DNA of 56,836 bases from Candidatus Aenigmatarchaeota archaeon (GTDB lineage Archaea; Aenigmatarchaeota; Aenigmatarchaeia; CG10238-14; SCSR01), in contig JAGVVV010000004.1 of the NCBI GenBank assembly GCA_018304615.1, forward strand, positions 1 to 56,836. The letters run 5' to 3'. The stretch's first letter is position 1. Each line of letters begins with the position of its first letter. Under the pieces are notes generated by a model. The model was not told the DNA's origin and searched no databases. It worked only from the letters and a program-made list of their open reading frames with translations. Shown here piece after piece: positions 1 through 56,836 of this stretch. The translations under genes and the position numbers were made by a program.

Positions 1-510
1 AATCGTCCTTTCACGTCTCAATTGGGCCAAAATACTTGGGCTCCTGCGGCAGGAGCAACTTTAGGTTTCTTGGAGTTGTGGGTGCAAAGTTGGCCGAAGA
101 TACCGCTTCCGGCAGGGAATGATTGTGCTCTTGACACAGGCTTCCAAACAATCATGTACCTAGACGACGTCACAATAAGTCAGTTATCTTCATGGTCGGG
201 CGGTGGTTCGACTCCGACTACTACCACAAGTACAACTTCACATTCCACAACAACCACGACACTTACTACTCCTACTACCACAAGAACAACAGCCACCACA
301 ACTACAACAACTTCAGAAACATTGAGCTCTGGCTGGAATTTAATCAGCTCTCCCAGAAATACTAACTTCAACAACATTATTGGGAACTGTAATGTCCTCA
401 GCGGTCCGTGGTGGTACAATCCAACAACACAAAATTATGTTCAAACTTCTAATTTGGAAACATGGAAGGGATATTGGATCAGCGTTTCCAACAACTGCCA
501 ATTAGGATAA
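1..510 (+). CDS. C-terminal part of a secreted surface protein (lectin/LamG-like end, Thr-rich linker, 'SGWNLIS' domain); 5' end outside window
   Basis: Frame is open to the window edge (NRPFTSQLGQNTW...). The motif 'DTGFQTIMYLDDVTISQLSSW' is paralogous to the C-terminus of the 28958-30157 protein. Poly-Thr linker present. Confidence 0.7.
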   Translation, partial: NRPFTSQLGQNTWAPAAGATLGFLELWVQSWPKIPLPAGNDCALDTGFQTIMYLDDVTISQLSSWSGGGSTPTTTTSTTSHSTTTTTLTTPTTTRTTATTTTTTSETLSSGWNLISSPRNTNFNNIIGNCNVLSGPWWYNPTTQNYVQTSNLETWKGYWISVSNNCQLG

Positions 511-582
511 TACTTTTAACATTCAGAAAGAAAATTCGTTCTAAAAATCTATTTTAGGATAGCTTCCAAGATAGGGAAGTAG

Positions 583-1098
583 TCAGCATATTTTAGCCCC
601 GTCTTTCTTAAGCAAAGTCTCGTTCATGTATACAGGAACCTTGTAGTCTCCTCTCAGTGCTATTGCAATCGCGTCGCTCGGCCTGGAATCGAGACTGAGC
701 AGTGTGTTCCCTTTTCTAACAACCATTTTTGAAATGTAAGCATCTTCCCTCAAATCAGTTATCTTGATCATCAGAATTTTTGCATCTAGTGTGTTCAAAG
801 TGTCCTTGAACAAGTCGTGTGTGTTCGGTCTAGGTCCAACAACCTTGTTCAAGCCGTTCAGCATCGAAATGGCCTGTTCTTTCTCGACATTAGCCTTGAT
901 TTGATAACATCCACCAGTGAGAGTCACGATTCCATTCGGTCCTGTTGCATCGATTTCAACATTGATAGGAACCAATCCTACAGTTGATAAATTCGGAAGA
1001 ATCAGTAAATCTGGAAGATATGCGTACGCAGCCATTCCTGCCAAAACTATTATCAAAACTATTACGATAATTTTTGTAGTCCTTTCTTCATTTTTCAT
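583..1098 (-). CDS. Membrane-anchored bifunctional nuclease (DUF151/BFN) family protein
   Basis: N-terminal TM helix followed by a BFN-like core 'MLNGLNKVVGPRPNTHDLFKDTL...SLDSRPSDAIAIALR...PVYMNETLL'. Confidence 0.8.
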   Translation of the reverse strand: MKNEERTTKIIVIVLIIVLAGMAAYAYLPDLLILPNLSTVGLVPINVEIDATGPNGIVTLTGGCYQIKANVEKEQAISMLNGLNKVVGPRPNTHDLFKDTLNTLDAKILMIKITDLREDAYISKMVVRKGNTLLSLDSRPSDAIAIALRGDYKVPVYMNETLLKKDGAKIC

Positions 1099-1122
1099 AA
1101 GGATTATTTCATTCCAGAAATA

Positions 1123-2397
1123 TTAACATTTGCTTATGTTGACGACTGATCTGAATCTCACTTCACCGGTCTTTTGGATGCAAACTTTTTGAAGCCCGGG
1201 TCCGAAGTGGTCAGATCCCTGTATCTTAATCCTGTTGTACTCCAATATCAAACCAAAGGGAAGGTCACCTGGCTCACCAAAGCTGTATGTTCCGTTGAAA
1301 GACCTTGATGGTACAAGCAGTTTATTGATAATATCCATCCTGCTGTCGATAGCACCGCACGTCCCATTTGCGAATGGAACCAGGATTCTTCCATCATTGT
1401 TAAAACTAATGTTCAGCCTGTAATTGGCAGACGAAATATTGTCGAAGCATGCCTGAACATAATTCGTGCTGTCTCCTGCAAAAATCAAACCTGTGAAATG
1501 TGGAACAGTGAAATCAGTCCCGTTATCGAAAGCGCATATGAACGATCTGGTCACCTGTGTAGAATTCTTGCATACGTTTGCAAAAGAAGTTACATTTCCT
1601 TCTGTTCCATTGGATATGTTGACAAAGTCATTCTTGTTCGCTCCCAGTTTTATCTGAAAGTTCATTGTCGTCATGTTGTTAGTGACATTCTTCACATCCA
1701 CTATGAGAAAATCTGCCCTCGCCGGCAGACTGTACAAAACATCATATACTGCAGAAGAAAGATTCGACTGGACATGAAAGAGAGCCTGTGCCTCTGGGAG
1801 ATTTTCCTGCCTCTTCACTAGCTGCGAATATCCTATTCCCCAGCTAGAATTTGAAATGTTCTCGATTATTATTCCCGAGTCAACCGGGACTAAAATCTCA
1901 GTAGTCGTTTTGACGAGTTGTATCGATGAAATCGCCGTGCTTGTGTTAATTGAGACATAGGTTGACGGAGTCCCACTCAGAGGAAGTGTCACATTCAGTA
2001 TCTCATTCTCCAAGAACATACTGGTAGTGTTGTTGTATGCCCTGGCGCTTCCTCCTCCGATAATGAAAATATTGTTGTCTTTGTTGAACGTTCCCGATTC
2101 AATTAATCCACTTCTTTGCGTAGCGAAATAATCAATGCTTCCTGCAGGCTCGTTTACATACAGATTTCCAGAACTAATTTTTATTTGAATCCCACGGAAC
2201 GCGCTGATTCCTTCTGATGCCACTTCCCTTACAGCATTGTCTATGGATCTGAGATTCTGCAGGGCTTCGTTCAATTTGGCTGCATCAGCAGCCCTATCCA
2301 AGCTCGGCCTCCCTATTGACAAGACAAGTCCTATCGATACAAACGTCATCAAAATTATCAGAACTGTTGCGATTAACGGAGAGACTCCCTTTGCCAT
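1123..2397 (-). CDS. Archaeal type IV pilin-like protein (large)
   Basis: Class-III signal peptide 'MAKGVSPLIATVLIILMTFVSIGLVL'. Confidence 0.7.
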   Translation of the reverse strand: MAKGVSPLIATVLIILMTFVSIGLVLSIGRPSLDRAADAAKLNEALQNLRSIDNAVREVASEGISAFRGIQIKISSGNLYVNEPAGSIDYFATQRSGLIESGTFNKDNNIFIIGGGSARAYNNTTSMFLENEILNVTLPLSGTPSTYVSINTSTAISSIQLVKTTTEILVPVDSGIIIENISNSSWGIGYSQLVKRQENLPEAQALFHVQSNLSSAVYDVLYSLPARADFLIVDVKNVTNNMTTMNFQIKLGANKNDFVNISNGTEGNVTSFANVCKNSTQVTRSFICAFDNGTDFTVPHFTGLIFAGDSTNYVQACFDNISSANYRLNISFNNDGRILVPFANGTCGAIDSRMDIINKLLVPSRSFNGTYSFGEPGDLPFGLILEYNRIKIQGSDHFGPGLQKVCIQKTGEVRFRSVVNISKC

Positions 2398-2432
2398 AAA
2401 TACACTTTATTTCCTTCCAGTTTATTCTTTTC

Positions 2433-3089
2433 TTAGGAAAGTCTGAACACATCTATATATTTGTCCCTTATCTCTTCGACGTTGCCTTTCATATCAATGT
2501 CAGTGAACAGTATGTAGTTGCTCTTCCCCACATTGACTGGAATTGAGATGACTTCTGTCGTGGCAGTGTTAGGAGTCGAGTAGAAGACAGTCAACGTGTA
2601 GTTGGTATCCGAGACTGTGTTAAAAGTAAAATTGGTATCCAAAACTGATTCATCGCTTAGAGAACTGAAAGTCTTGTTGGCCGACGGCGCATAGCTGAAG
2701 CTCAGGTTCAAAGTCCTCATCTCCTTGCCCAAGAAGTTCAGCACGCTCACATTGATTCTTGTATCCACGCCAGATGTTACGGTCGGATAAATCGTCTGGA
2801 CCATCAGACCATTCAAATCGTAAGTCCTAGCTCTCAATTTTACTCTTGCATATTTCACAAAGTTATCCACATTCGTGTTGATGTTTTGGGATTGGTTTGC
2901 TGAAAAAGAAACCGTGTTGTAGATCTCTTCCTTGATGTTCTGGAACTGCTCCCTCTCTAGACTACTTTCCAGATGCCTCTTCGACTCCAGCAGTTTAGTA
3001 GTGTCTATGCTTGTCTTCAGAGTGACCATTATCGTTATCACTATGATCGCAATTATGAGATAGATCTGCCCTTTCATGTCTCTCCCCAC
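2433..3089 (-). CDS. Pilin-like/secreted protein of the pilus cluster
   Basis: N-terminal 'MKGQIYLIIAIIVITIMVTLK' hydrophobic segment; overlaps neighbouring genes in an operon. Confidence 0.6.
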   Translation of the reverse strand: MGRDMKGQIYLIIAIIVITIMVTLKTSIDTTKLLESKRHLESSLEREQFQNIKEEIYNTVSFSANQSQNINTNVDNFVKYARVKLRARTYDLNGLMVQTIYPTVTSGVDTRINVSVLNFLGKEMRTLNLSFSYAPSANKTFSSLSDESVLDTNFTFNTVSDTNYTLTVFYSTPNTATTEVISIPVNVGKSNYILFTDIDMKGNVEEIRDKYIDVFRLS

Positions 3090-3478
3090 ACGTAGACTAC
3101 CACCATTCTAGTCGAAAGACTATTCACGTCTCCACCGACAAAATAGAAAACTGATGTTGCTTTTTGATTCGGAAGTGTCGGGGCTGTGCAGTCCGGATTG
3201 CAGATGACGACTTGGTAGAAAAGATTGGCCGGCATCAGGTTTTGGAGAGCGCCAGTCAACCCTGCAGCATTGTTGTTCGTGACAAAAGTCCTCAGCTGGT
3301 TGCTCTCGTCAAGCGATTTTAACGCGTTGAAAGCTTTGATTTGCCTGTTCACAGTGTCGAATTCTGGAAGAGTATCTCTTGTCGAGTAATACAGAACAAA
3401 AAAAGTCGTAATCAAAAGAACTGCTATCACAGCCTCAAATGTTTTCATCAATCCTTTATGTTGTGCTTGTTTCGACAT
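3074..3478 (-). CDS. Pilin-like membrane-anchored protein of the pilus cluster
   Basis: N-terminal TM 'LMKTFEAVIAVLLITTFFVLYY'; overlapping operon arrangement. Confidence 0.55.
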   Translation of the reverse strand: MSKQAQHKGLMKTFEAVIAVLLITTFFVLYYSTRDTLPEFDTVNRQIKAFNALKSLDESNQLRTFVTNNNAAGLTGALQNLMPANLFYQVVICNPDCTAPTLPNQKATSVFYFVGGDVNSLSTRMVVVYVWGET

Positions 3479-4154
3479 AGACCTTGTAGCTTCCTCCCAG
3501 AAGTTGTATGAAGTCGTTCCAATTGTAGTTTCTTAGCGCTCTCATCTTTGCGATAGAAATCGCAGGAAGTTTTATTTCAGGCAATGATTTGCTCGACACG
3601 TTTATCGATCCTGTAAAACTTAGAGAATAGTTTGATCCTGTGACGTTCTTGTCATCGGAGAAGTAGACAAAAAAAGTCTTCGACTGCAGGGCGCTGAGAG
3701 TAGCATTGAAGACTACATCCGACTTGTTCAAGAACTGTCCTGTACAGAAGGTTTGGTTATACAGAGTGACTGGAATGAGGACATTCGTGCTGTCATAAAC
3801 TCTGACCGTGTTGTTCCATGCCCTCTTAGCGCAACCGATATCAAAAGTGACAGACGCATTTATCGATGCATTGTTCCTTGCAGTGTTGTTCGTCTCTGTA
3901 ATAAGAATAGGCATTCTGTACAAATCAGTAGTCAGCCCTACGACAAGCGGCGGGAAATTGTTGTCTTCCCAGTTCGTTGGAAGTCCTTTTCCTGAAAATA
4001 AAGTATTGTGAATGTCAAAAGCCACAGTTCTCATCTCAGATGTGACCTGAATTCCTGTATTGCTTATGAAAGTGTTCGACAAGAGAATCAGCAGTACCGC
4101 TATGAACACCACGAATATGCCGGCAGATATTACGAAATCTATCTGTGACGACAT
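3456..4154 (-). CDS. Pilin-like membrane-anchored protein of the pilus cluster
   Basis: N-terminal TM 'IDFVISAGIFVVFIAVLLILLSN'; overlapping operon arrangement. Confidence 0.55.
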   Translation of the reverse strand: MSSQIDFVISAGIFVVFIAVLLILLSNTFISNTGIQVTSEMRTVAFDIHNTLFSGKGLPTNWEDNNFPPLVVGLTTDLYRMPILITETNNTARNNASINASVTFDIGCAKRAWNNTVRVYDSTNVLIPVTLYNQTFCTGQFLNKSDVVFNATLSALQSKTFFVYFSDDKNVTGSNYSLSFTGSINVSSKSLPEIKLPAISIAKMRALRNYNWNDFIQLLGGSYKVYVETSTT

Positions 4155-4738
4155 CAGCTCACCGTGCTAGGATTAATTATCAGATCACTCGGTCCAATCA
4201 CTACAGTGTCGACTTGAGTCCCGTTCAGATTATACCTGAAGTATTTCAGAGTTCCATTGACTCCGTTCAAGATTCTTCCCTGCACCTGCACGTCCACGTT
4301 AGGTATGTCCAATTCAACAGTCTGTATCGGGTCCTGTACAGTTCTGGCAATAACCTTCGCTCCACTCCCAATGACTAGTGTGGCTATAGATTTGTTGTCC
4401 ACTGTTATGTTTGTAACTGTTGAAAAGAGAGGATTCGAAGAGACAAGTAGAACTTCATAATTCCTTTTCGAGACTTGATTCGGCAGAGAGACGTCAATCT
4501 TGTAAAGCAACAAACTTGTCGAGTTTGAAGGAGAATTTTTGATGTCTTTTGCAGTCTGGTAGACTCGGGAAACAGAATCGGAGACCTGAACTGCGACCTG
4601 CCTGAGGCTTCCCAGTACTTGTGTCTTGATTGTGTTAGTGTAGAAAGTATAAACTATCAGGACTATGCTAGCCAAAAGTACAAAACTGAACAGGACGGTG
4701 AAGAAGTACTCGATTATCTGTGACTGACCCTTGACCAT
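4154..4738 (-). CDS. Pilin-like membrane-anchored protein (start trimmed relative to the 4897 ORF)
   Basis: The internal start 'MVKGQSQIIEYFFTVLFSFVLLASIVLIVY' has a class-III-like N-terminus. The longer ORF would overlap the divergent pilin at 4807. Confidence 0.6.
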   Translation of the reverse strand: MVKGQSQIIEYFFTVLFSFVLLASIVLIVYTFYTNTIKTQVLGSLRQVAVQVSDSVSRVYQTAKDIKNSPSNSTSLLLYKIDVSLPNQVSKRNYEVLLVSSNPLFSTVTNITVDNKSIATLVIGSGAKVIARTVQDPIQTVELDIPNVDVQVQGRILNGVNGTLKYFRYNLNGTQVDTVVIGPSDLIINPSTVS

Positions 4739-4806
4739 TAATTTATATTGAGCTGGGACTAAGTAAATATTTATTAAGGGAAACCGAAATTTGTAAATGT
4801 GAGCTA

Positions 4807-5226
4807 ATGTCAAAAGGAGTTTCTCCTCTAGTCGCAGCCGTTCTTCTAATTGCTGCCACCATGAGCATCGCTGGAATCCTCGCCTTCTGGGCGTCAACGT
4901 TCGTCAGAACTCAGACAGCGTCATTTGAAAACCAGACAATCACCAGCGAATGCAATTTTGCGACTTTCGATGTTTACACATGCGGCTATGATTCAGGCGC
5001 TTCCAGGATTCTTCTATCTTTGAACAACAACGGACAGGTCAATCTGAAGAATCTTGTCGCTTATGTGCAGTACGCAGATGGAAATCTGACTCAAATCAAC
5101 ATGACCGACGGTCTGCCACAGAATTCTCTGAAACAATTTTATCTCAATGGCGTCGGCTCGAACTTCACAAAAATTATTATAAGAACTCACTGCCCTCAGA
5201 TTAGTAAGGAGACTGCTTGCAGATGA
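4807..5226 (+). CDS. Archaeal type IV pilin
   Basis: Class-III signal peptide 'MSKGVSPLVAAVLLIAATMSIAGILAFW'. Confidence 0.8.
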   Translation: MSKGVSPLVAAVLLIAATMSIAGILAFWASTFVRTQTASFENQTITSECNFATFDVYTCGYDSGASRILLSLNNNGQVNLKNLVAYVQYADGNLTQINMTDGLPQNSLKQFYLNGVGSNFTKIIIRTHCPQISKETACR

Positions 5227-5693
5227 AAGGAATATCTCCACTTATAGCAACTGTTCTTCTGATAGCATTCACCGTTGCTGTTGCTGGATTATTAAGTAAC
5301 TGGCTCACAGGTTTCACTTCTCAGACAACACAGCAGGTTGCTACTTCTTCTACAAACACTCTTTCCTGTTCTTATGGAGGTATAAGTCTTGGTTCATTGA
5401 AATTCAGCAGCACAAGCAATACTCTTGCAGGAAACATCGAGAACACAGGGACTGTCTCTCTCGGAAATGTCAGTCTTCAGATAATCTATACAAACAAGAC
5501 TGTTGCAAACTATTTCCTCTGCACTGTTGGCGGTGTCGCGAACAATTGCACTTCAAAGAATATTTCTATAATTCCTCGAGACTTGATCACATTCAACGTC
5601 TCAGCTCAAAGCACATATGAGACTTTGAGGATTGCAACAAATTGTTCCGGAGTTTTCGATTCTGCAACCAGCGGAGAAATAAGCTCAACCTAG
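5223..5693 (+). CDS. Archaeal type IV pilin
   Basis: 'MKGISPLIATVLLIAFTVAVAGLLSNW' class-III signal peptide; 4-nt ATGA overlap with the previous pilin. Confidence 0.8.
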   Translation: MKGISPLIATVLLIAFTVAVAGLLSNWLTGFTSQTTQQVATSSTNTLSCSYGGISLGSLKFSSTSNTLAGNIENTGTVSLGNVSLQIIYTNKTVANYFLCTVGGVANNCTSKNISIIPRDLITFNVSAQSTYETLRIATNCSGVFDSATSGEISST

Positions 5694-6535
5694 GTGAAGA
5701 CGTTAGCAAGAGTGAAGACCAAGAATCCTATAACCATCATGAACATGCTGTGCTTGAGTCCGCTCACGGTCGATCCTTCTGACATCTTCCCGACTGCCAA
5801 ACCTGCGAATCCACCTTGAAGAAGGATCAGATTTCTAAATATGGCCGAATACTCTGCTGCTATGTTAGGATTTGTTGCTCCTCCCAATCCGCTCAGTCCT
5901 ATGTCCTCTCCTGAGACTTGCGCAAGTGATGGGACGAGAAACTTCTGCAGACCGATTATGACGCTGAGGAAAACGAAAAAGACAATATAACCTGTCATCA
6001 TCTGCGAGCTCAAGTAGAGTTTCCTTTCCTGCCTCAATCTGTCAACTTCCAAGCTGGTGTTGCTCAGGGCGTCAAAGGTGTCTGCAAGATTCCCTCCGAA
6101 CCTGTGGCTTTCCACCACCGAAGAAACGACTCTTGCTATGAGTTTGGATTTGGAGTTCTTCGCAAATCTGAGAAGCACTTTGTCAACCGGAACTCCCCAG
6201 TCCATCTGCGCTGCCATCTTTTTTATGAAAGGATTCAATGACTTGTAGTCATTCTTCTGGATGGTGTTGAACGCTTGCGGGACTGTCATTCCACCCCTGA
6301 TTGCTTCTACGAAGTCTCTCAAGAAGACAGGGAACAGTTCCTCAAGATGTTTGATTGCGTTGTGCTGGTTGTATTTGTATAAAATTATCGGCAAGACGAA
6401 GATGAATCCTGCCATGACATTTATTACTGAAAAGATATTCTCCACCTGTCTGAACAGGAAGAAGTTCACTCCCACGAGCATTCCGGCGAATACTCCAGCC
6501 GAGATTATGAGCAGCCACATCGTATTAAACTTCAC
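5690..6535 (-). CDS. Type II/IV secretion system F (TadC/GspF-like) membrane protein
   Basis: 'HLEELFPVFLRDFVEAIRGGMTVPQAFNTIQKNDY' and multiple TM helices; adjacent to the ATPase. Confidence 0.85.
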   Translation of the reverse strand: MKFNTMWLLIISAGVFAGMLVGVNFFLFRQVENIFSVINVMAGFIFVLPIILYKYNQHNAIKHLEELFPVFLRDFVEAIRGGMTVPQAFNTIQKNDYKSLNPFIKKMAAQMDWGVPVDKVLLRFAKNSKSKLIARVVSSVVESHRFGGNLADTFDALSNTSLEVDRLRQERKLYLSSQMMTGYIVFFVFLSVIIGLQKFLVPSLAQVSGEDIGLSGLGGATNPNIAAEYSAIFRNLILLQGGFAGLAVGKMSEGSTVSGLKHSMFMMVIGFLVFTLANVFT

Positions 6536-7407
6536 ATCTCCACCTCGATTCCTCTCAAGAATAGCAAGAACATTCCATTCATCATCGGGACTACTATGTA
6601 GATGGTCAGCTTCATCAAGTCTAAAATGTTATAACCGGCGAAATCTCCTTGGACCAAGTTCAGGACTGCGAAGAGGGCTATTATGAAAAGTGGCGCCGCT
6701 ATCAAAAGACCAGTGTAGAATTCCGCGTATGTGGAGAGCTGCTGAAGGAATTTTTCCCTCTTGATCCTCCATTCGAACAGAGCCTGCTGCCCTGCGTTTT
6801 TAAGAAAGATTTTGACGTCGCCGCCTGATTCTGTGGTGGAAACAAAACCCATCAATGTCTGTCTGAAAGTTTCTGACGGGGATTTGGCAGCGACATCTCT
6901 AACAGCTGTCAGCGGATCAATACCAAACGCATCAATATTATTGACTATCTTTCCCATCTCTTTTGCAATCTCCCCGTATTCATCGAACTGGCTGATCAGT
7001 TTGAAGATGACATAAGGAGGGACTCCAGATTCTGCAACTGCACCCATGTGGGTGAGAACGAAAGGGAGGTTAACCTCTATGTTCCTCTTTCTGTTTAGAA
7101 CCTTCTGGTAAGGGTTGAAAATCAAAAGAAAAAAGGTTGTCATCGCGATAAGGATTGGCGCAAAAACAGCGAACATCACTTTCTGGAAAATCGGCAGAGG
7201 GACTATGCTGAGGCTGACGAAGATGACTAGAATGCCGGTGATGAATGAAATGGTCGCGAAGAGGAATGCCATGCTCATGTATGTTTTGAATGGTATCTTC
7301 ATGTTCGCGCGAGGCAGACTATCCTTTACGAAGTTGAAGTAGTTTCCGTACTTGTCAACAACTCCGCCGAAGATGTTGGTTGCCAAGCCTCGAATCGAGT
7401 CTGCCAT
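6532..7407 (-). CDS. Type II/IV secretion system F (TadC/GspF-like) membrane protein, second copy
   Basis: 'EVNLPFVLTHMGAVAESGVPPYVIFKLIS' and terminal TM helices; overlaps the first TadC-like gene. Confidence 0.85.
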   Translation of the reverse strand: MADSIRGLATNIFGGVVDKYGNYFNFVKDSLPRANMKIPFKTYMSMAFLFATISFITGILVIFVSLSIVPLPIFQKVMFAVFAPILIAMTTFFLLIFNPYQKVLNRKRNIEVNLPFVLTHMGAVAESGVPPYVIFKLISQFDEYGEIAKEMGKIVNNIDAFGIDPLTAVRDVAAKSPSETFRQTLMGFVSTTESGGDVKIFLKNAGQQALFEWRIKREKFLQQLSTYAEFYTGLLIAAPLFIIALFAVLNLVQGDFAGYNILDLMKLTIYIVVPMMNGMFLLFLRGIEVEM

Positions 7408-9206
7408 TACTTTTCCCTAATCAGTTTGAATCCAAGTAAAGACAGGAGTGAGTCTTTCCTTTCCCTCTTCTGACCGACAGCAACTGGAATTTCTGTTTTC
7501 TTCTCTGCGACTATCGTAGTGACGGGAGTTTTGATAGAGACAGTTGGTTTGACCCAGGTCTTTGTTTCTATCCATGTCTCGCCCATCATTTCCATGAGTT
7601 TTTTTGGTTCCTTGTAATAAAGGTTAATCAGTTTTGTAACTTCCTTGTAATCTTTGATTTGTCTTTGAGTAAACCACTCGAGTATTTTTTTTCTGGCTTC
7701 GATCTCTCTAGTCGCATCTTCCATCACGCCTCCCTTGGCTGCGACTATTTTTGGAATCTTTATGCTGTCCTCTACTTTCTCATAAGTGTCCTTCTCGGGA
7801 TTCCACCTGAAAACAGTTCTCATCTTGATTTCATTTGTTTTCGGGTCCACGGATTCTATCTCTACTACTTGTTTGACTCGTCTCGCTGATTTCCCTTTCT
7901 CTTTCGCATGGATCATAAGAACTATCAGGTCTAAGCTTTCCATGAGAGTCGGAGAGAGTTCTATTGGTGGAGTGGTCAGCCTCTTGATGACTTGATCGAC
8001 CGCTCCTGCGTGGAAAGTGCTAATCGACGGGTGACCACTGCTCATGCCTTGGAACATGACATATGCTTCTTTACCCCTTACCTCACCGACAATCACATAA
8101 TCAGGATTCTGCCTGAAGCTTTCTTTCAGAAGATCGAAAAGCGAAACCGCTCCGTATTTCTCTCCAGACGGCATTGGTATTCCAAAACCTACTCTCGCTA
8201 GAGTCGGCACCCAGTGCTCGTTCGGGATTCTTAATTCTCTGGTGTCTTCGATGCTCACAATCTTGTCTTCAGGCGGAATGAACATTGTCATTGTGTTCAA
8301 CAGTGAGGTTTTTCCTGTTGCTACACCTCCTACAATCAACATAGAGATTCCGTTTTCCACCAAATACCAGAAGTATGCAAGGAGCTCTGGATTCACGGTT
8401 CCAAGTTCAATCTGTTCTGCTGGAGAAAACGGGTTTTCGCTGAATTTCCTTATGGTGAAAGTGGGACCGCGAGTAGCCACATCACCAGCAAGTGTAGCCG
8501 AAATTCTGCTTCCGTCCGGCAAAGTTCCTGCGAGAATTGGCTCTGCATAACTGACATATCTACCTGTCCTCTCTGCAAGCTTGACGATAAATTCTCTCAA
8601 TTCTTCCATCTCTTCAAAACCGATATTTGTCTTGAGAGATCCGAACTTCTGGTGGACTACATACATGGGAGTCCCTACACCATCGCAGCTTATGTCTTCG
8701 ATGTTGGGGTCTTGGAGGAATGCCTCTATCTTATTGAAACCTAGGAAATTCCTATAGACATAGTACATCATCTTGGCGTATTGCGCCTTGTCCATGAAGA
8801 TTCCGTACTCTCTTAAAACTTTGTCGACGTTTTTCTGGAGATAATCCATGGCCTTGACGTTTTCTTTAATCGCGCTGAGCGGGACATCGACTAGCTCGAC
8901 CAACCCGTCAGAAATCCTCTGTAAAAGATTTTTCTCATCGTCGCTTAGCTTGGGTTCTATGGCTTCATAAACTACTTCCTTCGCCTGGGTATCCCATTTG
9001 ATGTTAGCGTATGCGAATGGCTCGATCAGAGGATAAATGACATTTACTTTTGTTATGTCTGTCACTTCAGGAAATTCCACTATCTTTTTTGGGATGTTCA
9101 ATACAAATCCAGGAAGAGCTTCGTGAAGCAGTTTGTTCTGCTCAGAAGCCTCAGTGACCTTCCTGTAGAGACTTCCCCTGAGATTTTTTATCTTCCCAAA
9201 ATCCAT
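7407..9206 (-). CDS. Type II/IV secretion ATPase (TadA/FlaI/VirB11 family)
   Basis: Walker A 'VGGVATGKTSLLNTM', Asp box 'EDTRELRIPNEHWVPT', 'DYVIVGEVRGKEAYVMFQGMSSGHPSISTFHA'. Confidence 0.95.
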   Translation of the reverse strand: MDFGKIKNLRGSLYRKVTEASEQNKLLHEALPGFVLNIPKKIVEFPEVTDITKVNVIYPLIEPFAYANIKWDTQAKEVVYEAIEPKLSDDEKNLLQRISDGLVELVDVPLSAIKENVKAMDYLQKNVDKVLREYGIFMDKAQYAKMMYYVYRNFLGFNKIEAFLQDPNIEDISCDGVGTPMYVVHQKFGSLKTNIGFEEMEELREFIVKLAERTGRYVSYAEPILAGTLPDGSRISATLAGDVATRGPTFTIRKFSENPFSPAEQIELGTVNPELLAYFWYLVENGISMLIVGGVATGKTSLLNTMTMFIPPEDKIVSIEDTRELRIPNEHWVPTLARVGFGIPMPSGEKYGAVSLFDLLKESFRQNPDYVIVGEVRGKEAYVMFQGMSSGHPSISTFHAGAVDQVIKRLTTPPIELSPTLMESLDLIVLMIHAKEKGKSARRVKQVVEIESVDPKTNEIKMRTVFRWNPEKDTYEKVEDSIKIPKIVAAKGGVMEDATREIEARKKILEWFTQRQIKDYKEVTKLINLYYKEPKKLMEMMGETWIETKTWVKPTVSIKTPVTTIVAEKKTEIPVAVGQKRERKDSLLSLLGFKLIREK

Positions 9207-9210
9207 TTCA

Positions 9211-9495
9211 CTAATACCTCATGTGTTTTTTCCTGACGCTCTTACCAGGCTGAGAGATTCCTTGGAATCTTGCGCATGAAGGGCAGAGACGGATTTCTTG
9301 TGTCATCGTGTGGATCATTCTCCTGTCAACTTGTTGAAGAATGGCAGGATCAGTTATCCTGAACCCTTTTCTTTGAGTGAAAGTCTTGTATCTTGGAACT
9401 TGTCTTCCGCATATTCCGCAAGTTACAGTTCCCTCTTTACCCCTTGATTTAGTGTGAGCATAGTGTCTCGTGTAAGGAGCAGTTGAAATTGGCAT
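9211..9495 (-). CDS. 30S ribosomal protein eS26-like
   Basis: Two CxxC zinc knuckles, 'CGICGRQVPRYK...LCPSCARFQGI', basic termini 'HTKSRGKEG...KSVRKKHMRY', S26e-like spacing. Confidence 0.65.
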   Translation of the reverse strand: MPISTAPYTRHYAHTKSRGKEGTVTCGICGRQVPRYKTFTQRKGFRITDPAILQQVDRRMIHTMTQEIRLCPSCARFQGISQPGKSVRKKHMRY

Positions 9496-9541
9496 TGAAT
9501 CACCTAATTATATTTGGTTAACTAATAAATTAAGAATTATT

Positions 9542-10750
9542 TTACCCAGAAAGTTCATAGTCCAGAAAAACGTCTTCTTTCCTTCTTCTTTTAAACCAAT
9601 ACCAAGCTCCCACTATCCCAATCCCTATGCCAGCAAAAACAATCAATATAGTAGTCGGAAAGGACGACGGCTTTGCCAAATTACCAGTATTTGAAATTCT
9701 TAACTCGAGTGGAGCCTTCCCCAAAGCCTGAGAGGATGCTGCGTAAAGAGAGATCGGATAAGAGGTAGACTTTGTCGATTCTGGGGCTTGCAGGTTGACT
9801 ATGAAGACTGCAGTTTCATTCGGCTGCAGTTGTTTAATGAAAGCAGGCTTAACCTCGTACCAGGATGAAGGTATGTCAGCGATAATTAATCTTAGGTTGT
9901 CTAATGTCAGATTGTTTGGGTTCATGACACTGACATCGAAAGATTTTGGTTGGCCGGATGTGACTGTCAACATTTGGTAGCTGTCGATTAAAATTTCTAG
10001 AGGATTTTTGCTCAGATAGAACTGAGTAATGGAAGAAAGCAAAGTCTTATTGTAAAATTTCATCTCTGCGAGAGCTGAATGGAGACCTTCCTCCTTTTCA
10101 CATGTCGGGACTGCAACAACCCTTTGGTCCGAGTTTTTCCCATCTAGGTAAAACACAAATTGATTTTCAATGTTTGGCTGTTTGCTACATCTAATCGTAA
10201 TCTTAATGTCAATGTCTGTTCCTTGTTGGCCGTTGTTTGTAGTTCTCAGAATGAGTGGTATCTTCATCCCTGGCTGAATGTTGTCAGGCAGAGAAGCTAT
10301 GGAAATGTCAAACGGTCCCAAATCACTTATAGAAGTGAAATTGATAATTTTGGAATCCAGTTCTTCGTTCCCATTTATTCTATACAATTTAAATATCATT
10401 TGATGTTCACCGATATCCTCTGTGGTGTGTGAGAATGGAACTGTTTTTCTTTTGTTAATGTCCAAGAAGAAATTATTTTCAGAGGATGACATGACAGTGC
10501 CTTCTTTCAAAACCAGAGTCACCAATTTCAGATTTTCCTCTCGATCAAAATTGTTTTCCACTTCAACTGTGACATTCATATCATCGAACACTTTTGGAAT
10601 TTTCGGATAGTAGGAAACATCTGAAATTCTAATCGGGCTGATTCCTTGGGAAGAAACAATTTGGGAGAAAAGTAAAAAGGAAAAAAAGAATAGAAACAGG
10701 AAGAAATTTTTGCCATTCATATAATATAATTCGCTTCTAAAGATATTCAA
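9542..10750 (-). CDS. Secreted protein with NEW3/CARDB-like domains and a C-terminal TM anchor
   Basis: Signal peptide; 'VSVMNPNNLTLDNLRLIIADIPSSWYEVKP' NEW3-like; C-terminal TM plus 'KRRRKED'. Confidence 0.65.
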   Translation of the reverse strand: MNIFRSELYYMNGKNFFLFLFFFSFLLFSQIVSSQGISPIRISDVSYYPKIPKVFDDMNVTVEVENNFDREENLKLVTLVLKEGTVMSSSENNFFLDINKRKTVPFSHTTEDIGEHQMIFKLYRINGNEELDSKIINFTSISDLGPFDISIASLPDNIQPGMKIPLILRTTNNGQQGTDIDIKITIRCSKQPNIENQFVFYLDGKNSDQRVVAVPTCEKEEGLHSALAEMKFYNKTLLSSITQFYLSKNPLEILIDSYQMLTVTSGQPKSFDVSVMNPNNLTLDNLRLIIADIPSSWYEVKPAFIKQLQPNETAVFIVNLQAPESTKSTSYPISLYAASSQALGKAPLELRISNTGNLAKPSSFPTTILIVFAGIGIGIVGAWYWFKRRRKEDVFLDYELSG

Positions 10751-10751
10751 T

Positions 10752-11339
10752 TTAGCTTACGAAGATGAACCATGTTATATTGATCTGGTCGTTCGCCTGC
10801 AATGTAGTAGAAGTGAATGTAGTCTCTGCGAATGTGTTGTTGGCTCCAGACACTGTGGCATTGTACAATGCTGTCGTGTTCACGATTGCGTTGTTACATG
10901 AGGAAGTGAAAGTTTTCGTCACTGACCAGTTACCTATGTTGTTGTAAACAGTGTCGAAGTTTATAGTTCCGCTTGCCCTGTTCAAGCCGCATTCAGTTCC
11001 TATCTCGGTTGCGAGGACATTATCAGTCGGAGCCTGAGTTGCAGTTCCATTTCCTAATGCAATCCATTTTGGAGCTCCTCCAGCCGCAAGACCGTTTGTC
11101 AATGCGTCCCTTGTCATGTTCTTTCCAGCATTCAATAATAGATTGTGATGGCAGTCAATCTCTTGCCCGTTCTTGTAGACGCATACCATCGCGTTGTAGT
11201 TGACTCCTGAACTAACAGAAGAAATTTCTGTCACAGAACTGACAGGAAGTAGACTCAGATTAATAAATGGTGAAATCATTATTCCAACTGTCAAAGCAAG
11301 TAGACCAATGACGGCTACATGACCAGATTTTATCTGCAT
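10752..11339 (-). CDS. Secreted hypothetical protein with phage-tail-like motif
   Basis: N-terminal TM/signal; 'PKWIALGNGTATQAPTDNVLATE' resembles tail-associated repeats. Confidence 0.5.
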   Translation of the reverse strand: MQIKSGHVAVIGLLALTVGIMISPFINLSLLPVSSVTEISSVSSGVNYNAMVCVYKNGQEIDCHHNLLLNAGKNMTRDALTNGLAAGGAPKWIALGNGTATQAPTDNVLATEIGTECGLNRASGTINFDTVYNNIGNWSVTKTFTSSCNNAIVNTTALYNATVSGANNTFAETTFTSTTLQANDQINITWFIFVS

Positions 11340-11401
11340 CTGCTTATTCTACTCCCAAAATTTCCTAAATTAAATTGGTTTTTTCCCTATATAAATCTTT
11401 T

Positions 11402-11593
11402 TTACAATCTGTATTCGAGATAGCCGACTAGCAATCCCAGAGGAGCGCTCACATCGCTTCCTGAAATCAAAAAGGCGATGAACCCGAACAGAACCGCAGC
11501 GACTGCAGCCCATACGAATTTTTTCAGGTTGAACCTTCGTTTTCCTCCCTCCATTGGATTGAATCTCATTTTCTCCATCTTCTCTCCCTCCAT
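11402..11593 (-). CDS. Small membrane protein
   Basis: 63-aa ORF with 2 TM segments in an operon-like arrangement. Confidence 0.4.
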   Translation of the reverse strand: MEGEKMEKMRFNPMEGGKRRFNLKKFVWAAVAAVLFGFIAFLISGSDVSAPLGLLVGYLEYRL

Positions 11594-11904
11594 TCCATTA
11601 ATACGAAAAGTACGGTAATGAATCCGATGAAAGCAAAAAATATGTTGTGGTACATCGAGATGTCACCCACTGTGCTCATGAAAACAGGCAAGGTTATCAG
11701 ACCAAAAAAATAAGGTCTTGTCACTTGAACAAAAGCACTTTCACCTAAACTGACATTAACCACATTGCCTTCTGATGAGGCATTTTCTTGGTTCTGCAAC
11801 AGACCGAGGGACAATGCGGCGAATCCAGAAGATATAAAATAGTTCACCCCGTATATGTACAGAATAATTAACGCTGGGATTGCCAGGAATTTTTTTAAAC
11901 CCAT
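11566..11904 (-). CDS. Hypothetical membrane protein
   Basis: 112-aa ORF with TM segments; overlaps the downstream ORF. Confidence 0.45.
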   Translation of the reverse strand: MGLKKFLAIPALIILYIYGVNYFISSGFAALSLGLLQNQENASSEGNVVNVSLGESAFVQVTRPYFFGLITLPVFMSTVGDISMYHNIFFAFIGFITVLFVLMEWRERRWRK

Positions 11905-11956
11905 TCTCTTCTATTTGAAAATTATTTTTATTCTACTTAAACATTGGCATATCTGA

Positions 11957-14900
11957 TTATTCAGAGATTTTAATATACTTCCTCTTTCCATATCTGAGTA
12001 GTCTTAACCAGATTTTTATTTCCAAGATAATATCGCTCAATTTTATTCTGAAACTTTTCAGTTTGGTGTAAGTCTGTATTTCAAACAATCTTCTGTCGAC
12101 TTCCTTATATTTAACTGAAAGTTTTAGCATTGGCAATCTCTTTTTTCTTATGACAAAGTAAGATACTATTCCTAGAATTATCACTGCCGTCGAACCTAAG
12201 ACTATCAATATTATCTTCGTCTTGCTGATTATTCCAACTGATGCAGTGAATTCTTTTATAGATTCAGAAGAATCCCACTTGAAGTTTAGTTGGAGCATAT
12301 ACGTTCCGATTTTCGTATCTGAAGGAACGCTAATTTCGAATTTGACTCTCTTTGATTCACCACTTGCCATTTCAACATAGCTCGTGTTTGGATTAACCTT
12401 CCAACCCTGTGGTGTCGTCAGACTTACTGTAAAGTTGTAATCTTCATTTTCGAGATTCTGCAATTCAAACTCCAAAGTTGAAGTTTCTCCTGGCACAAGA
12501 TCGGGTTGGTAGAACCTTATAATTCTTATCCCTCTTGGAATTCTTTCGTTGATGAAGTTCGCCTGCTCGAGTGGGGAGTAGATGTAAGTGGAGAAATCTT
12601 CCAATACTTTGTTAACAGAATACGAGATGTTTCTAGTCTCACCTGCTGAGAAATTGAATAGATTCCATTGGATGAGAGGGTCTTTTCTTATTATCTTAGT
12701 TGGAGTTGTAATGAATTCTATTTCATCCGAACTGTTTGCTAATATTTTTGGAATATCTTCTATCACTTCAACTGCTGTATAGTTGTTTACAGATGGATTG
12801 TCAGCTAATATTTGGACGTTTGTTTTGTTCGCATATCTGTCAAGTTCAACGTTTCTGTAGAAGACTGGTCTGTCATACACTGAAGACCTGACTCTCATGA
12901 TGAAGAAACTATCTAACAGAGTCTCTTGATTCTTCACTTTCACTTCAACCTTGTAATCTCCAGGTTCTGTGCCATTCGGAACTGAGAACACAAGATTCAA
13001 CGTTTTCTCCTCAGACGAGTTCATGGAAAAGATATCTGGGTATACTGATACCCAGTCCTCTGGCACACCGCTCACTTCAACTTTCAAATTAGTCAATGCA
13101 ACGCCCAGCGTGTTCTTTATTGTCATTCCAGTGACAGCTGCTCTGTTTGCAGACACCTCTTTCAACACGTTGAACGAGACTACATCCACCTCCTGCCCGG
13201 TTGCGGGAGGTGAGATTGGCGACACTGCAACTCCACCTCCTCCACCTACAGAACCTAATGGTGAAGGTCCGGGTGATGGGGTCGCCCCTATGAATCCAGT
13301 AAACAGGCTGAGCAATGTCTGGAATGGACTGATTATCAGTCTTGTGAAGGCTGCAAATCTCGAAGTGATTGTGTTTAATGATAATGACTGGGTTATCGGT
13401 CTGTTGCTTGTGAATGATTCTGTGAGTGCATTGTTCAGAGTCATTCCGATAGAGACTAATCTTTCTGTCAGGCCTCCTAATAATTTGACCAGCAGATCAT
13501 TCAGATTGAACGCCTGAGTGAGTAATCTTGCGAACTGTGCCAACCTTCCTGTCAAAACTGAAGGCGAAATGTTTTGTTGTATATTTCTGAAGAAGTTCAC
13601 ATTTCTTTGGATTGAGTTGTTTATTGCCAATCCTATGCTCGCCAGCCTTTGCGCCCCACCATTAACAAAGCTTGTCATCGATGTAGAGAGAGATTGAGAC
13701 AAGAATTTCAGTCTCACCGAGAACGAAGAAACCAGGTTATTTCCTGTCAGAGACTGAGATATAGTTCTAAAGAAGGACGTCAAAGAGTTGATAGCCAAAT
13801 TGTCGCTGAACGCCTGTGATATCTGTCTTCCGAATACACCCAGTCTTCCTGTAATCACATTATCTATTATAGATTGAGATAAGAGTCTCACGCGGACGGT
13901 TAAAGAATTCATCAGATTGTTGTTTGTAATATCTTGTGAGATCAATCTTCCAAACATTCCAAACCTTGAAGTTATTGTGTTGTCGGCCATCGATTGAGTC
14001 AGTGATTTTCCAAATATCGCCATTCTTCCTACCAGAGTGTTGTCTGTGAATGTCTGAGACAACTGTCTTAAGAATAGTGTCACTTGAGACAAAGCCGTAT
14101 TCTCAGTCAGGCCTTGTGTTAATGACCTGAAGAAGTTCCTTAGAGAACTTATCCCTGTGGTTTCTGTCATCGATTGTGATACGAGTCTTAGGTCTGTGGC
14201 TATTCTACTGATGAGACTGTTGCCTGTTATTGTCTGAGACAGGGTTCTTATGTACTTGGACAGGGTTGCCAGGCCAGTGTTGCTCGATATGCTTTGACTA
14301 AGCAGTTTCACTCCTGTCAAAGTCTTATTCAACGCATCGTTGATACTCATAGACTGTGCAGCAGTTCTCAACACGCCATTCAACTTTGCAAACAAAGTAT
14401 TGTCGCTAATTGCTTGAGAGGCTGTTCTGAAGAATGTTGAAATTGAATTGATGATTGTATTGTCTGTCAGAGTTTGAGAAAAGTTTCTTATAAACAAGGA
14501 AAATCTGTTCAACGCAAAGTTGCTTGTGATCGATTGTGTCAGCAGCCTTACATTTTTACTTGTCTGCTCAATTATACTGTTCATAGTGAAAGACTGTGTA
14601 GCCAATCTGAATACTCCGTTCAACTTGGCAAATGCAGTCTCTTCTGTTATCGATTGGGTTAAGGATTTTATTCGGACTGAGAATGAATTAATCAAGTTAT
14701 TATCTGTTATCGATTGGGAAAGTTGCCTGAAGAAGCTACTTAGGGAAGTGATGGCGGTGTTTCCTGTAATTGACTGTGCGAATAGTTTCACTCTGAGGAT
14801 TAATATGCCTATCGATGTGTTGTCAGTTACTGATTGCGACACCAGTTTTCCAAATACATTCATTCTCACAGTCAGGAGATTATCGGTCAGGCTTTGCAGT

Positions 14901-17080
14901 CCTGTTCTTCCGAAAATACCTATTTTGCTTGTAAGGAGGTTGTCTGTGAGCGATTGGGACAATTGCCTAAGATATGCGAGCAATGGTTGAAGTGAAATAT
15001 TTTGTGTGATTGTCAGAGATAAGGATTTTCCAAACAATCCCAATCTTCCAGTTATCGTATTGTCTGTGATGCTTTGTGATAAAAATCTTAATAATATAGA
15101 TATTTTTCCTGGCAAAGTGTTTGCTGTTACTGATTGTGTGAATAATTTAACTCTTACTGCGAATGATGTTACGGCATTGTTGTCTGTGACTGACTGAGAC
15201 AGACTTCTCAAGAAGCTTGTTATGGTATTCAATAAGAGATTGTCGGCGATTGATACTGAGACTGTTCTTAGTGCTAAGAATCTTTCTAGAATCGAGTTGG
15301 AGATTGTTATAGAGAGACTGGCAGCTCTCTTATAGACTATGTTAAACAGATTGGCGATAGCATCATTATTGATTGTTACTGTTAGAGTTGTTATCCTGTT
15401 GAAAATCGAGTTAGTCGTTATGATAAGATTATCAGTAATCGACTGTGTCAACAGTTTCACTCTAACTGAGAATGAAGTTATGAGATTGTTGCCTGTCACT
15501 GATTGTGCCAGGCTTCTGATGAAACTTGTTATGGTATTCAATAAAAGGTTATCTGTTATCGACTGAGTCAAATATTTGATTGTGTTAAATATTTTTACAA
15601 TGTTATTATTTGCAGTGAGACTTTGAGTTAAGCTCTTGAACATGCCAGACATTCGGCTTTGCTGATCGTTCACACTCATCGACTGTATTAACGACCTTAT
15701 TCCACTATAGGAACCACCACGATTGTTGTTCAAAGTCAGTGATTGAGTTGAACTGATGTTATTTACCACGGCTGGCGCTGCCACTGATACATTTATCAGA
15801 TTAGTCGTATTTGCTGTACCGCCGGTATCGTTTGCATAAAACCTTCCAGATATTGTTTTCCCTGCATCACCAGCAACAGTTGTATAAGTGTAATTGGACC
15901 ACTCCCATGCCGGAATTACATCTACAGTAAGTGCATCCAGACTCATATTGTACGCTATAGACTTCTCGCTTACCCCAAATCTCAATTTTGTGTGGCCTGT
16001 TGAATTCACATAGTCTGAAAATCCGGAAGTTTTTATTAAGGTAACATTAGATTTTGTTGTTGCGACAGTTCCTGTAACCGCAGATTCAAAGTTTCCGCTT
16101 GTGAAATTGTATATGTCAAAAGACCAAGTATCTGCAGTACCGTTGAATTTGTATACGAGATCGATTTCCATTTTTCCTATTCTAGAAGCTGGAATTGTAG
16201 TTGCGTTTGTTGTAAAGTTTACTCCTGTAGAATAGACAATTGGTTGTCCCCACAGTGCTATATCATCAACAGTGCATCTTTCTGCTCCCCCATTACCTGC
16301 ATTATGGAGACAATCGAAGCTGATGTTGAAATTTCCAACATTGTCTGCGAAAGAAGTGCTGTTAGCTATGACAGTGCATGCCAAGTTTGCTGTTCTCTGA
16401 TATAATAATGTCCATGAAGCTCCATCATAAACCCAGACTTTAATGAATTCTCCACCATCTAAGGCGTTTGTATTGGCTGTATAAACTAAACTTGTGTTCA
16501 TATAACCTGTAGTGTTTATTGTTGTGCTTGTGGTGTTTAATCTCGATTCTCCAGTTCCAACATCTGAAAAGCTTGTTCCAACACATGCGTTAGTAGTCGT
16601 AGCTGTCCAATCTCCATCCGCCGTATTGGTCCAATTTGCCGAAATAGAATTAGCTGAATCATTGAAAATCGTGACATTTGGACCTTGAACTTGGACTGGT
16701 GTGATATTCCAGAAAGTGTTGTCATTATTAAGTAAATTAGAAACAGTTGTACTATCAGCTTGCGTACCGTTCAATACTATTCCTTGACCTGCAGACTTGT
16801 TCTCTATGGTGAAATTTACAAAGGTTTGATTAACAAAACTTCCAGTTTGGTTGTACTCAAAGGTCCAAGTTCCTAAATTACCTGTAGAAGTCCAGTTGAC
16901 TGTCCATTTTACTGATGCACCTGTTACAGGATTAGTGTTATTCACACAACCTCCAGAAGGATCGCATGATGGATTTACTGTTGTATCATAATACAGTGGA
17001 ACTCCCATTGTAAAAGAGGTCACAAACAAGAATCCTACTAAGAGTGCAACAAAAATGAAGAGTAAGATATAATCTTTCAT
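11957..17080 (-). CDS. Giant surface protein: signal, Thr/Asn-rich N-terminal domains, ~40 x 20-aa tandem repeats, Gly/Pro hinge, NEW3-like domains, C-terminal TM and basic tail
   Basis: Continuous ORF. The start 'MKDYILLFIFVALLVGFLFV' overlaps the upstream wHTH stop by ATGA. Repeat consensus (S/T)QS(I/L)TDNxxxxxxxxFxRxL; C-terminal TM 'TKIILIVLGSTAVIILGIVSYFVIRKKR'. Confidence 0.85.
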   Translation of the reverse strand: MKDYILLFIFVALLVGFLFVTSFTMGVPLYYDTTVNPSCDPSGGCVNNTNPVTGASVKWTVNWTSTGNLGTWTFEYNQTGSFVNQTFVNFTIENKSAGQGIVLNGTQADSTTVSNLLNNDNTFWNITPVQVQGPNVTIFNDSANSISANWTNTADGDWTATTTNACVGTSFSDVGTGESRLNTTSTTINTTGYMNTSLVYTANTNALDGGEFIKVWVYDGASWTLLYQRTANLACTVIANSTSFADNVGNFNISFDCLHNAGNGGAERCTVDDIALWGQPIVYSTGVNFTTNATTIPASRIGKMEIDLVYKFNGTADTWSFDIYNFTSGNFESAVTGTVATTKSNVTLIKTSGFSDYVNSTGHTKLRFGVSEKSIAYNMSLDALTVDVIPAWEWSNYTYTTVAGDAGKTISGRFYANDTGGTANTTNLINVSVAAPAVVNNISSTQSLTLNNNRGGSYSGIRSLIQSMSVNDQQSRMSGMFKSLTQSLTANNNIVKIFNTIKYLTQSITDNLLLNTITSFIRSLAQSVTGNNLITSFSVRVKLLTQSITDNLIITTNSIFNRITTLTVTINNDAIANLFNIVYKRAASLSITISNSILERFLALRTVSVSIADNLLLNTITSFLRSLSQSVTDNNAVTSFAVRVKLFTQSVTANTLPGKISILLRFLSQSITDNTITGRLGLFGKSLSLTITQNISLQPLLAYLRQLSQSLTDNLLTSKIGIFGRTGLQSLTDNLLTVRMNVFGKLVSQSVTDNTSIGILILRVKLFAQSITGNTAITSLSSFFRQLSQSITDNNLINSFSVRIKSLTQSITEETAFAKLNGVFRLATQSFTMNSIIEQTSKNVRLLTQSITSNFALNRFSLFIRNFSQTLTDNTIINSISTFFRTASQAISDNTLFAKLNGVLRTAAQSMSINDALNKTLTGVKLLSQSISSNTGLATLSKYIRTLSQTITGNSLISRIATDLRLVSQSMTETTGISSLRNFFRSLTQGLTENTALSQVTLFLRQLSQTFTDNTLVGRMAIFGKSLTQSMADNTITSRFGMFGRLISQDITNNNLMNSLTVRVRLLSQSIIDNVITGRLGVFGRQISQAFSDNLAINSLTSFFRTISQSLTGNNLVSSFSVRLKFLSQSLSTSMTSFVNGGAQRLASIGLAINNSIQRNVNFFRNIQQNISPSVLTGRLAQFARLLTQAFNLNDLLVKLLGGLTERLVSIGMTLNNALTESFTSNRPITQSLSLNTITSRFAAFTRLIISPFQTLLSLFTGFIGATPSPGPSPLGSVGGGGGVAVSPISPPATGQEVDVVSFNVLKEVSANRAAVTGMTIKNTLGVALTNLKVEVSGVPEDWVSVYPDIFSMNSSEEKTLNLVFSVPNGTEPGDYKVEVKVKNQETLLDSFFIMRVRSSVYDRPVFYRNVELDRYANKTNVQILADNPSVNNYTAVEVIEDIPKILANSSDEIEFITTPTKIIRKDPLIQWNLFNFSAGETRNISYSVNKVLEDFSTYIYSPLEQANFINERIPRGIRIIRFYQPDLVPGETSTLEFELQNLENEDYNFTVSLTTPQGWKVNPNTSYVEMASGESKRVKFEISVPSDTKIGTYMLQLNFKWDSSESIKEFTASVGIISKTKIILIVLGSTAVIILGIVSYFVIRKKRLPMLKLSVKYKEVDRRLFEIQTYTKLKSFRIKLSDIILEIKIWLRLLRYGKRKYIKISE
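13334..15748 (-). repeat. ~40 degenerate tandem repeats of 60 bp (20 aa) inside the giant surface protein
   Basis: Translation falls into near-constant 20-aa units (TQSITEETAFAKLNGVFRLA / TQSFTMNSIIEQTSKNVRLL / TQSITSNFALNRFSLFIRNF ...). The DNA stays in phase with the 60-bp lines over most of 13741-15600. Confidence 0.93.
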
Positions 17081-17316
17081 TTTTTCAACCTCTCCCATGT
17101 TTCTTTCAGATAATGGAGAGCAACAGAACCAATGTCTCTTCGGTAGACAATATCTGCCCCTATCAACTCAGAAACATACCTAATGACAGTTTGCCTATGC
17201 CAACCTAGAAGATCAGAAAGGTTTTGGATTGTCAAACCCTCAGGGTGCTTTTTAAGTAGTTCGATAATCTGCTTTTTTGCTAGGTTAGGATTTTTGCTAA
17301 ACATGAAGCTACACAT
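17077..17316 (-). CDS. Winged helix-turn-helix transcriptional regulator (small)
   Basis: 'KKQIIELLKKHPEGLTIQNLSDLLGWHRQTVIRYVSELIGADIVYRRDIGSVALHYL'. Confidence 0.75.
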   Translation of the reverse strand: MCSFMFSKNPNLAKKQIIELLKKHPEGLTIQNLSDLLGWHRQTVIRYVSELIGADIVYRRDIGSVALHYLKETWERLKK

Positions 17317-17454
17317 CAGTGATGATAGGCAATAACCACTACTAATAGTGATTTTGAATTTTTCAGTATTTAAGGATTGTAGAAATCGGAATTATATTCT
17401 CCAGAAAAGAAAACTATTTAAGAAGCAAGCTATTCTGTTAGAAAGCTATTTTCT

Positions 17455-18102
17455 TTAAATTAATTCTTTCAATGAATTAATCAAAAAATCTGGATTTTCC
17501 TTTCTGAGCTTATTTTCGTCGTCCCAGCCCGGTTTTGAGATGATTTTGCACCCGGCCTTTCTCGCTGCGTTTATGTCTAGAATCATATCCCCTATGTAAA
17601 CAGTCTGCTTCCTCGTTACTCCGAATTCTTCCATCAAAAATATCAGGGCATCGTCCTTTGTCTCAAAACCATCATCTTTTGCAATGATCTTATCCCAGAA
17701 GCCGTCAAGTTTGAGCTTGTAAAGCGTGGCTTCTACAAACACCCTGTGAGAATTTGAAACAAGTGCCATCAAAAACCCTCTTTCTCTAACTGTTTTCAGG
17801 ACTTCCCTTACTTCCGGATAAGACTTGAGCATGGAGATTGCCTTCTCGCTTATCTTAGCTTCTTCTATCTTATTCACAGCCTGATCAAGAATCGCCCTTT
17901 TCATCACAGGATCTTTTTCCGGAATCAAATCTGTAATGTCTCTTTTTATCCCTCTTCCCAGAATGTTTTCATCAAGTTGTTTGGTGTTTACTTTTATTCC
18001 GACATCCGACAGCCCTTTCTTGAAGGCATACCAGACTGATTCCTTAGAGTCTGTGAGAACGCCGTCCATGTCGAAAACAATCAGCTCGATTCCTTCCAGC
18101 AT
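17455..18102 (-). CDS. HAD-superfamily hydrolase (phosphoglycolate phosphatase-like)
   Basis: 'VFDMDGVLTDSKES', 'LVSNSHR', 'VYIGDMILDINAARKAG'. Confidence 0.85.
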   Translation of the reverse strand: MLEGIELIVFDMDGVLTDSKESVWYAFKKGLSDVGIKVNTKQLDENILGRGIKRDITDLIPEKDPVMKRAILDQAVNKIEEAKISEKAISMLKSYPEVREVLKTVRERGFLMALVSNSHRVFVEATLYKLKLDGFWDKIIAKDDGFETKDDALIFLMEEFGVTRKQTVYIGDMILDINAARKAGCKIISKPGWDDENKLRKENPDFLINSLKELI

Positions 18103-18141
18103 TAAACTAGATTTTAATTCCTGCTATTATAACATTATTCT

Positions 18142-18432
18142 ATGAAATATCCTGAAGAAGTCCTAACCAAGGATAAGAAAGGAAATTTAGAGGTCAGGAA
18201 TATCATTTCAAAAGGGAAGTTTGTTTTGTATGATTACAGGCATTCAAAAACTTTCAAACAACTAGAAAACAAGAAGCTGAAACTCTATCTCAAAGACAAG
18301 GAAAGAAACAGAGGATTTTACTTGATTCCTTTGAAAGGATCAAGATATCTAATGATTGAAGCAAAGCAGGACAAACATCCAGATAGAAAAGTCTGGAACC
18401 AAAAGAAGAGAAAACCAGAGGGGCTGTTCTGA
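18142..18432 (+). CDS. Hypothetical basic protein
   Basis: 96-aa ORF with a 1-nt overlap to archease (TGATGG). Confidence 0.5.
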   Translation: MKYPEEVLTKDKKGNLEVRNIISKGKFVLYDYRHSKTFKQLENKKLKLYLKDKERNRGFYLIPLKGSRYLMIEAKQDKHPDRKVWNQKKRKPEGLF

Positions 18433-18848
18433 TGGGCTACAAGTTCCTTGAAGACATCGCGATTGCTGACATAGCATTCGAAGCCACTGGAAAAGATCTG
18501 AACGAACTCTTCGAGAGCGCAGCCACTGCATTGGAAGTTTCAATGGCGAACATAAAAAAAGTCAAACCAAAAATAAAGAAGGAGATCAGTCTTTCAAAAG
18601 AAACTGTCGAAGAATTGCTGTTCGATTTCCTTAACGAATTAGTTTATCTGAAAGATGCAGAGTCTCTCCTTTTCTCAAAATTCTCAGTGGATGTGAAAGG
18701 AAAAAAACTGCATGCAGAAGTTTTCGGGGACAAGATTGATTCTAAGACTCAAGAGTTAGATAACGATGTTAAAGCAGTCACGCTACATGGGTTCAAAGTG
18801 GAGAAAACTAAAGACGGTTGGAATACAAAAGTAATCCTGGACGTCTAG
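18432..18848 (+). CDS. Archease (RtcB-activating protein)
   Basis: 'YKFLEDIAIADIAFEATGKDLNELFESAATAL...LLFDFLNELVYLKDAESLLFSKF' archease fold signature. Confidence 0.9.
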   Translation: MGYKFLEDIAIADIAFEATGKDLNELFESAATALEVSMANIKKVKPKIKKEISLSKETVEELLFDFLNELVYLKDAESLLFSKFSVDVKGKKLHAEVFGDKIDSKTQELDNDVKAVTLHGFKVEKTKDGWNTKVILDV

Positions 18849-18879
18849 CTTTTTATCTTGTAAAAAACAAATATTCTTT

Positions 18880-19704
18880 ATGGGTAAAGGTGTGGCAACA
18901 ATAGTCATCGTTCTTGTTTTGGCCGCTATTCTTATCATCTCTGTTGCTACTTTTTCTCCGCCTGAACAGGCAAGCGGAACAGTCCAAGGATCAATTTTTG
19001 ATAGATTTCTATGTTTAAGGTACCCATCCTGCCCGTCAGGCTATGTTGTCAATCCGGCTAGCTGTAGATGCGTTCCAAGGACAACCACTACAACCACCAC
19101 AACTACAGCAACACTAACTTGTGCTTGCCCATCTGGATATACTCCGTACCAAGGCTACTGCGCACCAAACTGCTTCTTTGAAACTATACAACCTCCATGT
19201 ACAGCAGCATTTATTCCTTGTGTAAGGACAACTACTACCACAACGCCGATTTGTAAGTGTCCGGATGGTTATGTTCAACAAGGGAATAATTGTATCTCAG
19301 GACCATGTTATACTCTTCCTTGTGGATCTTTGGCACCAATTAATATACTGCCATGTCCAACTACAACTACCACTACAACAACTACCACACAGACTACTCG
19401 AATTTGTCCACAATATATTCCTCCTTATTGCCCTGATGGAACATTAATTGGCGGCGGAATTGGCACTAATGGATGCCCGTTTCCCTCAACTTGCTGTGGA
19501 AATGATATTTGCTCGGGGCAAGAGAACTATTCAAATTGTCCGAAAGATTGTACTACAACCACAACCACTTCAACAACCACCACAACTACAGCAACAGTAA
19601 CTTGTTCTTGCCCTTCTGGATACACAAAATATGGGAACGTTTGCGCTCCAAACTGCTACTTTAATAATCCTCCATGTATGATTCCTGTACTTACATGCTC
19701 CTAA
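18880..19704 (+). CDS. Secreted protein with Cys-rich modules and Thr-rich linkers
   Basis: N-terminal TM; repeated 'CSCPSGYTxYGNVCAPNCYF' modules separated by poly-Thr. Confidence 0.65.
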   Translation: MGKGVATIVIVLVLAAILIISVATFSPPEQASGTVQGSIFDRFLCLRYPSCPSGYVVNPASCRCVPRTTTTTTTTTATLTCACPSGYTPYQGYCAPNCFFETIQPPCTAAFIPCVRTTTTTTPICKCPDGYVQQGNNCISGPCYTLPCGSLAPINILPCPTTTTTTTTTTQTTRICPQYIPPYCPDGTLIGGGIGTNGCPFPSTCCGNDICSGQENYSNCPKDCTTTTTTSTTTTTTATVTCSCPSGYTKYGNVCAPNCYFNNPPCMIPVLTCS

Positions 19705-19745
19705 TTAGAAAACTTTTTATCTTCTCTCCGCCAATAAGAATCATT

Positions 19746-20048
19746 ATGAAATCCAACAAAGAACTTTTTAAAATTGAGGAAGAAGCTGCAAATAAATTAG
19801 GAGAGATAATGAAAAACGAAGGAAAGGGGAACTCTCTGCGGGTTTTCTACAAGGAAGCTTGCGGAGACAACTGCGGATGCGGCGGTGGCTTCAGATTAAC
19901 TCTTGATAAAAAACCTACTAAAAACGATGTTGTTTTCACGAAGAATGGAGTCAAAGTTATAGTCGACAAGAGTTTGAAGGGAGATTTAAAAGACAAGACC
20001 CTGAAGTTCGTTGACACAATAGACGGCTCTGGTTTCGCTTTCGTCTAA
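19746..20048 (+). CDS. HesB/IscA-like iron-sulfur cluster assembly family protein
   Basis: 'SLRVFYKEACGDNCGCGGGFRLTLDKKPTKNDVVF'; start trimmed to the internal ATG. Confidence 0.6.
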   Translation: MKSNKELFKIEEEAANKLGEIMKNEGKGNSLRVFYKEACGDNCGCGGGFRLTLDKKPTKNDVVFTKNGVKVIVDKSLKGDLKDKTLKFVDTIDGSGFAFV

Positions 20049-20692
20049 AGGACAACCACTTCGCATTTTGCCAATGATTTGAATTTCTCAGCATCCTTTC
20101 TCGTTCCGACTATCTTGTTGTAATGTACCGGAATCGCTATTTGAGGCTTTATCAAATCAACAGCTTTGACTGCCTCTTCTGAAGTCATCACATACGTCCC
20201 TGAGACTGGAAGAAAAGCAATATCTATTTTCCCAAAACTTTTCATTTCATCAATCACGTCAGTATCTCCGGCATGGTAGATTCTCTTCCCCTGGATGTTC
20301 AGAATGTATCCTACTTTCCCGTCTTCCTTTGGATGGAATGGTTTTCCAGGTTCTTTAAACTTGTTTGTGTTATAAGCAGGAACCGTCTCTATTTCCATTC
20401 CTTCAATAGTTTTCTTCTCATTCGGTCTCATGTAAATGATTTCTTTCACACTTTCAGAAAACGGGTCGAACGAATCTTTGCAGCTTGGAATTCCAACAAG
20501 GACCGTATCCTTTTTAATCAATTTTTTGATATCTTCGGAACTGCAGTGGTCGAAGTGTTCGTGTGTGACAAAAATAAAATCAGCTTTTTCCTCAGGCTTG
20601 ATTTTGAAAGGATCTATGTAAATTATCTTATCTGTTTTTATTTTGACAGAATCGTGACCAAGAAGTTCCACCTCTATGCTTAGAATTTTCAT
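20045..20692 (-). CDS. Metallo-beta-lactamase fold hydrolase (UPF0173-like)
   Basis: 'LGHDSVKIK', 'FVTHEHFDHCSSEDI', 'IYHAGDTDVIDEM', 'IPVHYNKIVGTRKDAEKF'. Confidence 0.85.
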   Translation of the reverse strand: MKILSIEVELLGHDSVKIKTDKIIYIDPFKIKPEEKADFIFVTHEHFDHCSSEDIKKLIKKDTVLVGIPSCKDSFDPFSESVKEIIYMRPNEKKTIEGMEIETVPAYNTNKFKEPGKPFHPKEDGKVGYILNIQGKRIYHAGDTDVIDEMKSFGKIDIAFLPVSGTYVMTSEEAVKAVDLIKPQIAIPVHYNKIVGTRKDAEKFKSLAKCEVVVL

Positions 20693-20740
20693 AAATATCC
20701 TTTGCTTTAGGTTTATTTAATTTTGCTCCTAATGATTTGT

Positions 20741-21337
20741 ATGAAACTCATTTTGATAAGGCACGGACTGACGCAAGACGCAACCAAGAAAATCGGCCAG
20801 AGCCCCAGTTCTAGGCTGAGCAGGAAGGGAATCCTTCAATCCAAGAAGGTCGCAAAAAGGCTGAAGAATGAAAAAATAGATTTGATTTTTTCCAGTGATT
20901 ACAAGAGAGCAGTTCAAACTGCAAACGAAATAGCAAAATTTCACAAAATAAAAATAATCAAGAAAAAGGATTTGAGGGAATTCCTGATTCACGACAAACA
21001 GGGAAAAGCCTATGACGAATTCGATTTCGATTACGACGATTTGCTCGAGTCTTATTTTCTGAAACCCAATAAAAAAACTCCCAGTGGAGAGTCTTTCAAT
21101 ATTTTCAAAAACAAGATAATAAAATTCTACAATTATCTGCACAAGAAATATCATCCTAAGACGATTGTGGTTGTCACTCACGGGCATGTGATCGGTTTGC
21201 TTTTATCTCATCTTTTGAGAAAACCGAGATATTTCCTGAAGATAGAGCAGCACAACACCGGCTTGAATCTGATTGAGGTCGACGAAGATAAGAAACACAA
21301 AATTCATTTAATAAATGATACTGCCCATTTAGAATAA
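20741..21337 (+). CDS. Histidine phosphatase (phosphoglycerate mutase-like)
   Basis: 'MKLILIRHGLTQDATK...LIFSSDYKRAVQTANEIA...VVVTHGHVIGLLLSHLL'; the upstream 'MLLMIC' start is less likely. Confidence 0.85.
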   Translation: MKLILIRHGLTQDATKKIGQSPSSRLSRKGILQSKKVAKRLKNEKIDLIFSSDYKRAVQTANEIAKFHKIKIIKKKDLREFLIHDKQGKAYDEFDFDYDDLLESYFLKPNKKTPSGESFNIFKNKIIKFYNYLHKKYHPKTIVVVTHGHVIGLLLSHLLRKPRYFLKIEQHNTGLNLIEVDEDKKHKIHLINDTAHLE

Positions 21338-21373
21338 ATTTATACTTCGAACACAATTGAATATTAGGCGTGT

Positions 21374-21401
21374 ACTCGCTGCAAAGTCAGCAGAAACGAG
21401 T
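21374..21401 (+). promoter_or_regulatory. BHB-like stem-loop in rtcB 5' leader (anticodon-arm mimic)
   Basis: ACTCG-CTGC-AAAGTCA-GCAG-AAA-CGAGT: 5-bp outer helix (extendable to ~11 bp with G:U pairs), 4-bp central helix, 3-nt 3' bulge. Same layout as the tRNA-Ser intron at 55022-55050. Confidence 0.5.
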
Positions 21402-21458
21402 GCATGTAGAAAACTTATTCTGCATGTGTCTTGTAGATATTAGAATAAAAATTAGGGG

Positions 21459-22972
21459 GTGGAAAAAATAGAATTGAGTCAAGCAAAGAAAACTTCAGAA
21501 GTTACTTGGGAAATCCCATTAACAGCCAAAGATGGAATGAGAGTTCCGGTAAAGATTTTTGCAACAGAAAAACTGTTCAAAGAAATGGACCAAGGAGTTT
21601 TCGAGCAAGCAATTAATGTTGCAACTCTACCAGGAATTCAAAAATATTCCTATGTCATGCCAGACGGCCATATCTTTGTCAGCTAATACTGCAAAGAGGC
21701 AAGTGGGGCTACGGATTTCCCGTGGGCGGCATGGCAGCGATGGATCCAGAAACTGGAGTAATCTCTCCTGGTGGAATTGGATTCGACATCAACTGTGGAA
21801 TGAGGTTGATTAGAACCAATCTAACTGTAAAAGAAGTTCAGCCCAAAATCAAGGAGATTGTAGACACTCTGTTCAAGATGGTTCCAGCAGGTGTTGGAGC
21901 TTCTAGTTACACAGAAGCAAAGGGTTTCATAGATGTGAACAAGAGCCAGTTTGAGGAAGTTGCAACTTCTGGAGTCGAGTGGTGTGTGGAGAATGGTTTC
22001 GGATGGAAAGAAGATCTGGAAAGAATTGAAGAACACGGAAGAATAAAGGAAGCAGACATTTCCAAAGTTTCTTCAAAAGCAATAAAAAGAGGTATGGAAC
22101 AGTTGGGAACTTTGGGAAGTGGTAATCATTATCTTGAAATTCAACTAGCGCAGAAAAATGTAATTTATGACAAGGAAATCGCAAAGAAATTCGGAATAGA
22201 TTTGGAAGACCAAGCTGTTATCATGGTACATTGCGGTTCTAGAGGTTTCGGACATCAGATTGCCACAGATTATCTTAGCAGTTTCATTCCTGCGATGAGA
22301 AAATACGGGATCAAGATTCCAGATCCACAATTGGCGTGTGCTCCATTTTCTTCGAAAGAAGGTGAAGATTATTATAAAGCGATGGCATGCGCTGCAAACA
22401 TGGCTTTCGCAAACAGGCAGGTGATTGTTTTCCAGATTAGGAAGGCGTTCGAGAAAGTGTTCAAACAGGATGCCGAATCCTTGGGGATGTCGATAGTTTA
22501 TGATGTCGCTCACAACGTAGCAAAAGTAGAGGAGCATAAAGTAGATGGAGAAAAAAAGAAAGTCCTAGTCCACAGGAAAGGATCCACCAGATGTTTTGGT
22601 CCTGGGCATCCGGAATTGGCGCAAATATTCAAAGAAACAGGTCAGCCTGTTATAGTAGGAGGAAGTATGGAGACCGGTTCTTTCCTTTGTGTAGGAACTG
22701 AGAAGGCCATGGAAGAGACTTTCGGGACTACGATGCACGGAAGCGGAAGAACTATGAGTAGAACTAAAGCGAAGAGATTGGTCAGAGGGGATGAATTGCA
22801 AAAAGACATGGAGAAAAGAGGAATTTACGTGAGAACTGTGTCTTTCGCTGGTTTGGCAGAAGAAGCCGGCTTCGCTTATAAACCGATTAATGAGGTCGTG
22901 GAAACTATGGATATTGCTGGAATTAGTAAGAGGATAGTAGCGCTCCGACCAATTGGAAATTTAAAAGGATAA
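21459..22972 (+). CDS. rtcB: RNA-splicing ligase RtcB, interrupted by a putative 32-nt intron (join 21459..21671,21704..22972; 493 aa)
   Basis: Exon 1 ends NVATLPGIQKYSYVMPDGH. Exon 2 begins WGYGFPVGGMAAMDPETGVISPGGIGFDINCGMRLIRTNL, and the rest of RtcB is colinear to 'RPIGNLKG'. The two reading frames differ. Confidence 0.93.
21672..21703 (+). other. Putative archaeal BHB (HBh'-type) intron in the rtcB mRNA
   Basis: ATCTTTGTCAGCTAATACTGCAAAGAGGCAAG. Inner helix TCTTTG/CAAAGA (6 bp) plus CAG/CTG; central helix GGCC/GGCA (3 WC + G.A); bulges AT|A and AG|T coincide with the junctions needed to restore frame. Confidence 0.75.
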
Positions 22973-23130
22973 ATTCTTTCACTTTAACCATATTTTAATG
23001 ACAACAGAAAAGTTTAATAGCACTTCAATCAGACTATTTTCAGAGACTTTTTCTTTTGTCGATGATTTACGGCCGAAATGTTTTTTAACTATAACGGCGT
23101 TATATAAAGTACAAAAAGGAAGGAATTAAA

Positions 23131-24345
23131 ATGACATTAAACCTACCAACTTTGGAAGAGGATTTATCGTCAATAGATCTTACTGAATTGGCTAAATCTG
23201 CTGAGAAAGCTAAAGGAGCCTATTCAGAAATTTTAGATCTCAGAAATGTTGTTTACAGGCAAATCGCTGACGAAGCTTCTCAAGATTCCGAAGTCACAAA
23301 AGACGACATTCGACATTCATTTGATGTTTTGATGGCAAGTGCAAGTGATGCGCTCGAAAAAGTTGGCCCTAAGAAAGTTCCAGAAAGAATAAGAAGAGAA
23401 AGAGAAGAATATGCCGGGGCTATCCGTAGTACAATAGACAAGCGTGAGAATGTAGAACTTTTTGATTTGGGGTGGATTATTCCTCAGACGGCAACTGTGG
23501 TGGGCCATACAATAGATTATTTGAGCGGTCCAATTTTTACATATCAAATTCTTAGCTCATTTCCAGATAAGGAAGCAGTGGAAAAAAATATAGTTGCTTT
23601 GCGTGACGATGTTATGAGCAATGTTCAGTATTATGTTTACACGTATGAACAAGAGAGATTCAGGGAGCGCCAAAAGGTTAGAGATCCTAAACTTTTCAAG
23701 ATTTTTGGTAAAGGTGAAAAACCTAGAACTCGCAATTATTTGAGACCCTTAGTTTACGGTTTGCATGAAATGTCAGAGCCTAAACTTTTGTCTATAGGTA
23801 AAGAACAAGAAGAGTTGGGCAAAGCCAGAAGTTATGTCGAAGGCAATCTTATAAGATATTCAACAATTAGAATGGTGAGGCCGCCCTCAGAAAAAGCAAA
23901 ATTAAGGGTTCTTATTGATAAACCTGAAGTTAGATCTTTGATCACAGAATCGATAAGGCCTACCTCTGTTTTGGATTTATTGAGTGGGCATCCAACTCTT
24001 TTGAAATTGAGGAATATAGTAGAGCAAGACAAAGAACTTTCCGAAAGAACTAGGATGATTTCAGACCTTTATCTTAGATTCAGAGGTCATGGTAACTACT
24101 GCACACAAGCTGAGCTCACGGACATTCTTTATGACGTAGTCTACGGGCATGAAAGACACAAACATGTTCCTTTCAGTTTAATTTTTACTGCTTTCGGATA
24201 CAATCCATTTCCAATAATCGAAACAAGAGATTATCAGGGACTTGTCAAATGGAACGTTAAACCGAAACTTCTTACTGAACAAGAATTTTTAAGAACAACT
24301 TTTGAAGATGCTATGAGACCTGCCCCATCTGTACTATATACATGA
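23131..24345 (+). CDS. Hypothetical protein
   Basis: 404-aa ORF with RBS 'GGAAGGA' and an upstream palindromic TATA-like promoter. Confidence 0.65.
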   Translation: MTLNLPTLEEDLSSIDLTELAKSAEKAKGAYSEILDLRNVVYRQIADEASQDSEVTKDDIRHSFDVLMASASDALEKVGPKKVPERIRREREEYAGAIRSTIDKRENVELFDLGWIIPQTATVVGHTIDYLSGPIFTYQILSSFPDKEAVEKNIVALRDDVMSNVQYYVYTYEQERFRERQKVRDPKLFKIFGKGEKPRTRNYLRPLVYGLHEMSEPKLLSIGKEQEELGKARSYVEGNLIRYSTIRMVRPPSEKAKLRVLIDKPEVRSLITESIRPTSVLDLLSGHPTLLKLRNIVEQDKELSERTRMISDLYLRFRGHGNYCTQAELTDILYDVVYGHERHKHVPFSLIFTAFGYNPFPIIETRDYQGLVKWNVKPKLLTEQEFLRTTFEDAMRPAPSVLYT

Positions 24346-24355
24346 TTGTGTAACT

Positions 24356-25081
24356 CTATATTGCCGGCACGATTTTGTAACTAGGAAGTAGAATTTCTTT
24401 TTTCAACTCTTCGTCTATGAGATCTTTTCCCGTGTGGACAATTAACGCATCCATAAGCTGTTTTTCTGTGGTTTCGTTGAAAGCGAATTTGGAACTGGGA
24501 GCCATTCTTTTACTCTTTTTATCTACCCTATCCATATCTTGCTTTGATATAACTGGGAACAACATGTAAGCACCCTCTGGGCAGTTTCCAGGATTCAACA
24601 CTGTTAAGAACTTTATCATATCTTCAGGTAATATATCCATATCAGCCAACTCTGGTGAAGTTAGATTTCTATATCCTCTTACAGACGATCTCTTACTGGC
24701 CATTCCTACATCACCTGGGTACATGGGTATAGCCGAAAAGTCTTTCGATGGCACTCTCTTAATTTTCACGCCAAGTTTCTCTGCGGCATCAAATATTTTA
24801 TCAGCAATTTGTGCTTTTTGAGTTCTCATGGATTTCAGGTATCCATGGACTCTTTCACTTGAAGCATAACTTACATCAACATCTTCCCCTGTTTTACTGT
24901 TTACATGGTAAAATGTAACCTGTTCTGAAGCAGGATTAAAAACAGCTCTACCCACAGGATTCCTCTCTTTCCCAACTACTTGATACTGTCTGTTAAAAAT
25001 GTAACTTACTTCGTTGAGAGTTAACCAACTCATTCCTTCTATTAGCGCCATTTTATCACTTGTTCTATAATCACTGCTCAA
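24356..25081 (-). CDS. Hypothetical protein
   Basis: 241-aa ORF, convergent with the preceding gene. Confidence 0.55.
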   Translation of the reverse strand: MSSDYRTSDKMALIEGMSWLTLNEVSYIFNRQYQVVGKERNPVGRAVFNPASEQVTFYHVNSKTGEDVDVSYASSERVHGYLKSMRTQKAQIADKIFDAAEKLGVKIKRVPSKDFSAIPMYPGDVGMASKRSSVRGYRNLTSPELADMDILPEDMIKFLTVLNPGNCPEGAYMLFPVISKQDMDRVDKKSKRMAPSSKFAFNETTEKQLMDALIVHTGKDLIDEELKKEILLPSYKIVPAI

Positions 25082-25100
25082 CTTTAAAAGGCTTTCTATT

Positions 25101-25919
25101 TTATAATTTGTAACCTAGACTATTAAAGATTTCCTTCATCTTCTGGGAGTCTGCCTCGATTATCGGAGATTCGCAGATGATTGTAATGTCAATTTTTTTC
25201 CTCAAAATCTCTTTTGCTAGTGGTTCAAAAGGAGGGGAATGGTCTAAAGGTTTGTGAACATCAACAAACTCCCCTTTCTTGTTCTTCTCCACGTTCTGGA
25301 AATGAGAATAGATGTGTTTCAATTTCAGCGTTTTCAAAACATCGAAGACCTTTCCGTAATCTATAGTTCCTTTTCCCCTCACAAACAAGTGCGACCAGTC
25401 TATGAATGGAATGATATCAATTTCTTTTGCCAATTTCATGCATTCATCAAGTGATCCGAACTGGCTCCATCTTCCCATTGTCTCGACTCCAAGCTTTACA
25501 TTCTTAATTCCTGCAGATTTCATTTTGTCTAAAACTTCCAAAAATCCTTCTTTTGTTTTTTCGTATGTCTGTTGAGGAGTAAATCCGCTGTAATAAGCAG
25601 AATGGATTGCGACAGCTCCAGCACCCATCCTCTCAGCTCTATCAGCCGAATCAAAAATCATCTTCTTGCTCGCCTCGATGATCTGCTTCTTCTGAGAATT
25701 CAGATTTATGTAATAAGGAGCATGTACGGAAAGACTAATTCCCAGTTCTTTTGCAACTTCTCCCACTTCTTCTGCCATCTTGGGCTGCATGTAAATACTC
25801 CTAACAAATTCAATTTCCTGAGCATTCAATCCAAGTTCAGAAATTCTCCTAAAACTGCCAATAGTTCCTTTTTCTTTGGCAGTAATGCAATTACCTGCTG
25901 GACCCAAAAATACTTTGAT
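25101..25919 (-). CDS. Endonuclease IV-like AP endonuclease (TIM barrel); start codon ambiguous
   Basis: 'LGPAGNCITAKEKGTIGSF', 'LSVHAPYYINLNS', 'GAVAIHSAYYSG', 'LGVETMGRWSQFGSLDECMKLA', 'PFIDWSHLFVRGKG'. The conserved N-terminus (IKVFLGPAG) runs upstream of the only standard start (TTG, 25907). Confidence 0.8.
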   Translation of the reverse strand: MKVFLGPAGNCITAKEKGTIGSFRRISELGLNAQEIEFVRSIYMQPKMAEEVGEVAKELGISLSVHAPYYINLNSQKKQIIEASKKMIFDSADRAERMGAGAVAIHSAYYSGFTPQQTYEKTKEGFLEVLDKMKSAGIKNVKLGVETMGRWSQFGSLDECMKLAKEIDIIPFIDWSHLFVRGKGTIDYGKVFDVLKTLKLKHIYSHFQNVEKNKKGEFVDVHKPLDHSPPFEPLAKEILRKKIDITIICESPIIEADSQKMKEIFNSLGYKL

Positions 25920-26961
25920 TTCCTATCACCTGAAGCCTGAAAGGCAATTTACCATATCCGGTAGGGGAACGATTGCCACCCCCTATCACTTTAATTCTTT
26001 CTTCTCTGATTAACCTGGTAATAATTCTTTCTATCCATTTCACTCTTAGTCTTGTCAATTCTTCAATATTGTGTTTTGTCGCAAAGCCGTATTCGAGAGA
26101 AGTTTCTTCTATAGATTTTAAGACCAAATCCAAACTTTCGCCATCGCCCAGCTTTGGTCTTTCAAAACTGTTTATGGCAGTATCCAAAATATTGGATTTT
26201 CTTTCAGAAATGAAACCTACCTTATCTCTAAATTTAATCAAGTTATTTCTTCCTCTTATGAAAACCTTACAAAAGAAAGACAATTTATTTTTAGATATTT
26301 TAGTTTCAAAAACTCGTTTTGATGTTGTTATACCTATTTTGTCCAAAAGAAAAATAGTACCAATTAGAAGTTGCGGTTGAGAATCCTTTATTGACGTCCC
26401 AAACCCAATGCCAACATTTCTATGTGCCTGCCCTAGATGATCTTTGAAAATCGTCACCCAACCATCACAAGTAAATAACCATCTCAATAGAGATCCAATA
26501 ACCTGTTCATCTTCACAATCCAGGAAAATTCTTGGAATTCCTATATTATTTTTTACTTTGTCCCCTCTAGTCAAACCTAGACCTTGAATCAGTATGTCAG
26601 CAAGAATTTCTGGCATTCGTATTGAGAAATTCTTTTCGTCTACTGTAAACGCCAATTTCATTTTTTTCAGCAATAAATTGAATTTTTCAAAGAAATCTCT
26701 ATCTTTATTCCAATAGCCAACCCCGCCACCAGTATTTATCAAGCCATCACCAAGTACTGTACCTACAAGTGCTGCCCACTCCTGTGTTAAAAAATTGACA
26801 GGAAAACTAACAGATATAGGAATTCCAAATCTTGATTTTACCTTTTCGATTAACGATTCGTCAACATCTCTGGGAATATTCTTTACATTAACATATGTGG
26901 AGTTATTTTTTAATAAGACCTTTGTCCCTTCAGGTAATTCCCAAATGTGAAGAACGGTCAA
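25891..26961 (-). CDS. LAGLIDADG-family homing endonuclease-like protein (free-standing)
   Basis: Two LAGLIDADG-like motifs, 'WAALVGTVLGDGLIN' and 'VIGSLLRWLFTCDGWV'; no intein splicing motifs at the ends. Confidence 0.75.
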   Translation of the reverse strand: MTVLHIWELPEGTKVLLKNNSTYVNVKNIPRDVDESLIEKVKSRFGIPISVSFPVNFLTQEWAALVGTVLGDGLINTGGGVGYWNKDRDFFEKFNLLLKKMKLAFTVDEKNFSIRMPEILADILIQGLGLTRGDKVKNNIGIPRIFLDCEDEQVIGSLLRWLFTCDGWVTIFKDHLGQAHRNVGIGFGTSIKDSQPQLLIGTIFLLDKIGITTSKRVFETKISKNKLSFFCKVFIRGRNNLIKFRDKVGFISERKSNILDTAINSFERPKLGDGESLDLVLKSIEETSLEYGFATKHNIEELTRLRVKWIERIITRLIREERIKVIGGGNRSPTGYGKLPFRLQVIGNQSIFGSSR

Positions 26962-27039
26962 AACTTACACCTTTTCTTCTTTTCTTGTTTAATTACTATA
27001 AAGATTTAGCACTAGAATGAGTTGTATTCTTTTTCTTTC

Positions 27040-27210
27040 TTAAGCTATTCCCGGAAATATGAACCTGACCGCGACTTCGAGGAAAGCAATCAAAACTACA
27101 AGAATGACCACATGTCTGGGCTTGATCTTGAAGACCTGCTTCTCCTCATCTTGATATCTGAGCAATCCACCTGCTCCCATTGGCATGTATATTCTATCTT
27201 TCTTGGACAT
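27040..27210 (-). CDS. Preprotein translocase subunit Sec61-beta/SecG (56 aa; below the ORF-track cutoff)
   Basis: Translation MSKKDRIYMPMGAGGLLRYQDEEKQVFKIKPRHVVILVVLIAFLEVAVRFIFPGIA matches the Sec61-beta pattern. Confidence 0.9.
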   Translation of the reverse strand: MSKKDRIYMPMGAGGLLRYQDEEKQVFKIKPRHVVILVVLIAFLEVAVRFIFPGIA

Positions 27211-27219
27211 ACTAACACT

Positions 27220-27354
27220 CTAATTAGGAACGTAAAGCATATCTTCTTTTTCCTCATCCACCACAAAGTCCACATCTACTATCAAATGACTGACGAATTT
27301 CTCCATGGAATTGATGATAGAATACATTTCGTCCTCAGATTTCTTTCTTGACAT
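27220..27354 (-). CDS. Small hypothetical protein (44 aa) upstream of Sec61-beta
   Basis: MSRKKSEDEMYSIINSMEKFVSHLIVDVDFVVDEEKEDMLYVPN; tight spacing to sec61b. Confidence 0.45.
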   Translation of the reverse strand: MSRKKSEDEMYSIINSMEKFVSHLIVDVDFVVDEEKEDMLYVPN

Positions 27355-27423
27355 TTAATAAAAATTAGTCTTCTTCGTATATATTCTTTTTAAAATTTCT
27401 ACGTAGAAGAAATGAAAAAGGAG

Positions 27424-27674
27424 GGCGTGCTGGTTTTAGTCCGTCTTCTGTTTTCAGGTAGCATTTGTCTTAGCGTCTTAAACTTGCACCCCACAGGGAC
27501 GTCAATCCGTTTCATCCTCCCAATCCCAACTCATTTTCAATCCTCGTTCTCGAGATTCAGAGGTCTCGTTTCTGATATCAACGTTCTGCTTTTCAGCAGT
27601 TTTCCCTCAAAAGGTGGACGGAACTTCCTCAGTCTGCTTTTGACTGCAGCCCGAAGCTACCTAACCAGCCCACC
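27424..27674 (-). ncRNA. rnpB: RNase P RNA
   Basis: Minus strand shows GAGGAAGTTCCGTCCACC (CR-I-like), GGTGCAAGTTTAAGACGCTAAGACAAATGCT (CR-IV-like), ACAGAAGACGGACTA (CR-V-like). P1 GGTGGGCTGGTT pairs with AACCAGCACGCC. About 250 nt. Confidence 0.85.
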
Positions 27675-27744
27675 TAGTTCTATTATCGATTCAGTATTTA
27701 AATAACTTTCTTTTTATTTATTCCAGAAAAACAATATTAGTGAA

Positions 27745-28659
27745 ATGAGAAAGCTAATTGCCATCACTCTCGTCTTGATAATAATAGGCGTAGCTTCGAT
27801 TTCGCTCGCTCAAGAATCACTTAAACCTAGGATCAAGACCCTAGTAGTTCTTGGTAGAGGTATCGTAACATCTTCTGACCCAGCGAACTTCAAGATGCTG
27901 AAAGTAGGAATAGCTAAAGTCATAGTTAGTTTAGGCGGAAACGAAACTGAATTGGCAGCGGGTATTCTGCATTTAGACTCGGATGGATACAGGCTTAGGA
28001 ATATACAAACAACAAACGACACTGCATCAGCAGACATATATCTGAACGACACGATGATTGGAACTCTCTCTATTTCCTCCACTCTGAAAGGAGATCATTT
28101 AATCTGGTTCGGAACTATCAAAATCAACGACCAGAATTGGAATGCCTACATATTGGAATCTGAGAGAAAGGCCAAACCCGAAGAGGCTGCCGAGAAAATC
28201 GAGGATCTGTGTGAAAGCTCCCCTGAGAGATGTAAAGACATAGCGAGGGGTATAGGAAACAGATTCTGTGAAAAAGTTGAAGACAGATCATGCCGTGAAA
28301 AGATCAGAGAATACTGTAACGAAAATCCAACTGACGAAAGATGCAAATCAGTGTTCAGATTATTCTGTAAAGATAATCTGGAAGACGAAAGATGCAGGAA
28401 AGAATTGAAGGAGTTCTGTGTGGACAACTCAACTGACGAAAGGTGCGTAAGGTTCTGCATCAAATATCCAAAGGTTTGCCGTTCAGCAACAACAACCACA
28501 ACCACTGAAACAGAAGAAGAAGAGACGACAACTACAACTACTCAGACAACTACCACGACAACTGAGACAACTACCACAACTACAAACACAACAAATACAC
28601 AAACAACAACTACAACCGGTTCTGAAAACAGGACGGGGAATAATACCGGACAGGGATGA
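27745..28659 (+). CDS. Secreted Cys-rich protein with C-terminal Thr-rich stalk
   Basis: Signal peptide 'MRKLIAITLVLIIIGVASISLAQ'; repeated 'FCxxNxxDERCR' motifs; poly-Thr tail. Confidence 0.65.
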   Translation: MRKLIAITLVLIIIGVASISLAQESLKPRIKTLVVLGRGIVTSSDPANFKMLKVGIAKVIVSLGGNETELAAGILHLDSDGYRLRNIQTTNDTASADIYLNDTMIGTLSISSTLKGDHLIWFGTIKINDQNWNAYILESERKAKPEEAAEKIEDLCESSPERCKDIARGIGNRFCEKVEDRSCREKIREYCNENPTDERCKSVFRLFCKDNLEDERCRKELKEFCVDNSTDERCVRFCIKYPKVCRSATTTTTTETEEEETTTTTTQTTTTTTETTTTTTNTTNTQTTTTTGSENRTGNNTGQG

Positions 28660-28665
28660 TAAGAA

Positions 28666-28884
28666 ATGAACAAACTGCTAATTGGTGGAATTGCTCTGAT
28701 AGTAGTTGGAATCCTCTTTGCATTCTTCTTCCTTGAAAAACCGAGTGTAGTTCAGCAACCAATAGTCCTTTCTCCAGAACAAAAGTTGGCAGAAAATCAG
28801 GTTGTCGGAACAATCGACGATGAACTAGAACAAGCTATCGCAAGCATTACAGATCAAGACGTAGAGAATCTTTTGCTTTCGTAA
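28666..28884 (+). CDS. Small membrane-anchored hypothetical protein
   Basis: N-terminal TM 'LIGGIALIVVGILFAFFFL'. Confidence 0.5.
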   Translation: MNKLLIGGIALIVVGILFAFFFLEKPSVVQQPIVLSPEQKLAENQVVGTIDDELEQAIASITDQDVENLLLS

Positions 28885-28957
28885 TCTTTTTCTTTTTTAC
28901 TCTTCTTTTTACAGTCGAATTATATATGTTTAAGTTCTGAAATAATAAATAATTTTT

Positions 28958-30157
28958 ATGAAAGGCGTGGCCGCCGCTACTATTCTCCTGCTTCTTCTAG
29001 TAATTTTTGTTGCTGTATATGTAGCAAGTAACTATGTTCCCTCTTCTTCAGATAATGGAGCGGTCACAGGAGGAGTGTTTAGTCCTTTTAATGGATCGGA
29101 TATTCGCTGTTCCCAGACTAATCAAGTCACTTGGCAGTGTAAAAGCAGGAATCAACCTTTGAACTGTTTGAGAAGAAATGACTATGAGTGGATTTGCAGC
29201 ACAAGACAACTTCCAATTACAACTACGACTAGAACCACTACTTCGACTAGAACAACAAGCGTAACGATCGGTACAACATCAACAACAACTACATTTCCAA
29301 CAACATCTACAACTTCTACATCAACTTCTTCAACTACTACAACTAGTCCTATTCAAGGGAATGTTTTATTTTCAGATGATTTTGAAAGCTATACATCTGC
29401 AAATTCTCCTCCTAATGTTCGTAGTGGAACAATCGGTTGGTATCATGGAGATGATGGACCCAATGCTGGGAATGCTCAAACTCAAACGCCTGCTCATAAT
29501 GGAGCTGATATAGATCAATCTGGATCAGACAAATATCCAGATTTAACGCCTCCTACTGGTTACCACAGAGTTTACACAGGCATTCCAACTCATTCCGGTA
29601 GTAAAGCAGTGAAATACCTTAGCGATGTAAAGACAGGTTGCAAACTTTCAATGATGATACATAATGTAGTACCAACTGGCTCGGGGTCAATACAACTTAC
29701 TGATTTCTGGGTAATGATTCCCACAGATGCGTTGTCTGTGCCTACAACACGCAACCCAATAATAGGTCTAGTCATGATGGGCTCAATTCAGGTAGCTGCA
29801 TATTGGGACAGCAGTTCATCGGATTCGTGGAGGTTCCAATTTCAAACCCCAGATAAATCATTTACAAATATTGGGTCATACACGCTTACAAAAGCAGTTT
29901 GGCACCATTTCCAAATAGTATATGACCACGCTACTCAAACTTTGCTTGATATTGTAGTTGATGGTACACACCCATTTTTAGGGTTACCAAGTAGCAACGT
30001 GCGACCACTTCCTAATGATGTGTGGGATTCTGGAATATGGTGGCAAAATACGCGTAATGTTGCTGCCGGTGAAACGGAATGCGTGGAGGACACAGGATTC
30101 CAAGTACAAATGTATGTTGACGATTTTAGTATTTCACAGTTGCAGTCATGGCCTTAG
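28958..30157 (+). CDS. Secreted surface protein with Thr-rich linker and lectin/LamG-like domain
   Basis: N-terminal TM, Thr/Ser-rich stalk, 'LFSDDFESYTS...MYVDDFSISQLQSWP'; paralog of the truncated protein at 1-510. Confidence 0.65.
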   Translation: MKGVAAATILLLLLVIFVAVYVASNYVPSSSDNGAVTGGVFSPFNGSDIRCSQTNQVTWQCKSRNQPLNCLRRNDYEWICSTRQLPITTTTRTTTSTRTTSVTIGTTSTTTTFPTTSTTSTSTSSTTTTSPIQGNVLFSDDFESYTSANSPPNVRSGTIGWYHGDDGPNAGNAQTQTPAHNGADIDQSGSDKYPDLTPPTGYHRVYTGIPTHSGSKAVKYLSDVKTGCKLSMMIHNVVPTGSGSIQLTDFWVMIPTDALSVPTTRNPIIGLVMMGSIQVAAYWDSSSSDSWRFQFQTPDKSFTNIGSYTLTKAVWHHFQIVYDHATQTLLDIVVDGTHPFLGLPSSNVRPLPNDVWDSGIWWQNTRNVAAGETECVEDTGFQVQMYVDDFSISQLQSWP

Positions 30158-30161
30158 GATC

Positions 30162-30758
30162 CTATTCTTCTTTCCCGAAATCAGTAATCTTGTACTTGAA
30201 CTCTTCATCCGATTTAATAGTTCCTCTTTCTTTAAGAACTTCCCTCGTGAGCAGCCAGAATAAAGTTGCCAGAGCCTTTTTCCCCTTGTTGTTCGCGGGA
30301 ATTATCAAATCAATGTTCCTTGTCTCATTAAATGTATCGCAAATCCCAATCACAGGAATCCTGGCAGTCACTGTCTCTTTGAGGGCTTGGTAATCTATCA
30401 GTGGATCGGACACAAGAACTATGTCAGCTTCATAATAATTTTTAAATTGAGGATTTGTCAATGTCCCAGGCAGGAATCTTCCTGTTGAAGATTTAGCATC
30501 AATCACTTCAGCAAATTTTTTAACACTCTCCTGTGCGGCCATCTTTCTGCCGACGATTAGAACATATTTTCCTCTTGCAAGAAACTTCGCAGCCAGTCTT
30601 ATCCTCTCGTCGACTTTGCTCAGGTTGAGAACAGCCAACCCATCGTCTCTGATGTTGTAGATGAACTCCTTCATGTCAGCAGTTCTCTGCTTCATTCCTA
30701 TGTGAAGGCCTGCAGCTAGATACTCTTCGCGGGGTATCAAAAGTTTAGTCGGCATTGT
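30162..30758 (-). CDS. 30S ribosomal protein uS2 (start trimmed to MPTK)
   Basis: 'YLAAGLHIGMKQRTADMKEFIYNIRDDGLAVLNL', 'FLPGTLTNPQFKNYYEADIVLVSDPLIDYQALKE'. Confidence 0.92.
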   Translation of the reverse strand, partial: TMPTKLLIPREEYLAAGLHIGMKQRTADMKEFIYNIRDDGLAVLNLSKVDERIRLAAKFLARGKYVLIVGRKMAAQESVKKFAEVIDAKSSTGRFLPGTLTNPQFKNYYEADIVLVSDPLIDYQALKETVTARIPVIGICDTFNETRNIDLIIPANNKGKKALATLFWLLTREVLKERGTIKSDEEFKYKITDFGKEE

Positions 30759-30793
30759 ATCACAAGAATTATTAAACAAGAATCCATTTAAAC

Positions 30794-31591
30794 CTATCCT
30801 ATGTAGCTCAGTTTTTCTTTCTGTTCGCCAGGTTTCTCAGGAGGTCTCATCATTCCCATTGCAGCCTTCCTCTGCACGTCTTCTATTTTCTTGATGAAGT
30901 CTTCCATCTCCTTGACCTTCTTGTCGAGCTTGCTCGTATCCACGTCAAGTTTCAGGAGTTTCATGAGGACTTTGAGCAACTGTTCTGCACTCTTAGGATC
31001 AGGAATTATAGGAAATCCAACCGTTTCCCCAAGGAGACAAGTCCCTTTCATGTTTTTCAGCCTACCCAATCCAATCAAAAGGCCTGAAGCACCGACAATG
31101 GTTCCGACTTTGCTTCCTGCATCAAAATCAATCCCCGCCCCATCGTATTTTTTTATCAATTCGGGTTCGCTCACTGCTCCGATCACTTTTGGTTTGGAAG
31201 CCTCTTCTCCGACGCTCAATCCTGCCAGAGTGAACATCTCCTTGCATCCAAACTTTTCCACATAATCGAGAATCGTATTTGCTATCTCATAATGGCCGCC
31301 TGGATCGACGCTCTGACTGTCCCCAATAAGAATTATCAAATCTCTCTGCCCCGATTTCTTCGCCTTCCAATAATAAAATTCATTTTTCAGTACATGCACG
31401 GCTGAAGATTGATGAAGTAAAACAAACGGCATGAAATGCGAAGAATACAGTTCGGCGAATTTTTTTGCCTTGAGTTCCTCGACTAGATACCCGGCAGCTA
31501 TCCTTCCCACATTCCCTACTCCGGGAAGTCCCTCTATGAACACAGGATTCTTCAGCTTCGGCTTCTCAATTTCGTGAATGTCAGTACTCAT
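30794..31591 (-). CDS. Proteasome assembly chaperone (PAC2) family protein
   Basis: 'PVFIEGLPGVGNVGRIAAGYLVEEL', 'DLIILIGDSQSVDPGGHYEIANTILDY'. Confidence 0.88.
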   Translation of the reverse strand: MSTDIHEIEKPKLKNPVFIEGLPGVGNVGRIAAGYLVEELKAKKFAELYSSHFMPFVLLHQSSAVHVLKNEFYYWKAKKSGQRDLIILIGDSQSVDPGGHYEIANTILDYVEKFGCKEMFTLAGLSVGEEASKPKVIGAVSEPELIKKYDGAGIDFDAGSKVGTIVGASGLLIGLGRLKNMKGTCLLGETVGFPIIPDPKSAEQLLKVLMKLLKLDVDTSKLDKKVKEMEDFIKKIEDVQRKAAMGMMRPPEKPGEQKEKLSYIG

Positions 31592-31629
31592 TACACCACA
31601 ATATCTATTGGAATTTCTTTTGGATATAT

Positions 31630-31773
31630 TTAAATTTTAGAAACCATCCTTCTGTACTTCCCGTACCTGTCTTCAGGGGAAAACGGCGGCGGGTTTGGAT
31701 TTATCGATTTTTGATTGCACCTGGGGCATAATTCCTTAAACGTGTAAATCTCGCAACTGGGGCATTTCCTCAT
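31630..31773 (-). CDS. Ribosome biogenesis protein Nop10 (47 aa; below the ORF-track cutoff)
   Basis: MRKCPSCEIYTFKELCPRCNQKSINPNPPPFSPEDRYGKYRRMVSKI. Confidence 0.93.
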   Translation of the reverse strand: MRKCPSCEIYTFKELCPRCNQKSINPNPPPFSPEDRYGKYRRMVSKI

Positions 31774-31775
31774 CT

Positions 31776-32306
31776 TCACTTCATCAATGCCTCTATTTTT
31801 GGGAGAACTCTTTTTGCATAAGTAACAGAAACAAAACTACCTTTTTCCTTCTTCATCATGCCTTTCAGTTTTTTCACTTTCACGAATCTTGTGTCTGTGA
31901 GGTCTTTATCAAATTTCATATCCGAAATCTTTCCATTGAATCTCAGTGCGAAGACTTTCCTGAACTCCCTGTTTAACTTCTTCCCATCTCTCCAGTCTGC
32001 TACGTGGTCTTCGACGTGGATCAAATCATCTGGTTGGATTACAAGACCGATCTCCTCTCTCAGTTCTTTCAGAGCCGTGTCCACATAACTTTCCCCGTAA
32101 ATCACATGGCCTCCGACCAGGGTGTCATATTTGTTAGGATAAAGATCCGTGTCAGCAGACCTCTTGTGGATCAGTATTTCTCCATGGGAATTGAAAATCC
32201 AAACGTGAGAAACCCTGTGCCAATCTCCGTCATTGTGAACTGCACTTCGAATTTTCATCCCAACCGGGTTGTTTTTTTCATCCGCTATTACCAAAAATTC
32301 ATCCAT
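31776..32306 (-). CDS. NUDIX hydrolase (IPP isomerase-like)
   Basis: 'GEILIHKRSADTDLYPNKYDTLVGGHVIYGESYVDTALKELREEIGL'. Confidence 0.88.
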   Translation of the reverse strand: MDEFLVIADEKNNPVGMKIRSAVHNDGDWHRVSHVWIFNSHGEILIHKRSADTDLYPNKYDTLVGGHVIYGESYVDTALKELREEIGLVIQPDDLIHVEDHVADWRDGKKLNREFRKVFALRFNGKISDMKFDKDLTDTRFVKVKKLKGMMKKEKGSFVSVTYAKRVLPKIEALMK

Positions 32307-32310
32307 TCCA

Positions 32311-32974
32311 TCACTGCTTGATAAATTTGTAACTTCCCTCTCCGTCTATGTTCACCATCTTTGAGACAACCTTTTCGAGAGTTTCTTTCAATTTCTTTTC
32401 TGTCTTCTTCGGATCCTTGGTGGAGACTTCAAGCCTGTATTTCGGGGCTGAGATGTACCTGATTGACGCTCCGGTTTCCTTCTCTATCTCTCCTAGGATT
32501 TTCTTGATTTCTGCCAAACCGTTCTTCGAATAGCTTCTCAGCTCGACTTCGGCCTTGATCGACATCTCCTTTTCTTCCGAATTTTTCCTGAATGAGATAT
32601 CCCACTTCTTCATGAGCTTGTTCGACGGACTTTCCCATCTCCCTTCCAGCCATCTCAAGCATCTTCTCTGCCCTCTGGTTTCTCCTGAAGGCGTTTGTTT
32701 TCTCCCTCTCATCAAATTTGGTTACTCTCTTCAAGCTGAGATTGACCGCGTTCTTCTGGTAATCTATCTTGACTACCTTTGCAACATACTGCTTGTTCGG
32801 TTTTACGAATTCTCTGATGTCATGGACCCACTTTCCCGAGACTTCAGAGACATGTATCATCCCTTCGATGCCAGGATATTCGTCCATCCTGCACCATGCA
32901 GCATAAGGGGTGATTCTTTCAACCGTACATAGGACGAATTCTCCCCAGTCTGGCATTTCCTTTCTTTTGACCAT
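32311..32974 (-). CDS. Translation initiation factor aIF2-alpha, split between two frames with an apparent internal deletion
   Basis: The 32429-32974 ORF has the S1 domain and start of the helical domain (MPDWGEFVLCTVERITPYAAWCRMDEYPGIEGMIHVSEV...AHEEVGYLIQEKFG). The 32311-32715 ORF carries the C-terminal domain (MSIKAEVELRSYSKNGLAEIKKIL...SAPKYRLEV). Confidence 0.85.
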
Positions 32975-33045
32975 ACTAACTGAATTACATTTGTAAGGTT
33001 AGGGATAAATTTAACTGCTTTCTTTTCTTAGTATCAAGAGATATC

Positions 33046-33282
33046 ATGAAATACAAAATCGTCCACGTGAGATCTGAATGTATAGGTTGTACGGCATGTG
33101 CTGCTTCTTGCGAGGAATTCTGGGAGATGAACGAAGATTCGAAAAGCGACTTGAAAGGTTCTAAATGGGAAGGAGAAACACAAGTTTTGGAGCTCGATGA
33201 ATTGAAGTCAAACATGGACGCAGCTCAGTTATGCCCCGTTAATTGTATTCACATTTTCGAAAGCGGGAAAAAACTAATTTAG
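33046..33282 (+). CDS. 4Fe-4S ferredoxin
   Basis: 'CIGCTACAASCEEFWEM...AAQLCPVNCIHIFESGKKL'. Confidence 0.85.
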   Translation: MKYKIVHVRSECIGCTACAASCEEFWEMNEDSKSDLKGSKWEGETQVLELDELKSNMDAAQLCPVNCIHIFESGKKLI

Positions 33283-33368
33283 TGCAGGAGGCCGGATTTG
33301 AACCGGCGAAGGCACTAAGCCACATGGTCCTAAGCCATGTCCCTTTGACCGGACTTGGGTACCCCTGC
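33283..33368 (-). tRNA. tRNA-Leu(UAG)
   Basis: Reverse complement GCAGGGG...CTTAGGA...GGTTCAAATCC...CTCCTGCA; acceptor pairs, long variable arm, anticodon TAG. Confidence 0.9.
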
Positions 33369-33406
33369 CTAACTCATAAGATAATTCGACTAACTATTAA
33401 AACTAT

Positions 33407-33550
33407 TCAACTGTTTGTGGAGTTATTTCTCAGTGTCTTGTCATGACTAGGGAACAGAGAATTGACATCAAACTTCAAAAAATAATATCCAACAACCACT
33501 ACGATGAGTAGCAAAAAGAATAGAAAGAGGACTATTACATCTCTTCTCAT
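33407..33550 (-). CDS. Small single-TM protein (47 aa)
   Basis: MRRDVIVLFLFFLLLIVVVVGYYFLKFDVNSLFPSHDKTLRNNSTNS. Confidence 0.4.
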   Translation of the reverse strand: MRRDVIVLFLFFLLLIVVVVGYYFLKFDVNSLFPSHDKTLRNNSTNS

Positions 33551-33562
33551 CTGATCACGAAG

Positions 33563-33892
33563 TTAAAGGTCTACTTTAACTCCACCGAATTTTTTAGCAA
33601 CCCAGTTGTACAGCCAAGCGAAAAGGTATCCTCCGATGAACCCGGCTATCCCGTAACTTATCGGGAATATTATCAGTCCAGCAATTCCGACTGCAGGTCC
33701 CATCCCCATCATCTCGAAGCCCTGGAACATTCTTCCCGTGAAGTCAGCTACGGAGAGACCCAGCACGATCATGATTCCAACTACTAGGCCCCATATGACG
33801 CCCATCACAGCTGAAATCCTCGCTGTTGACATTGGGTCGATTGATTTCAATACTCTCAATTTATCACTAAGAATAATTCGAATTGGGACCAA
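33563..33892 (-). CDS. Membrane protein of unknown function
   Basis: Two TM helices (VIWGLVVGIMIVLGLSV; VGIAGLIIFPISYGIAGFIGGYLFAWLYNWVAKKFGG). Confidence 0.65.
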   Translation of the reverse strand: MVPIRIILSDKLRVLKSIDPMSTARISAVMGVIWGLVVGIMIVLGLSVADFTGRMFQGFEMMGMGPAVGIAGLIIFPISYGIAGFIGGYLFAWLYNWVAKKFGGVKVDL

Positions 33893-33966
33893 ATAAAAGG
33901 AGGTGTTTCGACTGTTTATTTTAAATAAGTTCGAAATATTTAATCATAGCACAAGAGGAAGTTAGA

Positions 33967-35454
33967 ATGAAGCAATTGATTCACAAAGGGGTTATTGTTC
34001 CCAAGTACGAAGCTAAAGGTTTCCGTCTCAAGTTCAGAGGAAAAACTATTTCACTCACTGCAAAACAGGAAGAGATGGCTGTCGCATGGGTGAGGAAGTT
34101 GGGAACTGAATATGTGGAAGATCCAGTTTTTATAAAGAATTTCTTTGATGATTTCTGCAAAGCTCTTGGGGTTCAAGGTTCGAAACAGGATTTTGACTTT
34201 TCTGAAATCAAAGAGTATGTAGAGAAAGAAAGAGAAGAGAAGCTGAAAATTACAAAGGAAGAAAAGAAGAAATTAGCTTCAACAAGAAAAGAGATTCGCG
34301 AGAAAAATAAAGAAAAATACGGATTTGCAACTGTGGACGGCGAGGTTGTCGAACTTGGAAATTACATGGCCGAGCCGAGTTCAATTTTCATGGGAAGAGG
34401 CAAACACCCGTTAAGAGGGAAATGGAAAGAGGGAGCGACTGAAGAGGAGATAATCTTGAATCTTTCTCCTGATGCTCCAAGGCCACCAGGAAAATGGAAA
34501 CAGATCGTATGGAACCAAAATTTTATGTGGATTGCAAGATGGGACGATAAATTAAGAGGCAAAGAAAAATATGTTTGGTTATCTGATACTTCTTTTCCCA
34601 AGCAAGAGAGAGAGATCGAGAAGTTTAATAAAGCGAGTGAGTTGGGAAAGAAGTATGATCTGCTGAAGAAACACATTAACGACAACTTGAATTCTCCTGA
34701 CATCAAGACGAGAAAAATAGCTACTGCCTGTTATCTTATCGATTCATTGAGCATGAGAGTTGGTGATGAAAAAGATGAAGATGAAGCTGACACTGTAGGC
34801 GCGACTACCTTGACTCCAAGTAATCTGAAAATAGAAGGAAATCACGTCAAGTTTGATTTCCTGGGAAAGGATTCTGTCAGATTGCAGAAGGATATAGAAT
34901 TACCAGAACAGGTAGTGAAAAATTTAAAAGAATTCATTTCTCAATCCAAGCCTTCAATTTTTGAAGGCGTTCGATCAGAGAATGTGAATGAATTCCTGAG
35001 TTCTGTCGTTCCAGAAATCAGCGCCAAAGTCTTTCGTACTTATCATGCATCCAGAGAGGTTGAAAATTATCTGAAAAAAGAAAAAATATCTGAGAGCGAT
35101 CCGGTAGATTATAAAAAATATGTTGCTACCATGGCAAATCTTCAGGCAGCCATAGTATGTAACCACAAGAGGAAACTGCCTGCTAAATGGAAAGAGACTC
35201 TCGAGAAAAAAGTCGACAGGTTGAAGATGTTGAAGGAAAAGAAAGGAAAGAAGACTCCGGAACGTGTCAAATCCATGGAATTAAAGATAAAGCTGATGAA
35301 GGAGACGAAGGACTACAATCTAAACACTTCGCTGAAGAGCTACATAGATCCCAGAATTTATTACAAGTGGAGCAAGAAGGCCGATTTTGACTGGAAAAAA
35401 TTCTATTCGAAGAATCTTCAGAAAAAATTCTCTTGGGTCGAGAAGGAAAAATAG
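33967..35454 (+). CDS. Eukaryote-type DNA topoisomerase IB
   Basis: 'IFMGRGKHPLRGKWK', 'NLSPDAPRPPGKWKQIVWNQNFMWIARWDD', 'LIDSLSMRVGDEKDEDEADTVGATTL', 'DFLGKDSVRL', 'KVFRTYHAS', 'AIVCNHKR', catalytic 'SLKSYIDPRIYYKW'. Confidence 0.93.
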   Translation: MKQLIHKGVIVPKYEAKGFRLKFRGKTISLTAKQEEMAVAWVRKLGTEYVEDPVFIKNFFDDFCKALGVQGSKQDFDFSEIKEYVEKEREEKLKITKEEKKKLASTRKEIREKNKEKYGFATVDGEVVELGNYMAEPSSIFMGRGKHPLRGKWKEGATEEEIILNLSPDAPRPPGKWKQIVWNQNFMWIARWDDKLRGKEKYVWLSDTSFPKQEREIEKFNKASELGKKYDLLKKHINDNLNSPDIKTRKIATACYLIDSLSMRVGDEKDEDEADTVGATTLTPSNLKIEGNHVKFDFLGKDSVRLQKDIELPEQVVKNLKEFISQSKPSIFEGVRSENVNEFLSSVVPEISAKVFRTYHASREVENYLKKEKISESDPVDYKKYVATMANLQAAIVCNHKRKLPAKWKETLEKKVDRLKMLKEKKGKKTPERVKSMELKIKLMKETKDYNLNTSLKSYIDPRIYYKWSKKADFDWKKFYSKNLQKKFSWVEKEK

Positions 35455-35457
35455 AAA

Positions 35458-36666
35458 TTAATGATAGGTTCTTCTGGAAAATCGTCTGCCGAATCTTGAA
35501 CCAAATCTTCTCCTTCCAAAGGATGTGTGTTCGGCAGATCTGTAAGTGTTGAATGGCAATATTTTGAAATCTCTGACTTCCATTTTCTGGATATCGTAAT
35601 CAAAATTGTGTATTATTTTTCTGAATGCATTGTGGTCTTCTCTGGTCAAAAGAGAGATGGCTTTTCCAGATTCTCCTGCTCTGGCAGTTCTTCCAATTCT
35701 ATTCATGTAATCTTCTGCATATTTCGGAATCCCGTAATTGAAAATGTGAGTGACATTTTTAATGTCTAAACCTCTCGCAGCCACGTCAGTTGCAACTAAA
35801 ATTTTTACGATACCTCGATGGAAATCTGCCATTACTTTTTCTCTCCTTGACTGAGTCAAACCTCCGTGCAAAGCCGTCGCGTTTATGCCGTTGTTCTGAA
35901 GGTTTCTAGAGACTGCATCCGCTTCTTTCCTTGAATTGCAGAAAATTATTGCCAGTTCCCCGTCCTCTTGGTTAATCAAGTGAACTAGTAAAGAAAATTT
36001 GCTTCTTTGATCAATATCGACGTAAAATTGTTTTAAGATGTCATCTCTTACTTTAGTTTCTGTCTGTATCTTTTTTGCATTTTTTGTGAATCTGTCCCTC
36101 ATTTTTGCCAAGTTGTATGGCATGGTAGCACTGAACAGAAGAGTTTGCCTGTCTTTCGGGATGTGCTGCTCTATCGTCATGATGTCTTCGATGAAGCCCA
36201 TGTCTATCATCTTGTCGGCTTCGTCCAAAACAAACATTTTCAAATTTCTCGCGTCCATTGTTCCTCTTTTCATGTGGTCTAGAACCCTACCAGGAGTGCC
36301 GACGACAATTTCCGCATGCTTCAGGCCAGAAAACTGAGGTTCCATTGATACCCCTCCGTAAACCTCTTGTATGAAAAGTCCTTTGAGGCGTGAGAATTTC
36401 TTGAGCTCACTTGCTATTTGCAGTGAAAGTTCTCTTGTAGGAGCCAAAACTAGAGCTTGAATCTTACCGCCCTTTACAACTTTCTCTACCAGAGGAATCC
36501 CAAAGGCTCCTGTTTTTCCAGACCCTGTTTCCGATTGTCCAATAACGTCATGACCTTGCTTGATGAAAGGAATAGTTTCAATCTGAATTCTCGTAGGCTT
36601 TTCAAAACCGATACCGCTAAGTGAATCGTATACGCTCTTCTCTATGTTCATCTCTTCGAATTTCAT
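35458..36666 (-). CDS. DEAD-box RNA helicase
   Basis: 'QSETGSGKTGAF', 'APTRELSLQIA', 'VLDEADKM', 'SATMP', 'ARGLDIKNVTHIFNYGIPKYAEDYMNRIGRTARAG'. Confidence 0.95.
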   Translation of the reverse strand: MKFEEMNIEKSVYDSLSGIGFEKPTRIQIETIPFIKQGHDVIGQSETGSGKTGAFGIPLVEKVVKGGKIQALVLAPTRELSLQIASELKKFSRLKGLFIQEVYGGVSMEPQFSGLKHAEIVVGTPGRVLDHMKRGTMDARNLKMFVLDEADKMIDMGFIEDIMTIEQHIPKDRQTLLFSATMPYNLAKMRDRFTKNAKKIQTETKVRDDILKQFYVDIDQRSKFSLLVHLINQEDGELAIIFCNSRKEADAVSRNLQNNGINATALHGGLTQSRREKVMADFHRGIVKILVATDVAARGLDIKNVTHIFNYGIPKYAEDYMNRIGRTARAGESGKAISLLTREDHNAFRKIIHNFDYDIQKMEVRDFKILPFNTYRSAEHTSFGRRRFGSRFGRRFSRRTYH

Positions 36667-36823
36667 ATTGATTCTCCTTTTCGATCAAGCCACAAGAGCA
36701 TTAGAATTAGTATGTAAACCAACGCTAATTGTCACGAGCTTTGTACTTTTTCTTTAGATTACAATCGGAAGTTGAGTATTTAAGCTTTCTCTTTATTTAA
36801 CATTTCAAAAACAATATTATTTT

Positions 36824-37081
36824 ATGGAAACGTACGATTCCGAAGAAGTGAAAAAAATTCTTGCTATGTTGAGAGGAATCAACTCTAAAGTCAAAAAATC
36901 CAAAAGTCTAGAGCCTACAAGACTAGAAAAGCAGATAAAATACCTTGAGCAGAGGCTAAAATTCTTCAATCCTACAAAAGAGATGCTAGGATACATCATC
37001 AATCATGCCGAAAAGTCCAATCCTAAACTAGATCCTATTCTTCTACAAAGGCTGAAAGAAGAATATGCTAAAAAATTATAA
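36824..37081 (+). CDS. Small conserved protein, paralog of the 40740-40979 product
   Basis: Shared 'IxYLxQRxKFFNPTxxMLxYIIxHxEK' with the 40740-40979 ORF. Confidence 0.6.
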   Translation: METYDSEEVKKILAMLRGINSKVKKSKSLEPTRLEKQIKYLEQRLKFFNPTKEMLGYIINHAEKSNPKLDPILLQRLKEEYAKKL

Positions 37082-37166
37082 TTCAATCATGCCGAAAAGT
37101 CCAATCCTAAACTAGATCCTATTCTTCTACAAAGGCTGAAAGAAGAATATGCTAAAAAATTATAAT
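36999..37166. repeat. Perfect 84-bp tandem direct duplication
   Basis: tcaatcatgccgaaaagtccaatcctaaactagatcc...gctaaaaaattataat occurs at 36999-37082 and again at 37083-37166. Confidence 0.97.
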
Positions 37167-37169
37167 GTG

Positions 37170-37255
37170 CTCCCGACGAGCAGTGTATCAAATTGTGACT
37201 GCTCCAACATTCGGCTGTTTTTTACAGTTGTAAACAAAGTTTTTACAGCTGTAAA
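37170..37255 (+). repeat. Interspersed repeat (GTGCTCCC... + CTCCAACATT... + TTTACAnnTGTAAA), tandem palindromes
   Basis: gtgctcccgacgagcagtg ... TTTACAGTTGTAAA (37221-37234) and TTTACAGCTGTAAA (37242-37255). Confidence 0.8.
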
Positions 37256-37258
37256 TAA

Positions 37259-37591
37259 TTATGAGTGTAGTTTTAACACTCTTCGAATAAGTAACTCTGG
37301 TGCCTCAGTTAAAGGTATCTTCTCTCTAAGTTCTTTAAGTCTATCTGGAGTACCGTTATACATAAGTAGCATTGGATTTATAGAAACAGCTCTATCAGGA
37401 AAAACAGAAACTTCAGCTTCACATCTATAATGCTTTTCATTTTGGCTTTGGCTTTGAAGTTCCAAATTCAAAAAATAAGCTCTTGTGGGAGGTATTGAAG
37501 GTACAGTTGCCAATGTTAGATAACCCAAAGATTTCAGTATCTTATCCAAGTTTTCTAATTGATTTTTTTCTAAAGTGAAAAAATCTGCCAT
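37259..37591 (-). CDS. Hypothetical protein
   Basis: 110-aa ORF. Confidence 0.5.
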   Translation of the reverse strand: MADFFTLEKNQLENLDKILKSLGYLTLATVPSIPPTRAYFLNLELQSQSQNEKHYRCEAEVSVFPDRAVSINPMLLMYNGTPDRLKELREKIPLTEAPELLIRRVLKLHS

Positions 37592-37635
37592 GTCTCTAAT
37601 TTGAAGGATGAAACTCTAATCTTTATCTATAAAAG

Positions 37636-37696
37636 TGCTCCCGACGAGCATAGCATCAGCATTAACATTTAGGGGATTTTTATTTACAGCTGTAAA
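37636..37696 (+). repeat. Interspersed repeat, full form
   Basis: gtgctcccgacgagcatagcatcagcattaacatttaggggatttttaTTTACAGCTGTAAA. Confidence 0.8.
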
Positions 37697-37699
37697 TAA

Positions 37700-38059
37700 T
37701 TACTCAAAATCAATTCTAAATTCTTTGCCGTGTCTATGAAATCCTAATCTTTCATATAATTTATGAACTTCTGGATTATCATCTCTGCTTGTTGTAATCA
37801 GTTTGTAACATTCCTGCTTTGCTACTTCTATTAGCTCTTTTAGAACAGCAGTTCCATAACCCTGACCTCGCTTTGATGTTTCAACAAAAACTCCTGTCAT
37901 AAATCCGAACGGTTTTGAATGATATGCAAATGGTGAGTCAGAAGGTAAAATATAAAGATAAGCTCGAGCAACTTCATTTTCCTCTTCTAAAATTGAAAAT
38001 TTAATACCTTGTGCGACAATCTTGTTTTTCTGCACTTGCATATTCACAACTAACATCAT
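37700..38059 (-). CDS. GNAT-family N-acetyltransferase
   Basis: 'GVFVETSKRGQGYGTAVLKELIEVAKQECYKLITTSRDDNPEVHKLYERLGF'. Confidence 0.9.
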   Translation of the reverse strand: MMLVVNMQVQKNKIVAQGIKFSILEEENEVARAYLYILPSDSPFAYHSKPFGFMTGVFVETSKRGQGYGTAVLKELIEVAKQECYKLITTSRDDNPEVHKLYERLGFHRHGKEFRIDFE

Positions 38060-38095
38060 TAAATATTAATGAATGATGTAGGTTCGAAAATCTTG

Positions 38096-38126
38096 TTTAC
38101 AGCTGTAAATTGTTTACATATGTAAA
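38096..38126. repeat. Interspersed palindromes (two)
   Basis: TTTACAGCTGTAAA (38096-38109) and TTTACATATGTAAA (38113-38126), next to the tRNA-Glu 3' end. Confidence 0.75.
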
Positions 38127-38131
38127 AAACT

Positions 38132-38219
38132 TGCTCCCAACGGGATTTGAACCCGTGTCAATGGCTTTTTCCCAAACGTCGAGAAGCCATGATCCTTAAC
38201 CGGACTAGACGATGGGAGC
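38132..38219 (-). tRNA. tRNA-Glu(CUC) with 13-nt intron at 37/38
   Basis: GCTCCCA.../TGGGAGCA acceptor; anticodon stem ATGGC/GCCAT; TTCTC anticodon segment; intron ACGTTTGGGAAAA (38167-38179) with BHB central helix TTCT/GGAA and 3' bulge AA|A. Confidence 0.85.
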
Positions 38220-38264
38220 TTCTAAATGTAATTTGTTTAATTGGAAGAAGTAGATATAAAGATT

Positions 38265-38480
38265 CTATATCCTGCTCAGTTTAGTACTCTTCAAAACTTC
38301 AAAACAGTTTATGCACACAGGGGCAGATCTCTCATCGTGCGATTTGTCCCCGCTCCTAGAAATCGGTATTCTGTGTCTTTTGACATGGATGTCGCACACA
38401 GGAATCCAGCAATTCGTGCAGGTCTCAGTGGCTTTTTTGTCGCAGCTCTTTATCACACAAGACTTCACGTTTTCAGGCAT
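38265..38480 (-). CDS. Small Cys/His-rich (zinc-binding) protein
   Basis: 'CVIKSCDKKATETCTNCWIPVCDIHVKRH...CINCFEVL'. Confidence 0.65.
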   Translation of the reverse strand: MPENVKSCVIKSCDKKATETCTNCWIPVCDIHVKRHRIPISRSGDKSHDERSAPVCINCFEVLKSTKLSRI

Positions 38481-38536
38481 CGTTCCCCTTTAGTAATTGT
38501 CTTTTCAAATATTTGGGGTTATGATTAGAACAAGTT

Positions 38537-39355
38537 TCAATCATTTCCAGTCGAATTAGACTTGTTTTCGTGTTCGCCGCTTTTCCCACGAGTCGTGGTT
38601 GTGGTTACTATAGTTGTCGTGTTAGTGTTTGAAGTTTCATTTTCCTCTTCATGCGCTCTCTGAGGTATCTCATGACCTGCCGGATTTATCCTGATGGTTT
38701 CATTGCAGTTTTCTTCACATGATTGATTGTGTTCGCTCTCTTTTTCGACGTGAGTCTGATTTTCTCTAGTCGTAACATTGAAGGTTTCAGTGAATGACTG
38801 GTTTCCAACTATGAAGGTGACGTTGACAAGCCCGGTTATATTTCTGTGTTCTAAGATGTTTTCAACAGCAGTCTCATGGCCGTGAGAAGAGACGTTTATG
38901 GCATGTTCAATGTTGTCTTTAGCTTGATCAGGAGCATTCTCCTCTACGTCTTGGAGAACAAGCCGATGTTTGAAAGTGACCGCCGCAACATGCTCGGCAA
39001 GTTCTGTCACATTTTGCCCTGAAGCCTTGGTTACATTTATCTCCCTGTCAGTTTCATTCATCTCTCTCTCAAACCTTTGTGTGAGACCAGGAATCAAATC
39101 TGTCTTATTCAGTGCAATGGATTCGTTCAATTCAGCCAGCCTTCTTTCAGCGAATTGAAGATGAAGTTTGGCCTTATCCTGAGGGCTGAATGTAAATAAT
39201 AATTGGAATCTTTCAAACACGTCTTGAAAAACTGCAAACACATTGTCTGGTAATATGCCTGGGCTCGCAATCACTACATTCGTATTCCGAGCTGTAGCCA
39301 AGTATCCGAAAGTCAACAGGAATCCAAATAATATCGGTAAAATATGGATTTTCAT
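38537..39355 (-). CDS. Secreted DUF5667-like protein with Thr-rich C-terminus
   Basis: 'SPGILPDNVFAVFQDVFERFQLLFTFSPQDKAKLHLQFAERRLAELN'. Confidence 0.7.
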   Translation of the reverse strand: MKIHILPILFGFLLTFGYLATARNTNVVIASPGILPDNVFAVFQDVFERFQLLFTFSPQDKAKLHLQFAERRLAELNESIALNKTDLIPGLTQRFEREMNETDREINVTKASGQNVTELAEHVAAVTFKHRLVLQDVEENAPDQAKDNIEHAINVSSHGHETAVENILEHRNITGLVNVTFIVGNQSFTETFNVTTRENQTHVEKESEHNQSCEENCNETIRINPAGHEIPQRAHEEENETSNTNTTTIVTTTTTRGKSGEHENKSNSTGND

Positions 39356-39434
39356 TACATTATTATTGCTTTCCTTTTTAAAAAGCCTTGTGGAACCGAA
39401 GTGAATCGAATTTGAAGCAAACTGGGAGATTTTA

Positions 39435-39448
39435 TTTACAGCTGTAAA
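39435..39448. repeat. Interspersed palindrome TTTACAGCTGTAAA preceded by GGGAGATTTTA
   Basis: Direct sequence match to the family core. Confidence 0.75.
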
Positions 39449-39460
39449 GAGTTCCCAATG

Positions 39461-40123
39461 TTAATGTTTCATATATTTCTTTTCCCATTCTCTGAAATAT
39501 TCTTCATCTAGCTTTATTTTTTCCTTCTTCTTCTCAGCAACTTTGTACCTAGGCCTTATCAAGAATCCAACAACAATTCCAGCACCGAGTCCAGCCAAAT
39601 GTCCAATGTTTGCAATAGAGCTAGGATAAAAAACTCCTCCTAGATCAAGAGCAGCCCATATTATCACTGCAACTATCATCGGAATAGGGATTCCGAAAGC
39701 GAAAACAACCATCTTCGGCCTTATCACAGCCAATACCCCCATTATTCCAAATATTGCCCCTGACGCTCCTATGACTGAAGGATAGAAGAACAGGCTCACA
39801 ATTCCTGCGAATATTCCAGAAGAGAAAAATACTAGGAGGAAATTTCTTGATCCTACTATTTTTTCAAGAATTAATCCAAATAGAACAAGCGAAAACAAGT
39901 TTGAAAATACATGATTCAGGTTTGCATGAAGGAAGATGTATGTCAGAACTGACCAGGGCTGTTGAAAAAATGTTGAAGAAATCAAGGCGAAGTTATCAGT
40001 GTAAAAAGGAAAGATATTTTGCAAAGCAAAAACTGCGAGTATGATTAACGAAAGCTTGGCTGCATACCAGTTAAATTCTTCTTTTTTTTTAAAATCTTGC
40101 ATAAGAATTAATACACTTTTCAA
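39461..40123 (-). CDS. Rhomboid-family intramembrane serine protease
   Basis: 'YIFLHANLNHVFSNLFSLVLFG', 'GASGAIFGIMG', 'NIGHLAGLGAGIVVGF'. Confidence 0.9.
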   Translation of the reverse strand: MKSVLILMQDFKKKEEFNWYAAKLSLIILAVFALQNIFPFYTDNFALISSTFFQQPWSVLTYIFLHANLNHVFSNLFSLVLFGLILEKIVGSRNFLLVFFSSGIFAGIVSLFFYPSVIGASGAIFGIMGVLAVIRPKMVVFAFGIPIPMIVAVIIWAALDLGGVFYPSSIANIGHLAGLGAGIVVGFLIRPRYKVAEKKKEKIKLDEEYFREWEKKYMKH

Positions 40124-40153
40124 TTAAAAATGATTTTTACAGAAAATACAAAA

Positions 40154-40220
40154 AAGTGCTCCCACCGAGCAGTGTCTCAAAATGGTAAATCTCCTACATT
40201 TGGTTGTTTACAGCTGTAAA
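40154..40220 (+). repeat. Interspersed repeat, full form
   Basis: aagtgctcccaccgagcagtg...aaatctcctacatttggttgTTTACAGCTGTAAA. Confidence 0.8.
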
Positions 40221-40574
40221 AAAATAGTGCATCGCTAAATCATTCAAGGCATGCGCTCGCATTGAATGATATGCCATGACATACTTCCCGCATTATTTAC
40301 TTTAGGTTAAAAAATTTACAGAATCAATTTGTAATATATCACATCATTTTTTTTATCAAGACTTTCAAAAATTTTCTTATTTTTCACAAGAAAAATTAAA
40401 TGATTCCATAACAATAATTAGTCTTCTAAAGTATATGTCAGAATCGATAATGCCTTATTCAATGCACTAATCCTTGCGATACCAATGGATAATATCAATA
40501 ATGTGAAACAGATAGAATTAATTTCTAGTATATCTTTGGAATATTAGATAATAATTGTTTTCTGTTGAATTGAA

Positions 40575-40679
40575 GTGATTAAATTGAAACATGTTTGCCC
40601 TAAATGTCATTTAAGAAAATCAGCAAGGCTTTATCATAGTCATGTAAAAACTTGCGCAACTCATGATGTAAGAGATTGA
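40575..40679 (+). CDS. Possible 34-aa mini zinc-finger protein
   Basis: GTG-start ORF VIKLKHVCPKCHLRKSARLYHSHVKTCATHDVRD (CxxC...HxxxC). Confidence 0.35.
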   Translation: MIKLKHVCPKCHLRKSARLYHSHVKTCATHDVRD

Positions 40680-40739
40680 TGGAATACCAGGAAATACTAG
40701 TATATACCAAAACTCTACAAGAAAAGAAGAAGTTGAAAA

Positions 40740-40979
40740 TTATTCTTTACCAGCCAAATCTTCTTTCATCTTGCTAAGAAGTGCTTGGTTCAAACCGAAT
40801 TTCTCACCATGATCAATTATATAAATCAGCATATCTCTCGTTGGATTGAAGAACTTGTGCCTTTGGTCAAGATATCTTATAGTCTTTTCAATTTTCTCCT
40901 TCTTTCCTTTTTTTTGAGTTTTTATATTTTTGAGTACATGAATTAGCATGTTTACCTCATCAGAAGTGTATTCTACCAT
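40740..40979 (-). CDS. Small conserved protein, paralog of the 36824-37081 product
   Basis: 'IRYLDQRHKFFNPTRDMLIYIIDHGEK'. Confidence 0.6.
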   Translation of the reverse strand: MVEYTSDEVNMLIHVLKNIKTQKKGKKEKIEKTIRYLDQRHKFFNPTRDMLIYIIDHGEKFGLNQALLSKMKEDLAGKE

Positions 40980-41034
40980 ATTATAATATTAAATTTTAAA
41001 GTAGTATTACTTTTCATTTTCCACTTTTTAAAAA

Positions 41035-41577
41035 TCATTTTAGTGCTTTAATCTTTCTCAATTTTTTAACAAGACGATCAAACGATTCTTTAATGTCATT
41101 GGTGGACCTTGCTCCAACGCAAACTATTTTTCCTGTGCTGAATATAAGAAAAGTAACACTTCCTTCCATTTTGTAAACTAAACCTGGGAATGTTTCTGGT
41201 TCGTACTCAGAATTTTCTAGTTCAAAAGCCATCTTATCGATATCGAATCTTGTATCTAATTTTGTCGATGCAACGATGTTTTGAATTTCAATTTTAGGAA
41301 TTTTTACAGCAATCCCCATGCCTTTCAACAATTTTAACATATTATCTATCGCTTCCTTTGCATCTTTTTCAGAGGCAGTGCCAGTGCATGTGGACTTTCC
41401 TGAAGAGAATATCAGAAAACTTGCTCTCGGTTTCTTCATACGATAAACCACACCTGGAAAATTGTCAGGAAAATACTCGGCACCACTCGGTAATTTACTG
41501 GCTAATTTATCAAGGTCTATCCTATCTGAAAATTGAACTGTTATTACCATGTTGTGAATTTCGATTTTGAGCATCAA
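41035..41577 (-). CDS. TATA-box binding protein (TBP)
   Basis: Two-fold repeat 'NMVITVQFSDRIDLDKLA...FPGVVYRMKKPRASFLIFSSGKSTCTGTASEKDA' / 'NIVASTKLDTRFDIDKMA...FPGLVYKMEGSVTFLIFSTGKIVCVGARSTNDI'. Confidence 0.95.
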   Translation of the reverse strand: MMLKIEIHNMVITVQFSDRIDLDKLASKLPSGAEYFPDNFPGVVYRMKKPRASFLIFSSGKSTCTGTASEKDAKEAIDNMLKLLKGMGIAVKIPKIEIQNIVASTKLDTRFDIDKMAFELENSEYEPETFPGLVYKMEGSVTFLIFSTGKIVCVGARSTNDIKESFDRLVKKLRKIKALK

Positions 41578-41697
41578 TTAAATTAGGATTTTGGTAGATA
41601 ACTGTTTTGGTCCCACCATCGGTTATTGATACATGCCTTTTACTCGGAGTACTTAAATAAACATATAAGAATCAATAATGCAAGGGGATGTTGATTA

Positions 41698-41970
41698 ATG
41701 GGAAGAATAAAAACCACATTTGTGAAAAACATAGGTAAAGAGCTTATGGAAAAACACCCAGAATCTTTCAGTGTAAGTTTTGAAGATAATAAGAAAGCGT
41801 TAACACCATTTGTTTCTTTTACGTCGAGAAAAATCAGGAACTTGGTTGCTGGATATATAACAAGTGTGAAAAATGTGAAATCCTTTGTTCAAATAAATAG
41901 GACTGAAGAAACAGTAAAAGACGATAGATTTGGAAAAAGAGGAAGAAGAAGGATTAGCAGAAGAAGATAA
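41698..41970 (+). CDS. 30S ribosomal protein eS17
   Basis: 'MGRIKTTFVKNIGKELMEKHPESFSVSFEDNKKAL...SRKIRNLVAGYITSV'. Confidence 0.88.
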   Translation: MGRIKTTFVKNIGKELMEKHPESFSVSFEDNKKALTPFVSFTSRKIRNLVAGYITSVKNVKSFVQINRTEETVKDDRFGKRGRRRISRRR

Positions 41971-42018
41971 AGGAAATCATAGTTTTTAGAGGCAGTTAAA
42001 AATTTAAGGTTCATTTTA

Positions 42019-42032
42019 TTTACAGGCGTAAA
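42019..42032. repeat. Interspersed palindrome TTTACAGGCGTAAA (degenerate)
   Basis: Preceded by attttA; followed by tRNA-3'-end-like TGGATCCGAAG. Confidence 0.65.
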
Positions 42033-42109
42033 AAATCGTGGATCCGAAGTGTTCCTAACCCTGGGTTTGAATCCCCCTATTTTTAACGGTCTGATTTCTA
42101 ATTAATCTT

Positions 42110-44752
42110 ATGGAAATTTTGTGGCACACTAAGGAAGCGTCAGAAGTAATGGCTTTATTAAAAACTTCTGATCGCGGACTTACTAACAAAGAAGCTAAAC
42201 ATAGGAGAAAAAAATACGGCTTCAACCAAATAGTCGAAAGGAAGCGAATCAGGGCAGCTAAAATTTTTATCAAGCAGTTCAAAAACGCGTTCATTTACAT
42301 ACTTCTAGCTGCGATGCTTGTCTCAGTTTTTTTAGGGAAAACCATTGATGCGCTCATAATCGGTATCGTCATTTTTATTACGGTTATTTTGGGGTTTATT
42401 CAGGAATATCGCGCCGAGAGGACTATGGAGACTTTGAGGAAATATATCGTCACGAAGGCAAAAGTCTTCAGAAATGGTAAACTAATAGAGATTCCTGCCA
42501 GGAAGCTCGTGCCGGGCGATGTCATATTACTTCAAGAAGGCGACAGAGTTTCTGCAGATGCAAGAATCATCGAATCCTCAAACTTCAAAATAGACGAATC
42601 GGTTTTGACTGGGGAATCCATGCCTATAATGAAAAATTCGGAGACTATGCGTGATGTCATTCTCGCGGAAAGAAGAAACATGGCCTACACCGGAACATTT
42701 GTGATATTTGGAACTGCGAGAGCAATAGTCGTAGAAATCGGCGATTCCACAGAAATAGGGAAGATATCGGAATTGATTGTTGAAAAGGATCTCGAAACTC
42801 CATTGCAGATCAAGTTTACTAATTTTTCCAAATGGTTGGGAGCCTTCGTTCTTCTTTTAGCATGCGGAGTATTTTCACTCGGTTACCTGAGGGGCTATGA
42901 TTTTTTTACCATATTCCTAACTTCGGTATCTCTTGCAGTTTCATCGGTTCCGGAGGGGTTGCCAGCATTAATCACAATGACCTTTGCAATCGGAACACAC
43001 AGAATGGCCAAAAAGAACGCCATTGTGAGGAAACTTGCATCCGTCGAAACCCTAGGTTCTGTGACAGTTATCTGTGCGGACAAAACGGGGACAATGACTA
43101 CAAATGAAATGACCGCCAAGGAATTATTTGTCGGAACTAAAACAGTCGAAATCACCGGCATAGGATTTGACCCTATTGGAGAATTCTTGGTCGACGGAAA
43201 TAAGATCGACGTAAACAAAGACGAAGATTTGAAAATGGCTTTCACCATTTCAATTTTGAATAATGATGCTTCGTTGCACAAAAAAGACGTTTGGAAAGGT
43301 GTGGGCGACACTACCGAGGTTGCACTTTTAGTGGCTTCTGCTAAGGCAAACTTTTGGAAGGAGGAGTTTTCCAAAGATTATACCAGAGTTTCAGAGTTTC
43401 CATTCTCTTCGGACAGAAAAATGATGACGACAGTTTACGAACACGATAAAAAGAAAATCGCTTATGTGAAGGGTGCCCCCGAGAAAATAATCGGTTTATC
43501 CACAAAATTCCAAATAAACGGCCGCGTAGTTCCAATGACGTTGAAAGAAAAGAACGATGTTTCGAAAATTGTGCATAAAATGAGCGAAGAGGGACTTCGG
43601 GTGATCGCCCTGGCATATAGGCATCTGGAAAAAAGTGAGACATACGGCCATGAGATAGAGCACAGTCTTGTTTTTGTGGGATTGGTCGGGATTTATGACC
43701 CTCCGAGGAAGGAGATGAAAGATTCTATCAAATTATGCAAAGATGCGGGAATTGAGGTGAAAATGTTGACTGGTGATCATAAGATTACCGCAATAGCCAT
43801 CGCGAAAGAGTTGGGAATTTACGACGACAACAAAGCTGTTGTCACTGGCGAGGAATTGGACAAGATGGATGAGATGACTCTATTCGAAAGAATCGACGAG
43901 ATAAACATTTTCGCTCGAGTCACGCCACGTCACAAGTTGACAATTGTGAACTTTCTGAAGAAGAGAGGGCACATTGTCGCGGTTACAGGGGACGGTGTTA
44001 ATGATGCACCTGCTCTGAAAGAGGCCCATGTTGGAATATCGATGGGCTTGAAGGGAACCGAAGTCGCCAAGGAGGCATCCCAAATAGTTCTCAAAGACGA
44101 CAATTTTGCAACTATAGTGCATGCCATCGAAGAAGGTAGAGGAATTTACTCAAACATAAGAAAATTCATTCGCTACCAGCTGACTGTGAACATGAGTGAA
44201 ATCTTTTTAGTCGCGATTACCTCTTTTGCAGGACTTCCTTTACCCTTACTTCCCATTCAGATATTGCTTCTGAATCTAATTTCAGGTGTACCTGGTGCTG
44301 CCTTCGCAGTAGATCCTAAAGAGCCAGATTTGATGAAGAAAAAACCGAGGGATCCAAAAGCCAGCATCCTCTCTGGCATGAAAATTTTTCTCATAGCAGC
44401 TGGCAGCCTTGCACTTGTCACAGAACTTTCCATCTTCATCTATCAGATGTGGGTAAACGGCAGCCTAGAAAAGGCAAGAACAATGGTGTTTAGCGTAGGC
44501 ATCTTATTCCAACTATTTTTCGCTTTTAATTGCCGGTCAGAAACCAAATCCTTCATTTCATCGGGCGTTTTTTCAAACAAGTATCTTTTTGTCAGTATAG
44601 CATTTTCAATACTGATTTATTTGATGATTATCTACTTGCCTCCTTTGCAATTGTTGTTCAGCACCGTTCCTTTGAATCTCTATGATATGTTGCTAGTTCT
44701 GGCTATCTCAAGTTCAGGACTCTTAATTTCTCCCAGATTCTTCATGGCATGA
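42110..44752 (+). CDS. P-type cation-transporting ATPase (P2A-like)
   Basis: 'CADKTGTMTTNEM', 'VLTGESMPI', 'MLTGDHKITAIAIAKELGI', 'VAVTGDGVNDAPALKEAHVGI'. Confidence 0.95.
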   Translation: MEILWHTKEASEVMALLKTSDRGLTNKEAKHRRKKYGFNQIVERKRIRAAKIFIKQFKNAFIYILLAAMLVSVFLGKTIDALIIGIVIFITVILGFIQEYRAERTMETLRKYIVTKAKVFRNGKLIEIPARKLVPGDVILLQEGDRVSADARIIESSNFKIDESVLTGESMPIMKNSETMRDVILAERRNMAYTGTFVIFGTARAIVVEIGDSTEIGKISELIVEKDLETPLQIKFTNFSKWLGAFVLLLACGVFSLGYLRGYDFFTIFLTSVSLAVSSVPEGLPALITMTFAIGTHRMAKKNAIVRKLASVETLGSVTVICADKTGTMTTNEMTAKELFVGTKTVEITGIGFDPIGEFLVDGNKIDVNKDEDLKMAFTISILNNDASLHKKDVWKGVGDTTEVALLVASAKANFWKEEFSKDYTRVSEFPFSSDRKMMTTVYEHDKKKIAYVKGAPEKIIGLSTKFQINGRVVPMTLKEKNDVSKIVHKMSEEGLRVIALAYRHLEKSETYGHEIEHSLVFVGLVGIYDPPRKEMKDSIKLCKDAGIEVKMLTGDHKITAIAIAKELGIYDDNKAVVTGEELDKMDEMTLFERIDEINIFARVTPRHKLTIVNFLKKRGHIVAVTGDGVNDAPALKEAHVGISMGLKGTEVAKEASQIVLKDDNFATIVHAIEEGRGIYSNIRKFIRYQLTVNMSEIFLVAITSFAGLPLPLLPIQILLLNLISGVPGAAFAVDPKEPDLMKKKPRDPKASILSGMKIFLIAAGSLALVTELSIFIYQMWVNGSLEKARTMVFSVGILFQLFFAFNCRSETKSFISSGVFSNKYLFVSIAFSILIYLMIIYLPPLQLLFSTVPLNLYDMLLVLAISSSGLLISPRFFMA

Positions 44753-44778
44753 ATTTAATCAAATTTTGTTTACAAAAT

Positions 44779-44837
44779 TTTCCCACCGGGCAACACGTCA
44801 GCATTACCATTTAGGGGATTTTATTTACAGGTGTAAA
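44779..44837 (+). repeat. Interspersed repeat, full form
   Basis: tttcccaccgggcaacacgtcagcattaccatttaggggattttaTTTACAGGTGTAAA. Confidence 0.8.
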
Positions 44838-44880
44838 TAATTCAGAAAGATAAAAATTAGAAATTTGCCATTGCTTTAAA

Positions 44881-45009
44881 TCACTTTTTTGACTTTGCAA
44901 GTTTGATTAATTTTTTTACTTTAGAAGACTTGCTTTTGTTGCTTGGTCTTCTTCCGCTGTATTTTACTTTCTTGGATTTTGATTTCTTTGCCGATTTTTT
45001 CTTAGCCAT
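44881..45009 (-). CDS. Lys-rich 42-aa basic protein
   Basis: MAKKKSAKKSKSKKVKYSGRRPSNKSKSSKVKKLIKLAKSKK. Confidence 0.5.
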   Translation of the reverse strand: MAKKKSAKKSKSKKVKYSGRRPSNKSKSSKVKKLIKLAKSKK

Positions 45010-45303
45010 ATTTTACCCCTTTTGGAAAGCAATGTAAACTGACAACTGGACCCGGTGAAAGAGTTCCTTGATCATGTTGAAATCGAACTTAACCTATCAA
45101 CTGAGTCTAAAGGTGATCTCCTTCGCGTCAGGGCAATACTTAACAAGCGCAGGTTTCATATGCCGAGTTATAGTCCAGACGACATATTGATAGCCGAACA
45201 CTTGACAGAGGCTGCTATGAACGCATCCTTTCCAAGACAACCGGATTATCCTGTCAGTTTATTATTAATTTGTCAATGACAACCTATAAACATGACCTAC
45301 TAC

Positions 45304-45404
45304 TTTACAGTTGTAAACAATTCCTCGAAGTTAGTGTTGGGAAGTGCTCCCACCACACATTGAATGAACATTAACATTTAGGGGATTTTATTTACAGGTG
45401 TAAA
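45304..45404 (+). repeat. Interspersed repeats: TTTACAGTTGTAAA (45304-45317) plus full form ending TTTACAGGTGTAAA (45391-45404)
   Basis: aagtgctcccaccacacattgaatgaacattaacatttaggggattttaTTTACAGGTGTAAA. Confidence 0.8.
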
Positions 45405-45522
45405 AAATGTGAGAATTTGGATTATTTAAAATTCACCGAGTACAATATCATTTTCTTATTATTGACTGTTTCAAGAGTTCCTTCTTTTTTCATATCACTC
45501 ATGCAGATTCTACAAATTTCGA

Positions 45523-45693
45523 TCATTTCTTCCAGCCTTTCTTCAAGTCCTTTAAAGCAACACCTATTTTGTAATAGTCGTGTGAAAAATCTACAAGAAC
45601 AATTCCTTGTTCAGAGTGGTATTCAACAAAAATACCTCTAAACTCTTTCCCCTTTTCTTCAAATCTGATTTTCTCTCCAAATTTAAATCTCAT
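45523..45693 (-). CDS. Small hypothetical protein (56 aa)
   Basis: MRFKFGEKIRFEEKGKEFRGIFVEYHSEQGIVLVDFSHDYYKIGVALKDLKKGWKK. Confidence 0.5.
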   Translation of the reverse strand: MRFKFGEKIRFEEKGKEFRGIFVEYHSEQGIVLVDFSHDYYKIGVALKDLKKGWKK

Positions 45694-45720
45694 CTTTGCT
45701 CATTTTCTCAACTAAAATCA

Positions 45721-46503
45721 TTATAAGTTCAATAGTAAATTTCCTCTCTGCCAATCTCTAACTACAGTCAAAGCGGTCCTAATTTCGTCTATTTTACCTC
45801 CTTTTTTTAGGAGATTCCTTCTTTTTCCTATTTGCAATAGAATTTCAAACGGATCATCAGTCTCTATCTTCACATCGTAGAATTTTTCTAAAATCTTCTT
45901 ATCATGGTCCAAAAACAATTGTATTATTCTCATAGCAGCAATATCTGAGTTTACAAGTTTATTCGGGTCTATAGCAGACATCAACGCTTGTTCTGTCTCA
46001 TCATTCTCACCAAAAGGTATCACTCCTGGAGTGTCCAAAAACATGATGTTACCTTTACCTCTTATCCACTGAATTCCTTTAGTAAATCCGGCAACTGGAG
46101 AAGTTCTGGCAACCGATTTGAACCCGACTAAAACGTTTATGACTGATGATTTACCTGTGTTAGGGTAACCGACAACTCCAACTCTTATATAATCCCGATA
46201 TCGTATCTTTCTGGCCAAATTCAAAATCATTTTTTTCAAAGATGTGATTCCTATTCTATCTTTGCACGAGACAAAAATTACTTCCCTGGATTCAAAATTT
46301 CGCAAAAAATCCATTCTCATTTTTCTTGTTATCAAATCCGATTTGTTTATTACCAATATGAGAAACTTCCTTTTTCGTCGAATCTCATTCTCTACCTTTT
46401 TATTGCGGGTACGGTTTGGCATACGAGCATCTATGACTTCCAATAGAATATCGGATTCATGGATGACTCTGTCCACTATTCTCCAAGGATTATTCGATTT
46501 CAT
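45721..46503 (-). CDS. Circularly permuted GTPase (YlqF/MMR_HSR1-like)
   Basis: 'NKSD' (G4) precedes 'GYPNTGKSSVINVL' (G1) and 'DTPGV' (G3); start trimmed to MKSNNPWR. Confidence 0.88.
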   Translation of the reverse strand: MKSNNPWRIVDRVIHESDILLEVIDARMPNRTRNKKVENEIRRKRKFLILVINKSDLITRKMRMDFLRNFESREVIFVSCKDRIGITSLKKMILNLARKIRYRDYIRVGVVGYPNTGKSSVINVLVGFKSVARTSPVAGFTKGIQWIRGKGNIMFLDTPGVIPFGENDETEQALMSAIDPNKLVNSDIAAMRIIQLFLDHDKKILEKFYDVKIETDDPFEILLQIGKRRNLLKKGGKIDEIRTALTVVRDWQRGNLLLNL

Positions 46504-46677
46504 ATGATTTATTTGGTTTTGAGGTTTAATCTTCTTATCAAAGAACAAAATATAGACCAATTACCATTTTTTAATCTTCATTCTTTTCATTTTTCTTTGC
46601 GGTCTTTGTGGTTTCTCAAATGATGGCATTTTAAATAACCTCTCTAAGAATTTTAGATTTTTACAGCATAAATAAAG

Positions 46678-46707
46678 AATTTAGGGGATTTTATTTACAG
46701 GTGTAAA
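46678..46707 (+). repeat. Interspersed repeat, short form
   Basis: aatttaggggattttaTTTACAGGTGTAAA. Confidence 0.75.
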
Positions 46708-46709
46708 AA

Positions 46710-47225
46710 ATGCATTGGGTTCGCCACAAAGATATGACTTTTGAAATTAAATATTTTGTAAGTATGGGAATCAAATCAGGTTTGGAAAAATTATCTGAAA
46801 TCGCGACTTTGCTTTATTTTATAGAGACTACTCCACTGACCCAAAGAATAAGTAAAAGGAGACAAGAAGTCATAAACAAATATAGGCATTTTCTGATAAA
46901 CAATTTCTATTTCAAAAGGATAGTTGAGCCATTGGTGTTGAGATTACATGAACATGCTTCTCAATCGCCACATGTTACGAGATATATTTGTGCTTACAAG
47001 AGAGGAACTACATTCGCATTTACGATTAGAGGTCGGCCTGTTTATCCAGTTCTCACTATGGGAAGCGAGGAGCAACTCTATGAAATATGCGAGAAGGAAT
47101 GTGTCATTTGCCCCGCTGCTGTGTATACTCCCGCTTTTTTCATTGGGTTGATTCAACTGGCGATGTTTGAATCTGCAAGGCACATTTATAAAACGGCAGA
47201 TAAGATTAGAACAAGAATCATGTGA
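46710..47225 (+). CDS. Hypothetical protein
   Basis: 171-aa ORF immediately after an interspersed repeat. Confidence 0.5.
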   Translation: MHWVRHKDMTFEIKYFVSMGIKSGLEKLSEIATLLYFIETTPLTQRISKRRQEVINKYRHFLINNFYFKRIVEPLVLRLHEHASQSPHVTRYICAYKRGTTFAFTIRGRPVYPVLTMGSEEQLYEICEKECVICPAAVYTPAFFIGLIQLAMFESARHIYKTADKIRTRIM

Positions 47226-47301
47226 TTGTTTCTCAAGATTCCATTTACGGAGATGTGTTTTAAACTTAAAGAGACTTTTTGTACAGGACATGGACCCGAA
47301 G

Positions 47302-47336
47302 GGTTCCATACTCAAATGGGTATGGAACCATGCCTT
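47302..47336 (+). terminator. Putative hairpin plus T-tract terminator after the 46710-47225 gene
   Basis: GGTTCCATAC-tcaaatgg-GTATGGAACC (10 bp) then atgccTTTTTT. Confidence 0.5.
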
Positions 47337-47365
47337 TTTTGGTTGTTTTTTGTAAGAAATTGGAA

Positions 47366-47398
47366 AATCTCCAACATTTGATTGTTTACAGGTGTAAA
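47366..47398 (+). repeat. Interspersed repeat, second form
   Basis: aaatctccaacatttgattgTTTACAGGTGTAAA. Confidence 0.75.
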
Positions 47399-47454
47399 CA
47401 CGATTTTTGACAAACTTTATAAGTTTATGATTTACTCCTATCCCATAGATAACA

Positions 47455-47883
47455 ATGGCAAGAGAAATAGAAAATGAAGGTCTTATTCACATTCTTCCAG
47501 AAACAAATCTCCTCGATTACAATTCAGATCTGGAATATCTGTTACATCATGGAAAGTGGTTGATTTATGCGCACAAAGAAGCAGTGCAAAGAATGGGAGG
47601 AAAAGTCAGAAATCTAGTTGGAAAAAATGGTATTACTGAGGCCAAGTTTACTACAAGACCATCTCTGCAAGTCCCTCAGGGTTATACATTAGGAGTCGAT
47701 TATGTAATGATTGTTTATTGTGATGACAGAAACAAAAGTGAAGTCAGAAAGATTCTTGAAAAACAGTTTAACGCATCAGAAATGTTCTGGAAATATGATA
47801 GAGAAACCTGGATGGAATCCTTGAATTCAGGAGAAAAAATTCCTGATGAAATTCAAGAGGCTCTGAAAAAACTGGAGCTGTGA
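47455..47883 (+). CDS. Hypothetical protein
   Basis: 142-aa ORF overlapping the next gene by ATGA-type coupling. Confidence 0.6.
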   Translation: MAREIENEGLIHILPETNLLDYNSDLEYLLHHGKWLIYAHKEAVQRMGGKVRNLVGKNGITEAKFTTRPSLQVPQGYTLGVDYVMIVYCDDRNKSEVRKILEKQFNASEMFWKYDRETWMESLNSGEKIPDEIQEALKKLEL

Positions 47884-48842
47884 ATATGGCAAGAATTCCA
47901 ATTGATAATTTGCTTTCCATTCCTGAATCCGATTATTTGGTCGTGGCTGGTTACAAATATCCATATGAACAAATCCAAGATTGGAAAAATCAAATTTATC
48001 TTGGCATGGCAGATGCTCATGAAATAAAGAAGAATTCATGTCTTGACTTTTTGTTAAAATATTTTGTTGAAAATACTGGCCCAGAACCTATGGTTGAAAT
48101 AATACCTTACAAGATTTTAATGCTGGATGCTAGAAAAGAAGGATGGCCCGAGACTTCTGTGAGAAGAAATACAAGAAGACTGGAAGATTTAGGAATTGTT
48201 GGTCTGTATGATTTTAACAATCCCAAGTATCTTAAAAGGACAGAACTGTTGCGACAAGTAGGACGAAAATATAGATGGAGAAAATTTGTCGCATCTAAAT
48301 TGGCCATTCCTATAACTCAATTTGAAGAAGCAGCTAAAACCGATACGATTGCTATGGTTAGTTTTATTCGGGGAATGTCTGAAGAAGAAATAAAGGCTAT
48401 TGATAGAAAAAGGTACGAGATTATTAGGCAAGTTGACTTGCGCGGGTTGGATGTCAGTGAACGAGCCCGAATAGTATCCGAAATGGTTGACACTTACAAA
48501 ATGTTTGAAAAAAATAGAAAACCTTTATCAAAAGAAGAAAGAGCAAAAATTCTATCTGATGCAACTGAAAAATTGAAACGATTGCCTGATGTGGAAAGAA
48601 TTTATCTAGTTGGCTCAATGTCAAATAATAGGTTTAGAGAAAGATCTGATATTGACCTAATGGTAATTCTATCACCAACTTCAGATGAGAACAATGGGAA
48701 TTTACGCAAAACTACAAAAAGTCTGAACGATGCAATAGATCTTTTCAGCTTTACAAAAGAACAATATCAAGAACTTTTGGCAAAAAGAAAATTAATTGCT
48801 CATCAAGCAGTTTTAATTCATGAAAGGAATTTGTCCAAATAG
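47880..48842 (+). CDS. Protein with C-terminal nucleotidyltransferase domain
   Basis: 'VERIYLVGSMSNNRFRERSDIDLMVIL' (GS...DxD). Confidence 0.75.
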   Translation: MNMARIPIDNLLSIPESDYLVVAGYKYPYEQIQDWKNQIYLGMADAHEIKKNSCLDFLLKYFVENTGPEPMVEIIPYKILMLDARKEGWPETSVRRNTRRLEDLGIVGLYDFNNPKYLKRTELLRQVGRKYRWRKFVASKLAIPITQFEEAAKTDTIAMVSFIRGMSEEEIKAIDRKRYEIIRQVDLRGLDVSERARIVSEMVDTYKMFEKNRKPLSKEERAKILSDATEKLKRLPDVERIYLVGSMSNNRFRERSDIDLMVILSPTSDENNGNLRKTTKSLNDAIDLFSFTKEQYQELLAKRKLIAHQAVLIHERNLSK

Positions 48843-48856
48843 CAAATTGAATGAAC

Positions 48857-48892
48857 ATTAAACTTTGGGGGATATTTATTTACAGGAGTAAT
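48857..48892 (+). repeat. Interspersed repeat, degenerate copy
   Basis: cattaaactttgggggatatttaTTTACAGGAGTAAT. Confidence 0.6.
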
Positions 48893-48900
48893 TAATCGAA

Positions 48901-49566
48901 TTAGATTAGTTTCAATAAGGTTTCCAATGATTCATGATAGGCAAACCCAAATCGAGGATTTAATTTTGTAAAAGTTCCTACTAATTCAGCTTCTGTTTCT
49001 TTAGTAGTTAGAGCAAAAAAGAAATCAATTACTTGACATTCCGATTTCAATGCAGCATCAATGTCTGAAGCTTTGTTACTAACAACAACCCTAGGCAAGA
49101 AAGGAGACGCATTTAGTAATTCGGCTTTTTTCCTCAACTTATCAGAATATTCCTTGCTATGAACGACTTTACCATCTTCTAAAACAGAATATCCATGAAC
49201 AGATTCAATATAATCCACAGATACAGAATCTCTTTCCAGAATTGTTAAGATAACTTTCGGATGTTCGCTTGTCCATATGACATTTTTATAACCATGCTCA
49301 TTCACACCAGTAATGACTTTTCTTGCTACATCAGACACTCTTGAATTTTCATCACTCAACGTGAGTTCTTGATACTTTTCAAGGAATTTGCTTCTTTCTC
49401 CTACTGGCCTACTGAGGTCGTATTTAAAATCAGGTCCAACTGCAGCTTCGGCAGCAGTCAGATGTGCGGCATAATTTGTATTTCCAATCAGGCACCCATG
49501 AAAATTAAAGAAAACTGCATTGGGGTATTTTTCTTCTGTGAGTTCACTTTCTACGAGGGTCATCAT
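48901..49566 (-). CDS. HAD-like hydrolase-related protein
   Basis: 'AVFFNFHGCLIGN', 'VIWTSEHPKVIL', 'VVSNKASDIDAAL'; first catalytic Asp apparently replaced. Confidence 0.5.
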   Translation of the reverse strand: MMTLVESELTEEKYPNAVFFNFHGCLIGNTNYAAHLTAAEAAVGPDFKYDLSRPVGERSKFLEKYQELTLSDENSRVSDVARKVITGVNEHGYKNVIWTSEHPKVILTILERDSVSVDYIESVHGYSVLEDGKVVHSKEYSDKLRKKAELLNASPFLPRVVVSNKASDIDAALKSECQVIDFFFALTTKETEAELVGTFTKLNPRFGFAYHESLETLLKLI

Positions 49567-49655
49567 AAAGTAATTAAATATTAAAGATTTAAGAGTTAAG
49601 TGCTCCTAACGTGCAGTGCATCAGGTTCAGATTTCGAGGAGCATTTAAAGAAAGC

Positions 49656-50165
49656 TTAATAGACATGAAAAATTCTCTTGATTGTTGTTAACCAAAAACC
49701 ATCATAGCCTGATTTTTTTGCTGCATATTCGGCTGATATTTCCTCACCTGCAAGAGGCAGGCAAATCAATCCGAGGATATAGGCTGTTGGATGGAACAGA
49801 TAAGATGAAACTCCGATAGCGACCATCGTAGAATACATTCGTTTATTATTTTTCGACATAAATCCTTCTAGCTCATGGCCGGGATAACTAGCTATTCCAA
49901 GAATCTTACTTAATCTCTTATGCTCTTTGTGAAACCTAACATGACCAAGTTCATGGGCAACTTTTACCTCAAACAATCTCCTACGTTGAAAAGTTATAGG
50001 TGATAGGTTTATTTCTATTTTTTTTTCGTTTTCTGATTTTGACCATAAAACTTCAGCCATAGTGTCAACGCCTTCAACATTATTCACCTTGAGTTCATGA
50101 TCTGAAAGGCCAAAATCATCTCTCATTTTCAAAGCAAGTTTTTGTAAATCTTCTAATGTGCTCAT
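49656..50165 (-). CDS. Membrane metallopeptidase-like protein (HExxH)
   Basis: 'EVKVAHELGHVRFHKEHKR' plus TM segment. Confidence 0.6.
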   Translation of the reverse strand: MSTLEDLQKLALKMRDDFGLSDHELKVNNVEGVDTMAEVLWSKSENEKKIEINLSPITFQRRRLFEVKVAHELGHVRFHKEHKRLSKILGIASYPGHELEGFMSKNNKRMYSTMVAIGVSSYLFHPTAYILGLICLPLAGEEISAEYAAKKSGYDGFWLTTIKRIFHVY

Positions 50166-50243
50166 GAATTGTTATTAAATGACAAGAATTTAAAATTTTG
50201 AATAAATATTTAGAAATTATAAATTTTCTATCAAATAGAAAAT

Positions 50244-50317
50244 TGGACCCGAAGGGATTCGAACCCTCATCTCGTGGTCCGAAGCCACGCCGGCTATCCA
50301 AGTTACCACACGGGTCC
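50244..50317 (-). tRNA. tRNA-Arg(UCG)
   Basis: GGACCCG...CGTGG-CTTCGGA-CCACG...GGGTTCGAATCCC...CGGGTCCA. Confidence 0.95.
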
Positions 50318-50351
50318 ATTAAATAATTCTAACTTCAGAGAATAAGAAAAC

Positions 50352-50591
50352 TCACTCGGGTGGTGAAATCTTATCGAGAATTAGTCTCCGTATTTTGTGA
50401 GGGTCGGCTTTTCCGCCAGACTTTCTCATCACTTCAGAGATCAGCTTAGTGAGAGAACTTCTCAGACCGCCCTGAATTTCAAGAAGGGCAGATGTGTTAT
50501 TGTTTATTACTTCGTCTACTATTGCTTCCAAATTTTCAGGCTCTTCCTCGAACTTTGGAATGAATTCTTCAGGTTCTTTCCTTCTAGGCAC
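50352..50591 (-). CDS. Small GatB/YqeY C-terminal-like protein
   Basis: 'LEAIVDEVINNNTSAL...LTKLISEVMRKSGGKADPHKIRRLILDKI'. Confidence 0.6.
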   Translation of the reverse strand: MPRRKEPEEFIPKFEEEPENLEAIVDEVINNNTSALLEIQGGLRSSLTKLISEVMRKSGGKADPHKIRRLILDKISPPE

Positions 50592-50632
50592 TGTTATCTA
50601 ATTCAGGAATAACCCTTCACAGATTAAAACTT

Positions 50633-51094
50633 ATGGTATTCAAAATTGAAAATGAGCATATGAAGGAAAGGCAATGTGTAAAACTGGTAGTTTATGTTTT
50701 CCTGCTTCGACATGGAAAGATACTCCTTGGAAAGAGAAAGAATATATTCGGTTATGGTCACTACTCCACTCCTGCAGGGCATATGGAAAGGGGGGAAAGC
50801 GTGATCGAATGTGCCAAAAGAGAACTGTTTGAAGAAACCGGATTGGTTGCTGACAAATTTGAATTCAGATGCGTGAGATTGATACGGCCGTACAAGATCA
50901 ACGGCGAGATGGCAGATCCTTATGTGGCATTTTGTGTCGAAGCCAAGAAATGGAAAAACGAGCCTAGGAACATAGAACCAAACAAGAATGAAGGATGGGG
51001 ATGGCACCCTTTGAATAAATTGCCCAATCCAATGTTTCCTCCGGTAAAAATGCTTGCCGAATGTAATAAGAAATCTATTCCGTTCATCGATTGA
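50633..51094 (+). CDS. NUDIX hydrolase
   Basis: 'GHYSTPAGHMERGESVIECAKRELFEETGL'. Confidence 0.92.
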   Translation: MVFKIENEHMKERQCVKLVVYVFLLRHGKILLGKRKNIFGYGHYSTPAGHMERGESVIECAKRELFEETGLVADKFEFRCVRLIRPYKINGEMADPYVAFCVEAKKWKNEPRNIEPNKNEGWGWHPLNKLPNPMFPPVKMLAECNKKSIPFID

Positions 51095-51099
51095 GAAAC

Positions 51100-52395
51100 T
51101 TATGGATAAACCCTGTTTATCAGTCTAGGAAATGGTATGGCATCTCTAATGTGATCCAATTTCAGAATCCATGTGATCAATCTTTCAATCCCAAGTCCGA
51201 ATCCTGAATGAGGGACAGTCCCGAATCTTCTGAGATCCAGATACCACGAATAATCCTTTGGGTTCAGCTTCTGTTCCTTTATCCTTTTCATCAATTGCTT
51301 GTAATCGTGAATTCTCTGACCTCCGCCTGTCAATTCCCCATATCCTTCCGGTCCGAGCAGATCTACAGACAGTGTGACATCAGTATTTTTCGGATCAGGC
51401 ATGTGATAGAACGCCTTGATCTCTTTCGGGAAGTGGGTGAGGAAGAAAGGCTTGTCAAACTTCTGCGTCAAAATCTTTTCCAGTTCGTATGTGATGTCTT
51501 GTCCTTGTTTTATCTTGACTCCTTCTTTCTTTAAAATATCAACTGCCTTTTCATGTGTGATTCTTTCAAATGGAGGATTGATTTTCAATAAAAACTCCGG
51601 ATCCCTGCCAAAATACTTCAGGATTTCAGGTTCCTCTTTCGCGAGCCTGTGAAGCAAATATGTGACCAACTGCTCTTCCGTCTTCAGCAATCCTTCGAAA
51701 TCGCACCACGGCTCCTCGACTTCCAAATGCCAATACTCTGTGAGATGCCTCCTTGTCCTGGATTTTTCTGCCCTGAACGACGGGGCGATGACAAATATTT
51801 TTCCCAGCGAGGCGATTCCTGCTTCCGCATACAGCTGCCATGATTGGACCAAGTAGGCTTTCTGATCAAAATATTTCACAGGAAAAAGTGTGGATCCGCC
51901 TTCAACCGCGGCTGTAGTGAACATAGGCGTATCGAATTCCTTGAAGCCATTCTCCTTGAACCAATCTCTTACAATTTCCATGAATTTCGATCTCAGAGTA
52001 AGTATTTTCACCATCCTCTCAGTTCTCAAGTAAAACTGCCTGTTGTCAAGAAGAAAATCTGGCCCGTGTTCTTTCTTACCAATCGGGTAATCCTCATCAG
52101 CTTTCGTTTCGACTTTGGCAGAAGAAGCTGTGACTTCAAACCCTCCAGGAGATCGAGGATCTTTTCTGACTTCTCCTTCCACTTCAATCACAGATTCAAG
52201 CGGAGATTTTTCTACATCATCAAAATTTTTTTCTCCAACCTTATCTTTCTTCACAGCGCATTGGATAATTCCTGTTCCATCTCTGAGAAAAACGAAAACG
52301 ATTCCCCCAGAACTCCTCTTGTTATGGAGCCAGCCGTGTATCCTGACTTTACCGTCTTTCCCAAGAAATATTTTTTCAATATTAGTAAATTCCAT
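51100..52395 (-). CDS. asnS: Asparaginyl-tRNA synthetase
   Basis: Class IIb AsnRS: 'VRIHGWLHNKRSSGGIVFVFLRDGTGIIQC', 'FRAEKSRTRRHLTEYWHLEVE', 'GFGLGIERLITWI'; located next to tRNA-Asn. Confidence 0.92.
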   Translation of the reverse strand: MEFTNIEKIFLGKDGKVRIHGWLHNKRSSGGIVFVFLRDGTGIIQCAVKKDKVGEKNFDDVEKSPLESVIEVEGEVRKDPRSPGGFEVTASSAKVETKADEDYPIGKKEHGPDFLLDNRQFYLRTERMVKILTLRSKFMEIVRDWFKENGFKEFDTPMFTTAAVEGGSTLFPVKYFDQKAYLVQSWQLYAEAGIASLGKIFVIAPSFRAEKSRTRRHLTEYWHLEVEEPWCDFEGLLKTEEQLVTYLLHRLAKEEPEILKYFGRDPEFLLKINPPFERITHEKAVDILKKEGVKIKQGQDITYELEKILTQKFDKPFFLTHFPKEIKAFYHMPDPKNTDVTLSVDLLGPEGYGELTGGGQRIHDYKQLMKRIKEQKLNPKDYSWYLDLRRFGTVPHSGFGLGIERLITWILKLDHIRDAIPFPRLINRVYP

Positions 52396-52426
52396 ATGAA
52401 TCATTTCTCCTCTGAAATAAAAATGG

Positions 52427-52500
52427 CTGCGGAGGTGGGTATCGAACCCACATCATCGAGGTAACAGCTCGATATGCTGACCAGTTGGCACCACTCCGCT
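52427..52500 (-). tRNA. tRNA-Asn(GUU); 3' CCA is genome-encoded (52424-52426)
   Basis: AGCGGAG...TCGAG-CTGTTAC-CTCGA...GTGGG-TTCGATA-CCCAC...CTCCGCA-G-CCA. Confidence 0.88.
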
Positions 52501-52781
52501 ATCGCAGAAACAATTCCAGAAAAAGATTCATCAGAAGACAATCGAATTTTTTTGGCGAAGATTAATTCGAGTAACAAGAAGTACGGAAATTCAGTTTCGA
52601 CAACTATTGTTTTGGCAATCGCCTTTCATTCACTTCACCGATTCTCTTATTTATCACTTCCAAGTATTTAAAATCGCTCCTCAGAGAAGTTTGGATTCCT
52701 ATTTGGTAGTAAACCTATGAACTGTAAAATATATTTTCATAGACAGAAGACCTTTTATAAACACAAAAAGAAAGGAATTTA

Positions 52782-52852
52782 TTGGGTTTAACTTAACTTA
52801 CGAACAATCTAACACATTGGGTTTAACTTAACTGCTAAATTGGGTTTGAACT
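52782..52852 (+). repeat. Three direct repeats TTGGGTTTAACTTAACT (third degenerate) upstream of ftsZ
   Basis: 52782-52798, 52817-52833, 52840-52852 (TTGGGTTTGAACT). Confidence 0.75.
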
Positions 52853-52885
52853 ATCATGCTTGTTCTAGTTCTAAGAATATAATTT

Positions 52886-52932
52886 GAAAACGGCATATAA
52901 ACCGTTTTCGATGAGACAAAATATATTTTGTC
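52886..52932 (+). promoter_or_regulatory. ftsZ promoter/leader with two inverted repeats
   Basis: GAAAACGG-catataaa-CCGTTTTC (52886-52909) and the perfect palindrome GACAAAATATATTTTGTC (52915-52932), followed by AGGAGG and the ATG. Confidence 0.7.
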
Positions 52933-52950
52933 GAACATAGGAGGATTAAA

Positions 52951-54096
52951 ATGGACTCAATAATTTCAAGCGCTTTGAGCAGATCTCTAGGAGACGAGAT
53001 GCCAAAAGCGTCAAGACTGGAAAATACTTCTGGTGCCACTTACTCTAATGTTGATTACTATAAACTTGCTGAGCAAGAGTTCGGCTTCTCCGTCAAGAAA
53101 GCCAAAATAGTAGTAGTCGGCTGCGGTGGTGCAGGCCAGAACGCAGTGACACGTTTGACCGAAATGGGCGTCGAAGGTGCATCGACTATTTCTTTGAACA
53201 CAGACGCCAAACACTTAGCCGTGGGAAAAGCTGATAAAAAAATTCTGATCGGGAAAGAACTCACACGTGGGCTTGGTTGTGGTGGGTATCCTGAGGTTGG
53301 AAAGAAAGCAGCAGAAGAATCTAGGAACGAGATTAAGGAATCTCTAGACGGAGCCGACCTTGTCTTTGCGATTGCAGGATTAGGTAAGGGAACCGGAACA
53401 GGTTCAGTGCCAGTAGCATGCGAGATAGCAAAATCAATGGGTGCAATAGTAATCGCTGTAGTGACCATGCCTTTCAAACTGGAAGGTTCTAGGATTTCCA
53501 AAGCTGAGGACGGACTAGCAAGTCTGAGACAAGTGACAGACACTGCTATCGTCATCGAGAACGACAAGCTTCTCAAATACGCAGGCAATATGAGCATCCA
53601 GCAGGCGTTCGCAGTAGCAGACGAACTCATAGCCCAAATGGTAAAGGGAATCACAGAGACGATCACTCTGCCTTCTCTGGTTAATCTGGACTATGCAGAC
53701 GTCAAAGCTGTAATGCACACTGGAGGAGTTGCAGCAATAGGTGTAGGTGAATCTAACAGCTCTGACAGGGCAAAGGAATCGATCACCAGAGCCCTACTCA
53801 ATCCGCTGTTGGAGGTAGACTACACAGGTGCAGCAGGTGCTCTTGTCCACATTACAGGTGGGCCAGACTTGCGATTGGACGAAGTGAATCTAATCGGTGA
53901 GACAGTAGCGCAGCACTTGGATCCGCAAGCACAAGTGTTCTGGGGTGCTAGAATCTTACCTGAATTCGAAGGTAGGGTCCAAGTCATCTCAATAATTACA
54001 GGAGTCAAATCACCATACATACTCGGACCAGTAAGTTACGAAAAACCAGTCACTAGAGAAATGAGCAAGACGTTAGGAATAGACATAATCAGATAA
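52951..54096 (+). CDS. ftsZ: Cell division GTPase FtsZ
   Basis: 'VVVGCGGAGQNAVTRLTEMG', 'LGKGTGTGSVPVACEIAKSMGAIVIAVVTMPFKLEG', 'ITRALLNPLLEVDYTGAAGALVHITGG'. Confidence 0.95.
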   Translation: MDSIISSALSRSLGDEMPKASRLENTSGATYSNVDYYKLAEQEFGFSVKKAKIVVVGCGGAGQNAVTRLTEMGVEGASTISLNTDAKHLAVGKADKKILIGKELTRGLGCGGYPEVGKKAAEESRNEIKESLDGADLVFAIAGLGKGTGTGSVPVACEIAKSMGAIVIAVVTMPFKLEGSRISKAEDGLASLRQVTDTAIVIENDKLLKYAGNMSIQQAFAVADELIAQMVKGITETITLPSLVNLDYADVKAVMHTGGVAAIGVGESNSSDRAKESITRALLNPLLEVDYTGAAGALVHITGGPDLRLDEVNLIGETVAQHLDPQAQVFWGARILPEFEGRVQVISIITGVKSPYILGPVSYEKPVTREMSKTLGIDIIR

Positions 54097-54219
54097 ATTG
54101 GAAATGGGGAGGTTGGCCTTTATAAAAAGTCAAACCACACTCTGGACAGGGCCCTCTCCCCTATTTTATTTTCTTTCAAAGAATGGTTGTCCAGCTCAAA
54201 AAAACAGGAGGCAGCCAAG

Positions 54220-54297
54220 ATGGAAGATGATGATGTTTACGATCCTCTCGTAGAGGAAGAAGAGGACGAAGACAGCGATGATCTGTTCGGTCTATAG
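54220..54297 (+). CDS. Possible 25-aa acidic peptide downstream of ftsZ
   Basis: MEDDDVYDPLVEEEEDEDSDDLFGL with upstream GGAGG. Confidence 0.35.
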   Translation: MEDDDVYDPLVEEEEDEDSDDLFGL

Positions 54298-54337
54298 AAA
54301 AATTCATCAAAAACTATTTTTTACTACAATTATCTGT

Positions 54338-54613
54338 TCATACCCACTTTACTAAACCACTGCTAGAAAGTTTGTCAAGAATTCCGCCGATTGCTGCTTT
54401 GACTATGTCTCTGTTTCCATCTACGGCGAACACATCTACGATCTTGTCCACTTCAGTCTTTCCGTCACACTGAACCCAAACAAGAAAAGCAATCGGGTCC
54501 AGAGAATAAGTCTTGTTGGTTTCCTTATCGATGAGGGTGTATGCTTCTGCAGACTTCTCCCAGGCCATGTCCTTTATCTTCTGCGGTTTCTTGAGTTCGT
54601 CCATAAGACTCAA
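54338..54613 (-). CDS. PqqD-like (winged-helix RRE-type) protein
   Basis: 'YSLDPIAFLVWVQCDGKTEVDKIVDVF...GILDKLSSSGLV'. Confidence 0.65.
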   Translation of the reverse strand: MSLMDELKKPQKIKDMAWEKSAEAYTLIDKETNKTYSLDPIAFLVWVQCDGKTEVDKIVDVFAVDGNRDIVKAAIGGILDKLSSSGLVKWV

Positions 54614-54909
54614 ACTTGAACTGCAGCAGATTCTTCAGTCATCTCTTCTGCGGAAGTCGGGGTTGCAATGTGCTTGATTATCACTACGTCTCCAATAGCA
54701 GTGACCATCGGATAAGGAATTATGACTCCCTTCTTTCCGCCGACGGCTTTCCCTAAGAAACTTCCCCTAGCAGCTTCGATCACCAAAGATCTCACCTTGA
54801 ATCTAGAAAGATCAAACTCGAGGTCTGAAACCTTCCCTGCATAGTATCCTTTTGCAGTGAACACATCTTTGTTAAACATGTCAGCAACATTTTTCACGCT
54901 TATTGGCAT
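54610..54909 (-). CDS. PRC-barrel domain protein
   Basis: 'DVFTAKGYYAGKVSDLEFDLSRFKVRSLVIEA...VIIPYPMVTAIGDVVII'. Confidence 0.85.
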   Translation of the reverse strand: MPISVKNVADMFNKDVFTAKGYYAGKVSDLEFDLSRFKVRSLVIEAARGSFLGKAVGGKKGVIIPYPMVTAIGDVVIIKHIATPTSAEEMTEESAAVQV

Positions 54910-54994
54910 TCGTATTCCTCCTTATAAAATTCGTCTTAAAAGAATATTAAGTTTTAAAGTATTAATAAAAGTTTCAATCACTAATCATGATTAT

Positions 54995-55090
54995 GCTGGA
55001 GTCGCCTAACCCGGTATGGCACTGGTTTGCTAAAATTTGCAAAAAACCAGCGCTCGAAAGAGCTTCGGGGTTCAAATCCCCGCTCCAGCG
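54995..55090 (+). tRNA. tRNA-Ser(GCU) with 12-nt intron at 37/38
   Basis: GCTGGAG.../CTCCAGC-G; anticodon stem CTGGT/ACCAG; intron AAATTTGCAAAA (55033-55044) with BHB central helix TTGC/GCAA and 3' bulge AA|A; long variable arm. Confidence 0.92.
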
Positions 55091-55103
55091 CCTTCAAACT
55101 TGA

Positions 55104-55160
55104 CCGGGTGAAAACCGGGTGATTTATGGAGCTGCCATAAGTTACCCGGAAATTACCCGG
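55104..55160. repeat. Long imperfect inverted repeat just downstream of tRNA-Ser
   Basis: CCGGGTGAAAACCGGGTGATTTATGG-agctg-CCATAAGTTACCCGGAAATTACCCGG. Confidence 0.85.
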
Positions 55161-55189
55161 AAAAATTTTTACCAAATACAAGCGATCAA

Positions 55190-55747
55190 ATGAAAAGAAA
55201 TGTTATTTTCATCCACGGAACCTATGGAAGCGGTAAAGAGAACTGGTTTCCTTGGCTGAAGAAAAAACTTGAAAGAAGTGGACACAAAGTTCTTGTTCCA
55301 AAATTCCCTACTCCTAAAGGTCAAACGCTGAGAAATTGGTTAAAGGTGTTTTCAAAATTCGATAAATTTGTAGATAATAATACAATCTTCGTGTGTCATA
55401 GTATTGGTGCCTCTTTTGTTTTAAGATACTTGGAAACAACTAAGAAGAACGTAAAAGGATGTTTCTTTGTCGCTCCATTCGTTTTTGTTTTGTGCTCTAC
55501 TGATTTGGACTATCTTTTCAAATCATTCGTTGGTGATTATGACTATAAAAAAATAAAGAAAAGATGCAACAAGTTTTTCATATTTGGTTCTGATAACGAC
55601 AAATATGTTCCTCTTGAATGGGATAAAAAATTAAAGAAGAGACTAAATGCTAAACTTTTCATTCTGAAAAACGCAGGTCACATAAACGAAGACGCAGGCT
55701 ATCTTAAATTTCCATTACTGTTTGATAAGATTAAAAAATTAAAATAA
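55190..55747 (+). CDS. Alpha/beta hydrolase (RBBP9/YdeN-like)
   Basis: 'VIFIHGTYGSGKENWFPWLKKKLE', 'FVCHSIGASFVLRYLE', 'NAGHINEDAGY'. Confidence 0.85.
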   Translation: MKRNVIFIHGTYGSGKENWFPWLKKKLERSGHKVLVPKFPTPKGQTLRNWLKVFSKFDKFVDNNTIFVCHSIGASFVLRYLETTKKNVKGCFFVAPFVFVLCSTDLDYLFKSFVGDYDYKKIKKRCNKFFIFGSDNDKYVPLEWDKKLKKRLNAKLFILKNAGHINEDAGYLKFPLLFDKIKKLK

Positions 55748-56023
55748 TCACTCAAGTCTTTTGATGATGTGATAACCAAATTCTGATTTAACAATTTCAG
55801 AAATCTGACCTTTTTGCAAATTGAACGCAGCTTGCTCGAAAGGTTTGACCATCATCCCTCTTCCGAACCAACCGAGATCTCCACCTCTTCTTCTGCTCCC
55901 GTCAATAGATTTTTCTGCTGCCAATTTTGCAAAATCTTCCCCCTTCTTCAATCTCTCAAGAATCTGTTGAGCATCAGTTAATTTTTCAACGAGAATGTGA
56001 GCGCATCTTATTTTTTCTGCCAT
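55748..56023 (-). CDS. Parvulin-type peptidyl-prolyl cis-trans isomerase
   Basis: '[87 protein letters not shown]'. Confidence 0.95.
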
Positions 56024-56038
56024 GAAAATAATTGAAAG

Positions 56039-56575
56039 ATGTCAGATTTAAATCTACACTTCAAGAGATTTTATTATCAAACGGGTCGATTTCAAGAGAT
56101 TTTATTATCAAACGGGTCGATTAATATCGAAGATGTGAAATTTTTCATCGGAGTTAAGGCATTGATTAAGAACGTGGAAAATGAAATACTGATACTCAAA
56201 TCGGGTCCTTGGGAATTGGAATCGACTAAGCGAAAGGAAACTTTCTGGGATTTACCTGGAGGAAAAATAAGGAAAGGAGAACAAGTTGAACAAACTGTTA
56301 AAAGAGAAATTTCAGAAGAATTAGGAATAGATAAAAATCAATTAGAAATACTTGAACTTTTCGATGCTTCTATTTCAAACTTTAGATTCTCCCATGGACA
56401 AGATGTTCCTTTGATGCTTGTAACGTTTTTATGTAAATTTGTCAACATTCCAAAAAACTTCAAACTCACTTTAGAACATGCTGATTATAAATGGGCTTCA
56501 TTAAACGAAGCTAAAAACTTACTTGCCGAGAAGTTTAATAAAACATTTATTGATAAACTATCCAATTTGCCATAG
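56039..56575 (+). CDS. NUDIX hydrolase (N-terminus disturbed by a 31-bp tandem duplication)
   Basis: '[29 protein letters not shown]'. Confidence 0.85.
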
Positions 56576-56637
56576 TATGGTTCTGTAGTCTAGCTCGAAT
56601 AGAATGTTTTTATAGTTATTAGTATATAATAAATTAA

Positions 56638-56836
56638 ATGGAAAGAATATCGTTTTCAAAGAGTAATCAGAAAAAATTTATTCAAAGAGTTTGTAATGGT
56701 AAGAGTTTGATGAGTTTTCTTAAAGAAAACAACGTCATGCTTAACATATCTTATTCTTCCTTTAAAAAATATTATTCTGAACAGCTTACCTTACCATTGT
56801 CTGTTTTCGAGACTTTATGCAGAATTGGAAATATAG
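56638..56836 (+). CDS. N-terminal part of a hypothetical (possibly DNA-binding) protein, truncated by window end
   Basis: MERISFSKSNQKKFIQRVCNGKSLMSFLKENNVMLNISYSSFKKYYSEQLTLPLSVFETLCRIGNI...; upstream TATATAATAAA box. Confidence 0.5.
   Translation, partial: MERISFSKSNQKKFIQRVCNGKSLMSFLKENNVMLNISYSSFKKYYSEQLTLPLSVFETLCRIGNI

Follow-up and report, generated by a model that had tools for sequence, protein, structure and literature searches.

In the unfolded protein response, the HAC1 and XBP1 mRNAs are spliced without a spliceosome: Ire1 cuts the mRNA, a tRNA ligase (Trl1 or RtcB) joins the pieces, and the event serves as a regulatory signal. In these systems, to our knowledge, the ligase exerts no control over its own mRNA. 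In the archaeon Haloferax volcanii, the 5' untranslated region of HVO_1309 carries a BHB intron that is taken out by the splicing endonuclease EndA; the report on it describes cleavage in vitro, the appearance of circular RNA and a link to expression, and names the cbf5 intron, as of 2020, as the only other mRNA example (PMC7714728). According to reviews, the relaxed bulge-helix-loop (BHL) form of the motif is also a substrate for some types of EndA (PMC6379350, PMC12397907). Titles and abstracts of openly available, non-preprint papers yielded neither an rtcB leader element nor an rtcB intron, and we found no description of how the archaeal tRNA-splicing ligase is controlled in the open literature searched.

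The locus described here belongs to a tiny uncultured archaeon, Candidatus Aenigmatarchaeota, with a genome assembly of 785 kb in 22 contigs (89% complete). The window, the whole stretch of 56,836 nt that was analysed, is contig C8 of this assembly. Judging from the sequence, the rtcB mRNA of this organism probably begins with a conserved hairpin that can fold in two ways and that copies the cut site of a tRNA intron (Table 1). HVO_1309 offers a parallel, as its mRNA likewise carries a splicing-endonuclease motif in the untranslated leader. However, HVO_1309 is an M24 peptidase gene with a 46-nt intron in a 192-nt leader, and no competing fold is described in the parts of that study considered here (PMC7714728).

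Table 1 Features of the rtcB leader, the rtcB gene and related loci (positions refer to the window)
Feature	Position	Strand	Remarks
Whole conserved leader element (model match)	21367..21429	+	Covariance models R1 66.7 bits, R2 63.2 bits
P1 outer helix, 5' strand GCGTGTACTCG	21368..21378	+	
P1 outer helix, 3' strand CGAGTGCATGT	21397..21407	+	
Central helix, 5' strand CTGC	21379..21382	+	All four pairs covary
Central helix, 3' strand GCAG	21390..21393	+	
Inner loop AAAGTCA, in place of the 5' bulge (bulge-helix-loop form)	21383..21389	+	Variable among relatives, 6-42 nt
3' bulge AAA, 3 nt	21394..21396	+	Invariant in 15 genomes; five tRNA introns of this genome have the same bulge
Predicted 11-nt mini-intron AGTCAGCAGAA	21385..21395	+	Cuts by the BHB rule after 21384 and 21395; inferred from layout
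P2 5' strand TGCATGTAGAA	21401..21411	+	Overlaps P1 3' strand
P2 3' strand TTCTGCATGTG	21418..21428	+	
TATA-like box TTTATA	21339..21344	+	28 nt before the element
Shine-Dalgarno-like AGGGGGTG	21454..21461	+	ATG spacing equal in relative G002
Archease gene (RtcB cofactor)	18432..18848	+	Pfam Archease E = 2e-38; 2.6 kb upstream of rtcB
rtcB exon 1, ends ...MPDGH	21474..21671	+	TTG start preferred, in-frame GTG 21459; 55% identity to G038 RtcB
32-nt BHB-type intron, frame-breaking, in-frame TAA	21672..21703	+	Hairpin CTTTG(T)CAG-CTAATA-CTGCAAAG
rtcB exon 2, starts WGYGFP	21704..22972	+	Pfam RtcB E = 5e-155
tRNA-Glu(CTC) with intron	38132..38219	-	TGGCT TCTC GACGTTT GGGA AAA AGCCA
tRNA-Ser(GCT) with 12-nt intron	54995..55092	+	CTGGT TTGC TAAAATTT GCAA AAA ACCAG
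Insert-bearing rtcB loci			L014, L019, L020, L022, L033, L038, L040, L043, L095, L167, L173, L177-L179, L184-L188, L199

The preliminary description of this hairpin, which gave its sequence and coordinates, a 5-bp outer helix (21374-21378/21397-21401) extendable to 11 bp with G:U pairing, a 4-bp central helix and a 3-nt 3' bulge, proved accurate throughout. The competing hairpin that it proposed on the same P1 strand is likewise present and slightly longer (21401-21411/21418-21428 rather than 21402-21427). As its 5' strand overlaps the 3' strand of P1, long P1 and long P2 are mutually exclusive. The geometry is that of a BHB/BHL substrate of EndA, with the 4-bp central helix beside the 3-nt bulge and the outer helix on the exon side; the second 3-nt bulge of a strict BHB is absent, and a loop of 6-42 nt stands in its place, as in the BHL form. 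The leader is 58 nt away from the in-frame GTG and 72 nt away from the TTG; the TTG, which follows the Shine-Dalgarno-like (SD-like) motif, is more likely the rtcB start. By eye, the P1 5' strand of relatives (e.g., CACC, TACCC) can often pair weakly with the SD-like GGTGA, for instance in L074, L078, L083 and L086. In six relatives a TATA box (TTTAAATA or TTTATAAA) precedes the element by 29-31 nt, and in one by 35 nt. Given this spacing of about 30 nt, the rtcB mRNA should start at the hairpin, so that the predicted transcription start is likely to fall near the first hairpin base and the element at the very 5' end. The TATA-like box in the window similarly argues against a start downstream of 21401, an outcome that the preliminary description had named as refuting.

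The layout had been likened to that of the tRNA-Ser intron of the window, and this likeness extends to five of the six canonical tRNA introns (anticodon loop) of the genome, namely those of tRNA-Glu(CTC) and tRNA-Ser(GCT) in the window and of three other tRNAs. All five share with the leader a 5-bp outer helix, a 4-bp central helix closed by a loop, and the AAA bulge, three of them with one mismatch in the central helix; the sixth has the bulge ATA. The leader shares the 5-bp outer helix, the 4-bp central helix, the AAA 3' bulge and the short loop with relaxed BHL tRNA introns at position 37/38, but differs from them in that no acceptor, D and T arms surround its anticodon-arm-like hairpin, that its outer helix of 8-12 bp competes with P2, and that it precedes a protein gene. 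Consistent with the preliminary description, tRNA and Rfam searches revealed no tRNA or known ncRNA over the leader segment, and the Rfam 15 covariance models gave no match to the element; a split tRNA half or an ncRNA gene was rejected on these grounds. By contrast, the proposed resemblance to a tRNA-Cys(GCA) anticodon loop did not survive the comparison: the loop triplet is not conserved, and we therefore rejected mimicry of tRNA-Cys. ARAGORN found no tRNA-Cys in 766 of the 785 kb of the genome. This may be a detection miss, because the assembly is about 89% complete and because a tRNA listed by CM at C15:41304-41377 is ambiguous, its anticodon loop appearing GCG- or GCA-like.

The predicted RNA fold of positions 21369-21432 (64 nt, -21.6 kcal/mol, z = -2.96) was equalled by 1 of 200 shuffles, and the leader, with 11 outer pairs, is the best arrangement of outer helix, 4 bp, loop, 4 bp and AAA in the 766 kb scanned. 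Arrangements with 10 or more outer pairs numbered 1, 0, 0, 2 and 0 in five Markov-shuffled genomes, so that the sequence of this genome by itself leaves chance possible. A matching element was seen by eye in the rtcB leaders of seven relatives. For seven sequences, RNAalifold gave a P1 of 14 pairs, 10 of them with two-sided changes. A covariance model built from these seven sequences found one match per genome in 15 of 160 Aenigmatarchaeota genomes from five families (E-values, which are rough, 8e-5 to 5e-14), each with rtcB directly 3' on the same strand. The stem-loop is thus kept before rtcB in relatives, a check that the preliminary description had named, and this conservation excludes chance: the leader hairpin is a real, conserved RNA element. 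With a single match per genome, we found no regulon beyond rtcB in the 160 genomes of the phylum.

The variation among relatives separates a fixed part from a free part. The outer helix across the 15 genomes is conserved over at least 5 bp and usually comprises 8-12 pairs (the automatic count was lower for G035 and returned none for G059, both of which the model aligns). The central helix has 4 bp in 14 genomes and 3 bp in G030, and the 3-nt bulge AAA is found in all 15. The inner loops have no common sequence, and the longest (G052, G109) contain an inner helix of the kind expected in a full intron. The constant features are those that EndA reads, and the variable part corresponds to an intron, in favour of an EndA target. 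P2 has 5-11 pairs and mostly begins right after the fifth outer pair, on the strand that long P1 also uses. In the fold combining short P1 with P2 (13 sequences), 96.3% of cells were paired and 11 of 17 pairs showed two-sided changes, a result equalled by none of 500 shuffles; the long-P1 alternative had 96.8% of cells paired. Alignment column 42 covaries in both folds, as C-G/U-A with column 5 and as G-C/A-U with column 63. Including P2 in the model (R2) raised the scores of two held-out sequences from 32.6 to 53.6 bits and from 31.4 to 47.0 bits, and the 3' fragment folded alone is predicted to form P2 in most genomes. Both of the alternative folds proposed in the preliminary description are hence conserved with two-sided changes, and such a conserved structure in the 5' leader of one gene is as expected of a cis-regulatory leader.

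Taken together, we lean towards a reading in which the rtcB mRNA starts with a BHL-type EndA target that signals how active the ligase is and tunes rtcB. The 5' end of the mRNA would mimic, in relaxed form, the anticodon arm of a pre-tRNA that carries an intron. EndA would recognise the AAA bulge together with the 4-bp central helix and cut the leader, and RtcB would reseal it while the 8-12 bp of P1 still hold the short 5' piece. When ligase is scarce, P2 would invade P1 by branch migration and eject the 5' piece, leaving an mRNA that begins with P2. The rtcB mRNA could thereby sense the available ligase activity and adjust rtcB expression. The two covarying folds, the exclusive occurrence at rtcB in the phylum, the match to tRNA introns, the position relative to the promoter and the presence of EndA, archease and a single rtcB in the genome support this mechanism. 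They suggest that the ligase is monitored and regulated by the splicing machinery to which it belongs; if true, a conserved mRNA leader would sense that machinery via the machinery's own substrate shape. The parallel to HAC1/XBP1 is the use of an mRNA cut and a tRNA ligase as a regulatory signal.

The strongest objection to the cleavage step comes from EndA itself, which is encoded by one gene (190 aa, N and catalytic domains, one catalytic domain) and resembles the alpha4 type. In the literature, (alpha-beta)2 and epsilon2 enzymes are the only ones credited with efficient cleavage of relaxed motifs. EndA of the single-subunit type acts poorly on such motifs when they lie outside a full tRNA, and BHL introns within full-length pre-tRNA were cleaved by an alpha'2 enzyme (PMC6379350, PMC12397907). 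Regarding the read-out, the predicted accessibility of the ribosome-binding site showed no consistent change among intact, spliced and cut leaders. We therefore rejected SD sequestration as the read-out, which may instead lie in mRNA stability.

Some of this evidence would also suit other explanations. The exclusive link to rtcB and the conserved two-state fold would be expected of a structured operator, bound without being cut by RtcB, archease, EndA or some other RNA-binding protein that represses its own mRNA, as known for ribosomal proteins and L7Ae; for the latter, translational regulation in archaea is suggested (PMC5539422). Unlike most operators, however, the leader has no conserved loop sequence, its conserved features being mainly the geometry read by EndA, and we regard this explanation as unlikely. 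That same geometry, identical in layout to the tRNA introns of the genome, would equally serve constitutive splicing without feedback, in which the mini-intron is removed and the ends rejoined as routine maturation, for which HVO_1309 provides a precedent (PMC7714728). Routine maturation is nonetheless a quite unlikely account, as it leaves unexplained why the element occurs only at rtcB and why the competing P2 is conserved.

The two folds could also be those of a conventional cis-regulator, either a riboswitch, for which a bistable mRNA 5' leader is a usual form, or a 5' stability hairpin, with EndA uninvolved and the BHB likeness coincidental. The weak complementarity between the P1 5' strand and the SD-like GGTGA, seen by eye, would fit such a function. 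Against it, no conserved sequence resembles a ligand pocket beyond AAA and the short P2 loop, predicted SD exposure changes without consistency, Rfam gives no match and the layout is identical to that of tRNA introns, which together make this explanation very unlikely. A DNA operator or a chance hairpin has a near-negligible probability: an arrangement as long does arise 0-2 times per shuffled genome when one genome is considered alone, but the two-sided changes and G:U pairs, the one-sided invariant bulge and the location at rtcB in 15 of 15 cases speak against both, and the chance-hairpin reading is refuted.

The coding sequence of rtcB is itself interrupted. Read from the TTG, the rtcB ORF reaches a stop at codon 71, and RtcB homology is broken between MPDGH and WGYGFP (PDGH^W) by positions 21672-21703. 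Removal of these 32 nt restores an uninterrupted 488-aa RtcB, as expected for an archaeal pre-mRNA intron. The preliminary description was silent on this separate BHB-like intron. The segment folds with an AUA bulge, a GCC/GGC helix and an inner hairpin; compared with the BHB splice rule, under which the cuts follow the second base of each of two 3-nt bulges beside a 4-bp helix, it has three of four central pairs plus a G/A mismatch, and an inner helix of 7 pairs. It is comparable to the cbf5 pre-mRNA intron of Crenarchaeota, a BHB intron in a protein gene, but differs in gene and phylum, in the several positions occupied within one gene and in that the gene encodes the joining enzyme (PMC2738675).

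Structure-blind spliced alignment revealed 32 rtcB inserts in 23 loci, a few of which are doubtful (those of 110 and 126 nt, beside an intein or ambiguous). They lie near residues 67, 69-70, 93 and 95-97. These four neighbouring sites fall in the conserved core of rtcB (after PDGH, after WGY/FGY and around GIGFDIN), and some genes carry two inserts. By the BHB rule, 24 of the 32 have at least three of four central pairs. The two strands of the helix at site 67 change jointly: some genomes have GCC/GGC, others GUC/GAC. The insert-bearing genomes are about 22 Aenigmatarchaeota and one Woesearchaeote (L095). With a BHB-type interruption within rtcB, RtcB synthesis would require RtcB, and the coding introns thus pose a start-up paradox; moreover, the rtcB of such archaea may wrongly be annotated as a broken or short gene. 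A fuller version of the favoured mechanism would be a race in which EndA cutting and RtcB resealing against P2 displacement sets RtcB synthesis, with the coding intron adding self-dependence in genomes like this one; we offer this version tentatively, at somewhat less than even confidence. The idea that the leader is required for coding introns was rejected, since most leader genomes have no introns and most intron genomes have no leader.

Outside the phylum, a diverged copy precedes rtcB in a Woesearchaeote (L087:905-970), with the same architecture of P1, 4 bp and P2 and the bulge AGA; a TTTAAATA box lies some 30 nt before it. This sixteenth copy was found by its layout and scores below the threshold of both models. 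A wider spread in Woesearchaeota was rejected: two weak model matches in 380 genomes had no adjacent rtcB by tblastn and unrelated neighbouring ORFs, and were judged to be chance. The general BHL layout showed no clear excess in other rtcB leaders (8 of 154, with 4.7 expected). On the RtcB tree, in which three genomes among the 18 leader rows appear twice or are named relatives, the element is scattered, with 11 gains or losses, 10 of them forced by supported branches. This scatter points to repeated loss or transfer, and such patchiness, with at least 10 gains or losses, to a regulation that is dispensable.

Probable inteins, recognised by long open frames and by matches that are split, were observed in rtcB at DIN^C, a few codons from the intron sites, in G014, G027, G032, G046, G056, G071, G078, G081 and other genomes; G020 (L043) apparently combines two introns and an intein in one rtcB. 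In the window, an ORF at 25891-26961 on the minus strand contains a LAGLIDADG_3 domain and is perhaps an intein or a homing endonuclease. Finally, the intron hairpin (21680-21701) and the leader (21379-21393) have CTGCAAAG and GTCAGC in common, and the intron loop CTAATA is similar to P2 loops such as CTAGTT. On the basis of these sequences, a common origin of the two hairpins, or cross-pairing between them, is possible.
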